A stretch of DNA of 44,079 bases from an uncultured Bacteroidia bacterium (GTDB lineage: Bacteria; Bacteroidota; Bacteroidia; NS11-12g; UBA9320), in the NCBI GenBank assembly GCA_905478335.1, contig CAJQIC010000031.1:1-44079 (forward strand), given 5' to 3'. A model generated the notes under the pieces. That model was given only the letters and a program-made list of their open reading frames with translations. It searched no databases and was not told where the DNA came from. Positions 1 through 44,079 of this stretch are shown piece by piece (position 1 is the first letter of the stretch; each line of letters starts with the position of its first letter). The translations under genes and the position numbers were made by a program.

Positions 1-841
1 GCAAGAAGGCGCCATAACCCCAAACACACGGTATTCTTGTAACGGTGGATTTCACATTGGTGGATTAACCGTGCGTTGCCATGGTCACGCCCCAAGACCC
101 AATGTGGGTTATGCCATTCAAACGTCGTGTAATGCGTTTTACTGCAACACCTACCGAGAGATATTGCACCAAGACCGCTTCGAAAATATTGAGGAAGGAT
201 ATAACAATTGGAAAAGTTATTTAAACCGAATGGGATTGGGCGACAAACTCGGAACCGATATTAGTGGCGAGAAACCTGGAAACGTGCCGAATGCCAATTA
301 CTTCCATAAAATCCATGGTCAAAACAAATGGAACTATGTCCGCATTATTTCCATGTCGATAGGCCAAGGAGAGTTACTACTTACGCCAATGCAGATGGCC
401 AACATTTCGGCCATGGTGGCCAACCGCGGATACTTTTATACGCCACACTTTATCCGCAGCGATAACGTGCCAGAAGCGTTTACAACCAAACATGAAGTAG
501 GCATAGACGACATACACTTTACCACGGTAGTAAATGGTATGCGCAACGTACTGACCAACGGTACGGGCGCCTACGTACAAATACCCGGCATAGACATTTG
601 TGGCAAAACAGGTACCGTTCAAAACCCACATGGCGAGAACCATAGTATCTTTATTGCCTTTGCACCAAAGGACAACCCAAAAATTGCCATTGCGACGGTT
701 GTTGAAAATGCTGGATACGGATCAACATGGGCAGCTCCAATTTGTACGTTGATGATTGAAAAATACATTAACCGCGATACGGTTAGCCAACGACCTGAGT
801 TGGAGAAAAAGATGATGGAAACGGAAATACCTATACAATAA
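1..841 (+). CDS. mrdA: Penicillin-binding protein 2, C-terminal part (5' truncated by window)
   Basis: Transpeptidase of the elongasome that cross-links peptidoglycan in the periplasm. The frame is open from base 2 into the window edge, so only the last ~279 residues are present; the acylated serine (SxxK) lies upstream. Visible: the SxN motif as Ser-Cys-Asn at visible residues 42-44 and the KTGT motif (Lys at visible residue ~202), followed by HSIFIAFAP, a typical PBP2 sequence. An internal GTG at 71 is not the real start because the family pattern continues upstream of it. One base separates its TAA from the rodA ATG, so the pair is surely co-transcribed, as is normal for PBP2 and its SEDS partner. 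Confidence 0.93.
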   Translation, partial: QEGAITPNTRYSCNGGFHIGGLTVRCHGHAPRPNVGYAIQTSCNAFYCNTYREILHQDRFENIEEGYNNWKSYLNRMGLGDKLGTDISGEKPGNVPNANYFHKIHGQNKWNYVRIISMSIGQGELLLTPMQMANISAMVANRGYFYTPHFIRSDNVPEAFTTKHEVGIDDIHFTTVVNGMRNVLTNGTGAYVQIPGIDICGKTGTVQNPHGENHSIFIAFAPKDNPKIAIATVVENAGYGSTWAAPICTLMIEKYINRDTVSQRPELEKKMMETEIPIQ

Positions 842-842
842 A

Positions 843-2111
843 ATGAGCGAGAAGATATACGGACAATCACGGGTAGATGGGATAACAGTTTTGTTATACC
901 TGTTGCTTGTATTCTGTGGTTTCCTGGCCATCTACTCTTCATCCCATGGATCGGACAATTTCAGTTTCGATTTTTCAACCAAATACGGCAAGCAACTGAT
1001 TTGGATTGTTATCTCTATCACGCTTGGAGCGGTACTCTTTTTAATGGATGTACGCTTTTTTGAGGCCTTCTCTTATGCCTTTTTTATTGCCTGGATGTTA
1101 CTGCTGTTCCTGGTCATATTTTTTGGTAAGGAAGTAAATGGGGCACGATCGTGGTTTGCGATTGGCAGCTTTAGGCTCCAACCCGCCGAATTTGCCAAAC
1201 TGGGTGTAGCCCTGGCCTTATCACGCTATGTAAGCGACATTGATACAGACATGAAAAGCCTGCGCTACCAGTTAATTACAGCCGGTATTATACTGTTGCC
1301 CATTGCCTTAATTGTTTTGCAAGGTGATGCTGGATCAGGATTGGTTTTCTTTTCGTTTATCATGGTGCTATACCGAGAAGGATTGTCGGGGACGATATTG
1401 GTTATCGGCATCATCGCTGTGATTTTAAGTGTGTTGACCTTCGCCTTTGGTTTTATTGCCATTGTGGCGGCGCTCATTATTTTGGGTGGCATCATTACCG
1501 CTTTTATTTACACCAACTCCCGGCAGCTAAAAATATTTTGGCTGGTGATTCTGGCCTGTGTTGGATTTACCAAAGCCGTAGATTTTGGCTTTTCTAATGT
1601 GCTGCAAGAGCATCAGCAAAAAAGAATTTTAGTCATGTTAGGCTTGCTTGAAGACCCTCAAGGATTGGGATATAACGTAAACCAATCGAAGATTGCCATT
1701 GGCTCTGGAGGCTTTTGGGGGAAAGGCTATTTGCAAGGCACACAAACCAAAGGAGACTTTGTACCCGAACAACATACCGATTTCATCTTCACGTCTATCG
1801 GTGAAGAATTTGGTTGGATTGGAAGCACCGTGGTTATCATCATTTTTGTCTTACTCTTTTTAAGGATATCGATGCTCGCAGAGCGTCAAAGAAGCAAGTA
1901 TAGCCGAGTATATGCCTATTGTGTGCTGAGCGTGCTGTTCTTCCATTTTCTGATCAACATTGCCATGACCATTAACCTAGCCCCCGTCATTGGTATTCCC
2001 CTACCCTTCTTTAGCTATGGTGGATCCAGCTTGATTTCGTTTACCGTACTGCTTTTCTTGTTGTTGCGTTTAGACACCAACAGAGAGAATGAATTGGATT
2101 CTGATTATTAG
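843..2111 (+). CDS. rodA: Rod shape-determining protein RodA (SEDS glycosyltransferase)
   Basis: Peptidoglycan polymerase of the SEDS family, integral to the inner membrane, working with PBP2 in side-wall synthesis. The 422-residue product has about ten hydrophobic segments. The family signature lies in the second half: QSKIAIGSGG, GKGYLQGTQT, then FVPEQHTDFIF, whose Asp corresponds to the essential SEDS aspartate, and near the C-terminus IGIPLPFFSYGGSS. It starts one base after the PBP2 stop. Length and motifs are normal. FtsW is the nearest alternative, but pairing with PBP2 favours RodA. Confidence 0.95.
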   Translation: MSEKIYGQSRVDGITVLLYLLLVFCGFLAIYSSSHGSDNFSFDFSTKYGKQLIWIVISITLGAVLFLMDVRFFEAFSYAFFIAWMLLLFLVIFFGKEVNGARSWFAIGSFRLQPAEFAKLGVALALSRYVSDIDTDMKSLRYQLITAGIILLPIALIVLQGDAGSGLVFFSFIMVLYREGLSGTILVIGIIAVILSVLTFAFGFIAIVAALIILGGIITAFIYTNSRQLKIFWLVILACVGFTKAVDFGFSNVLQEHQQKRILVMLGLLEDPQGLGYNVNQSKIAIGSGGFWGKGYLQGTQTKGDFVPEQHTDFIFTSIGEEFGWIGSTVVIIIFVLLFLRISMLAERQRSKYSRVYAYCVLSVLFFHFLINIAMTINLAPVIGIPLPFFSYGGSSLISFTVLLFLLLRLDTNRENELDSDY

Positions 2112-2690
2112 CAGTTAGCTTTTAGCCATTAGCCATTAGCCATTAGGTGTTAGCCATTAGCTGTCGGCCTGTGGCCGAAATGGTGAATGTAAAATTCTAC
2201 TTGTTAAAGTTAATTCTATAAGATTTCGCTTTCTATTTCTTGATTGAAATATGGCGTGCCCCGAACGCTAAAACGCCAATGCACCAAAAGCCAACCGCCA
2301 ACAGCCATTAGCCATTAGCCATTAGCCATTAGGAGTTAGCCATTAGCTGTCGGCCTGCGGCCGAAATGATGAATGTAAAATTCCACATATTAAAGGTAAT
2401 TCTGCAAGATTGCTTTTTCCGTTTCTTGATTGAAATATGGCGTGCCCCTTACGCTAAAACGCCAAAAGCTAACCGCCAACCGCCAAAAGCCATTAGCCAT
2501 TAGCCATTAGGAGTTAGCCATTAGCTGTCGGCCTACGGCCGAAATGGTGAATGTAAAATTCTACTTGTTAAAGTTAATTCTACAAGATTTCGCTTTCTAT
2601 TTCTTGATTGAAATATGGCGTGCCCCGAACGCTAAAACACCAATGCACCAAAAGCTAACCGCCAACCGCCAATAGCCAATAGCCAACCGC
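2112..2690. repeat. Three tandem ~180-bp units with a conserved hairpin, joined by 7-bp word arrays
   Basis: No gene is seen here. Units begin at 2161, 2347 and 2525 (periods 186 and 178 bp). Each opens with a perfect inverted repeat TCGGCC-N3-GGCCGA (2164-2178, 2350-2364, 2528-2542). The stem is identical in all three while the loop is tgt, tgc or tac. A ~110-bp AT-rich body follows, with a second small inverted repeat GCGT-N7-ACGC near its end. Units 1 and 3 are almost identical; unit 2 is more divergent. Linkers are 7-bp arrays: gccatta words directly after the rodA stop, and accgcca, aaagcca and ttagcca words between units. Confidence 0.9.
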
Positions 2691-2731
2691 ACATTCCGTC
2701 AACTTCAATTTAGACTTCAACTTAAACGTAT

Positions 2732-2739
2732 TAACTTTG
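2732..2739 (+). promoter_or_regulatory. Putative -7 box TAACTTTG for the M16 peptidase gene
   Basis: TAACTTTG matches the Bacteroidota sigma-A -7 consensus TAnnTTTG. A TTTAG sequence at 2709-2713 sits where the -33 TTTG is expected (19 bp spacer). It would give a short leader before the ATG at 2779. Consensus match only. Confidence 0.5.
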
Positions 2740-2778
2740 GCTCGACCAAACAAACAACCCACCTTAAACAATATCATT

Positions 2779-5589
2779 ATGAAGTATATCGCATTTGTTT
2801 TATTCGTTGTATCAAGTCTTTTTGTACAAGCCCAAGACTTCACCAACCTCGACAGCAAAGTACCTGTCAACAAAGACGTCACCATTGGAAAATTAGACAA
2901 TGGATTAACCTATTACATCCAGCACAATAAAAAGCCTGAAAACAAGGTAGAATTACGCTTGGTAGTAAACGCTGGTTCGATTCTAGAAACAGAGAAACAA
3001 CGTGGTTTGGCGCATTTCATGGAACACATGAACTTTAATGGCACCAAAAACTTCCAACACAATGAATTGGTAGACTACCTGCAGAGCATTGGTGTAAAAT
3101 TTGGTCAACACCTCAATGCCTATACAAGCTTTGACGAAACGGTTTACATATTACCTATTCCTAGCGACGACAGCGAAAAAGTAGAAAAAGGCTTTGACAT
3201 CCTTGAAGATTGGGCTTTTAACAATTTACTTACGCCTGAAGAGGTGGAAAAAGAACGCGGTGTTGTTTTAGAAGAATTACGCCTTGGTTTAGGTGCCGAT
3301 AAGCGCATGATGGATAAATACCTTCCGTTGTTGATGTACAACTCGCATTATGCAGACCGCTTACCCATCGGACTGAAATCTGTATTGGAAAATTTTGACC
3401 ATTCAGAACTTAAAGACTTTTACACCCAATGGTATCGTCCAAACTTGATGTCGGTCATTGTTGTTGGCGACATCGATGTAGCCACCATGGAGCAGAAAAT
3501 TAAAGACCACTTTGGCAGCTATACCAATCCAAAAAAATACAAAATGCGTCAAGAGTATTTTGTGCCAGATCATGACGAAACCTTTGTAGCCGTTGAGCAC
3601 GACAAAGAAGCTTCTTTCACTCAAGTACAACTTGTATACAAAGACAAGGGCAACCCAAAGAAAGGACATACGCTTGGTCACTACAGACACGACCTGGTTA
3701 AAGCCTTGTTTAACAACATGATCAATGCGAGGCTCAACGAAATAGCCAACAACCCAAATCCGCCATACAACTATGGATATTCTTTCCATGGTAGTGGTTT
3801 CAGCAGAAACAAAGAATCATACCAATCTTACGCCATGACTGACCCAGCAAACCAGTTAAAGGCTTTTGAAACCTTGGTGGTAGAAAACGAACGTGTACGC
3901 CGATTCGGTTTCTTAGAAGCAGAGTTAAGTCGTGCCAAAACCAAACTCTTGTCGATGTATAACCAGATGTATAAGAACCGTGAAAAAACTGAGTCAGGAA
4001 GAATTGTTTGGGAATACGTTAGCCATTTTCTTGAAGGAGAATCAATACCAGGCATAGAATGGGAATATCAAGCCTTCTCTGAGCTATCTAAAGGCATAAC
4101 GCTTCAGGAAGTGAATGCCTTAATCAAAGATTTTATCCATGATGACAACAGGGTGGTTGTATTTACCGGTCCAGAAAACGATGAGAACAAGTACGTAACT
4201 AAGGATGAAATATTAGCTGTGCTTAAAGATGTAAAAACGCAAGAGCTAGAACCTTATAGTGAAGGCATAACAGCCAAGTCGATGATGACTGAATCTCCAA
4301 CACCAGGTAGCATCAAGTCTACCGAAAAGTTGGACCAGCTTGACATGACCAAAATGGTTTTATCGAATGGCATTACGGTATACATGAAGAAAACCGATTT
4401 TAGCGACAACCAGATCTTAATGCGTGCATACAGCCCCGGTGGTTCTTCACTGATTACATCGCACGACGAGTACAACAGTGTAAAACTAGCGTTAAGTGGC
4501 GTAACTCAAGGTGGTTTAAATGGCTTTAGCAAAAACGAAATGGCCAAAATAATGGCTGGCAAACGGGCATCCGTGTCGCCTTTTGTCAACTCAAATTATG
4601 AAGGTTTAAATGGCAGGACTGTAAACAGTGATGTTGAAGAAATGTTCCAGCTCATCTATCTAAACTTTACAGAAATAAACAAAGACCAGGAGGCGTACAA
4701 AGCGTATGTAGACAAGCAGGTAGCCTTTTATGGCAATCTTTTAAATAGACCACAGTATTGGTATATGAACGAAAAAATTAAGGTGCTGTCTAAAAACAAT
4801 CCGCGCTACACCAATACCTTTCCAACGGCAGACGAATATGCTGGTCAAGATTTCGACAAGGCCTACACCTTGTTTACCGAGCGTTTCTCTAATGCCGGAG
4901 ACTTTACCTTCATCTTTGTAGGTTCCATAGACGAAACCCAAATCAAAGAAATGTGCACGAAGTACCTGGCTGGTTTGCCATCCAGTGGTACAACCGAAAC
5001 CTTTGTAAAACACGACTACAAAAAATTGGATGGTAAACAAGAACTGAATTTTTATCGTGGAGCAGACCCAAAAAGTTCTGTAGAGATTTCGTACAGAACA
5101 GAAGCAACGTATGATGCAAAACAAGTCTATTACTTAAAGTGCGCAGGGGAAATATTGACCATCAAACTGGTTGAAAATTTACGTGAAGGCGAAAGCGGTG
5201 TGTATGGTGTAGGTGCGTCTGGATATGCTTCTAAGTATCCTAACGGAACGTACCTATTTAGAATATCATTCCCTTGCGGGCCCGAAAACGTAGACAAGTT
5301 AAAAAAAGCGGCACTAGCTGAGCTAGACAAATTGTTGGCCAACGGTCCTGATCAAAAAGAACTGGATAAAATCAAAGAAGCCCAGAAACTTGAGCTGAAA
5401 GAGAATATGAAGAAAAACCGGTATTGGATCAACCAAATTCAAAACCTGATTTATTACAACCAACCGTTAACCGACATGCTGAACACCGCAGATGCGATTG
5501 AAGCTGTTACTGCTGACGACATCAAAACTGCAGCCAATACATACATTGGCGAGAATGTGGTGATTTCTGTGTTGTATCCGGAGAAGTAG
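2779..5589 (+). CDS. M16 family zinc metallopeptidase, exported (PqqL/insulinase-like)
   Basis: Two-lobed M16 peptidase, 936 residues. Start chosen at ATG 2779 rather than the in-frame codon at 2737: only from 2779 does a clean signal peptide result (MKYIAFVLFVVSSLFVQAQ, cleavage after AQA or AQ). The inverted zinc motif HxxEH is His79-Phe-Met-Glu82-His83, and the downstream Glu is in the ERGVVLEEL stretch. The second M16 repeat (from about residue 510) begins with a similar MTKMVLSNGITVYMK strand but lacks HxxEH, as is usual for the inactive lobe. Probably degrades peptides in the periplasm or at the surface. A TAACTTTG box precedes it. Confidence 0.92.
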   Translation: MKYIAFVLFVVSSLFVQAQDFTNLDSKVPVNKDVTIGKLDNGLTYYIQHNKKPENKVELRLVVNAGSILETEKQRGLAHFMEHMNFNGTKNFQHNELVDYLQSIGVKFGQHLNAYTSFDETVYILPIPSDDSEKVEKGFDILEDWAFNNLLTPEEVEKERGVVLEELRLGLGADKRMMDKYLPLLMYNSHYADRLPIGLKSVLENFDHSELKDFYTQWYRPNLMSVIVVGDIDVATMEQKIKDHFGSYTNPKKYKMRQEYFVPDHDETFVAVEHDKEASFTQVQLVYKDKGNPKKGHTLGHYRHDLVKALFNNMINARLNEIANNPNPPYNYGYSFHGSGFSRNKESYQSYAMTDPANQLKAFETLVVENERVRRFGFLEAELSRAKTKLLSMYNQMYKNREKTESGRIVWEYVSHFLEGESIPGIEWEYQAFSELSKGITLQEVNALIKDFIHDDNRVVVFTGPENDENKYVTKDEILAVLKDVKTQELEPYSEGITAKSMMTESPTPGSIKSTEKLDQLDMTKMVLSNGITVYMKKTDFSDNQILMRAYSPGGSSLITSHDEYNSVKLALSGVTQGGLNGFSKNEMAKIMAGKRASVSPFVNSNYEGLNGRTVNSDVEEMFQLIYLNFTEINKDQEAYKAYVDKQVAFYGNLLNRPQYWYMNEKIKVLSKNNPRYTNTFPTADEYAGQDFDKAYTLFTERFSNAGDFTFIFVGSIDETQIKEMCTKYLAGLPSSGTTETFVKHDYKKLDGKQELNFYRGADPKSSVEISYRTEATYDAKQVYYLKCAGEILTIKLVENLREGESGVYGVGASGYASKYPNGTYLFRISFPCGPENVDKLKKAALAELDKLLANGPDQKELDKIKEAQKLELKENMKKNRYWINQIQNLIYYNQPLTDMLNTADAIEAVTADDIKTAANTYIGENVVISVLYPEK

Positions 5590-5590
5590 T

Positions 5591-5615
5591 CGCAATGCGG
5601 CTGTACCGCCTTGCG
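5591..5615 (+). terminator. Hairpin at the 3' end of the M16 gene, without U-tract
   Basis: CGCAAtGCGG and CCGCcTTGCG pair around a 5-nt loop with one internal mismatch, starting two bases after the stop codon. No T-run follows, so it is a transcript-end or stabilising hairpin at best, not a canonical intrinsic terminator. Confidence 0.35.
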
Positions 5616-5639
5616 AAATGTAGAATGTTGAATGTAGGA

Positions 5640-6049
5640 TGTTAATCGGGTTTTTGAGTTGAGAATTGATAGTTGATAGTTGATAGTTGATAGTTGATAG
5701 TTGAGAATTGATAGTTGATAATTGATAGTTGATAATTGATAATTGATAATTGAAAGTTGAAATTTGAAATTTGAAATTTGAAAGGTCATCATAAATCGTG
5801 CATGAATCAATGCGTGTTGGCCCACCAAAAATGCGGGGGACGCTTAGGGAAAGGTAGAATGTAAAATTCTAAATGTTGAATGTTAATCGGGTTTTTGAGT
5901 TGAGAATTGATAGTTGAGAATTGATAGTTGATAATTGATAATTGATAATTGAAAGTTGAAAGTTGAAATTTGAAATTTGAAATTTGAAAGGTCATCATAA
6001 ATCGTGCATGAATCGATGCGTGTTGGCCCACCAAAAATGCGGGGGACGC
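5640..6049. repeat. Direct repeat pair (204 and 169 bp) containing ordered 7-bp word arrays
   Basis: Copy A is 5640-5843 and copy B 5881-6049. Both start tgttaatcgggtttttgag, continue with 7-bp words of the form nnnTTGA, and end with the same ~75-bp unique tail through gggggacgc. Copy A has 18 words and copy B 13; the 35-bp length difference is exactly five words. The words run in the same order in both copies: gag/gaa, then tag, taa, aag and aat in front of TTGA. The whole 5590-6429 interval separates convergent genes and holds no credible CDS; open frames across it merely translate the repeats. Confidence 0.92.
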
Positions 6050-6113
6050 GCAGGCCTGTGTGGGGGAGCATATTTTTGGGAAGACTTTTTGTTTCGTTTT
6101 TGGTCTCAAAAAT

Positions 6114-6355
6114 GAAAATCGGTTATAGGCTGATAAGCCTAATGGACGATATAGTTCTTGTAGAGTTAAAAACGAAATCCAGTTATAAGGCGGAAGCCCT
6201 AAGCTACGAAAAGCCTTATGTAGATTTCAAGGAAAAATTCAGAAGTCTTGATTTTTTTGTTTCGTTTTTTTATCAAGAAAAAAATGAAAGCCGGGTCAGG
6301 GGTGGCAACCCCTTAAAGAGCAGCAAATGAAATCCAGTTATAGGGCGGAAGCCCT
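6114..6355. repeat. Three copies of a ~28-bp motif ending in a small hairpin
   Basis: Copies at 6114-6141, 6174-6200 and 6329-6355 share GAAATCCAGTTATA followed by a hairpin: TAGGC-N6-GCCTA, AAGGC-GGAA-GCCCT and AGGGC-GGAA-GCCCT. The GGAA loops fit the GNRA tetraloop rule. Another hairpin, AGGGGT-GGCA-ACCCCT, lies at 6298-6313. The stretch gtttcgttttt...atgaaa is also duplicated (about 6090-6118 and 6259-6289). Function unknown. Confidence 0.75.
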
Positions 6356-6385
6356 GAATGCCACGTAGGGTAATTGTGCTAAATG

Positions 6386-6426
6386 AAGCTAAATGCCAAA
6401 AGCTAACCGCCAAAAGCCAAAAGCTA
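6386..6426. repeat. Short 7-bp word array (aaagcta/accgcca/aaagcca)
   Basis: Words aatgcca, aaagcta, accgcca, aaagcca, aaagcta run in register up to the stop codon of the MbnP-like gene at 6430. It is the same word family as the linkers at 2280-2345, 2460-2520 and 2650-2690. Confidence 0.75.
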
Positions 6427-6429
6427 ACA

Positions 6430-7158
6430 TCAATCCAAACTAAACATCGAATCCCAATTCTCTGAGATCATCACCGCAGTAGGACCAGTCATCTGCACAT
6501 CGTTGGTAGTAGAAAGCGAAATTGGATTTGGAGAATGGAAAAAGTCTTCTACATCCATATTAACACCAACCGTGTTTTCGCCAATAAAACCGCGTACATC
6601 CGTTGAAAAATCAAGTTCGATTATACGTGCCGTTTGGTCTGCTCCTGCATAGCCACCGATATGGAAATACACGTTGCCTTCAGTGCCATTCAGCATACTT
6701 TTACCTTCCAGCTTTAAATTGATATACCCCATGGCCATTCCCCAATACATAGGGTCTACAAAGTCGTCGTTCAATTCTCCGTTTGTATTTACAGTAGAAT
6801 CTTCAACGCCTATGGTAAAGCGAATTTTTTTGAATGTTTTGTCTGCTACATCAGCAATAGTCAAGGTCTTATCGCCAGACTTTTCATAGTTAATGAGGTC
6901 CCATTCAGCCACTTCAGTAGCCATGCCATCGGCATCGATTAAATCAATGTGGTTGATGTGGTAATTCAACGTGGTGGGATAAAAACTATCTCCTTGGGCC
7001 GTTGTATACCACGTATTCAATTCGAACGCTGAGGTATTCCACAAGTGCTGAATCGTTATCTCGATAGGTGAATCCGTTTTAACTGGATCTGGGTCGTCGT
7101 CACATCCAGTGACAAACGTTAAGCTGATTAATGCAATAAGTAATTTTTTCATAGTCAT
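6430..7158 (-). CDS. MbnP-like family lipoprotein
   Basis: 242-residue predicted outer-membrane or periplasmic lipoprotein: MTMKKLLIALISLTF then lipobox FVTGC, with Cys near residue 19. The body resembles the MbnP family (copper- and methanobactin-associated proteins): a YHINHIDLIDADG strand, GVEDSTVNTNGELNDDF, MYWGMAMGYINLKLEG and the YFHIGGYAG segment with a conserved His. Start may be the first ATG (7158) or the third codon (7152). It begins four bases after the stop of the upstream membrane-protein gene, so the two are probably co-transcribed. The usual MbnH di-haem partner is not present in the window. Family assignment rests on remembered motifs; metal binding is inferred. Confidence 0.72.
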   Translation of the reverse strand: MTMKKLLIALISLTFVTGCDDDPDPVKTDSPIEITIQHLWNTSAFELNTWYTTAQGDSFYPTTLNYHINHIDLIDADGMATEVAEWDLINYEKSGDKTLTIADVADKTFKKIRFTIGVEDSTVNTNGELNDDFVDPMYWGMAMGYINLKLEGKSMLNGTEGNVYFHIGGYAGADQTARIIELDFSTDVRGFIGENTVGVNMDVEDFFHSPNPISLSTTNDVQMTGPTAVMISENWDSMFSLD

Positions 7159-7162
7159 TCTT

Positions 7163-8650
7163 TTATTCTAAACGTGAAGATCCAATTCTTTCAAATACGT
7201 GAATCTCAAAATTATAATCGTTTAAAGTCTTAAACGGTTTATCTGGGTAAAATGATTTAATCTCTACAAAATCAGGATGTTCCTTTAACATTTCTAACGG
7301 AACATTGCCTTCGTTTGGTCCAAAGTGGCCATCCCAAATCACAATGCTACCCATTGGTGCATAACGATGATCAAAACTCCACAGCTCAATAAAGTGGTCT
7401 GTATCCTTTGGGTCGATATCGGTAAGGATATTAAAATAAGGATACAGAAAGTATTTCATCCTATCGTCGTAATCCTGTTGATTGTACCAATCGGCTGCCT
7501 CGACAAACAATTTCTGTTCATCGCTTATGTCAATAGGATATTTATGACCATATATTTTGATGGGTTCATAAACCACATACCCTGCTACAAGTAGAACAAC
7601 GAACCAAACAATTTGTTGCTTCTTGCCGGTTATGATTTTTGTCATCCAACCAAGTATAACTTCTGCGGCCATAGCCATAATTGGCGCAGCAAGCGGTTCA
7701 ATGACGACCAAAACTCTGGCATAACCACAACTACCCATGGCACCTTTGTACCAAATAAGTGAATGAACAACAAAGTAGAGCGCATAAATGCCTGCGAATA
7801 GGTAAAATGTGATTTGATTGGTTGATAACCGTGGTTGCCGCACATACCGGTATAAAACAAGGCCTAAACCGATTACAAAAAGTGCAAGTCGCGTTTTACC
7901 CATCACGTAAGGCAGTGCTTTTACATAGTGAAGCAATTCGCCACTACCACAGATGTTTTCTTTTTTAATGGTGGATTCAATCTGGTACTTGATGTACGGA
8001 TTGGTGTCGTAGATCCACATGGGGTTTCCTTCTACTGCCCATCCCACAAAATTCATCACCACAGAACCAACGAGTAATAGTCCAAATGCCTTGTAGTTTT
8101 TGAGAATGAACAACAGGTAAAAACCGATTACCGCGATTATGACGTACCCTTCTGATCTGGCAAATGGCAGAAATCCTGCAATCACCGAGGCTGTAATTAT
8201 TTGTTTAGAAACAAAGAAATAAAGCACAATCAACAGCAAAAACGCATTGAGTGGCTCGGTTAGACCCGTTATAGTATTATCGAACCAAATGGGACTTGCG
8301 AGGCACAGTACAAAGGCTAGCCATGCAAATTGGAAATGCATTTTCTTAGCAATAAAAAATGCTAACCATGCTGTTCCAATAAGCAATAGAATATTAAAGA
8401 CAACCACCCCCATCATGCCAAATTGGGCAAATGGTGAGGCTAAGATATTATAGAGCGGTTTCCCCCACTGATCAAGCAAAAGCTCTTTGGGGTGAATCCA
8501 TGAAAAGCGAGAAATGAGATAGTGATTATAACTATCCATTCCACCTTCTACGCCAGGTGAAAGAGATGCGACATAATAAAACCCTAGAAAAGTGAGTACC
8601 GACAAAACTGCCAGAATGATGTACTCAACCTTTCCAATCTTACTATTCAT
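7163..8650 (-). CDS. Multi-spanning membrane protein, GT-C glycosyltransferase-like
   Basis: 495 residues with about ten to twelve hydrophobic segments, an early loop carrying GGMDSYNHYLISRFSWIHP after TM1, and a soluble C-terminal tail (~130 residues). This is the layout of polyprenyl-phosphate-sugar-dependent GT-C mannosyltransferases, with an acidic residue in the first periplasmic loop and sequences such as GLTEPLNAFLL and ARSEGYVI. The substrate cannot be told. It lies 18 bp downstream of pepD and 4 bp upstream of the MbnP-like gene, all on the minus strand. Could instead be a general hypothetical membrane protein. Confidence 0.6.
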   Translation of the reverse strand: MNSKIGKVEYIILAVLSVLTFLGFYYVASLSPGVEGGMDSYNHYLISRFSWIHPKELLLDQWGKPLYNILASPFAQFGMMGVVVFNILLLIGTAWLAFFIAKKMHFQFAWLAFVLCLASPIWFDNTITGLTEPLNAFLLLIVLYFFVSKQIITASVIAGFLPFARSEGYVIIAVIGFYLLFILKNYKAFGLLLVGSVVMNFVGWAVEGNPMWIYDTNPYIKYQIESTIKKENICGSGELLHYVKALPYVMGKTRLALFVIGLGLVLYRYVRQPRLSTNQITFYLFAGIYALYFVVHSLIWYKGAMGSCGYARVLVVIEPLAAPIMAMAAEVILGWMTKIITGKKQQIVWFVVLLVAGYVVYEPIKIYGHKYPIDISDEQKLFVEAADWYNQQDYDDRMKYFLYPYFNILTDIDPKDTDHFIELWSFDHRYAPMGSIVIWDGHFGPNEGNVPLEMLKEHPDFVEIKSFYPDKPFKTLNDYNFEIHVFERIGSSRLE

Positions 8651-8668
8651 ACACTGCCAGTTGTGGCA

Positions 8669-10108
8669 CTATTTTTTAGGTGTATCTTTCAATATGTCAA
8701 CAAGGAAGTTCCAGAACTTCTGTACTGACTTAATACCAACTCTTTCGTCTGGACTATGCGGTCCTTTAATCGTTGGTCCGAATGAAATCATGTCTAAACC
8801 AGGGTATCTTTCCCCTAACAAACCACACTCTAATCCAGCGTGAATAGCAGCTACTTTAGGTGCTTCGCCAAACAAGGTTTTGTATTTAGCCACCATCAAG
8901 TCTAATATTTCTGAATTTGGGTTTGGTGCCCATCCTGGGTAACTCCCACCCTGCTCAATATTGCAATTTGCCAATCTAAACGGCGCTGCAACGGTATGTG
9001 CAACATCCATTTTGCCAGATTCGGTAGAACTTCTTTGAAGGCTTTGCGTAACAAACTTTCCGTCTTTCACAATTACACGTGCCAAAGAACTTGATGTTTC
9101 AACCAATCCTTCGATGGCTCTACTCATACAAAACACACCATTGTGGCAAGCATAAATAACCTCAGTTATTTCAGCCGAATCTGCTACAGATACCGCCTTA
9201 GCCGGGACAGCTACTTCTTCAAACTCGATGTTTAGGTTCGGCTCTTCGTGTTGAAAATCTTCTTTGATTCCAACAATTCTTTGATTCGCCTCACTAAGAT
9301 AATCGGTACTGTTCACCACGATCGTTGCAAAGCTTTCTCTTGGGATTGCATTACGTAAACTACCACCGTCGATTTCAACAATCTGCAAACCGAAGTCTGT
9401 GCACTGGTGCATCAAACGGTTCATGATCTTATTACCATTCCCACGTTCTAGGTCAATCTCTACCCCACTGTGTCCGCCTTTTAAGCCGTTCACGGTAATT
9501 TTATAGGCAACTGATCCTGCAGCCGAAACTTCTGTGTATTGTTTATTTGTGTTGGTGTCTATTCCTCCTGCGCAACCAATAGAAAACTCGTCGTCGTCTT
9601 CGGTATCTAGATTAAGCAAGATTTGTCCATCAAGCTTCCCTTGCTCTAGGTGGATAGCGCCCGTCATGCCAGTTTCTTCATCTATTGTAAATAAAGCTTC
9701 GATAGCTGGATGAGCGATATCATCAGACTTTAATAACGTCATGATTGCAGCTACACCCATGCCATTGTCGGCACCAAGTGTTGTGCCTTTGGCTTTTACC
9801 CAATCTCCGTCTATATAGGACTGAATGCCTTGCGTAGCAAAATCAAAATCTGTGTCTGCATTTTTTTGGTGCACCATGTCCAAGTGACTTTGAATAATCA
9901 CTGTTTTACGGTCTTCCATTCCAGCAGTTGCTGGCTTTTTTATAATTACGTTGCCAACATGGTCAACGTAGGTTGGTAATCCCAAATCTTCACCAAATTT
10001 CTTAGCAAAGGCGATTACTTCTTCTTCTTTTTTTGATGCTCTTGGAACCGCGTTTAAATCTTCAAAATGATTCCAAACTGCTTTTGGTTCGAGGTCTCTT
10101 ACGTTCAT
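8669..10108 (-). CDS. pepD: Aminoacyl-histidine dipeptidase (cytosol non-specific dipeptidase), M20 family
   Basis: Di-zinc M20 peptidase of 479 residues that cleaves dipeptides such as Xaa-His in the cytoplasm. Start set at ATG 10108 (MNVRDLEPKAVW); the frame is open 24 codons further but that part reads through the typA terminator. Metal and catalytic residues visible: His75-Leu-Asp77 in SHLDMVHQ, Asp in LGADNGMGVA, the Glu-Glu pair in DEETGMTGA, Asp in NLDTEDDDEF, and a late His in FGPTIKGPHSPDERV. HAGLECGLLGE is typical of PepD. It has its own upstream region after the terminator, with a TAACTTCG sequence resembling a -7 box. Confidence 0.93.
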   Translation of the reverse strand: MNVRDLEPKAVWNHFEDLNAVPRASKKEEEVIAFAKKFGEDLGLPTYVDHVGNVIIKKPATAGMEDRKTVIIQSHLDMVHQKNADTDFDFATQGIQSYIDGDWVKAKGTTLGADNGMGVAAIMTLLKSDDIAHPAIEALFTIDEETGMTGAIHLEQGKLDGQILLNLDTEDDDEFSIGCAGGIDTNTNKQYTEVSAAGSVAYKITVNGLKGGHSGVEIDLERGNGNKIMNRLMHQCTDFGLQIVEIDGGSLRNAIPRESFATIVVNSTDYLSEANQRIVGIKEDFQHEEPNLNIEFEEVAVPAKAVSVADSAEITEVIYACHNGVFCMSRAIEGLVETSSSLARVIVKDGKFVTQSLQRSSTESGKMDVAHTVAAPFRLANCNIEQGGSYPGWAPNPNSEILDLMVAKYKTLFGEAPKVAAIHAGLECGLLGERYPGLDMISFGPTIKGPHSPDERVGIKSVQKFWNFLVDILKDTPKK

Positions 10109-10163
10109 AGTATTCTTATTGCGTGCGAAGTTAAAATATATTCCGTCATAGCCCAGCAGACAT

Positions 10164-10193
10164 AAAAAAAGGAGCTCCAATGAAGCTCCTTTA
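10164..10193 (-). terminator. Intrinsic terminator of typA
   Basis: On the minus strand, AAGGAGC and GCTCCTT pair around a 9-nt loop, followed by a run of seven T. It lies 20 bases after the typA stop codon and before the pepD start. Confidence 0.9.
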
Positions 10194-10212
10194 ATACAAA
10201 AAATTGTATGTC

Positions 10213-11973
10213 TTATATTTTTCTCATTCGAAGACTTTCTGGAGTGATTTCCAAATACTCATCTTCTTTGATGTATTCCATAGATTCCTCTAGTGAGAAT
10301 TCAACTTTCGGGAAAACTTTAGCCGCGTCGTCGTTACCAGCTGAACGTACGTTCGACATTTTCTTTCCTTTAATCAGGTTCAATTCCAAGTCGTTGTTTC
10401 GCGTGTGTTCTCCAACAACTTGCCCTTTATACACCTTATCACTTGGTCCAACAAAGAAACGTCCTCTGTCTTGCACACGGTCAATAGAGTAAGCCAATAC
10501 CTGACCTTGCTCCATGCTCACCAACGAACCTTTTGCTCTCGTTGGAATATCACCTTTAATAGGTCCGTAACCTCTTAATCGGTGCGACATAATCGCCTGA
10601 CCTGCAGTTGCAGTTAGCATATTGTTTCTTAGTCCGATAATTCCTCTAGAAGGAATATCAAATTCGATGTGTTGTAAGTCGCCTTTAGGTTCCATCACCA
10701 AAAGCTCGCCTTTACGCATCGTTACCAATTCGATTGCTTTACCAGAATACTCTTCAGGTACATCAATCACTAAGGTTTCGTATGGTTCTTGCGTTTCACC
10801 GTCAACTTCTTTCAAAATCACCTGTGGCTTACCCACTTGTAATTCGTAACCTTCACGACGCATCGTTTCGATTAAAACACTTAAGTGAAGGATTCCTCTA
10901 CCGTGAACGATAAATTTATCTTCAGTGTCCGTTAGTTGAACACGCAAGGCTAAGTTCTTTTCAGTTTCTTTCATCAAGCGGTCACGGAGGTGACGTGATG
11001 TTACGAACTTTCCTTCCTTTCCGAAGAACGGTGAGTTGTTGATGGTAAACAACATACTCATTGTTGGTTCATCAACCTTTATTCTTGAAAGCGCTTCTGG
11101 GTTTTCTAAATCAGCTAGTGTATCACCAATTTCGAAATCATCCAATCCTACGATCGCACAAATATCACCTGAGCGCACTGTATCAACAGCTACTTTACCA
11201 AGTCCAACAAAAACGTCTAACTCTTTAATTCTTACCTTTTTCTGAACACCATCGCGTTTGCAAAGAATGTAGTCTTTGTTCACATGTAAATCACCTCGGT
11301 ATACACGCCCGATAGCGATACGGCCCTTAAACGGAGAGAAATCAAGCGATGTAATTTGCATCTGTGGAGTTCCTTCACGGTATGGTGCTTCTGGGATAAT
11401 ATCAACGATAGCATCCATTAATAGCCATAGATTGTCTGTTGGCTCATTAAAGTCGTGGTTCATCCATCCGTGTTTTGAGCTGCCAAATAGGGTTTCAAAA
11501 TCCAATTGCTCTTCAGTTGCATCCAAGTTGAACATCAACTCAAATACGTCTTGTTGTACTTCGTCTGGTCGACAGTTTTCTTTATCAACCTTGTTTACAA
11601 CAACGATAGGTTTTAAGCCCAATTCAATTGCTTTACCCAATACAAAACGCGTTTGTGGCATTGGTCCTTCAAAGGCATCAACCAATAGCAAAACACCATC
11701 AGCCATTTTTAATACTCGTTCTACTTCACCACCAAAATCACTGTGACCAGGAGTATCGATGATGTTAATTTTAGTATCGCGGTAATTCACCGATACGTTT
11801 TTAGAAAGAATGGTAATTCCTCTTTCCCGCTCAAGGTCGTTACTATCGAGCAAAAGCTCTTTCACTTCCTTTCTGTCATCAAGCAATTTACTTGCTTGAA
11901 TGATCTTGTCGACTAAGGTTGTTTTACCGTGGTCAACGTGGGCAATAATGGCGATATTTCGTATCGATTGCAT
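10213..11973 (-). CDS. typA: Translational GTPase TypA/BipA
   Basis: Ribosome-associated GTPase of 586 residues, involved in ribosome assembly and stress adaptation. G-motifs in order: AHVDHGKTTL (P-loop, about residues 11-20), RGITI (switch I), DTPGHSDFGGEV (G3) and NKVDKENCRP (G4). Then come EF-Tu-like domain II, EF-G-like domains III and V (VGKPQVILKEVDGETQEPYE, RGIIGLRNNMLT) and the BipA C-terminal domain. Length is close to the usual ~600. A TACTTTTG -7 box stands upstream and a strong terminator follows. Confidence 0.97.
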   Translation of the reverse strand: MQSIRNIAIIAHVDHGKTTLVDKIIQASKLLDDRKEVKELLLDSNDLERERGITILSKNVSVNYRDTKINIIDTPGHSDFGGEVERVLKMADGVLLLVDAFEGPMPQTRFVLGKAIELGLKPIVVVNKVDKENCRPDEVQQDVFELMFNLDATEEQLDFETLFGSSKHGWMNHDFNEPTDNLWLLMDAIVDIIPEAPYREGTPQMQITSLDFSPFKGRIAIGRVYRGDLHVNKDYILCKRDGVQKKVRIKELDVFVGLGKVAVDTVRSGDICAIVGLDDFEIGDTLADLENPEALSRIKVDEPTMSMLFTINNSPFFGKEGKFVTSRHLRDRLMKETEKNLALRVQLTDTEDKFIVHGRGILHLSVLIETMRREGYELQVGKPQVILKEVDGETQEPYETLVIDVPEEYSGKAIELVTMRKGELLVMEPKGDLQHIEFDIPSRGIIGLRNNMLTATAGQAIMSHRLRGYGPIKGDIPTRAKGSLVSMEQGQVLAYSIDRVQDRGRFFVGPSDKVYKGQVVGEHTRNNDLELNLIKGKKMSNVRSAGNDDAAKVFPKVEFSLEESMEYIKEDEYLEITPESLRMRKI

Positions 11974-11992
11974 GGGTGATTTTTTGAAGCCG

Positions 11993-12000
11993 CAAAAGTA
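11993..12000 (-). promoter_or_regulatory. Putative -7 box TACTTTTG for typA
   Basis: On the minus strand TACTTTTG fits TAnnTTTG and ends 19 bases before the typA ATG. No clear -33 TTTG is seen. Confidence 0.5.
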
Positions 12001-12061
12001 CTCTTTAAATACGGGTAATTTTAGTATTTATTTCTTTTGCTAAACTCGGTAAATGTAGGTA

Positions 12062-12099
12062 TTAAAAGCAAAAAGCTACAGCCTAAAAGACTGTAGCTT
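12062..12099 (-). terminator. Intrinsic terminator of the TonB receptor gene
   Basis: Minus strand: AAGCTACAG and CTGTAGCTT form a perfect 9-bp stem around a 9-nt loop, followed by TTTTTGCTTTTAAT. It lies about 25 bases after the stop of the receptor. Confidence 0.9.
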
Positions 12100-12123
12100 A
12101 AGCTTAGGAATACGTATAAAACG

Positions 12124-14997
12124 TTAGATCTTGTATTTAAGTCCGAGACTCCATCGAACTCCAGCGTTATTGCCTGAATAAATGTACTCTTGTCCTGCGT
12201 ATTCATGTACCATTCTTACACGCGGATTTAAAATGTTTTTGATAGATGCGGTCAATTGGAATTTCTTGCCCAGTGATTTAAACAGGGTCACATCTAAAGA
12301 TGGACGTGGCATCTCATATACATCAGGTAAATCACCTTGACTCACTAAAGCAAGTCGCTTTCCAAACATATTGAAACTCACATTGGCAGAAAATGTATTT
12401 GAATCATTTTCAAAATTCAGAAATGAGTTAAAAATATATGGCGATTGACTGTACATTGGACGTGTTTCAGATGCGTTTTCGTCAATCTCTTTACGCACAG
12501 CGTACTCAAGGCTATCCACTTTTACTTGACTCTTAATTAATGAACCATTTAACCCCCATTTAATATTCTCCAAACGGTAAGAGATAAATGACAAGTTCTG
12601 CACAAACTCCAACTCAACTCCATATAAGGTTGCTTGACCTACATTTTTATAGGTAATCTCTGTATTGGCTGCTTTAGGGTTTTGCGTTTGTTCAATTGGG
12701 TTATCGAATGTTTTATAGAAGCCAGAAAGCGAGAAGCTTTTCCCTCTACTTGGATACAGCTCGTATCGCACATCGAAGTTCTGAATTAACGTTCGTTTCA
12801 ACTCTGGATTACCGATCAAAACATAATCTCCTGTAAAGAAGAAAGATGGGAATGGAGCCAATTCTCTAAACGTTGGTCTTGCCAGTGTTTGAGAAAAACC
12901 AAAACGTAAGTTACCGATTCTCCTAGTGGTTGGATCATCTTTTTCCATCACCTTATCGATAAAGTTATAGGTAAAGTTTAAGGACGGTAGTAAATCTACA
13001 TTATCTAAAACACCATCTTGCTCTGACTCTAATAAGGATTCAACCAATACGTTGGTTGTTTCTACTCGAAGTCCACCAGTAAAATTCCATTTCTTATTAA
13101 TAATTGGCGTATTGATTTGAGCGAAACCAGCCATTACAGACTGTTGACCGTTGTAACTGTTTTTAGCATTACCTCTAGGGTGACCTTTTACATAGGTATA
13201 AGAATTAGGGCTTTCTGTTGGCCAAGATTCTACCGCCATGTTTTCTGGAGCGAAGTAGGCGTCAATATCGCCATTAAAATCTGTGACTTCATTATAATCA
13301 AACCTCGTTTCTCTAAACTCTCTATTTTTATACAAGTAAGAAAAGCCTGTTTTGAATTCTGACTTTTTATTGAATCGACGCTTTAGCGGAACAATTAAGT
13401 ACGCTCTATTGTCCCAGTTCAATTCGTTCATTTGGCGATAGTAACGTGCTGGGGTATTGTAAGCCGCTTTGTTTATTGCGTAGGTTGTATCTCCGCTGTC
13501 AACCACGTAGTCGTAGGCGAAAAATCTCAAATCCGGTTCGTCTTGTTGCGAAAACGTTTGAGAAGAAACCCAAATTAGACGGATCGTTTTATCATCCTTA
13601 CCCATAATTTGATGTTCTCCTTTTAACTGAACATTGGTCAATGTACGTTGCAAATATTGTAACGTTTGAGAATTAAAAATTCGGTCTTCCGAAAGCGGTC
13701 CGTCTTCAGCCCATTGGCCAGATAACAACCGAGTAATTTTCTCACCACTTTGATTACGCATAACGTTTAAGCCAATCTTATTGCTCGAGTTAATCTTATA
13801 ATTGAAATTTCCAAACAGTCCGGTTACCACTCTGTCGTTTGATCTTGAGTCATGCAACGCAAATTGTGGATTTAAATCAGTAGAAGAAACAGCGTTAAAT
13901 CTTCCAATTTCGCCATAATTATAAAAACTAAAACTTCTTCTATAACTGGCACCGAAAAGGTAGCCAAAAGGTCTGTTTTTAATCTTCTTTTGATCACCAA
14001 AACTTAATGAATAGCTTTGATTCACACCACCTGTTGTTGTTCTTACCGCATTATCAGTTCCAAAGCTTTTAGAAACAGCAGCTAACTTGCTGTTGTCTGC
14101 TCCTGGTGTGGGATTAACGTTAGGAACATCACCTTCAGCTGCCAAGGTAGGCATGGCTCTAAATCCATTGTCAAAACCCAAAAAGTCTGTTGAACTGCCG
14201 GTATATGTTATAAAGTTATTATTAAATAATGCCTGGGAATTACCTCCTACAGAAGCGCTAAAACTCAACGACATGGAATCTGGAAATTCTTTTGTCGCGA
14301 TATTGATTAAACCACCTGAAAAATCTCCCGGCAATTCAGGCATGAAGGTTTTAAACACTTGTAGGTTACTTATGATGTTGCTTGGAAATAAATCCATCTG
14401 AACAGAGTTTCTATCAGGATCTAAACTTGGCACTTCACAAGAATTCAATACCGTCTTACTGTATCGATCGCCTAAACCTCTTACAGAAACATATCGTCCT
14501 CCTTCAACACTTACGCCTGTAACACGCTTCAAAGCGTCTCCAGCCGAAGTAGCTTGTTGTTTAGTCATTTGCTCTTTCCCGATAGCGCTCATCACAACTT
14601 TTTGCTTTGCCATCAGAGATAATATTTCGTCATCTCCTTCTGCCTTCCTTCTGCGCAAAGAAATATCCGCAGTACCTAGTGTACTGGCTTCGCCGTATCC
14701 CATTTTTGCATTGACAATGGTCACACTACCTTCTGAAACTTTAATGTTTGTAAAGGTTTTACTATTAAATGTTAAGTGTGTTATTTCAATCGTGTAGACG
14801 CCTGGTTCAATCTCAATGGTATATACACCATCTAAGTCGGTAATTGTTCCTGTTTCACTTCCAGCAACTTTAACAAAAGCTTCTAACACGGCTTCGCCGT
14901 CTTCTTGCTGTGTAACGGTGCCTCTAATGGTACCTGTTTGTCCGTAGCTTAGCAGTCCTAACAATACTAAGCTCAGCGTAAAAATTCCTTGTTTCAT
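12124..14997 (-). CDS. TonB-dependent outer-membrane receptor with N-terminal carboxypeptidase-regulatory domain
   Basis: 957 residues. Signal peptide MKQGIFTLSLVLLGLLSYGQ; CarboxypepD_reg-like/DUF4480-type beta-sandwich (about 22-105, TGTIRGTVTQQEDGEAV..); plug domain (about 125-240, with KQQATSAGDALKRVTGVSVEGG and YVSVRGLGDRYSKTVLN); then a 22-strand barrel to a C-terminal RWSLGLKYKI ending in an aromatic-rich strand. It is the distal gene behind the beta-helix lipoprotein, 106 bp away with an 11-12-bp hairpin between. No SusD partner is present, so a non-glycan substrate is more likely; the upstream direct repeats suggest a two-component signal such as phosphate. The ligand itself is unknown. 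Confidence 0.9.
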   Translation of the reverse strand: MKQGIFTLSLVLLGLLSYGQTGTIRGTVTQQEDGEAVLEAFVKVAGSETGTITDLDGVYTIEIEPGVYTIEITHLTFNSKTFTNIKVSEGSVTIVNAKMGYGEASTLGTADISLRRRKAEGDDEILSLMAKQKVVMSAIGKEQMTKQQATSAGDALKRVTGVSVEGGRYVSVRGLGDRYSKTVLNSCEVPSLDPDRNSVQMDLFPSNIISNLQVFKTFMPELPGDFSGGLINIATKEFPDSMSLSFSASVGGNSQALFNNNFITYTGSSTDFLGFDNGFRAMPTLAAEGDVPNVNPTPGADNSKLAAVSKSFGTDNAVRTTTGGVNQSYSLSFGDQKKIKNRPFGYLFGASYRRSFSFYNYGEIGRFNAVSSTDLNPQFALHDSRSNDRVVTGLFGNFNYKINSSNKIGLNVMRNQSGEKITRLLSGQWAEDGPLSEDRIFNSQTLQYLQRTLTNVQLKGEHQIMGKDDKTIRLIWVSSQTFSQQDEPDLRFFAYDYVVDSGDTTYAINKAAYNTPARYYRQMNELNWDNRAYLIVPLKRRFNKKSEFKTGFSYLYKNREFRETRFDYNEVTDFNGDIDAYFAPENMAVESWPTESPNSYTYVKGHPRGNAKNSYNGQQSVMAGFAQINTPIINKKWNFTGGLRVETTNVLVESLLESEQDGVLDNVDLLPSLNFTYNFIDKVMEKDDPTTRRIGNLRFGFSQTLARPTFRELAPFPSFFFTGDYVLIGNPELKRTLIQNFDVRYELYPSRGKSFSLSGFYKTFDNPIEQTQNPKAANTEITYKNVGQATLYGVELEFVQNLSFISYRLENIKWGLNGSLIKSQVKVDSLEYAVRKEIDENASETRPMYSQSPYIFNSFLNFENDSNTFSANVSFNMFGKRLALVSQGDLPDVYEMPRPSLDVTLFKSLGKKFQLTASIKNILNPRVRMVHEYAGQEYIYSGNNAGVRWSLGLKYKI

Positions 14998-15040
14998 TAT
15001 TAACGTATTCCTAATTGGTTAAAAAAAACGGGTAATTAAA

Positions 15041-15071
15041 ATGCAACCCCAGAAAATCACTGGGATTGCAT
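15041..15071 (-). terminator. Intercistronic hairpin (attenuator or 3' stabiliser) between lipoprotein and TonB receptor
   Basis: 15041-15052 and 15060-15071 pair over 12 bp with a 7-nt loop. Read as minus-strand RNA, every position pairs (one G-U); on the plus strand that position is a C-A mismatch, so the structure belongs to the minus transcript. TTTTAATT follows. It could end or dampen transcription between the two genes. Confidence 0.7.
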
Positions 15072-15103
15072 GATGTATTTTATATTTAGTTTTATGTTTC
15101 AAA

Positions 15104-16489
15104 TTATTTGATAAGACCGTCTTTATCAGTCTTTGTCCAACCTTTTATCCAAGCATCTTTTCCTGGCTCAAAAGCACCTTTGTATGCAACGTTTTCTATG
15201 AATGCGTCTCCTGAAAGTCCTGTAGCAGTTACATCATTGGTCGGCACACCTTTTTCTAGTCCTGGATTACCAACCGTATTCCCAGATGAATTTGCAGTAC
15301 CGTTTAAATTGACGTCATTAAGGTCTGTGTCTTCGCTTGCAGAAACAATGATTTTGTCAGCATCGTCGCCAGCAACCATGTAGAAGATATTGTCGACTAC
15401 TTTTAAGTTACCTGCGTCAAATCTTTTCTTCGAATCTTCGCCATCACCAGGTAGGTCTTCGATATCTACCCCTTTATCCCAGTTGTAGAAAATTGAGTTG
15501 TGGTATTCTCCACCTGCATTATCTCTAAACGTAAGTGCTCTTTTACCGCCATTTCCAATGTACGTGCAATTGTAGAACATTGGTGTTGCGTAAGGTTGGG
15601 CATCTTCAGGATCCGTTCCTCCGTCATGCTCTCCACCTCTGTCGCCAGCAGCTGGATCTTGATTTACGAATACAAACTGTGCTCGTCCTCTCCATCCTTC
15701 GTCGTAATCAACGTTATCGTCTGCACAGTAAGAGATACACAGGTTACTTACATTAACTGTGCCTCCAAAAAATTCGATTCCATCATCGTTATTAGCAACA
15801 ATCTCAATATGATGGACGCTAGTTCCTGAACCAACGCCACCTAAAGTCAAACCATTGATTTCATTACCTGCACCGATGTCTGTACCTCCATGACGGATTG
15901 AAATGTATGCCAGGCTTCCTGAATTGTCTGCATCGTTGTCACCTCCGTATAAACCACGGGTTTCGCTAGTAGGTATTCCCTCAATGGCCGATTCACCAGG
16001 AGAGCTGTTTAAGCTTGCATTTCCTAGTACAATTAATCCTCCCCACAAACCACGAGCAGTTGCTGGTATCTGACCACCATCTGTTTCGCTTGTCATGATA
16101 ATCGGTTCCGTTGAAGTTCCTTCGGCCATAATTTTAGCACCTCTTGAAACGATTAACGCAGATGCATTATCGCCCTGACCAGACTTCCCTTTTATCAAGG
16201 TTCCTGGCTCAACTGTTAGTGTTTGACCTGAATTGACGAAAACCAATCCATTCAACACCCAAGTTTTGTCTTTTGTAAAAGTGATGGTTCCGACACCCTC
16301 ACCTCGATCTGTTACCGTCGAAATAGTTTCGATTACATTACCGTCCCCATCTTTAACTGTTGATTCTTCATACATAGTTGTTTTATCTTCTGGTTGTGAA
16401 GGTGTTTCGTCTCCTCCACATGAAGACAACATAGCAGCGCATACAAACATCATGGTACATGCTAAAACGCTTAACTTAGATTTGTTCAT
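15104..16489 (-). CDS. Parallel beta-helix lipoprotein partnered with the TonB receptor
   Basis: 461 residues. Start set at ATG 16489 (MNKSKLSVLACTMM) rather than the upstream TTG at 16519. Signal peptide with lipobox MLSSC, Cys near residue 24, then a Gly/Asp/Glu-rich linker. From about residue 80 it shows the solenoid pattern of right-handed beta-helices: LVFVNSGQTLTVEPGTLIKG, ALIVSRGAKIMAEG, RGLWGGLIVLGNASLN, IEGIPTSETRGLYGG, ISIRHGGTDIGAGNEINGL, DGIEFFGGTVNV. Asp-rich loops (GGDNDADNSG, DEGWRGRAQ) suggest cation binding. I recognise the family only as a recurrent partner of TonB receptors in Bacteroidota. It leads the operon; four 11-bp-spaced direct repeats lie 46-84 bp upstream of its ATG. 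Confidence 0.82.
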   Translation of the reverse strand: MNKSKLSVLACTMMFVCAAMLSSCGGDETPSQPEDKTTMYEESTVKDGDGNVIETISTVTDRGEGVGTITFTKDKTWVLNGLVFVNSGQTLTVEPGTLIKGKSGQGDNASALIVSRGAKIMAEGTSTEPIIMTSETDGGQIPATARGLWGGLIVLGNASLNSSPGESAIEGIPTSETRGLYGGDNDADNSGSLAYISIRHGGTDIGAGNEINGLTLGGVGSGTSVHHIEIVANNDDGIEFFGGTVNVSNLCISYCADDNVDYDEGWRGRAQFVFVNQDPAAGDRGGEHDGGTDPEDAQPYATPMFYNCTYIGNGGKRALTFRDNAGGEYHNSIFYNWDKGVDIEDLPGDGEDSKKRFDAGNLKVVDNIFYMVAGDDADKIIVSASEDTDLNDVNLNGTANSSGNTVGNPGLEKGVPTNDVTATGLSGDAFIENVAYKGAFEPGKDAWIKGWTKTDKDGLIK

Positions 16490-16534
16490 TTTTAATTCTT
16501 TCTTGTTTTGTTGGTACAAACGTCACATGGTTAT

Positions 16535-16573
16535 GTTATGTGAATGTTACCATGAAGTGAAAGAATCGTGAAA
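16535..16573 (-). promoter_or_regulatory. Four direct repeats at 11-bp spacing, PhoB/OmpR-type operator
   Basis: On the minus strand the half-sites are TTTCAC (16568-16573), TTTCAC (16557-16562), GGTAAC (16546-16551) and CATAAC (16535-16540), each 11 bp apart, with unrelated 5-bp spacers. Eleven-bp tandem half-sites are how OmpR/PhoB winged-helix regulators bind as head-to-tail dimers. A degenerate -7-like GACGTTTG sits just downstream (16517-16524), so the repeats take the place of the -33 box, as at activator-dependent promoters. Confidence 0.6.
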
Positions 16574-16634
16574 GTGTTTGGAGATAGAAACACCTTATCC
16601 ACAAAAGAAATGTATGATGCTGAATATAAGCGAT

Positions 16635-17066
16635 TTACGGAATTAGTTGACTTAATACAAATAAGGATACAATGAACCCTAAAATCGCTAACCAGGTTAG
16701 ATTTTGAACCGAGTTTGACTTTCGTTGAAAGATTCGCTTCAACCAAACATAAAATATGGCTAAACTCGACACCAATAAAATCCAACTAGAATAGGCAAAT
16801 AATAATACAAGGATGGCTAAAAGAAGTATATGAAGACCAATAATCCATTTAACCGCAACGCGCTGATTTAGCTTTTCTGGTTTTAGCCACAAGGCAAGCG
16901 TCAGTACAGAACCAGAGATTAATAGAAGTAACATCGCAAGCAATCCAACTTCGTCCCCTTCAGGCGGTTCAGCCATAAGTTCGATACATATAGGACCTAA
17001 AAACCAAAGCGTAAACACGACATATGTGGTAGACAAGATTTTACGGAGTATGTTCTTTGATATCAC
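16635..17066 (-). CDS. Hypothetical small integral membrane protein
   Basis: 143 residues, GTG start at 17066, about five hydrophobic segments (roughly residues 9-30, 42-60, 74-92, 94-108 and 124-141). There is a short acidic loop MAEPPEGDEVGL after TM1 and a basic stretch KRIFQRKSN before the last segment. No family recognised. It is divergent from the lipoprotein hydrolase at 17154. A TACCTTCG promoter-like box at 17071-17078 lies so close to the GTG that transcription from it would be leaderless, so the box or the start may be wrong. Confidence 0.6.
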   Translation of the reverse strand: MISKNILRKILSTTYVVFTLWFLGPICIELMAEPPEGDEVGLLAMLLLLISGSVLTLALWLKPEKLNQRVAVKWIIGLHILLLAILVLLFAYSSWILLVSSLAIFYVWLKRIFQRKSNSVQNLTWLAILGFIVSLFVLSQLIP

Positions 17067-17133
17067 AGAACGAAGGTATTTATTATCTAACTTAAAAATG
17101 ACGTCGGTCTATTCACATCGTTGTATTGCCAGC

Positions 17134-17141
17134 TATATTCG
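17134..17141 (+). promoter_or_regulatory. Putative -7 box TATATTCG for the hydrolase lipoprotein
   Basis: TATATTCG differs from TAnnTTTG by one base and ends 12 bases before the ATG at 17154. Consensus match only. Confidence 0.35.
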
Positions 17142-17153
17142 TAGAAAAAAAAT

Positions 17154-17930
17154 ATGAAAATCTGGATATATGTTTTGTTGTTCGGTTCGCTTGGTATGAT
17201 TTCATGTACAGCAGATAATGAACCAGATGTTGAGGAACCAGCCAAAGAAGTTATAGACACCGATACGGCATTCACCAAAACAATCACCTTCGATTCGGAA
17301 GACGGGTTAGAAATGACCGTCGATCAATACCATGTTAAGTTAGATAAACCCGTAATTATCTTGTGTCACCAAGCCGGATGGAGTAGAGGAGAATACCAAG
17401 AAATTGCTGTGACGTTAAATGAGCTAGGGTATAACTGTATTGCATTAGATCAAAGATCCGGCAATGCCGTGAATGGCGTTACAAATCAAACAGCTGCAAA
17501 TGCCAAAGCCGAAGGAAAAGGCCAGACCTTTTTGGATGCAGAGCAAGATATTCGGGCAGCGATTACGAAGTTTAGTGAAGCGTATAAGCAAAACGTAATT
17601 TTATGGGGAAGTTCCTATTCCTCTTCGTTGGTGTTAAAAATTGCTGCAGTAAACGACAAAGTGGACAAGGTGTTTTCATTTAGCCCGGGTGAATACTTAC
17701 CAGGTGTAAGCATGGCCAATACGGTGAAACAACTAGACAAGCCTTCGTTTTTAACTTCGTCAAGAAGTGAAGCCGGACAAACCAAAGCGATATTTGACAA
17801 CATTAAAAGCACGCATAAGTTGCATTTTGTACCAAAAGGTGCGGGTCGACATGGATCAAGCGCACTTTGGTCGACAGAAGCAGACAATGCAGAGTATTGG
17901 ATAGCGGTCAAAGCGTTTTTAGCTGATTAG
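17154..17930 (+). CDS. Alpha/beta hydrolase lipoprotein
   Basis: 258 residues with lipobox GMISC (Cys near residue 18), then an acidic linker. The hydrolase core follows: strand KPVIILCHQAGWSRGEY carries the oxyanion-type His-Gln-Ala-Gly, the nucleophile elbow is Gly152-Ser-Ser154-Tyr-Ser in WGSSYSSS, and a late His in GAGRHGSSALW is the likely catalytic base. The elbow is GxSxS rather than GxSxG, as in dienelactone-hydrolase-like relatives. Probably a surface or periplasmic esterase or peptidase; the substrate is unknown. The gene has no close co-directional neighbour and is followed by the repeat mosaic. Confidence 0.8.
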   Translation: MKIWIYVLLFGSLGMISCTADNEPDVEEPAKEVIDTDTAFTKTITFDSEDGLEMTVDQYHVKLDKPVIILCHQAGWSRGEYQEIAVTLNELGYNCIALDQRSGNAVNGVTNQTAANAKAEGKGQTFLDAEQDIRAAITKFSEAYKQNVILWGSSYSSSLVLKIAAVNDKVDKVFSFSPGEYLPGVSMANTVKQLDKPSFLTSSRSEAGQTKAIFDNIKSTHKLHFVPKGAGRHGSSALWSTEADNAEYWIAVKAFLAD

Positions 17931-18841
17931 GCGGGCAAACAAGATCTTAGTTGATAGTTGAGAGCTGATAATTGAGAGTTGAAAATTTATTATTTTTTGA
18001 CTCAGGACTGATTGACTCAGGACGCAGGACTAAAATTCACTCATTCACTCATTCCTCATTAAATTCAATCCTTCAAGCATTCAATCCTTCAAGCAAAGCA
18101 ACTAAAAATTAGATTGGGCGAGAATTGAGAGTTAAAATTTGAAAATTGATTAATTTTTGACCCAGGACTAATTGACTAAGGACGCAGGACTAGAATTCTA
18201 TTCTCCAGTCATTCAATCCTTCAATCATTCAATCCTTAAAGCAAAGCAACTAAAAATTAGATTGGGCGAGAATTGAGAGTTAAAAATTGAAAATGTGGGG
18301 ACTCTCTGTTAGCCGATTTATCCTATGGCCGTCATTCAGAGTAAACGACGATAGGAGTGCGAGAAGAATCTCTTTAGTTGAGAGTTGATAGCTGATAATT
18401 GAGAGTTGAAAATTGATTATTTTTTGACTCAGGACTGATTGACTCAGGACGCAGGACTAGAATTCAATCATTCGAATAGAGGCACTAGGAACTAGGTTGA
18501 AAAAGAATATAGAGCATAGAAAAGAGACATTGATATTGTCATTCACTCATTCACTCATTCCTCATTAAATTCAGACATTCAATCATTCAATCCTTCAATC
18601 CTTCAAGCAAAGCAACTAAAAATTAGATTGGGCGAGAATTGATAGTTAAAATTTGAAAATTGATTAATTTATGACCCAGGACTGATTGACTCAGGACGCA
18701 GGACTAGAATTCTGTTCTTCAGTCATTCACTCATTCACTCATTCCTCATTAAATTCAGACATTCAATCATTCAATCCTTCAATCCTTCAATCCTTCCGAC
18801 ATTGAGACATTCAGACATTCAGACCTTCAGACCTTCAACCC
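17931..18841. repeat. Mosaic of short-word repeats between convergent genes
   Basis: No gene. Four recurring modules: (1) 34-bp units of GAC-headed words (gactcag gactgatt gactcag gacgcag gacta) at 17999-18032, 18159-18192, 18426-18459 and 18673-18706; (2) a ~45-bp unit aagcaaagcaactaaaaatt...gggcgagaattg at 18091, 18239 and 18605; (3) nnnTTGA heptads such as tagttga, taattga and gagttga around 17949-17985, 18120-18150 and 18375-18415; (4) octamer arrays with a TTCA end (ctcattca, atcattca, atccttca, gaccttca), ten in perfect register at 18758-18837. The block ends at the hmgA stop codon. Confidence 0.92.
18331..18372. repeat. Dispersed-repeat-like segment inside the mosaic
   Basis: The stretch runs from gtcattcagag to gagaagaatct. 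It resembles the GTCATTCnGAGCG...GAAGAATCT repeat that is scattered in many bacterial genomes, here with a longer, altered middle. Recognition is from memory. Confidence 0.45.
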
Positions 18842-19999
18842 CTACTCTACCCAACTCTTCCAATAGTCTTTATCCTCCATGGCCATGGCTTCTTCAGTAA
18901 TGTTTAAAGGATAAAAAGGATCAATCATCACGGCCAATTCTTTGGTTTCTTTTTGACCGATGCTCTTTTCTACCGTTCCAGGATGTGGGCCGTGCGGGAT
19001 ACCTTTTGGATGTAACGTAATCATACCGCGTACTACATGTTTGCGACTCATAAAGTCACCGTCTACATAATACAAAATTTCATCACTGTCGACATTACTG
19101 TGGTTGTAGGGCGCAGGTATTGCGTCAGGGTGATAATCGAATAATCTTGGTACAAATGAGCAAATCACGAAGTTGTGTCCTTCAAACGTTTGGTGAACCG
19201 GAGGTGGCTGATGTACGCGACCTGTTATCGGTTCGAAGTTGTCTATATTAAATGCATACGGATACACATATCCATCCCAACCTACCGCATCAAAAGGATG
19301 TGTGGCGAACGTATATGGGAAGATATAACCCGACTTCTTCGTCATCACCTTAAACGACCCTTTCTCATCATGAGTTTCAAGGTTTTTAGGCAATCTAATG
19401 TCTCGCTCACAATAAGGGCTATGCTCTAAGAATTGTCCAAACTTGTTTACATACCTTTTAGGTGGATAAACAGGGGTAAAACTCTCGGTGATAAAAAGTC
19501 TGTTGTTTGAATCGTCAAACATCAGTTGGTATATCGTTCCACGAGGAATGACAAGATAATCGCCATATCCAAATTTTATTTGACCGTAAATCGTCTTTAA
19601 TGTTCCACTGCCTTCGTGAACAAAAATTACTTCATCAGAATCCGTATTTTTAAAATAATAATCCGTCATGCTTGCAGTTGGCGCTGCAGAGGTGACCAAC
19701 AAATCACGATTACCCATAAGCACAACACGACTCTGAACATAGTCTGCCGTTGGTTTCGTATTGAAGGTTAAAAAACTTCTATGTCGCAAATTATTTTCTA
19801 CGACATACTTCGGCCGTTTGTCAATTGGGTCCTCGATGTCTTTCACCAACGTTGGCGGATGACAGTGATATACCAAAGACAGTATGTTTGAGAATCCCTC
19901 AGTACTGATGAGTTCTTCTGCATAGAGCGAACCATCAGGTTTGCGATATTGTGTATGTCTCTTTTGAGGTATCTCTCCTAAACGGTGGTAAAAAGGCAT
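18842..19999 (-). CDS. hmgA: Homogentisate 1,2-dioxygenase
   Basis: Fe(II) cupin dioxygenase opening the ring of homogentisate to maleylacetoacetate in tyrosine and phenylalanine breakdown. 385 residues, the short form usual in Bacteroidota. Visible: N-terminal GEIPQKRHTQYRKPDG, cupin strand HEGSGTLKTIYGQIKFGYGD followed by VIPRGT, then VHQPPPVHQTFEG, and the iron-site region NHSNVDSDEILYYVDGDF (His, Glu) with HPKGIPHGPHPGT (His). A minus-strand TAATTTTG box lies upstream, in the 53-bp gap to the divergent TPR gene. The neighbouring fumarylacetoacetase and HPPD are not in the window. Confidence 0.95.
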   Translation of the reverse strand: MPFYHRLGEIPQKRHTQYRKPDGSLYAEELISTEGFSNILSLVYHCHPPTLVKDIEDPIDKRPKYVVENNLRHRSFLTFNTKPTADYVQSRVVLMGNRDLLVTSAAPTASMTDYYFKNTDSDEVIFVHEGSGTLKTIYGQIKFGYGDYLVIPRGTIYQLMFDDSNNRLFITESFTPVYPPKRYVNKFGQFLEHSPYCERDIRLPKNLETHDEKGSFKVMTKKSGYIFPYTFATHPFDAVGWDGYVYPYAFNIDNFEPITGRVHQPPPVHQTFEGHNFVICSFVPRLFDYHPDAIPAPYNHSNVDSDEILYYVDGDFMSRKHVVRGMITLHPKGIPHGPHPGTVEKSIGQKETKELAVMIDPFYPLNITEEAMAMEDKDYWKSWVE

Positions 20000-20021
20000 G
20001 ATGTTTCTGTTCTTTAGTCGC

Positions 20022-20029
20022 CAAAATTA
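20022..20029 (-). promoter_or_regulatory. Putative -7 box TAATTTTG for hmgA
   Basis: Minus-strand TAATTTTG matches TAnnTTTG and ends 22 bases before the hmgA ATG. It lies in the short divergent gap shared with the TPR lipoprotein gene. Confidence 0.5.
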
Positions 20030-20052
20030 TCGAAATTCGACCCATAATAAAA

Positions 20053-21069
20053 ATGGCAAAATTCAACTCTATTCTAATTGTATTTCTGTTCTCAGCAATG
20101 AACCTGAGCTCATGTCAAAATTGGTTTGGATCGGCATCAGATGATCCATTGTTCCAAGACACTACACAATCGTTGGCAGTTCAAGAATGGTCAAAACGTA
20201 TTAATAAGTATCCCGACAATGACGATTACCGCTACCAACGCGGGATGGAACTGGTAAAAGATAAAAAGTTCAAATTGGCTTTACAGGATCTAAACAAAGC
20301 CATTGAAATGAAGCCTTCAAATGCGGATTATGTGGTTAGTCGGGCCGAAACGCATATGGCATTAAATGAAACCAAGTTGGCTTTGGAAGACTACAAGCAC
20401 GCCGTAGAAGTTGACCCCACTAACGAAGACGCCCTGCTGAAACTAGGTCAGTTTTATCTTTTTGTACGACAGTTCGAAAACGGATTAAACGTATTAAAGA
20501 AACTTGAAAAAGTAAACCCGTCGAATACCGAAGGCCATTTTTATCAAGGTATGCTGCATAAAGAAAGTGGCGATACTACAACAGCCATAACTTCTTTTCA
20601 GCGTGCCACCCAATTGGACCTATTTCACTACAATTCCTTGTTTCAACTTGGTCAATTGTACGCCGACCAAAACGACACCATTGCCATCACTTATTTCAGA
20701 AATGCCTTATTAGCGGATGAATTTAGCGATGAAGCACATTATGCCATAGGCCTAATCTTTCAAAAAATGGGACGCAAAGACAGTGCGATTATTCACTACC
20801 AAAAAACCATCGACATCAATGCACAGCATTATTATGCCTACTACAATACAGGCTACGTCATGTTGGAACAAAATAATTATGACCGCGCTATAGAACATTT
20901 TCGCATTGCGGTTAAATTTGCACCTGAATTTGCCAAAGGACATTATATGTTGGGGCTAAGCCATGAAAGTAAATCACTTTTTGATATGGCGAGAGAGCAT
21001 TATAACAGATGTTTACAAGTAGACCCCAATTTTGACAAAGCAAAACAAGCATTAATTAGAATACAATAA
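20053..21069 (+). CDS. TPR-repeat lipoprotein
   Basis: 338 residues. Signal peptide with lipobox NLSSC (Cys near residue 21), then about seven to eight tetratricopeptide repeats from residue ~55 to the end, recognisable by the A-x(3)-Y/F ... A/P spacing (for example FKLALQDLNKAIEMKPSNADY and YDRAIEHFRIAVKFAPEFAK). TPR solenoids bind other proteins, and in Bacteroidota such lipoproteins are often surface or periplasmic scaffolds, but nothing here names a partner. It lies 51 bp upstream of thrS on the same strand, so read-through into the translation operon is possible. Confidence 0.85.
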   Translation: MAKFNSILIVFLFSAMNLSSCQNWFGSASDDPLFQDTTQSLAVQEWSKRINKYPDNDDYRYQRGMELVKDKKFKLALQDLNKAIEMKPSNADYVVSRAETHMALNETKLALEDYKHAVEVDPTNEDALLKLGQFYLFVRQFENGLNVLKKLEKVNPSNTEGHFYQGMLHKESGDTTTAITSFQRATQLDLFHYNSLFQLGQLYADQNDTIAITYFRNALLADEFSDEAHYAIGLIFQKMGRKDSAIIHYQKTIDINAQHYYAYYNTGYVMLEQNNYDRAIEHFRIAVKFAPEFAKGHYMLGLSHESKSLFDMAREHYNRCLQVDPNFDKAKQALIRIQ

Positions 21070-21120
21070 ACAAACACGCTTTCACCATTTGTAAGGACTG
21101 AAGGCATAAATTATAGTACA

Positions 21121-23052
21121 TTGAACAACATAATTATTACGCTTCCCGATGGCAGCACTCGGGAATTTCCGCAGGGATCTACTGCGATGGATGTTGCACT
21201 AAGCATCAGTGAAGGATTAGCAAGAAACGTATTAGCAGCTAAAGTAAACGGAGAGGTTTGGGATGCAACACGCCCAATCAATGAGTCCGTGTCTTTACAA
21301 TTACTAACGTGGAAAGACGAAGAAGGAAAATCAACCTTTTGGCACAGTTCTGCGCACTTGTTAGCTGAAGCTATGGAAGCCCTTTACCCGGGCATCAAAC
21401 TTGGGATTGGACCTCCAATCGACAATGGTTTTTATTACGACATTGATTTTGGTGACCACCAATTTTCTTCTTCAGAATTCCCTAAGGTGGAAGCTAAGAT
21501 GCTAGAATTGGCGAGAGAGAACAACGAATACAAACGTATTGACATTTCTAAGGCTGATGCCATTGCATATTTCAAAGAAAAAGAAGATCCATATAAACTG
21601 GACTTGTTAGATAGATTGGAAGACGGTTCGATTACCTTCTATGAGCAAGGTGGTTTTACGGATTTATGTAAAGGACCACACATTCCTAGCACAGGCAAAA
21701 TCAAAGCTGTAAAGCTTATGCTTGTAGCCGGGGCTTATTGGTTAGGTGATGTCGACAGCAAGCAATTAACACGTGTATACGCCGTGTCGTTTCCTAAACA
21801 GAAGGAGCTTAAAGAGCACTTACATATTTTAGAAGAAGCCAAAAAGCGTGACCACAAGAAGCTGGGTAAAGAAATGGAGCTTTTCACTTTCAGCGAGAAA
21901 GTTGGTGCAGGTTTGCCTATTTGGTTACCAAAAGGGACGGCAGTCAGAGAACGTCTTGAAAAATTTATGCGTCAAGCGCAAATTGAACGTGGTTATCTAC
22001 CCGTTGTTACACCACACATTGGCAAAAAAGAGCTGTATGTAGCCAGTGGTCACTACGAGAAATATGGTGAGGATTCATTCCAGCCGATAAAAACACCTAA
22101 TGAAGATGAGGAGTTTTTGTTGAAACCAATGAACTGTCCGCATCACTGTGAGATATTTAATTTCAAGCCGCATTCGTACAAGGAATTGCCAATGCGTATT
22201 GCTGAATTTGGAACAGTGTATCGTTATGAGCAATCAGGAGAGTTAAACGGTTTAGCACGTGTTCGTGGTTTTACACAAGACGATGCTCATATATTCTGTA
22301 CGCAGGATCAAATCAAATCTGAGTTTGTTGCGGTAATTGACTTGGTGATGTATGTTTTCAAGAAACTAGGGTTTGACAGCTTCACTGCTCAAATCTCCTT
22401 AAGAGATAAAGAAGACCGATCTAAGTACATCGGATCAGACGAAAACTGGGAGAAAGCCGAGGCCGCCATAATTGAAGCAACACAAGAACGTGATTTAGAA
22501 ACTGTTACTGAATATGGTGAGGCAGCCTTCTATGGTCCAAAACTAGATTTCATGGTGAAAGATGCCATTGGTAGAAAATGGCAATTGGGTACTATCCAAG
22601 TAGATTATAACTTACCTGAACGATTTGAATTGGAATATGTCGGAGCCGACAACCAAAAGCATCGACCAGTAATGATTCACCGTGCACCTTTTGGTTCACT
22701 CGAGCGATTCATCGGTATTTTGATTGAACATTGCGCAGGAGATTTTCCTTTATGGCTAAGTCCTGAACAAATTTCTATTTTGCCTATTAGCGAGAAATAT
22801 AACGATTACTGTCAAAAAGTTTTAAAGTATCTGAATAATCACGATATTCGCGGCTTTGTTGACGATAGGAACGAAAAAATAGGAAAGAAGATAAGGGATT
22901 CGGAGATTCAAAAGATACCTTTTATGTTAATTATCGGTGAGCAAGAAGCTGAAAATGAGTCAGTTTCGGTTCGAAAACATAAAGAAGGAGATCTTGGATC
23001 AATGAGTCAAGAAGCGTTTGTAACATATTTTAACAAAACATTAGTCGATTAG
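21121..23052 (+). CDS. thrS: Threonyl-tRNA synthetase
   Basis: 643 residues, class II synthetase charging tRNA-Thr. TTG start at 21121 is required: the family's N-terminal [16 protein letters not shown] follows directly, and the next ATG would cut the TGS domain. Domains: TGS (about 1-62), editing domain with His75-xxx-His79 in [12 protein letters not shown] and later [10 protein letters not shown], catalytic core with the zinc/threonine motif Met337-Asn-Cys-Pro-His in [10 protein letters not shown], motif 2 [23 protein letters not shown], motif 3 [13 protein letters not shown], and the anticodon domain from about 545. It heads thrS-infC-rpmI-rplT. Confidence 0.98.
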
Positions 23053-23058
23053 AATTTT

Positions 23059-23598
23059 TTGAAAAGAGTTAAAGCAAAAGGGCCAAGAAAAAGGAAAGAA
23101 GCCCTCCACCGAATAAATAGACACATTAGAGTAGACCCTATTCGTCTTGTAGGTGATGGAGAACCACAAATTGTACCACTGTCTGAAGCATTAAAAATGG
23201 CAGTTGACGCCGAGCTAGATTTGGTAGAAATATCTCCAAACGCAAAACCTCCAGTTTGTAAAATTCTAGACTATAATAAGTTCTTATACGAGCAGAAGAA
23301 GAAGCAGAAAGAACTTAAATCAAAACAACAAAAAGTTGTTGTTAAAGAAATCAGGTTTGGCCCTAACACGGACGATCATGATGTTGAGTTTAAACGCAAA
23401 CACGCAGAAAAGTTTCTGCAAGAAGGAAATAAAGTACGTGCGTACGTTTTCTTTAGAGGACGAACAATTGTACACAAAGAGCGGGGGGAACTTCTATTAT
23501 TACAATTTGCAGAGAAGTTGCAAGATGTGGCTAAGCTTGAGCAGATGCCAAAAATGGAAGGAAAGAAGATGATTATAATGTTAGCACCTAAAAAATAG
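23059..23598 (+). CDS. infC: Translation initiation factor IF-3
   Basis: 179 residues. Binds the 30S subunit and rejects non-canonical start codons and non-initiator tRNA. N-domain [20 protein letters not shown], linker rich in Lys, C-domain [29 protein letters not shown] start at 23059 is effectively forced: the in-frame thrS stop lies only 9 bases before it, the intervening codons are AAT and TTT, and the next in-frame ATG falls within the N-domain. A non-AUG start is a known feature of infC that lets IF-3 control its own synthesis. Six bases separate it from thrS. Confidence 0.97.
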
Positions 23599-23607
23599 AA
23601 TAAAGAG

Positions 23608-23808
23608 ATGCCTAAGATGAAAACAAATTCCAGTGCCAAGAAGCGATTTAAGCTTACAGGTTCTGGTAAAATTAAGAGAAACAAGGCTTACAAGCGTCAC
23701 ATTTTGACCAAAAAGACTACGAAGCAAAAGCGTAACCTTACGTACAGTGGTTTGGTGGACAAAACTGATGAAAGTAACGTAAAGTTTTTATTAAGAATCG
23801 GAAAGTAA
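23608..23808 (+). CDS. rpmI: Ribosomal protein bL35
   Basis: 66-residue basic protein of the 50S subunit: [20 protein letters not shown], then [22 protein letters not shown]. Full length for the family. ATG start, nine bases after the infC stop. Its C-terminal half ([20 protein letters not shown]) is the usual one in Bacteroidota. Confidence 0.98.
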
Positions 23809-23815
23809 ATAGTGT

Positions 23816-23834
23816 TTAACCTGGCCAGGCTTAA
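23816..23834 (+). promoter_or_regulatory. Near-perfect palindrome in the rpmI-rplT gap
   Basis: TTAACCTGG/CCAGGcTTAA is self-complementary with one bulged C, in the 65-nt gap before rplT. It could be an RNA hairpin near the translation start region, where L20 autoregulates in other phyla, but no rRNA-mimic was demonstrated. Confidence 0.3.
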
Positions 23835-23873
23835 GAATCTTCATAGGGTCGCCTCGGTCACAAATTATAAAAT

Positions 23874-24218
23874 ATGCCACGTTCAGTAAATGTAGTTGCG
23901 GCAAGACGCCGTCGAAAAAAAATGATGAAACATGCCAAAGGTTATTTTGGCAGAAGAAAAAACGTTTGGACAGTAGCGAAAAATGCTATTGAAAAAGGTT
24001 GGGGTTACGCTTACCGAGACAGAAAAGCGAAAAAGAGAACTTTTAGAGGTTTATGGATTCAGCGTATTAATGCTGGTGCTAGATTGAATGGAATGAGTTA
24101 TTCTAGATTCATGGGAGCAGCAGGATCTAAGAACATTGAATTGAACCGTAAGGTATTAGCAGATTTAGCAATGAATCATCCTGAAACTTTTGCTCAAGTT
24201 GTTAAAGCCGTTAAATAA
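23874..24218 (+). CDS. rplT: Ribosomal protein bL20
   Basis: 114 residues, binds 23S rRNA early in 50S assembly. Starts [24 protein letters not shown] then [18 protein letters not shown], and contains [18 protein letters not shown]. This is the normal length and sequence. Last gene of the thrS block, followed within 22 bases by an intrinsic terminator. Confidence 0.98.
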
Positions 24219-24240
24219 GAAATTAAATCATTTAATTTGT

Positions 24241-24273
24241 CCCGTGTTGTTTTTACAGCACGGGATTTTTTTT
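24241..24273 (+). terminator. Intrinsic terminator of the thrS-infC-rpmI-rplT operon
   Basis: CCCGTG.TGT and ACA.CACGGG pair around a T-rich loop (24241-24264), followed by eight T. It stands immediately before the next coding start at 24278. Confidence 0.93.
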
Positions 24274-24277
24274 GCCT

Positions 24278-24865
24278 ATGCGTTACTTAATACTTCTCTT
24301 TTGCCTGGGGTTAAACTTTGTTGTATTCGCCCAACAGATACAGGTGGCTTATGTCATTCACAACTTCAATCAACCAGGAATAACGATATCAGCGCCACAA
24401 ATCTGGACGCAGAAAATCAAAGAGAAAGACAAGAAAAAGGGAATCAAGCAAATTGGAAAGTCTAACATCCTTCTGCCACAATTCACATACTACAACCACG
24501 TTAGGAAGGAAAACAATTTTACACTGGGTTGTGAATTGGTTCGTCAAAGAATTAGAATGAAACCCGCCAACTGGACGTTTGAAACTGGAATAGGATTACA
24601 TTATGTACGAAGCTTCAATGCTGGTAAAACCTTTAAAGTACAGGACGGAGAAGTAAAACGTGTGCGATTTGCTGGTCAAAACTATTTTGCCCCTTCCCTA
24701 TCCTACAGTATTGGCCGTGATTTTTTAAAGAAAAGGACAAATCCACTTTCAGTGTATGTCAAACCGCAGACCTTTTTCCTTATGCCATACAACAACGCGG
24801 TAGTTCCTAGCGTAAACATTCAAATTGGATGTATCCTTCACCTCAACAAGAAATCCAATGCGTAA
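24278..24865 (+). CDS. Hypothetical exported protein, possible outer-membrane beta-barrel
   Basis: 195 residues from ATG 24278; an in-frame TTG two codons earlier lies in the T-run of the preceding terminator and is less likely. Signal peptide MRYLILLFCLGLNFVVFAQ, cleavage after FAQ. The rest alternates hydrophobic and polar residues with many aromatics (FTLGCELVRQRIRMKPANWTFETGIGLHYVRSF split over two stretches, SLSYSIGRDF, SVNIQIGCILHL) and could form a small 8-strand barrel. No named family recognised. Its last 8 bases overlap the start of the next gene, suggesting translational coupling. No separate promoter is evident. Confidence 0.65.
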   Translation: MRYLILLFCLGLNFVVFAQQIQVAYVIHNFNQPGITISAPQIWTQKIKEKDKKKGIKQIGKSNILLPQFTYYNHVRKENNFTLGCELVRQRIRMKPANWTFETGIGLHYVRSFNAGKTFKVQDGEVKRVRFAGQNYFAPSLSYSIGRDFLKKRTNPLSVYVKPQTFFLMPYNNAVVPSVNIQIGCILHLNKKSNA

Positions 24866-25886
24866 TATTCTATATATCATACTAGCGGCTTTATGCCTTG
24901 TGTCTTGTGGAGATGTTGATTTAAAACAAGGCGATGTGTTATACCTGCGAAGCAAAGGCGCCGACATGCCAGCTTATGTATACGGCAATATGTCGTCCAA
25001 AACTTTCATGATACTGCTTCATGGTGGCCCGGGCGGCAATGGGCTTGAATACCGCGGTGGCAGATACGTTGAAGACCTCGAAAAAGAAATCGCAGTGGTA
25101 TACTGGGATCAACGCGGTCAAGGAAACTCGCGTGGTAACTCACACAAAGAAACACTTGACATGGACTTGTTGCTCGACGATTTAGACCAACTTGTGGTGC
25201 TACTAAAAAACCAATATGGTAATGACATTAACCTTTTCCTTTACGGTCATAGTTGGGGTGGCACGTATGGCACCAAGTACTTAATGTCTGAAGCTAGACA
25301 AGCGCAGTTCAACGGGTGGATAGAATCTAACGGTGCACACGACATTCCAAGACTCAACGTTGAAGCAATTAAAATGTTCCTAACGATTGGCCAAGATGAA
25401 ATCGATAAAGGAAATAATGTAACTGACTGGCAAGAGATTGTTGACTTTGCAAAAGGTGTTGATACCACAAACATTACTGAAGACGAAGGAGGTCAAATCA
25501 ACCAACATGGCCACAAAGCCGGGGAACTTATCGGCGAGTTGAAAACAGCTGGTGAAGATGAGTTTAGAATGCCGTTTCGGAATCCTTCTGATATGATTTC
25601 CAGCAGCATAGCGGGGAATCGGACGTCCAATGTGTTGATGCAGAATGGGATTGAAGATATTGCCTTGACAGACAGTTTGTATAAAATCAAATTACCAACC
25701 TTGTTGCTTTGGGGTAAATACGATTTTGTTGTCCCGCCACAACTAGGATACGACGCCGAAGCATTAATTGGTACGACAGACAAGGAACTTGTGATGTACG
25801 AATTTTCAGACCATAGTCCAATGAACGGTGAAGGAGAAGCCTACGCCGCAGATATTCTTAAGTTTATCAAGAACCACCTGAAGTAA
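24858..25886 (+). CDS. Proline-iminopeptidase-like alpha/beta hydrolase lipoprotein
   Basis: 342 residues from ATG 24858; the upstream in-frame start at 24825 would sit inside the previous gene and spoil the signal peptide. Lipobox LCLVSC (Cys near residue 17). Hydrolase motifs: HGGPGGNG oxyanion loop, WDQRGQGNSRG, nucleophile elbow Gly-His-Ser132-Trp-Gly-Gly, acid Asp in GKYDFVVPP and base His in FSDHSPMNG. HGGPG with DQRGxGxS is typical of prolyl aminopeptidases (S33). Membrane-anchored, so it would act outside the cytoplasm. Its 3' end overlaps the opposite-strand transporter gene by 20 bp. Confidence 0.85.
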   Translation: MRNILYIILAALCLVSCGDVDLKQGDVLYLRSKGADMPAYVYGNMSSKTFMILLHGGPGGNGLEYRGGRYVEDLEKEIAVVYWDQRGQGNSRGNSHKETLDMDLLLDDLDQLVVLLKNQYGNDINLFLYGHSWGGTYGTKYLMSEARQAQFNGWIESNGAHDIPRLNVEAIKMFLTIGQDEIDKGNNVTDWQEIVDFAKGVDTTNITEDEGGQINQHGHKAGELIGELKTAGEDEFRMPFRNPSDMISSSIAGNRTSNVLMQNGIEDIALTDSLYKIKLPTLLLWGKYDFVVPPQLGYDAEALIGTTDKELVMYEFSDHSPMNGEGEAYAADILKFIKNHLK

Positions 25887-26727
25887 GGGCCGTCTTTGAT
25901 TTGAACAATACATTGAATATAACCCCCGATACAACCATCAACATACCAACGATAGTGAGAACAGAATACGTCTCGCTGAACAAGAAGTAACCAACAGCCA
26001 ACGCGTAAATTACCCCGAGGTTGGAGACAGCTGCCACTTTATTGGCCATTTCTGACTGATATGCACGCGTAAGAAAATATTGCGCAATTTGGGTCAACAC
26101 CCCTATTAAGACCAGCAATCCCAACTCATTTAAGTTAGGCGTCACCCAACCTGGACCTAATAAGGTATAAGCCAAGGTTATTGGGAAGGCAACCATAGGA
26201 AAGTACAAAATGATGACGTGGCTGTCTTCACTAAATTTCAATCGGCGGATACAGTTATATGCGCCTCCACTTAATAACGCCGCGCCAATTCCGGCTATAA
26301 CGTCTACCCAGTCCAACCGCTCATCAAATCCCTTCATCATGATAATTCCTGCAAAACTGACAATGAAAAAAAAGAATTGATTTAGCTTCAATCGCTCTTT
26401 GAGGAAAAAGTGTGCAATTAACGCCGTAAATATGGGAGACAAATAATGGATGACCATAGCAGAAGCCAACGGCAGTACTTGTATGGTATAGAAAAACAAC
26501 ATCAATGCTGTTGTTCCAAAAAGACCCCTGAGTAACAAAACGCGTTTGTTGTTTCCAAAATATGGGATTCGTTTTCGTCTGACAAAATATGCAGACAAAA
26601 CAAGCGATACCATGGCCCTAAAAAATACAATCTCAGCCGAGGGAATACCGGGTAACAGCTTTACCGCAACATTCATCATGGCGAATGTCAACCCCGCCCA
26701 TATCATCATTCGGATGCCGTAGGTCAT
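25867..26727 (-). CDS. EamA/DMT-superfamily transporter
   Basis: 286 residues with ten hydrophobic segments in two EamA repeats (about 5-140 and 150-280). Typical features: MMNVAVKLLPGIPSAEIVFFR at the N-terminus, LPLASAMVIHYLSPIFTALIAH in TM4, and the matching second-half ALAVGYFLFSETYSVLTIVG. Likely an inner-membrane metabolite exporter of unknown substrate. Its ATG overlaps the glf stop as ATGA, so it is translationally coupled to glf. Its tail overlaps the convergent hydrolase gene by 20 bp. Confidence 0.88.
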   Translation of the reverse strand: MTYGIRMMIWAGLTFAMMNVAVKLLPGIPSAEIVFFRAMVSLVLSAYFVRRKRIPYFGNNKRVLLLRGLFGTTALMLFFYTIQVLPLASAMVIHYLSPIFTALIAHFFLKERLKLNQFFFFIVSFAGIIMMKGFDERLDWVDVIAGIGAALLSGGAYNCIRRLKFSEDSHVIILYFPMVAFPITLAYTLLGPGWVTPNLNELGLLVLIGVLTQIAQYFLTRAYQSEMANKVAAVSNLGVIYALAVGYFLFSETYSVLTIVGMLMVVSGVIFNVLFKSKTALTSGGS

Positions 26728-27836
26728 TTATTCTCTTCTATGTATTTTGAACTCTTAGCCAAAGCTGACCCAATGACTTGATGCATATCATAATACTTGT
26801 ATTCACCTAACCTACCACCAAACATTACTTTATTGTCGTTTTCACTCAACGCCTTGTATCGCAGGTACAGCGCTTTGTTTTCATTGTCATTTATTGGATA
26901 ATAAGGCTCTTTACCTCTGTTCCAATCTACTGGATACTCTTTCGTCAAAACGGTATGCGGTGTATTCACTTTATCGAAGTGTTTGTGTTCAATGATTCTT
27001 GTGAATGGCACATCTGCGTCTGTATAATTGACTACGGCCCTTTGTTGCACATATTCCATCGGTCTTACTTCAGATTGAAAATCCAAACTTCTATAAGCTA
27101 ATGCGCCAAAACGATAGTCATAAAAAGCGTCTATTGGACCAGTAAATACGGTCTTAGTGGCCAACTGACTCAATTCTTCTCTTTGCTCGAAGTAGTCAAC
27201 GCCAAGCCTAACCTCAATACCTTGAAGCATTCGTTCAATCATTTTGGTATATCCTCCAATTGGAATGCCTTGATACGCATCGTTAAAATAATTGTTGTTT
27301 CTCTCGGTGCGAATTGGGATTCTTTTCAAAATTGAACTTGGCAACTCTTTCGCTGGTCGTCCCCATTGTTTTTCCGTATATCCGTTCACAAAGGTTTTGT
27401 AAAGGTCTTCTCCAATTTGGCTTAGAGCCCAGGACTCAAAGTCGTTGTTAGCAGATTTAACCCGGACAGACTCCAAATGTTTGATTGCTTCTTCAGGAGA
27501 AGAGATGCCGTACAATTGTTCGAATGTTTTGAGGTTAATTGGGAACGACAGAAGTTGGTTTTTGTAGTTGACTTGTACCTTATGCCGATAGTCGTTAAAA
27601 GTAGCAAAGCGATTGACGTAGTCCCATATTACTTTGTCGTTGGTATGAAATATGTGAGCACCATATTGGTGCACTTGAATTCCTTCAACTTCTTTGGTAA
27701 AGGTGTTACCAGCGATGTGATTCCTTTTGTCGATTACCAAACAAGTATAACCAGCGTCTGTAACCTGTCGGGCAAACACAGCACCAAACAACCCGGCACC
27801 AACGATTAAAAAGTCATATGTCTGCTTTTCCGACAT
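26724..27836 (-). CDS. glf: UDP-galactopyranose mutase
   Basis: FAD enzyme interconverting UDP-galactopyranose and UDP-galactofuranose for surface polysaccharides. 370 residues from ATG 27836 (MSEKQTYDFLIVGAG); the frame is open 24 codons upstream but reads promoter and terminator sequence. Visible: dinucleotide fold VGAGLFGAVFARQ, DKRNHIAGNTFT, YGAHIFHTND, FPINLKTFEQLYG, NGYTEKQWGRPA, RIPIRTERNNNYFND, GPIDAFYDYRFGALAYRSL and the C-terminal MFGGRLGEYKYYDMHQVIG. All are typical. Suggests galactofuranose-containing glycans. A TACATTTG box lies upstream. Confidence 0.95.
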   Translation of the reverse strand: MSEKQTYDFLIVGAGLFGAVFARQVTDAGYTCLVIDKRNHIAGNTFTKEVEGIQVHQYGAHIFHTNDKVIWDYVNRFATFNDYRHKVQVNYKNQLLSFPINLKTFEQLYGISSPEEAIKHLESVRVKSANNDFESWALSQIGEDLYKTFVNGYTEKQWGRPAKELPSSILKRIPIRTERNNNYFNDAYQGIPIGGYTKMIERMLQGIEVRLGVDYFEQREELSQLATKTVFTGPIDAFYDYRFGALAYRSLDFQSEVRPMEYVQQRAVVNYTDADVPFTRIIEHKHFDKVNTPHTVLTKEYPVDWNRGKEPYYPINDNENKALYLRYKALSENDNKVMFGGRLGEYKYYDMHQVIGSALAKSSKYIEENK

Positions 27837-27841
27837 TGCCG

Positions 27842-27849
27842 CAAATGTA
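27842..27849 (-). promoter_or_regulatory. Putative -7 box TACATTTG for glf
   Basis: Minus-strand TACATTTG matches TAnnTTTG but ends only 5 bases before the glf ATG, giving an almost leaderless transcript. A perfect 13-bp inverted repeat TGCAC-AAA-GTGCA at 27860-27872 lies in the -33/-7 spacer. Confidence 0.4.
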
Positions 27850-27906
27850 ATCTCTGATTTGCACAAAGTGCATTCACAAAGCCTTTGATAAGAAGGAAAA
27901 TTTGGC

Positions 27907-27939
27907 AAAAAAAAGCCCCCACTTGCGATGGAGGCTTTT
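27907..27939 (-). terminator. Intrinsic terminator of mdh
   Basis: On the minus strand AAAAGCCTCCA pairs with TGGGGGCTTTT (one U-G) around a 7-nt loop, followed by T8. It starts about 20 bases past the mdh stop. Confidence 0.9.
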
Positions 27940-27958
27940 GTTATCGTTTTAAAATATG

Positions 27959-28885
27959 TTACGCGTCGAGTAAAGCATTCGTTGCTTTCACACCTTCTGC
28001 ACTTTCGGCAAGTTTTGCTTTTTCAGCATCAGAAAGAGAAACCTCAACGATTTCTTCAATACCATTTGATCCTAGAATACAAGGTACTCCTATTGATAAT
28101 CCTGATAATCCATATTCTCCTTCTAATAAGGCAGAGCAAGGGAACATTTTCTTAGAATCAAGCGCAATCGCTTTAACCAATTCAGAAACAGCTGCACCTG
28201 GCGCATACCATGCACTTGTACCTAATAAACCTGTAAGCGTAGCGCCTCCAACCTTAGTAGCTTCTACAACTTCACTCATGCGGTCTGCATCAATAAACTC
28301 AGAAACATTTACACTGTTTCGTGTTGCTTTTTCTATTAATGGCACCATGCCTTTATCGCTGTGACCACCAATTACCATGCCGTCAACATCAGAAGTAGGG
28401 CAAGATAAAGCTTCTGCCAATCTGTATTTGAAACGTGCGCTATCCAATGCACCACCCATTCCAATAATTCTATTCTTAGGGATGTTCGTTGATTGGTGAA
28501 CAAGGTAAGTCATCGTATCCATTGGATTACTTACCACAATAATGATAGCGTTAGGCGAATGCGCTAATAAGCTAGCAACCACAGACTTGACAATACCTGC
28601 GTTTATCCCCAATAATTCTTCACGCGTCATTCCTGGCTTTCGTGCAATTCCACTGGTAATTACAGCAACATCGCTGTCGGCGGTTTTAGAATAATCATTT
28701 GTTACACCCGAGATTTGTGTGTCAAACCCATTAAGAGATGAAGTTTGCATTAAATCCATGGCTTTACCTTCAGCAAAACCTTCTTTGATTTCGACCAAAA
28801 CTACCTCTGAAGCGAAGTCTTTAATGGCGATATACTCTGCACAACTTGCGCCCACCGCACCTGCACCTACAACCGTTACTTTCAT
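27959..28885 (-). CDS. mdh: Malate dehydrogenase (LDH-like type)
   Basis: 308 residues, NAD-dependent oxidation of malate to oxaloacetate in the TCA cycle. Rossmann motif VGAGAVGASCAEY, acidic residue at the end of strand 2 (VLVEIKEG) for NAD, substrate loop GIARKPGMTREELL with the MDH-type Arg, VSNPMDTMTYL, GMGGALDSARFKYRLA (catalytic Asp and Arg) and VIGGHSDKGMVPL (catalytic His). Monocistronic: own TATTTTTG box upstream and a strong terminator after. Confidence 0.96.
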   Translation of the reverse strand: MKVTVVGAGAVGASCAEYIAIKDFASEVVLVEIKEGFAEGKAMDLMQTSSLNGFDTQISGVTNDYSKTADSDVAVITSGIARKPGMTREELLGINAGIVKSVVASLLAHSPNAIIIVVSNPMDTMTYLVHQSTNIPKNRIIGMGGALDSARFKYRLAEALSCPTSDVDGMVIGGHSDKGMVPLIEKATRNSVNVSEFIDADRMSEVVEATKVGGATLTGLLGTSAWYAPGAAVSELVKAIALDSKKMFPCSALLEGEYGLSGLSIGVPCILGSNGIEEIVEVSLSDAEKAKLAESAEGVKATNALLDA

Positions 28886-28911
28886 TATATATTTATTTAT
28901 AGAATTTGCCG

Positions 28912-28919
28912 CAAAAATA
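28912..28919 (-). promoter_or_regulatory. Putative -7 box TATTTTTG for mdh
   Basis: Minus-strand TATTTTTG matches TAnnTTTG and ends 26 bases before the mdh ATG. It sits in the 76-bp gap after the scoB stop. Confidence 0.5.
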
Positions 28920-28961
28920 CGCAGTTAATGCAGCATTATGCGGTCATTCAGAATGATTTTT

Positions 28962-29615
28962 TTACAACTCCATTTCAGGAATATCACCTTCAACGACAAG
29001 TCGACCTTCGGTTGCTTCCCGAACCATATCAACCGTAACACCTGGTGCTAATTCTTTCAGCTCAAAACCACGTTCAGTCACATCTAAAACACAAAGGTTG
29101 GTTACCACCTTCTTTACACAATTTAAGCCTGTGATAGGAAGCGTGCACTCCTTTAGCAATTTGCTTTCACCACCTTTATTGGTGTGCATCATGGCCACTA
29201 TGATATTTTTAGCAGAAGCAACTAAATCGATAGCTCCACCCATTCCCTTCACCATTTTGCCCGGTATTTTCCAGTTGGATATGTCGCCTTTATCATTTAC
29301 TTCCATGGCTCCTAAAACAGTAAGGTCTACCCTCCCACTGCGAATCATAGCGAAGCTAGTTGCAGAATCAAAAAACGCCGAACCAGGAAGTGTGGTTACC
29401 GTTTGTTTACCAGCATTTATCAAATCTGCATCCACCTTTTCTTCAGTTGGGAAAGGCCCCATACCGAGCAAGCCATTTTCAGACTGTAAGGTCACATGTA
29501 TACCGTCTGGAATATAGTTTGCAACCAAAGTTGGAACACCTATCCCAAGATTTACGTAATAACCATCTTTTAATTCTTTGGCAATTCGTTTTGCAATGAG
29601 TTCTTTTGTAAGCAT
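28962..29615 (-). CDS. scoB: 3-oxoacid CoA-transferase subunit B
   Basis: 217 residues. Beta subunit of succinyl-CoA:3-ketoacid (or acetate) CoA-transferase, which activates acetoacetate. NLGIGVPTLVANY at the N-terminus, the catalytic Glu in QSENGLLGMGP, GSAFFDSATSFAMIR, VLGAMEVNDKGDISNW and GKMVKGMGGAIDLV. Full length. The alpha subunit lies at 30539-31234 on the same strand, but the opposite-strand gene 29702-30532 separates them, so scoB has its own promoter (TACATTCG at 29643-29650). In most genomes the two are adjacent. Confidence 0.95.
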   Translation of the reverse strand: MLTKELIAKRIAKELKDGYYVNLGIGVPTLVANYIPDGIHVTLQSENGLLGMGPFPTEEKVDADLINAGKQTVTTLPGSAFFDSATSFAMIRSGRVDLTVLGAMEVNDKGDISNWKIPGKMVKGMGGAIDLVASAKNIIVAMMHTNKGGESKLLKECTLPITGLNCVKKVVTNLCVLDVTERGFELKELAPGVTVDMVREATEGRLVVEGDIPEMEL

Positions 29616-29642
29616 CGGTGAGTGAATAAAAATTGTGGTCTA

Positions 29643-29650
29643 CGAATGTA
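29643..29650 (-). promoter_or_regulatory. Putative -7 box TACATTCG for scoB
   Basis: Minus-strand TACATTCG is one base off TAnnTTTG and ends 27 bases before the scoB ATG, in the 86-bp divergent gap with the DUF3431 gene. It supports independent transcription of scoB. Confidence 0.4.
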
Positions 29651-29701
29651 GAAACTATTGCTTTAAATTCACACCGACTGCAGTAACAATTAAGAAAGAA
29701 G

Positions 29702-30532
29702 ATGTTAAATCGGGTAATACGTAAAGTTCGTAAACTGAAGGACAAGATTGACGTTCTAAAGTACCTTTCGATTGACAAAAACGCTTCATTATCGGTTCAC
29801 CCAGAAGTTCTACTCATCGTGGCGAGATACAGCGAAAACGTAGATTGGTGTTCAACTCTAGACATACCTTATGTCATCTTTAACAAAGGAACAGATGATT
29901 TAAGTACCGATTTAACTTCAGTTAAGTTGCGCAATGTTGGACGAGAAGGCCACACCATTCTTCATTTCATTATCTCCCACTACCACGAATTGCCAGAACG
30001 AATCATCTTCACCCAAGGAGACCCATTTCCACATGCGCCTGACTTTGTTGAAAGCGTTGGCAAATTCAAGAATCACTTGCCTGTTCAACCCCTATCACTA
30101 AAGTATTTGTCCGCCAAGAATCCTAAATTAAAAGGTAGAAAAGAATTTGAGGTTGGGATCCCAAATGAACAGGTTTTGCAACAACATACAATACAGCACG
30201 CAGGTGTTCCATATTATGTTGAAGAACTTGATGGCCAATTTAATGTGGTAAAACCATATGAATATTCTGACCCTGGAATTCAATGCCTTCACTTCATTCA
30301 AGAAAATGGTCTAGAAAGCTTTTCAAAGCTGTGCCATCAATTCGAAATCAATGAACCAGAAATCTTTTACTTCAGCTACGCTGGGATTTTTTCTGTAGAC
30401 AAAAATCAAGTCTTGCGCAATTCCCTAGAGACGTATAAAAAACTCATGAGGTTTCTATTAAACGATCCCGAGCATGGTTTTTTGTTGGAAAGAATGTGGT
30501 TGACCATATTTGGGTATCAACCGAAAGAATAA
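29702..30532 (+). CDS. DUF3431-like protein inserted between scoB and scoA
   Basis: 276 residues, cytoplasmic, no signal peptide; basic N-terminus MLNRVIRKVRKLKDKID. The recognisable part is VKLRNVGREGHTILHFIISHYHELPERIIFTQGDPFPHAPDF. NVGREGHT followed by an IIxHYxxLPxxxxFxQG pattern is the signature of DUF3431, a family I associate with glycan-linked, glycosyltransferase-like proteins. Activity unproven. Divergent from scoB and convergent with scoA (stops 6 bp apart). It interrupts what is normally a two-gene scoAB operon, so it probably arrived by insertion. Confidence 0.72.
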   Translation: MLNRVIRKVRKLKDKIDVLKYLSIDKNASLSVHPEVLLIVARYSENVDWCSTLDIPYVIFNKGTDDLSTDLTSVKLRNVGREGHTILHFIISHYHELPERIIFTQGDPFPHAPDFVESVGKFKNHLPVQPLSLKYLSAKNPKLKGRKEFEVGIPNEQVLQQHTIQHAGVPYYVEELDGQFNVVKPYEYSDPGIQCLHFIQENGLESFSKLCHQFEINEPEIFYFSYAGIFSVDKNQVLRNSLETYKKLMRFLLNDPEHGFLLERMWLTIFGYQPKE

Positions 30533-30538
30533 TACAGC

Positions 30539-31234
30539 TTAGCTACTTCGAACCGTACGCTGTTCTATGCGTTTCTCATAATCAGTACCTTTAAAAATAG
30601 CGTTAACGAATATTCCTGGTACATGAATAAAATTAGGATCTAACTCACCTGGTTCAACCAGTTCTTCAACCTCAACGATGGTGTACTTACCCGCCATGGC
30701 CATCATTGGATTAAAATTACGTGCTGTTGCTTTAAAAATGATGTTTCCATCCGTGTCGCCCTTCCATGCTTTAACGATAGCAAAATCAGCATCAAAAGCA
30801 TGTTCCAGCAAATACGTCTTTCCGCCAAATTCACGCGTTTCTTTTCCCTCAGCAACTTCAGTCCCTACACCTGCTGGTGTATAAAATGCTGGCACTCCAG
30901 AGCCTGCTGCTCTGCATCTCTCAGCCAAGGTGCCTTGTGGAATAAGTTCAACTTCTAGCTCACCAGAAAGCAGTTGTCTTTCAAACTCTGCGTTCTCACC
31001 AACATATGAACTAATCATTTTTTTCACTTGCTTTTGTTGCAACATTAAACCGATGCCAAAGTCATCAACCCCGGCGTTGTTGCTAATACAAGTGAGCCCG
31101 TTCACCCCTTTTCTAACCAATGCTCCAATACAGTTTTCAGGAATACCACATAATCCAAAACCTCCTAACATCAGCGTGGCGTTATCTTCAATATTTTGAA
31201 CTGCGATATCTGCGTTTGCAACAACTTTTTCCAT
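30539..31234 (-). CDS. scoA: 3-oxoacid CoA-transferase subunit A
   Basis: 231 residues from ATG 31234 (MEKVVANADIAVQNIEDN); the frame is open 14 codons upstream into the promoter. Alpha subunit partner of scoB. Visible: MLGGFGLCGIPENCI (CoA-binding loop), ISNNAGVDDFGIGLML, IPQGTLAERCRAAGSGVPAFYTPAGVGT, GKTYLLEHAFDADFAIVKAWKGD and a C-terminal KGTDYEKRIEQRTVR, all typical. Its promoter carries a 25-bp perfect inverted repeat over the -33 region. The next minus-strand gene is scoB, beyond the opposite-strand insertion. Confidence 0.95.
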   Translation of the reverse strand: MEKVVANADIAVQNIEDNATLMLGGFGLCGIPENCIGALVRKGVNGLTCISNNAGVDDFGIGLMLQQKQVKKMISSYVGENAEFERQLLSGELEVELIPQGTLAERCRAAGSGVPAFYTPAGVGTEVAEGKETREFGGKTYLLEHAFDADFAIVKAWKGDTDGNIIFKATARNFNPMMAMAGKYTIVEVEELVEPGELDPNFIHVPGIFVNAIFKGTDYEKRIEQRTVRSS

Positions 31235-31251
31235 TTGGGTGACCTTTGAGG

Positions 31252-31259
31252 CAAAAATA
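31252..31259 (-). promoter_or_regulatory. Putative -7 box TATTTTTG for scoA
   Basis: Minus-strand TATTTTTG matches TAnnTTTG and ends 17 bases before the scoA ATG. Confidence 0.5.
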
Positions 31260-31265
31260 CTAAAG

Positions 31266-31290
31266 ATATTGTCCAAGAAATGGACAATAT
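31266..31290 (-). promoter_or_regulatory. Perfect inverted repeat over the scoA -33 region, likely repressor operator
   Basis: ATATTGTCCA-N5-TGGACAATAT has two perfect 10-bp arms (31266-31275 and 31281-31290). It begins 6 bp upstream of the -7 box and covers the expected -33 element, the position of a repressor that blocks RNA polymerase. Arm length and AT-rich ends fit a dimeric MarR, Rrf2 or TetR-type protein; no such regulator gene is in the window. Confidence 0.7.
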
Positions 31291-31374
31291 TTCTCTATTC
31301 CCAAATTCAATCATATTTCTATAATATTAGACAAAATGTAGCGAGCTGAGTGTAGCTTAACCTCTTGTCTTTCG

Positions 31375-31382
31375 TATATTTG
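31375..31382 (+). promoter_or_regulatory. Putative -7 box TATATTTG for the C25 peptidase gene
   Basis: TATATTTG matches TAnnTTTG exactly and ends 24 bases before the ATG at 31407. Confidence 0.5.
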
Positions 31383-31406
31383 GTAGGTTAACTACATTTT
31401 TGAAAG

Positions 31407-34400
31407 ATGAAGCAATTCTCCTTACTTATAACCTTTGTTATTTGTTCTTTTTATTCATTTAGCCAGACCTATGGAAACGAATGGATTAAAGATGGACAGT
31501 CATACTACAAATTTAAAATTGGATCTGATGGCCTTTATCGCATTGATTACAACACGTTAAACAACGTTGGAGTTCCAGTTGCTTCTATCGACCCTCGAAA
31601 CATCGACATTTATTTGAACGGGTCAGAAGTGAAAATATTTGTTTCAGGTGAACTGGACGGCAAATTTGATGCATCGGATTTCATAGAGTTTGTAGGGAAG
31701 AAGAATGACGGAAGCTTAGATCGTGCTTTATACAGCAATCCATCTGAACACACCAACCCATACGAAAGCTTATATGCTGATTCCTCAGTTTACTTTTTAA
31801 CATGGGATGCGACTACATCTGATAATCACATCGAATCCTATAACGATCCGAACTTTGTTGGCAAAAATAAAGACGATTATTTCTTTCATACCGTCATAAC
31901 TAGTTACAAAAATGACTATTTCGAGGGCATTCCAAGCAACAACAACTTGGAACAACAATACAGTGAATACGTTCTTGGAGAGGGATTTACAGGAGGTAGA
32001 GACAATACTTTTAGAGCGTATGATGTTAACACGCCTGGAGTATACCTTGGCGGCCCAAATGGAGCACTTGAAGTATTGGCCATAAGCAGAAATAATCCCG
32101 CTGAATCGCACAACGGTTTTAACCATAGTTTTGGTGTGGCCATTAAAGATCCAAACGATTTGCTCAAGGCTAGCGAACACAATGGATATGCTGCAATAAA
32201 ATTTGAATTCGCGGACATCACATTTGCCACCAGCAAAATGTCCGATGTCACGCGTTTCTTTATGGGAGAAACCGATGTAACTAACCGACCACTATCCTAC
32301 CATACTATACCCTATTTCAAAGTGAGGTATCCAATGCAATTTGACCTTAACAATGCATCATCGCTTGCGTTTATCTCACCCTCTAGTAACTCATATTTTG
32401 AATTTGCGAATTATGCATCTAGCAAATCAGCACCAATAATCTATGACCTCACGAATGACAATAGAATTAGTGGAGACCTGAAGTCGAATACCTTACGTTT
32501 TAACACAAAAGGTGGTTCAAATCAAGATTTGCACATATTTGACGCTACAGACGTTATATCGATTTCGTCACTAAAGCAAACACAGTTTGCAACTATAACG
32601 GCTCAATCAGCCAATTACTTAATCGTCACGCACAAGAGCTTGAGCACTGGTGCCGCTGAGTACAAATCATATCGGGAATCAATCACGGGTGGCGGACACA
32701 CTGTTCAAACCATATTTTCGGAGGATCTGTATGATTTGTTTTATTACGGCTATCACCACCCACTTGCCATAAAAAATGCACTCAACTACGTACTTGACGA
32801 GTTAAAAGAACCGCTTGAAAACGTTCTATTACTTGGCAAAGGACAGGTGTATACGAACATCAGATTCAACCGATCACTAAGAGATAATTTTGATTTGGTC
32901 CCTGCAATTGGCAACCCACCATCGGACTACCTATTTGTAAGTAGCCTAGACGCTAAAACATTGTCGCTACGTGTGCCCATTGGCCGTTTAGCCGCTAAAT
33001 CTAATACAGATATCACAAACTATTTAGACAAGGTAAAAGACCACGAAAGTGCGACATATGAAGAATGGCATAAAAAGATAATCCAAATTGTTGGAGGCAA
33101 GGATGCTAATGAGAATAGTACTTTCAATGGGTATGTCGACCAATATTACAATATTGCCAAAGACACTTTTTTGGGGGCATTTCGGGTAAAGTTTTCTAAA
33201 AACGAATCTAGCACGGTGACGGATGAATTAATTGATGGCATACAAACCGAGATAAATAAAGGTGCCAACATCCTTAATTATTTCGGCCATGGATCGGCAG
33301 AGATATTAGATGTAAACATTGGTGAAGTTGAGGACTTGCAAAACAGCGGTAAATACCCCTTATTTATCTTCAATGGATGTGCTTTAGGTAACTCTTTCGT
33401 CCAAAACTCTCTAGGAGAAAAATACATTTTCGCAAAAAATAAAGGCGCCATTACTTGGATTGCAGGTACGGGATTAGGCTATACTTCCCCACTACTTTCT
33501 TATACCAAAATTTTACACGAAGAACTCCTGCAAAATCAATATGGAGCAAGTATTGGCAGCTCAATAAAAACCACACTCGATAGGTATCAAAACCCGAACG
33601 ACAATCTAAACGTAATTAATTGTCGACAGTTAGTATACCAAGGAGATCCAGCATTAAAAATTCATACCCCTATTGACCCAGACATCACAGTTAAAAACCC
33701 AGCTGTTTCAAATAGATTTAGTGCGGTAAACGATATCGTAATAGATTACGACATAGTAAACTTAGGTCGAACCACTAAGGATAGTGTGGGCATTATTGTA
33801 ACTGCAAGTAATGGTACTGAGACCAAGGAAGTATACAGTGCTAAAGTGAGCACACCCAACTACATTGAAGCGCGCCAAATAACAATAGAGAAATCAAGCT
33901 TCCTTAGTGGCTTAATCACCTTTACATTTATTATTGACCAACAAAATGAGATAAATGAAAATGCCCCACTTGGAGAGACAAATAATGTAGTTCCTTTTGA
34001 CCATTTGTTTGAGCTGAAGAAGCCATTAATTATTTACCCGTTGCCGAATGCAATTTTGAATACAAGCGATGTTGAGTTTGTCTTCCAAATCTCCAATGCA
34101 GACAAAACAGATATAGGAATTGTATTGGAAATTGATTCAACGCCGAAGTTCAATAGTGGTTTAAAGCTTCGGAAAAACTTCGTTTCAGATAAAAACGTAT
34201 TAAGGTATTCGACTGCCTTACCACCTGACAACAACATTGATCTTTTTTATCGTATCAAAACTATACAAGACACCGTAGAAAGTGAATGGAGTGTGGGTTC
34301 ATTTGCATACTTATACAATCAAAATTCCGGATGGAGTCAAGGTCATTTTGACAATTTACAAAACACGTCTCTTGATTTTATGACATACGACTCTGCCACA

Positions 34401-36380
34401 CATCTGCTTAATTTTACTAGAAAAGCTGGCAACTCGTTAAGTATTTTAACCAATGGACGTTTCCCTGTTGCAGGATTCAACTGGAATTGGATGCAAATTG
34501 GCGGTCAAGTCAACGTGATCTACAACTATCAGCCAAACGGTGTACACGTATTGGCTATGCATCCTGATACTGAAAAAAGATATATCCACGAATCAATAAG
34601 TAATAAATATCACCATATGTATCCATCTAACCCTTATTGGGTTGGGAATCCTCCAGATAATCAGAAAGAATACTATAACGCTGGTGAAGCCACTGGTTTA
34701 TATTTGTTTGGAACAGATACTGCAGCCAATAGAGATTCATTCTTAAACTATTTACAAAGTATCCCAGAAGGTTATCATTTATTGATGCACAACAATAGGA
34801 TTACGGGTATTGAAAAGTGGGATCAAGCCATATTTGACGAGTTAGCCAAATTTGGAATTACAGGTTTGAAAGGTGTTAAAGAAGAGGAGCCATTTGCTCT
34901 ATTTGGCACAAAAGGAGACCCTGTACAAAGTTTAGAAAAGTATGCCGACTACACCGATACAGTGGTACCTCCTATTAATCAAACCTATGAGATGTTCTTT
35001 AACATCTTTCCTCGATCTACAGCAGGAAGTATTACCACAGAAGCAGTTGGACCATCAAGTGATTGGAGCCGAGTTAAGTTAGACCTGAAGAATATAGATA
35101 CAAACCGAGATAGTTTCACCATTTCGGTAATCGGAATTGCACCCAATGGCTCTGAAACAAGTCTGTTCAGATACTCTGATAGTACCGACTTTGATATTTC
35201 AAACATCAGTGCCAATCAGTATCCATACCTCAAAATGAAATTAGACCTTTTTGATGCTGCAGGTTTTACTCCAATGAATATCAACCGCTGGACGGTGCAT
35301 TATACGGGAATTGCTGAGGGAACTATTAACATTGATACGCTAGACTTCATATCAAAAGACACTGTTGCTCAAGGTGAGTCAATAAGCTTTGCCACCGTTT
35401 TTGAAAATATCTCTGACTTGACTTTTGACCCTTCTAATGCTCAAGTCAAACTGATTCACCAAAGTGGAACTGAAACCATTGTGGATACGTTACCCTTAAC
35501 TGCCATTGATGCAGGAAGATTCGTTGAAATCAGCGACACGATAAGCACCACTGAGTTGTCCGGTAATTATCAATTATTTGTCAATGCAAATCATGATCAA
35601 GAAGTTTTAGAAAACGAATACAAGAATAATCTATTCTACAAGAGATTTGTGGTAACAACTGATGTTAGAGACCCATTGTTTGATGTAACGTTTGACGCGT
35701 ATCACATCCTGAACAATGATTTAGTGAGTGGCAATACTTTAATTTCCATCACAGCGGTTGATGAAAATGAGTTTTTATATATCGATGATCCGGCACTTTT
35801 TGATATTGGTTTAAGATATCCTGGCGTTGATACGTTTACACCAATTACAATCCTAGACCCTATGTTTTCCTTTAATCCGTCATCTGGACCAAAAGAAAAA
35901 GCAGTAGTAAACTATCAAACCCAAAATTTACCAGACGGCACCTATACGCTGAAAGTAAAGCTAATGGATAAATCTGGCAACGGAGCGGACAACCCAGCTT
36001 ATACGATTAACTTTAAAGTTGAGAGCAAACAGACAATTACCAATATTTACCCATACCCTAATCCGTTTACAACTTGTGCCAAGTTTGTATTTACGTGCAC
36101 TGGTAATGAGCTACCGGATCAAATGAAGATTAATATTTACACGATTACTGGGAGGCTAGTGAAACAAATAGATCAAGACGAATTGGGAACAATTCGAATT
36201 GGGAACAACTTAACTGATTATTGCTGGGATGGTACAGACGATTACGGCGACAAACTCGCTAATGGCGTTTATCTGTACAAAGCTGAAATAAGATCGAACG
36301 GAGAACTGGTTGATTTGTCTGAAACAAGCTCAGATCACTTATTTAACAACGGATTTGGCAAACTATATATCGCTCGATAG
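31407..36380 (+). CDS. Giant C25 (gingipain-fold) cysteine peptidase, PorU2-like, T9SS-associated
   Basis: 1657 residues. Signal peptide MKQFSLLITFVICSFYSFSQ. After a ~400-residue N-terminal beta-rich part (GSDGLYRIDYNTLNNVGV, IDPRNIDIYLNG), the caspase-like C25 domain spans about residues 410-760. The catalytic His is His628 in NYFGHGSAE and the nucleophile Cys658 in FIFNGCALGN. Then come CARDB-like and other Ig-type domains, ending in a FlgD-like Ig domain (residues ~1550-1657: YPYPNPFTTCAKFVF, INIYTITGRLVKQ, WDGTDDYGDKLANGVYLYKA). Family members include PorU, the T9SS sortase that removes sorting domains; this size and C-terminus fit the paralogue called PorU2. Role inferred. Its stop codon directly abuts that of the convergent GT2 gene. 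Confidence 0.85.
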   Translation: MKQFSLLITFVICSFYSFSQTYGNEWIKDGQSYYKFKIGSDGLYRIDYNTLNNVGVPVASIDPRNIDIYLNGSEVKIFVSGELDGKFDASDFIEFVGKKNDGSLDRALYSNPSEHTNPYESLYADSSVYFLTWDATTSDNHIESYNDPNFVGKNKDDYFFHTVITSYKNDYFEGIPSNNNLEQQYSEYVLGEGFTGGRDNTFRAYDVNTPGVYLGGPNGALEVLAISRNNPAESHNGFNHSFGVAIKDPNDLLKASEHNGYAAIKFEFADITFATSKMSDVTRFFMGETDVTNRPLSYHTIPYFKVRYPMQFDLNNASSLAFISPSSNSYFEFANYASSKSAPIIYDLTNDNRISGDLKSNTLRFNTKGGSNQDLHIFDATDVISISSLKQTQFATITAQSANYLIVTHKSLSTGAAEYKSYRESITGGGHTVQTIFSEDLYDLFYYGYHHPLAIKNALNYVLDELKEPLENVLLLGKGQVYTNIRFNRSLRDNFDLVPAIGNPPSDYLFVSSLDAKTLSLRVPIGRLAAKSNTDITNYLDKVKDHESATYEEWHKKIIQIVGGKDANENSTFNGYVDQYYNIAKDTFLGAFRVKFSKNESSTVTDELIDGIQTEINKGANILNYFGHGSAEILDVNIGEVEDLQNSGKYPLFIFNGCALGNSFVQNSLGEKYIFAKNKGAITWIAGTGLGYTSPLLSYTKILHEELLQNQYGASIGSSIKTTLDRYQNPNDNLNVINCRQLVYQGDPALKIHTPIDPDITVKNPAVSNRFSAVNDIVIDYDIVNLGRTTKDSVGIIVTASNGTETKEVYSAKVSTPNYIEARQITIEKSSFLSGLITFTFIIDQQNEINENAPLGETNNVVPFDHLFELKKPLIIYPLPNAILNTSDVEFVFQISNADKTDIGIVLEIDSTPKFNSGLKLRKNFVSDKNVLRYSTALPPDNNIDLFYRIKTIQDTVESEWSVGSFAYLYNQNSGWSQGHFDNLQNTSLDFMTYDSATHLLNFTRKAGNSLSILTNGRFPVAGFNWNWMQIGGQVNVIYNYQPNGVHVLAMHPDTEKRYIHESISNKYHHMYPSNPYWVGNPPDNQKEYYNAGEATGLYLFGTDTAANRDSFLNYLQSIPEGYHLLMHNNRITGIEKWDQAIFDELAKFGITGLKGVKEEEPFALFGTKGDPVQSLEKYADYTDTVVPPINQTYEMFFNIFPRSTAGSITTEAVGPSSDWSRVKLDLKNIDTNRDSFTISVIGIAPNGSETSLFRYSDSTDFDISNISANQYPYLKMKLDLFDAAGFTPMNINRWTVHYTGIAEGTINIDTLDFISKDTVAQGESISFATVFENISDLTFDPSNAQVKLIHQSGTETIVDTLPLTAIDAGRFVEISDTISTTELSGNYQLFVNANHDQEVLENEYKNNLFYKRFVVTTDVRDPLFDVTFDAYHILNNDLVSGNTLISITAVDENEFLYIDDPALFDIGLRYPGVDTFTPITILDPMFSFNPSSGPKEKAVVNYQTQNLPDGTYTLKVKLMDKSGNGADNPAYTINFKVESKQTITNIYPYPNPFTTCAKFVFTCTGNELPDQMKINIYTITGRLVKQIDQDELGTIRIGNNLTDYCWDGTDDYGDKLANGVYLYKAEIRSNGELVDLSETSSDHLFNNGFGKLYIAR

Positions 36381-37250
36381 TTACGTTAAAAATCTAAAAT
36401 GCTCATCAGGCTTATAACTTGATTTAGTTATTTTTAGATCCGCGTAACGTTTGATAAACTCGAAATACCCAAGAAGGATAAACTTGAATCGGGCGAACTG
36501 ACCTCGAGAAAACGACACGAGTAAGCCTGTCAATGCAAATACATGAGGGGAGTGCTTGCCTCTATTTGTGTTTAAAAAATATGCCGACATAATATTCGCT
36601 TCTTTCATCACCCTTAGTTTAATGTTGGCGGGCGGATATTTGAAGTCATGAGTCACAAAGGCATCGTGAATCAAGTAATGTGTATATCCCATTGAACTCC
36701 CTCGATTGATTAACTCCAAGTCCTCACCATACATAAAAAAACTCGGAAAGAATCCACCTACTTTCTCCAAAAACGAATAATCTAATAACCAACATGCAGC
36801 AGGACCAAACGACATTTGTGTATGATTTTTGGCCTTAACTCCAGCTAGTTTGAAATACCTAGATGAATCGTCGTGTGGCTTGCTAGCAACAAAAATAGGA
36901 CTGATTATGCCAATCCTTTCGTGATTTTTTTTTAACCCCAAGTAGGCATCCATCAATGTCTCAATACAACTGCCGCGAAATAAGACATCGTCATTCATGA
37001 CTAAATATTGATCATTTGAATCCAATATCAATTCCTTTAAAACTGCGTTGATAGCAGATCCATATCCCACATTACCCCATGCGTAATAATTGCATTGCGC
37101 TAGACTTGAAATCTCTAGCTCAACCGTTTCATCGCCTAAATTATCAACGTAATGAGTTTGATGCTCTAATCCTTGAAGCGCGGTCAACTGAGACAACAAA
37201 GTTTTCACTTTGTCCCAAGTAGAATAACCAACAACGATACAATGCAGCAT
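36381..37250 (-). CDS. Family 2 glycosyltransferase (rhamnosyltransferase-like)
   Basis: 289 residues, GT-A fold. Visible: VDNLGDETVELE in place of the usual D-N-x-S start, NVGYGSAINAV (nucleotide-sugar binding), VMNDDVLFRGSCIETL carrying the acidic DDV motif, AACWLLDYSFLEKVGGF and MYGEDLELINRGSSMGY, with the ED-x-(D/E) catalytic segment. The tail carries basic and hydrophobic stretches (FARFKFILLGYFEFIKRYA) that could associate with the membrane. Acts on a surface glycan; donor and acceptor unknown. Last gene of the folB-propeller-GT-GT operon, 16 bp after the previous gene. Confidence 0.85.
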   Translation of the reverse strand: MLHCIVVGYSTWDKVKTLLSQLTALQGLEHQTHYVDNLGDETVELEISSLAQCNYYAWGNVGYGSAINAVLKELILDSNDQYLVMNDDVLFRGSCIETLMDAYLGLKKNHERIGIISPIFVASKPHDDSSRYFKLAGVKAKNHTQMSFGPAACWLLDYSFLEKVGGFFPSFFMYGEDLELINRGSSMGYTHYLIHDAFVTHDFKYPPANIKLRVMKEANIMSAYFLNTNRGKHSPHVFALTGLLVSFSRGQFARFKFILLGYFEFIKRYADLKITKSSYKPDEHFRFLT

Positions 37251-37266
37251 AGGGATTAAGGATAAG

Positions 37267-38313
37267 TCAATTATTAAAGACCTTTATACGAATGTATTCA
37301 ATAATTCTTCTGCAATATAGTAGCACTGTCGACTCCATTAATCGTTCAGAAAAACTCGAACCTGCAACCTGATGGCTTTCAGTGAGGTCTTTTATGGCGT
37401 CATCTGAATTTCTTAATTCAAACACAGAATTTACTTCAGTAAAGAATACATGCTTCTCTTTTTGAATACCTTTCTTATAGAATTCAAAGTCTGACAAATT
37501 TTGTTCATGACTCGATAAACAGTGGTCTAACAATGCATTTATTTCCTCGATGGTTGTAGCCTTTGAGACTTTATACTTAGCAGGTATTGGGACGTCTATT
37601 TGATTACTAGAAGCACCAAATGAAGATGTAAGAATCACATTGTCATATAAAGCGGCTTCACGTGGCAGTCTATCTTTACCGGGATGCGTTCCGAAGTCAA
37701 ATAACACTTTTGTCTTAGACAATAGATACCCTAATCGCATTCTCGACAAACCTTTAATAACCTTAACCTTGTAATGCGTTTTAATGTGATCTACTATTGG
37801 CTTGAGCGAGCTTTCTAACTTTCTTTCAACCAGTGCAATTTTATCTTCTTTTCGAACTGGTTTTAACCGTTCTATTAGCACGTAATCCGAAAGTCCGTAG
37901 ATGCGCTGCGGATTTATATGCACAGTGACAAATGTTCGTGCATGCTCACTTTGATACAAGTGAATGATGTCATTCAGCCCCTGATAATCGTAATCTTCTT
38001 TTTTAAAACCAACACTCAACCACCATAGACATTTCACTCCATGTTTAACTGCATCTAATAAATTTGGCATCGACTCTGGTACTACAAAGAAATTTTGCCC
38101 TGAATCATCAATTGCTGACCCTGTTGCCGCGGGTGTATTATACCGTTTGTATCGCGCTGGAGTGGTTTCTTTTCTCTCCGATATAAGGTTGTTACGTGTG
38201 TATACAATGTAAGCATCGCCACTAAGATAATTTATTGCATCAACCAATTGATGCAAGGCCTCAGGGCCACCACTGACAATTTTAGCAGGACAAAATACAT
38301 AAACCTTATTCAT
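37267..38313 (-). CDS. Probable glycosyltransferase (GT-B type)
   Basis: 348 residues. N-terminal Rossmann-like start MNKVYVFCPAKIVSGGPEALHQLVDA, where SGGPEALHQ matches the glycine-rich loop of GT-B enzymes. A second-domain motif, KTKVLFDFGTHPGKDRLPREAALYDNVILTS, resembles the donor-binding E-A region (here REAALY). The segment between, HVNINPQRIYGL-like, is the interdomain part. The last ~70 residues are charged with a hydrophobic end. No specific family can be named. Lies 6 bp after the propeller gene and 16 bp before the GT2 gene, so these are co-transcribed. Confidence 0.72.
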   Translation of the reverse strand: MNKVYVFCPAKIVSGGPEALHQLVDAINYLSGDAYIVYTRNNLISERKETTPARYKRYNTPAATGSAIDDSGQNFFVVPESMPNLLDAVKHGVKCLWWLSVGFKKEDYDYQGLNDIIHLYQSEHARTFVTVHINPQRIYGLSDYVLIERLKPVRKEDKIALVERKLESSLKPIVDHIKTHYKVKVIKGLSRMRLGYLLSKTKVLFDFGTHPGKDRLPREAALYDNVILTSSFGASSNQIDVPIPAKYKVSKATTIEEINALLDHCLSSHEQNLSDFEFYKKGIQKEKHVFFTEVNSVFELRNSDDAIKDLTESHQVAGSSFSERLMESTVLLYCRRIIEYIRIKVFNN

Positions 38314-38319
38314 GGTTGC

Positions 38320-40878
38320 TTACATCACCAACAATCTAAAAACCTCCTTCTTATCACCCGAGGTAACTACCATGAAATATGTAGATCCGGCAAAAACTGA
38401 CGTATCAAAAACAACTGTGTGACTGCCTGCAGCAAGATTTGCTGTAACGTTAGCGACCTTTTCTCCAACCACATTAAATATCTCAAAATCAACAGATCGT
38501 TGGATATCACTGGTCACGTATACGTTCAACGAATCTCCAATCACTGGGTTTGGTCCCACTTTCACTGACCATGGTGATTCGAAAACTTCATAGGAATAAT
38601 TCACAGAATCATAATTCTGGACTACCCATAATCCTCCCGAAACACTACCTGCCCATAATTTTTTACCCGATGGATCATTTGGATCAAACACCAAGGTACG
38701 CGTTCTTCCACCAACATTTCGAGGACCTCTTTCAGTCCAGTCAACAGTATAATCCGCTTGAATTTTACCGGTATATAAACCACGACCATGAGTTGCCGCA
38801 ACAAGGGTAAGATCTTCACTTCGTAAACGGAGCATATTCACTTTTAAGTTGGCCAATCCGTAGTTTGCAAGCACCCATTTTGTATCTGTACCATTCAGTT
38901 TTTCCGTAAGCATCACCCCAGCTTCTGTTGCGAGATAACACACATCTTTATTTTCAGGATGTAGTACAGCCCATCGGATAGGAATATCTGGAAGATTTCC
39001 TTCATGACTAAACCATGTCGGATTACCAGACATAATGTCTTTTGTCTCCCACACACTCTCTACACCATAGTTCGAATACGTCACCAAAACATGGTCAACA
39101 TCTACTGGATCAACATAAATACTGCGACAATAGCCGTCAGGTAAAAATCCACTTGGATCGCAGTTTATAGGCAAAAAGTTATCTGGAGACGTGTTTGCAT
39201 TGTCAACTCTATAAATCACACCTCCCGTTGTACGTCCCAAAAACACGGTATTGGGCGCACTTTTGCTGATACCAATGGCTGAAAATGCGCCAAAATTCCT
39301 GCACGCTTTTTCCCAATCCTCAGCAACTGCGGTCCGTGCGTTTGGCAAACGCCATAAGCCTCTATTCGTTAACTGGTAAAGCAGTCCAGGGTCATTGGGA
39401 TCCATTTCTATCGGGTTAATAAACAAGGTGTTGTTGTTGACAATATTGTCGTTGGTCAGGGTATCAATAACACCGTGATTGTTTCTATACAGCCGCCTGT
39501 ATTGCGTAGTCGTGTAAAATATATCACCGTCTTCATGGTCTATGTTGCAATAGCTTCCATCGGCCCAAGATAACTGTCTATACTCGGCAACACCGTTGGA
39601 TTCTGACCCCAAAGAGCCATTGTCTTGGGTTCCCCCAATGACAAATGAACTACCTGCTTGTTCATCAATATCGCAAGCATAAAACTGAGTCACGTTATAA
39701 TTCTTATTGATGGAGTAGAAATATGGTGTATCGGCCAGTATATTATCACACCGGTAAATTCCACCGTCATTTCCCAGAAGTACTGTGTCTTGCGTTTTAA
39801 ACAACATTTCATGCTGATCGACATGGACATATTGCAAATCACTTTGGACCCTTCTACTGCCTTCAAACATCTGCTGCCAAGTATCTCCTCCGTCCTTCGT
39901 TCTGAAAACATTTAAACCACCCACCAAAACAACATCTTCATCTTCTGGAGACACTTTAGCTATCAGGTCATACCATCCTTGTTTTTTGGCAAGATTTCTA
40001 TCACCACCAGGCAGGCTAGTTAGCGTCCAATTCAAACCTTTATCCGCTGTTCTATAGACACCGTGAATTCTGCTAGAATCAGAGCGAATACTGCTTGTTG
40101 GTATGGCATACATGACATTCGAATTACTTGGAGCTGTAGTCATGACAATTCGCCAATTGGCCGTTGACATCCCGTTCATTCTTTTTTCCCAATCATTTTC
40201 ATCACCAGTTTCAGAAAAATAGATTCCGTCTGTGGTGCGATTTCCGATAGATACAACCAATTCGTTATCGGCAGTTATATCAATATCTGTAACCCCATTA
40301 GAAATAGAACCCAAATTGGCATTTAACACGGCGTCCCATGTGTTGCCGCCATCCTTACTTCTCAGCAGACCGGCAGTTCTGGTACAGACGTAAACGTCTG
40401 ACGTTACAGGATGCACCAACATGTCATGACAATACCAAAACGAATCGTTTACGGTAGAGGCAAGTTGATTCCACGACTCTCCCCCATCTGTCGACTTCCA
40501 AACACCTGCGCCTCTAGCAGCATCGGCGTTAAACCATCCTTCACCGGTACAGAAATACATTGTGTTGGTGTTATTCGGATCGTACACCAGTCGTTGTACA
40601 GCCAAACTAGCAAAAAAATCATCGACAGGTGCCCAAGTATTTGGATAGACAATTGCCTTGTTTAATACATTTGACCTTCCTAAGGTGGCCTTCTGACTTA
40701 GTAAATATGCCCACAGTTTTTGTCTTTCAACTTCTCCTGTCGCAGGGTTGCGGGTCATCATTTCTTCATGAGACATATATTCTGGAGCTACTTGTGTTGC
40801 AGTATCAACATGTTTTTGATTACACGAAATCAAAACAAACATGAAACAACAAATACTCCCAATGAAACTTAAACGCAT
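38320..40878 (-). CDS. Sortilin/VPS10-like beta-propeller protein with T9SS type A sorting domain
   Basis: 852 residues. N-terminus MRLSFIGSICCFMFVLISC carries a lipobox-like LISC (Cys19). A long propeller (about residues 60-740) contains Asp-box/BNR repeats: KSTDGGESWNQL, SKDGGNTWDAV, RTADKGLNWTLTS, RTKDGGDTWQQM. The C-terminal ~75 residues form a T9SS type A sorting domain: VGPNPVIGDSLNVYVTSD, VDFEIFNVVGEKVANVT, LAAGSHTVVFDTSVFAGSTY. It should be carried across the outer membrane by T9SS. It lies 2 bp after folB and 6 bp before a glycosyltransferase gene. Ligand or substrate unknown. Confidence 0.87.
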   Translation of the reverse strand: MRLSFIGSICCFMFVLISCNQKHVDTATQVAPEYMSHEEMMTRNPATGEVERQKLWAYLLSQKATLGRSNVLNKAIVYPNTWAPVDDFFASLAVQRLVYDPNNTNTMYFCTGEGWFNADAARGAGVWKSTDGGESWNQLASTVNDSFWYCHDMLVHPVTSDVYVCTRTAGLLRSKDGGNTWDAVLNANLGSISNGVTDIDITADNELVVSIGNRTTDGIYFSETGDENDWEKRMNGMSTANWRIVMTTAPSNSNVMYAIPTSSIRSDSSRIHGVYRTADKGLNWTLTSLPGGDRNLAKKQGWYDLIAKVSPEDEDVVLVGGLNVFRTKDGGDTWQQMFEGSRRVQSDLQYVHVDQHEMLFKTQDTVLLGNDGGIYRCDNILADTPYFYSINKNYNVTQFYACDIDEQAGSSFVIGGTQDNGSLGSESNGVAEYRQLSWADGSYCNIDHEDGDIFYTTTQYRRLYRNNHGVIDTLTNDNIVNNNTLFINPIEMDPNDPGLLYQLTNRGLWRLPNARTAVAEDWEKACRNFGAFSAIGISKSAPNTVFLGRTTGGVIYRVDNANTSPDNFLPINCDPSGFLPDGYCRSIYVDPVDVDHVLVTYSNYGVESVWETKDIMSGNPTWFSHEGNLPDIPIRWAVLHPENKDVCYLATEAGVMLTEKLNGTDTKWVLANYGLANLKVNMLRLRSEDLTLVAATHGRGLYTGKIQADYTVDWTERGPRNVGGRTRTLVFDPNDPSGKKLWAGSVSGGLWVVQNYDSVNYSYEVFESPWSVKVGPNPVIGDSLNVYVTSDIQRSVDFEIFNVVGEKVANVTANLAAGSHTVVFDTSVFAGSTYFMVVTSGDKKEVFRLLVM

Positions 40879-40880
40879 AT

Positions 40881-41234
40881 TTATGACCTTATGGTAAACG
40901 ATGTTGATTGTAAATTATTGATGGGGATGTTTAGTTTGGTTACGGTTACTTCCAATTGATTGATTTGAGTTGACAGTGTTAACACCTCATGATACAAGGC
41001 AGTGCAACTCTCTTCTATTAATTTGAATTCCCTTTTCATTATTGATTTGGTCAAATCTACAACATCCTGATAATCAACAGTGTCTGCCAATTGTAAGGTT
41101 GTGGTATTTAAATCAAGTCCAATAGAAATATCAATATTGTAAAGCCCACCAATAAGCCTTTCCTCGGGATACCAACCATGGTATGCCCAAATTTCCAAGT
41201 TGTTTATTTTTAATACCGTTTGTGTAGAATTCAT
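40881..41234 (-). CDS. folB: Dihydroneopterin aldolase
   Basis: 117 residues, folate biosynthesis (7,8-dihydroneopterin to 6-hydroxymethyl-dihydropterin plus glycolaldehyde). Visible family features: LEIWAYHGWYPEERLIGG (pterin-binding Tyr/Glu region), YNIDISIGLDL, ADTVDYQDVVDL, the mid-protein LIEESCTALYHEVL, and the late Lys in VTKLNIP. Normal length. First gene of the minus-strand operon; it ends 2 bp before the propeller ATG. Divergent from gcdH with a 63-bp gap. Confidence 0.92.
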   Translation of the reverse strand: MNSTQTVLKINNLEIWAYHGWYPEERLIGGLYNIDISIGLDLNTTTLQLADTVDYQDVVDLTKSIMKREFKLIEESCTALYHEVLTLSTQINQLEVTVTKLNIPINNLQSTSFTIRS

Positions 41235-41268
41235 CTCGTCAATGCTCTGCTGACTTCCTTTGAAAGTC

Positions 41269-41276
41269 TATCTTTG
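41269..41276 (+). promoter_or_regulatory. Putative -7 box TATCTTTG for the acyl-CoA dehydrogenase gene
   Basis: TATCTTTG matches TAnnTTTG and ends 21 bases before the ATG at 41298. Confidence 0.5.
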
Positions 41277-41297
41277 CAAATCTACATAAAACACGTC

Positions 41298-42512
41298 ATG
41301 GAATTGGATTTCGAATCTCTTAAAGCACAGAACAATCAAGTTGATGATTTCACTCATCCTGACTTCTATGAAATAGACAATTTGCTCACGGAAGAACATA
41401 AGCTCATCCGTTATTCTGTGCGCAGTTGGGTGAAGAAAGAGATATCTCCCATAATCGATGCGTGCTGCCAAGAAGCGACCTTCCCTCAGCATATTGTTCC
41501 GCAACTTGGTGATATTGGTTGCTTTGGGCCGCAAATTCCTTCTGAATATGGTGGTGGCGGATTAGACTATATTTCATATGGTTTAGCTATGCAAGAACTG
41601 GAACGAGGAGATTCAGGTATCAGATCAACGGCTAGTGTTCAAGGCTCGTTGGTTATGTATCCAATCTTCAAATTTGGCAGTGAAGAACAAAAGCAGAAGT
41701 ACTTACCTAAACTTGCTTCAGGTGAATTTTTAGGGAGTTTTGGCTTGACTGAGCCAAATCACGGATCTGACCCTGGAAGCATGGAATCAAATTTCAAAGA
41801 TGACGGAGATCATGTTATCTTGAATGGCGCCAAAATGTGGATTAGCAATTCACCTTTCTGTGATATTGCTGTGGTTTGGGCAAAAAATGAAGCTGGCATT
41901 GTACATGGTCTCATCGTTGAACGCGGTATGGAAGGTTTCACAACCCCGACTACCCATAAAAAATGGAGCTTACGTGCATCAGCAACAGGAGAACTGGTTT
42001 TTGACAATGTCCGTGTCCCTAAAGAAAATATCCTACCCAATGTTAAAGGGTTAAAAGGACCTTTAACCTGCTTAAATTCTGCACGTTATGGGATTTGCTG
42101 GGGCGCCATTGGTGCCGCTATGGACTGCTACCACACTGCAGTTAAATACGCCAAAGAAAGAACTCAATTTGGCAAACCAATAGGTGGTTTTCAATTACAA
42201 CAAAAGAAGTTATCAGAAATGTTAACGGAAATTACCAAGGCGCAGCTACTTGCCTGGAGAGTTGGCACCCTCATGAACGACGGAAAAGCAACGCCAGCGC
42301 AAATCAGTATGGCTAAACGAAATAATGTAGAAATTGCATTACATGTTGCACGTGAATCACGACAAATCCTTGGTGGAATGGGCATTTCAGGGGATTACCC
42401 GATTATGAGACATATGGCCAACCTTGAATCTGTCATCACGTATGAAGGCACACACGACATTCACTTACTCATTTTAGGGATGGAAATTACCGGAGAAAAC
42501 GCATTTGTCTAA
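41298..42512 (+). CDS. gcdH: Glutaryl-CoA dehydrogenase-like acyl-CoA dehydrogenase
   Basis: 404 residues from ATG 41298 (MELDFESLKAQ), which follows the TATCTTTG promoter; the in-frame start at 41220 overlaps folB and the promoter. Oxidises and decarboxylates glutaryl-CoA to crotonyl-CoA in lysine/tryptophan breakdown. Motifs: SFGLTEPNHGSDPGSM (FAD/substrate), KMWISNSPFCDIAVVWAK, LRASATGELVFDNVRVP, RYGICWGAIGAAMDC, KERTQFGKPIGGFQLQQKKL, and VITYEGTHDIHLLILG with the catalytic Glu. The last two match the glutaryl-CoA branch better than straight-chain enzymes, from memory. FAD-dependent, passes electrons to ETF. Confidence 0.88.
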   Translation: MELDFESLKAQNNQVDDFTHPDFYEIDNLLTEEHKLIRYSVRSWVKKEISPIIDACCQEATFPQHIVPQLGDIGCFGPQIPSEYGGGGLDYISYGLAMQELERGDSGIRSTASVQGSLVMYPIFKFGSEEQKQKYLPKLASGEFLGSFGLTEPNHGSDPGSMESNFKDDGDHVILNGAKMWISNSPFCDIAVVWAKNEAGIVHGLIVERGMEGFTTPTTHKKWSLRASATGELVFDNVRVPKENILPNVKGLKGPLTCLNSARYGICWGAIGAAMDCYHTAVKYAKERTQFGKPIGGFQLQQKKLSEMLTEITKAQLLAWRVGTLMNDGKATPAQISMAKRNNVEIALHVARESRQILGGMGISGDYPIMRHMANLESVITYEGTHDIHLLILGMEITGENAFV

Positions 42513-42548
42513 ATAAGAATGATTTTTGTAGACCTAGAGTACTAAACA

Positions 42549-43703
42549 ATGGTTACCGCAGTTAAGCATAGAAACACGTCAGACAAATTGAAAAAGTCAT
42601 TTGTTTTCATAGGTGTCTTGCTTTGCGCACTATCTAGTGCTGCAGCGGGGTTCGATTATACGCCAACCATTGTTCAAATCAACAAACACCAACAAAGTGA
42701 TACCGTAGGTTTCAACCTTGTGGACGGAGCGTACAAACTTTTTTATAAATACATTTTAGACGGATCTGTGAAGCTGTGGGATTCACCTGCCAAAAAAATT
42801 CAGATTACACCAAAGGCTTTACAACAGATCGAGAAACAAAACGACTTAGACTTCAGAAAATCTGAAGACTTATTTGTATACGAGTATTGGAAACTATACA
42901 AAAAGGACTTTGAATTCCAAGTGATTGGTTTTTCGTTTTTTGCTCGAAATGACAAACGAGACAAGGTGAATTTTGGCTACATCGATGCGTCAGACGTGCA
43001 AACTTTGCTAAGCAGAATTGTTATCGCAACCAACATTAACGGATCAACGAATCTGAGTTATTGGCATGCATTAATGAGCAAAAGTTATCAATTTAACATC
43101 GCCAAATTTGGCAATGTAGATCTGGTTAAAAACCCGTCTTATGCTTTCGATTTAAAGCGCGATATTTTTAGTTCAAAAAAAATAAAGACCAATAAATACG
43201 TTATTACACCAACGAAAGAGGTTGAATATTTCGTTTATCCGGATATGGACAGCAATTCAGGTAGTTATTATTTGTGCCATGCCATAGAGTCGTATTATAA
43301 TGACAACAGGCATAACTACTACAACGAGACACCAACGCCATCGGTAGACTATCTAGACATAAACACAAAGCTACAAGTTACCCGAATCGATGTGAGCGAA
43401 ATTTGGATGAAAGACGAACGCAATCAAATTAATTATACGCCTCAACGGATACGGATTTATATCAATGAAGTTCCAATGCCTGAGATGTCTGTTGCCGATT
43501 CGAGTAAAAAAAGCATTTTAATTCAATTCAGGCCAATTACTGAGTTTTTAAAAGAAAAAGAGTTTAAATACACCCTCAAGCGGGTCAATTTTGAACCAAT
43601 ATACGGCTATGAAGCAGACGAAATTAAAACTGCGTTGTACACGAAAGATTGGAATAAAATTCAATACACACCACCAAAAACCCTAAAGAATAAAAGAAAT
43701 TAA
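42549..43703 (+). CDS. Exported protein, probable divergent GldN/PorN-like component
   Basis: 384 residues with a signal sequence (hydrophobic FVFIGVLLCALSSAAAG, about residues 18-34) after a basic N-terminus. In order, three segments resemble GldN, the T9SS ring protein: LFYKYILDGSVKLWD..IQITPKALQQIE (like the GldN 'AIxxGxI..Y...LKDIQ' region), FVYEYWKLYKKDFEFQVIGFS (like 'YKIKGYWYFDKRQSELKYRLLGI'), and a region from GYIDASDVQTLL through NLSYWHALMSKSYQFN (like 'FFPNARNVL...ISFDQILNSRRFN'). About 170 extra C-terminal residues are unlike GldN. I recalled the GldN sequence from memory and aligned by eye. Its stop overlaps the next ATG (TAATG). Confidence 0.5.
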   Translation: MVTAVKHRNTSDKLKKSFVFIGVLLCALSSAAAGFDYTPTIVQINKHQQSDTVGFNLVDGAYKLFYKYILDGSVKLWDSPAKKIQITPKALQQIEKQNDLDFRKSEDLFVYEYWKLYKKDFEFQVIGFSFFARNDKRDKVNFGYIDASDVQTLLSRIVIATNINGSTNLSYWHALMSKSYQFNIAKFGNVDLVKNPSYAFDLKRDIFSSKKIKTNKYVITPTKEVEYFVYPDMDSNSGSYYLCHAIESYYNDNRHNYYNETPTPSVDYLDINTKLQVTRIDVSEIWMKDERNQINYTPQRIRIYINEVPMPEMSVADSSKKSILIQFRPITEFLKEKEFKYTLKRVNFEPIYGYEADEIKTALYTKDWNKIQYTPPKTLKNKRN

Positions 43704-44079
43704 TGACGTATAAAATTAAGTTTGGCACAGACGGTTGGAGAGAAATCATAGGTAAAGATTACACCGTGGCCAATGTTAAACGAGTTGCCCAAGCCACAGC
43801 AACTTGGATGATTGATTCAAAACTAAACCAAACAGCAATTATTGGTTACGATTGCCGTTTTGGAGGCCAAATGTTTATGGAAGCGACTGCTGAAGTTTTC
43901 GCAGCCAACGGTATTAAATGTTTGGTTGCAGAACATTTTGTTAGTACACCGATGGTGTCTTTAGCCGCAAACACCCTTAACGCAGGTGTTGGTATTGTGA
44001 TTACAGCAAGCCATAACCCACCTTCTTACAATGGATACAAAATAAAGGCTACCTACGGTGGCCCGGCAACGCCAGCAGA
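43703..44079 (+). CDS. Phosphoglucomutase/phosphomannomutase family protein, N-terminal part (3' truncated by window)
   Basis: 125 codons are visible before the window ends. Alpha-D-phosphohexomutase superfamily: start MTYKIKFGTDGWREIIGKDY, then IIGYDCRFGGQMFMEATAEVFAANGIK, and the active-site loop GIVITASHNPPSYNGYK with the phosphoserine in TASHNP. Interconverts hexose 1- and 6-phosphates for glycan precursors and glycogen. The ATG shares one base with the preceding stop (TAATG), so it is translated in step with the GldN-like gene. The exact sugar specificity lies in the missing part. Confidence 0.92.
   Translation, partial: MTYKIKFGTDGWREIIGKDYTVANVKRVAQATATWMIDSKLNQTAIIGYDCRFGGQMFMEATAEVFAANGIKCLVAEHFVSTPMVSLAANTLNAGVGIVITASHNPPSYNGYKIKATYGGPATPA

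Follow-up and report, generated by a model that had tools for sequence, protein, structure and literature searches.

A candidate PhoB-type Pho box upstream of a beta-helix lipoprotein/TonB receptor operon in an uncultured Bacteroidia bacterium

Pho-box units read CTGTCAT for PhoB of Escherichia coli and are of the TTAACA type in Bacillus subtilis. In the Pho boxes of PhoB and PhoP, tandem 11-nt direct units lie head to tail before phosphate genes and occupy the place of the upstream promoter element. The unit of Streptomyces coelicolor is GTTCACC (PMC4415409). Lipoprotein/TonB pairs regulated by phosphate are likewise of a kind already known. In Flavobacterium johnsoniae the lipoproteins FI and FII and their TBDT partners (PUSIII/PUSIV) are strongly induced by Pi depletion; both lipoproteins are described as having a polygalacturonase-like fold, each is encoded beside a TonB transporter gene, and FII lies within the phoBR cluster (PMC8115612). 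The text of that paper makes no mention of a Pho box or promoter motif, and no published, defined Bacteroidota Pho box was found in the open-access literature searched. In Caulobacter crescentus (ElpS/CC0171) the lipoprotein ElpS is made under phosphate starvation and its gene is paired with a TonB receptor gene, this TonB partner being reported as constitutive; the study remarks on the co-occurrence of ElpS lipoprotein and TonB receptor genes (PMC2996285).

The window analysed here, a stretch of 44,079 nucleotides from an uncultured Bacteroidia bacterium, carries a pair of this arrangement on its minus strand:

15107..16489, minus strand: beta-helix outer-membrane lipoprotein, ElpS/FI-FII-like (461 aa; lipobox SSCGG; ATG at 16489)
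12127..14997, minus strand: TonB-dependent receptor (957 aa), in relatives almost always encoded next to the lipoprotein
15041..15071, minus strand: 12-bp stem-loop in the intergenic gap of the pair
12073..12099, minus strand: terminator-like hairpin (consensus match only)

The first-pass annotation had described a TonB receptor lacking a SusD partner, and the ORF calls agree, no SusD gene adjoining it. The pair thus differs from SusCD/PusCD systems, which have a SusD-type lipoprotein as partner: the lipoprotein here matches no Pfam or NCBIfam model and its AF2 model is a beta-helix (mean pLDDT 90.3). It has no solved relatives by sequence; by fold, weak matches alone were obtained, to beta-helix proteins such as polysaccharide lyases and tailspikes. 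We assign it no function past the fold. As with FI and FII, a beta-helix lipoprotein gene adjoins a TonB receptor gene with no SusD, and as with ElpS the two genes are paired; on these described features the lipoprotein is a putative homologue of FI, FII and ElpS. Unlike FII, the operon lies far from the candidate regulator gene (below), between bipA and a small membrane-protein gene, and ElpS, unlike the present lipoprotein, is proteobacterial and has type II secretion adjoining.

The stem-loop may act as a partial terminator or mRNA stabiliser and could set the ratio of lipoprotein to channel. The genus alignment, inspected by eye, suggests that the stem is kept in G001 and G004 through paired changes (in the latter AGCCCTAG...TTGGGCT). 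The terminator-like hairpin probably closes the transcription unit ahead of bipA. The ORF for the small membrane protein, which lies immediately upstream of the box (16638-16976, minus strand), is conserved in 5/5 genus genomes and lacks any Pfam or NCBIfam match. An MbnP-family protein (PF20243; 6433-7158, minus strand) with a weak match to the MbnP copper-binding equivalog is encoded downstream. A metallophosphoesterase and glycosyltransferase gene pair lies near the operon in three genomes (L040, 9664-11510; L042, 13162-15014; L044, 2107-3950), with a polyphosphate kinase gene also nearby in L040. We take this pair to resemble the PlcP/glycosyltransferase genes for lipid remodelling, which phosphate starvation induces.

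The promoter of the operon contains the following elements:

16568..16573, minus strand: half-site 1, most distal, TTTCAC (TTCAC in 4/5 genus genomes, TTTAC in the fifth)
16557..16562, minus strand: half-site 2, TTTCAC (TTTCA invariant in 5/5 genus genomes)
16546..16551, minus strand: half-site 3, GGTAAC (TAAC unchanged throughout the genus and found in most family promoters)
16535..16540, minus strand: half-site 4, proximal, CATAAC (TAAC unchanged throughout the genus; the two proximal half-sites conserved family-wide)
16517..16524, minus strand: predicted -7 element, GACGTTTG, close to the Bacteroidota TAnnTTTG type

The array (16573-16535) thus holds four units, one per 11 bp, exactly as the first-pass annotation had described them, and the coordinates on the minus strand were confirmed. 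So was its description of a TTTG-like -7 box without a -33 box: GACGTTTG stands at 16524-16517 with its TTTG beginning 14 nt past the proximal half-site, and at the -33 position, 16-25 nt upstream of the -7 element, a TTTG box is absent, the stretch reading TAACATTCAC. By sequence, then, the tandem direct repeats replace the upstream promoter element and keep a fixed register to the downstream one, as in the Pho boxes of PhoB and PhoP. The TTCAC/TTAAC units resemble the B. subtilis unit. They also resemble that of S. coelicolor (PMC4415409). What differs from the known boxes is the Bacteroidota context, with a -7 element of the TAnnTTTG type and the array 14 nt upstream of the TTTG, a regulator that is a candidate only and a genome without pst.

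Taken as a single sequence, without comparison, the half-site pattern is only suggestive. The exact TTTCAC-N5-TTTCAC occurs once in the genome, and its uniqueness is uninformative alone, the reversed control also giving one match. Four TTMAC units with up to three mismatches gave five genome matches against five for the reversed control, a control-level count on which the pattern was set aside, although at two mismatches the array at 16535-16573 was the sole genome match. DTAAC-N6-DTAAC-N14-YTTG with one mismatch (28 matches in this genome against 49 for the control) was noise. The count at three mismatches would favour reading the repeats as AT-rich words that happen to cluster in a promoter, but comparison with relatives has already contradicted that explanation, to the point that we consider it scarcely credible. 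Across five genus genomes 34/57 bases of the element are invariant, against 11/111 directly upstream. Homologues of the lipoprotein were found in 49/58 related genomes, and distant family members keep the two proximal half-sites and the 14-nt gap to TTTG. When T(A/C)AC pairs were counted within 170 bp before the start codon, each lipoprotein promoter of near relatives held on average 0.89 core pairs spaced by 11 bp, against no more than 0.07 for spacings of 8-10 and 12-14 bp; further peaks stood at 22 and 33 bp. A TTG begins at +15 after the proximal core in 22/26 family promoters having a pair, and the commonest TTG offsets in distant promoters (37, 15 and 26) equal 15 plus multiples of 11; the array is therefore in helical register with the promoter. 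Over the whole phylum the 11-bp pair was present in 40/109 orthologous lipoprotein promoters, whereas promoters of unrelated genes at these loci had it in 6/343 cases (p = 1e-21); the box is missing from some lipoprotein promoters. Genus conservation and the sharpness of the peak at 11 bp among orthologous promoters place the array beyond chance, and the strict phase and its independent recovery in other gene sets (below) speak the same way; on these comparisons we regard the four half-sites as a real, evolutionarily conserved element. The phasing and the register to the -7 box also support the first-pass view of tandem OmpR/PhoB-type boxes standing in place of the -33 element.

Exact box searches in relatives led to phosphate loci, with the box at pst, OprP, NptA, PiT and phoB-like genes. 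Examples are:

G007 and G049: box upstream of an OprP-type porin gene and pst genes, the G049 cluster also having phoU and phoBR
G008, G018, G053 and others: box upstream of an OprP-type porin gene and a Na/Pi symporter gene (NptA)
G039 and others: box upstream of a PiT gene

Motif discovery by EM was restricted to phosphate-transport promoters because circularity was to be avoided: only upstream regions of OprP, pst, PiT and NptA genes were used, the porins coming from an unbiased Pfam search. These promoters alone yielded the TTAAC array with its 11-bp period, and the resulting matrix, with lipoprotein promoters absent from its training, ranked the lipoprotein promoters above 463 control promoters from the same loci (AUC 0.75, p = 1e-16). 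Control promoters that did bear a pair belonged mostly to TonB partners, PiT, PhoB-like regulators, NptA and porins. Since phosphate genes were numerous in the control set, the set was divided by homology ahead of the final comparison, after which the 11-bp pair was present in 35/120 phosphate/TonB-type promoters and in 6/343 of the others, the latter being the background level for any spacing. Taken by class, the pair occurred in 17/33 phosphate-transporter promoters and 12/35 promoters of PhoB-like regulators. The stricter DTAACATT-N3-DTAACAYT matched 24 times in 58 genomes (twice for the reversed pattern), and, judged by homology of the gene that follows, 10 or more of the 24 matches precede OprP, NptA or PiT genes. 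The motif thus marks recognised phosphate genes of the lineage; known phosphate genes with a different box, which the first-pass annotation had named as counter-evidence, were looked for, and this was not what we found. Its leading guess of phosphate starvation as the signal is supported by the same comparison, and the phosphate reading of the element is, on this sequence evidence, well supported.

The same gene sets bear on the suggestion that a repressor, or a regulator answering to some other signal such as a metal or a carbon source, uses the array as its conserved operator and controls the TonB system as well. In favour of such an operator, metal or carbon regulation is frequent among TonB receptors; the genes sharing the box are phosphate transporters, and 11-bp head-to-tail repeats upstream of the -7 box and in phase with it fit an OmpR-family activator rather than the palindrome of a dimeric repressor, so that we consider this very improbable. 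Perfect boxes were also seen at other kinds of gene. In four relatives (L332, L333, L340 and L341, from G020, G022, G025 and G026) one lies roughly 142 bp ahead of a peroxiredoxin gene, a possible further member of the regulon, and another lies 43 bp before a gene for a lysine-rich, histone-H1-like small protein of 133-134 aa (L328 and L329, from G019 and G017).

In this 2.78-Mb genome TAACATT-N3-TAAC has exactly two matches, a count that is itself unremarkable because the reversed control gives two as well. The informative point is the place of the second match rather than the number: one match is the lipoprotein promoter, and the other (C58:15318-15333) precedes an OprO/P-type porin gene (PF07396). 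The scan for the motif near phosphate genes of this genome proposed in the first-pass annotation therefore returned the lipoprotein promoter and a porin promoter beside NptA, at the following locus:

G000:C58:14139-17414 (L059): OprO/P-type porin gene, divergent from a gene for a Na/Pi symporter-PhoU fusion

The distance from the oprP array to its likely -7 element differs from that in the lipoprotein promoter, and the NptA gene of this genome has no visible box (matrix score -4.7). The PhoU domain fused to NptA is the only PhoU match of the genome, a separate PhoU protein being absent, and profile searches found neither PiT nor any PstB above cut-off. PstB could thus not serve as a phosphate marker here, and it was because of its absence that pst promoters were examined in relatives; PstB above cut-off is likewise missing in 51/58 of these. 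A canonical Pho system gated by Pst and PhoU (pstSCAB with phoU) is accordingly not what this genome encodes, a setting that is partly precedented, pstS having been found in 26/102 genomes examined, mostly Flavobacterium (PMC8115612). Tentatively, and with rather more doubt than confidence, we suggest that the Pho regulon of the genus might run without PstSCAB, PiT and stand-alone PhoU, Pi being sensed via the NptA-PhoU fusion, or directly by the short two-helix kinase, instead of by a Pst complex.

At 24/80 distant loci (taken from a protein search) a gene for a PhoB-like regulator is found no more than 8 kb from the lipoprotein gene, and at about 18-20 of the 80 it is directly upstream, in divergent orientation in the neighbourhoods inspected; PhoB-like genes adjoining the pair parallel the position of FII in the phoBR cluster. 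At L188, L191, L199 and L214 (about 13000-13730) the same cluster holds a second, very divergent OmpR-type regulator gene on a long tree branch, with an 11-bp pair in its promoter in L191, L199 and L214. The orthologue of the lipoprotein-linked regulators in this genome is G000:C26:24925-25596, which shares 52% identity with one of them and falls within their clade (support 100/99), which excludes both the C45 paralogue of the OmpR family and the PhoB linked to pst in G049 and G037. It has a receiver and a Trans_reg_C domain, its gene has TTAAC-N6-ATAAC upstream, and directly downstream follows a gene for a PhoR-like kinase whose best models, PnpS and phoR_proteo, both score below cut-off. The two best models of the regulator are curated PhoB models, NF053854 and TIGR02154, but at 216.8 and 209.4 bits it stays under their cut-offs (270 and 296.2, respectively), and because of this we call it PhoB-like and do not assign it as PhoB. 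Together with the kinase downstream it is the most likely candidate regulator pair for the box.

Scores below the PhoB cut-offs leave some room for a different OmpR-family two-component system, of a global PhoP/RprY type, in whose larger, non-phosphate regulon the phosphate genes would be one part. A PhoB query has about 15 matches in this genome, a perfect box also stands before the peroxiredoxin gene of four relatives, and PhoP of Riemerella anatipestifer (Flavobacteriales), an OmpR-family protein with hundreds of DAP-seq sites, prefers TTTAACA, similar to the units here, while its sites are interpreted as ArcA-like redox/virulence control rather than as a phosphate regulon and, unlike here, no phosphate role is reported (PMC9603813). 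Such a broad regulon is at odds with the distribution of 11-bp pairs in the same loci, where genes of phosphate type, PhoB-like regulator genes and genes of TonB partners hold nearly all of them (35/120, other genes 6/343), and with only two strict matches in the genome, the second at an OprO/P-type porin gene; we therefore hold it to be unlikely, if less so than a repressor operator. We favour the reading of the element as a PhoB-type Pho box from which a surface lipoprotein and TonB channel for phosphate scavenging would be expressed, to which we give a probability of roughly 0.85; the published phosphate-starvation responses of similar pairs in Flavobacterium and Caulobacter speak for it.

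For this organism we infer binding, activation, the phosphate signal and the substrate along the following lines. When Pi is scarce, a PhoR-like kinase would phosphorylate the OmpR/PhoB-family regulator, which would bind the four direct half-sites, spaced by 11 bp, in head-to-tail order along one DNA face, substituting for the missing -33 element, and recruit RNA polymerase to the GACGTTTG -7 element. One transcription unit would thereby be turned on, the surface beta-helix lipoprotein and the TonB-dependent channel being made together, and the two may capture phosphate or a phosphorus-containing substrate at the cell surface.

A candidate Bacteroidota Pho-box consensus, TTAACATT-N3-TTAAC...N14-TTTG, can be proposed from these promoters, and it would allow sequence-based prediction of phosphate regulons in uncultured members of the phylum. 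The element would also tie a widespread lipoprotein/TonB pair to phosphate acquisition, in a regulon that appears to persist in genomes without a Pst system.
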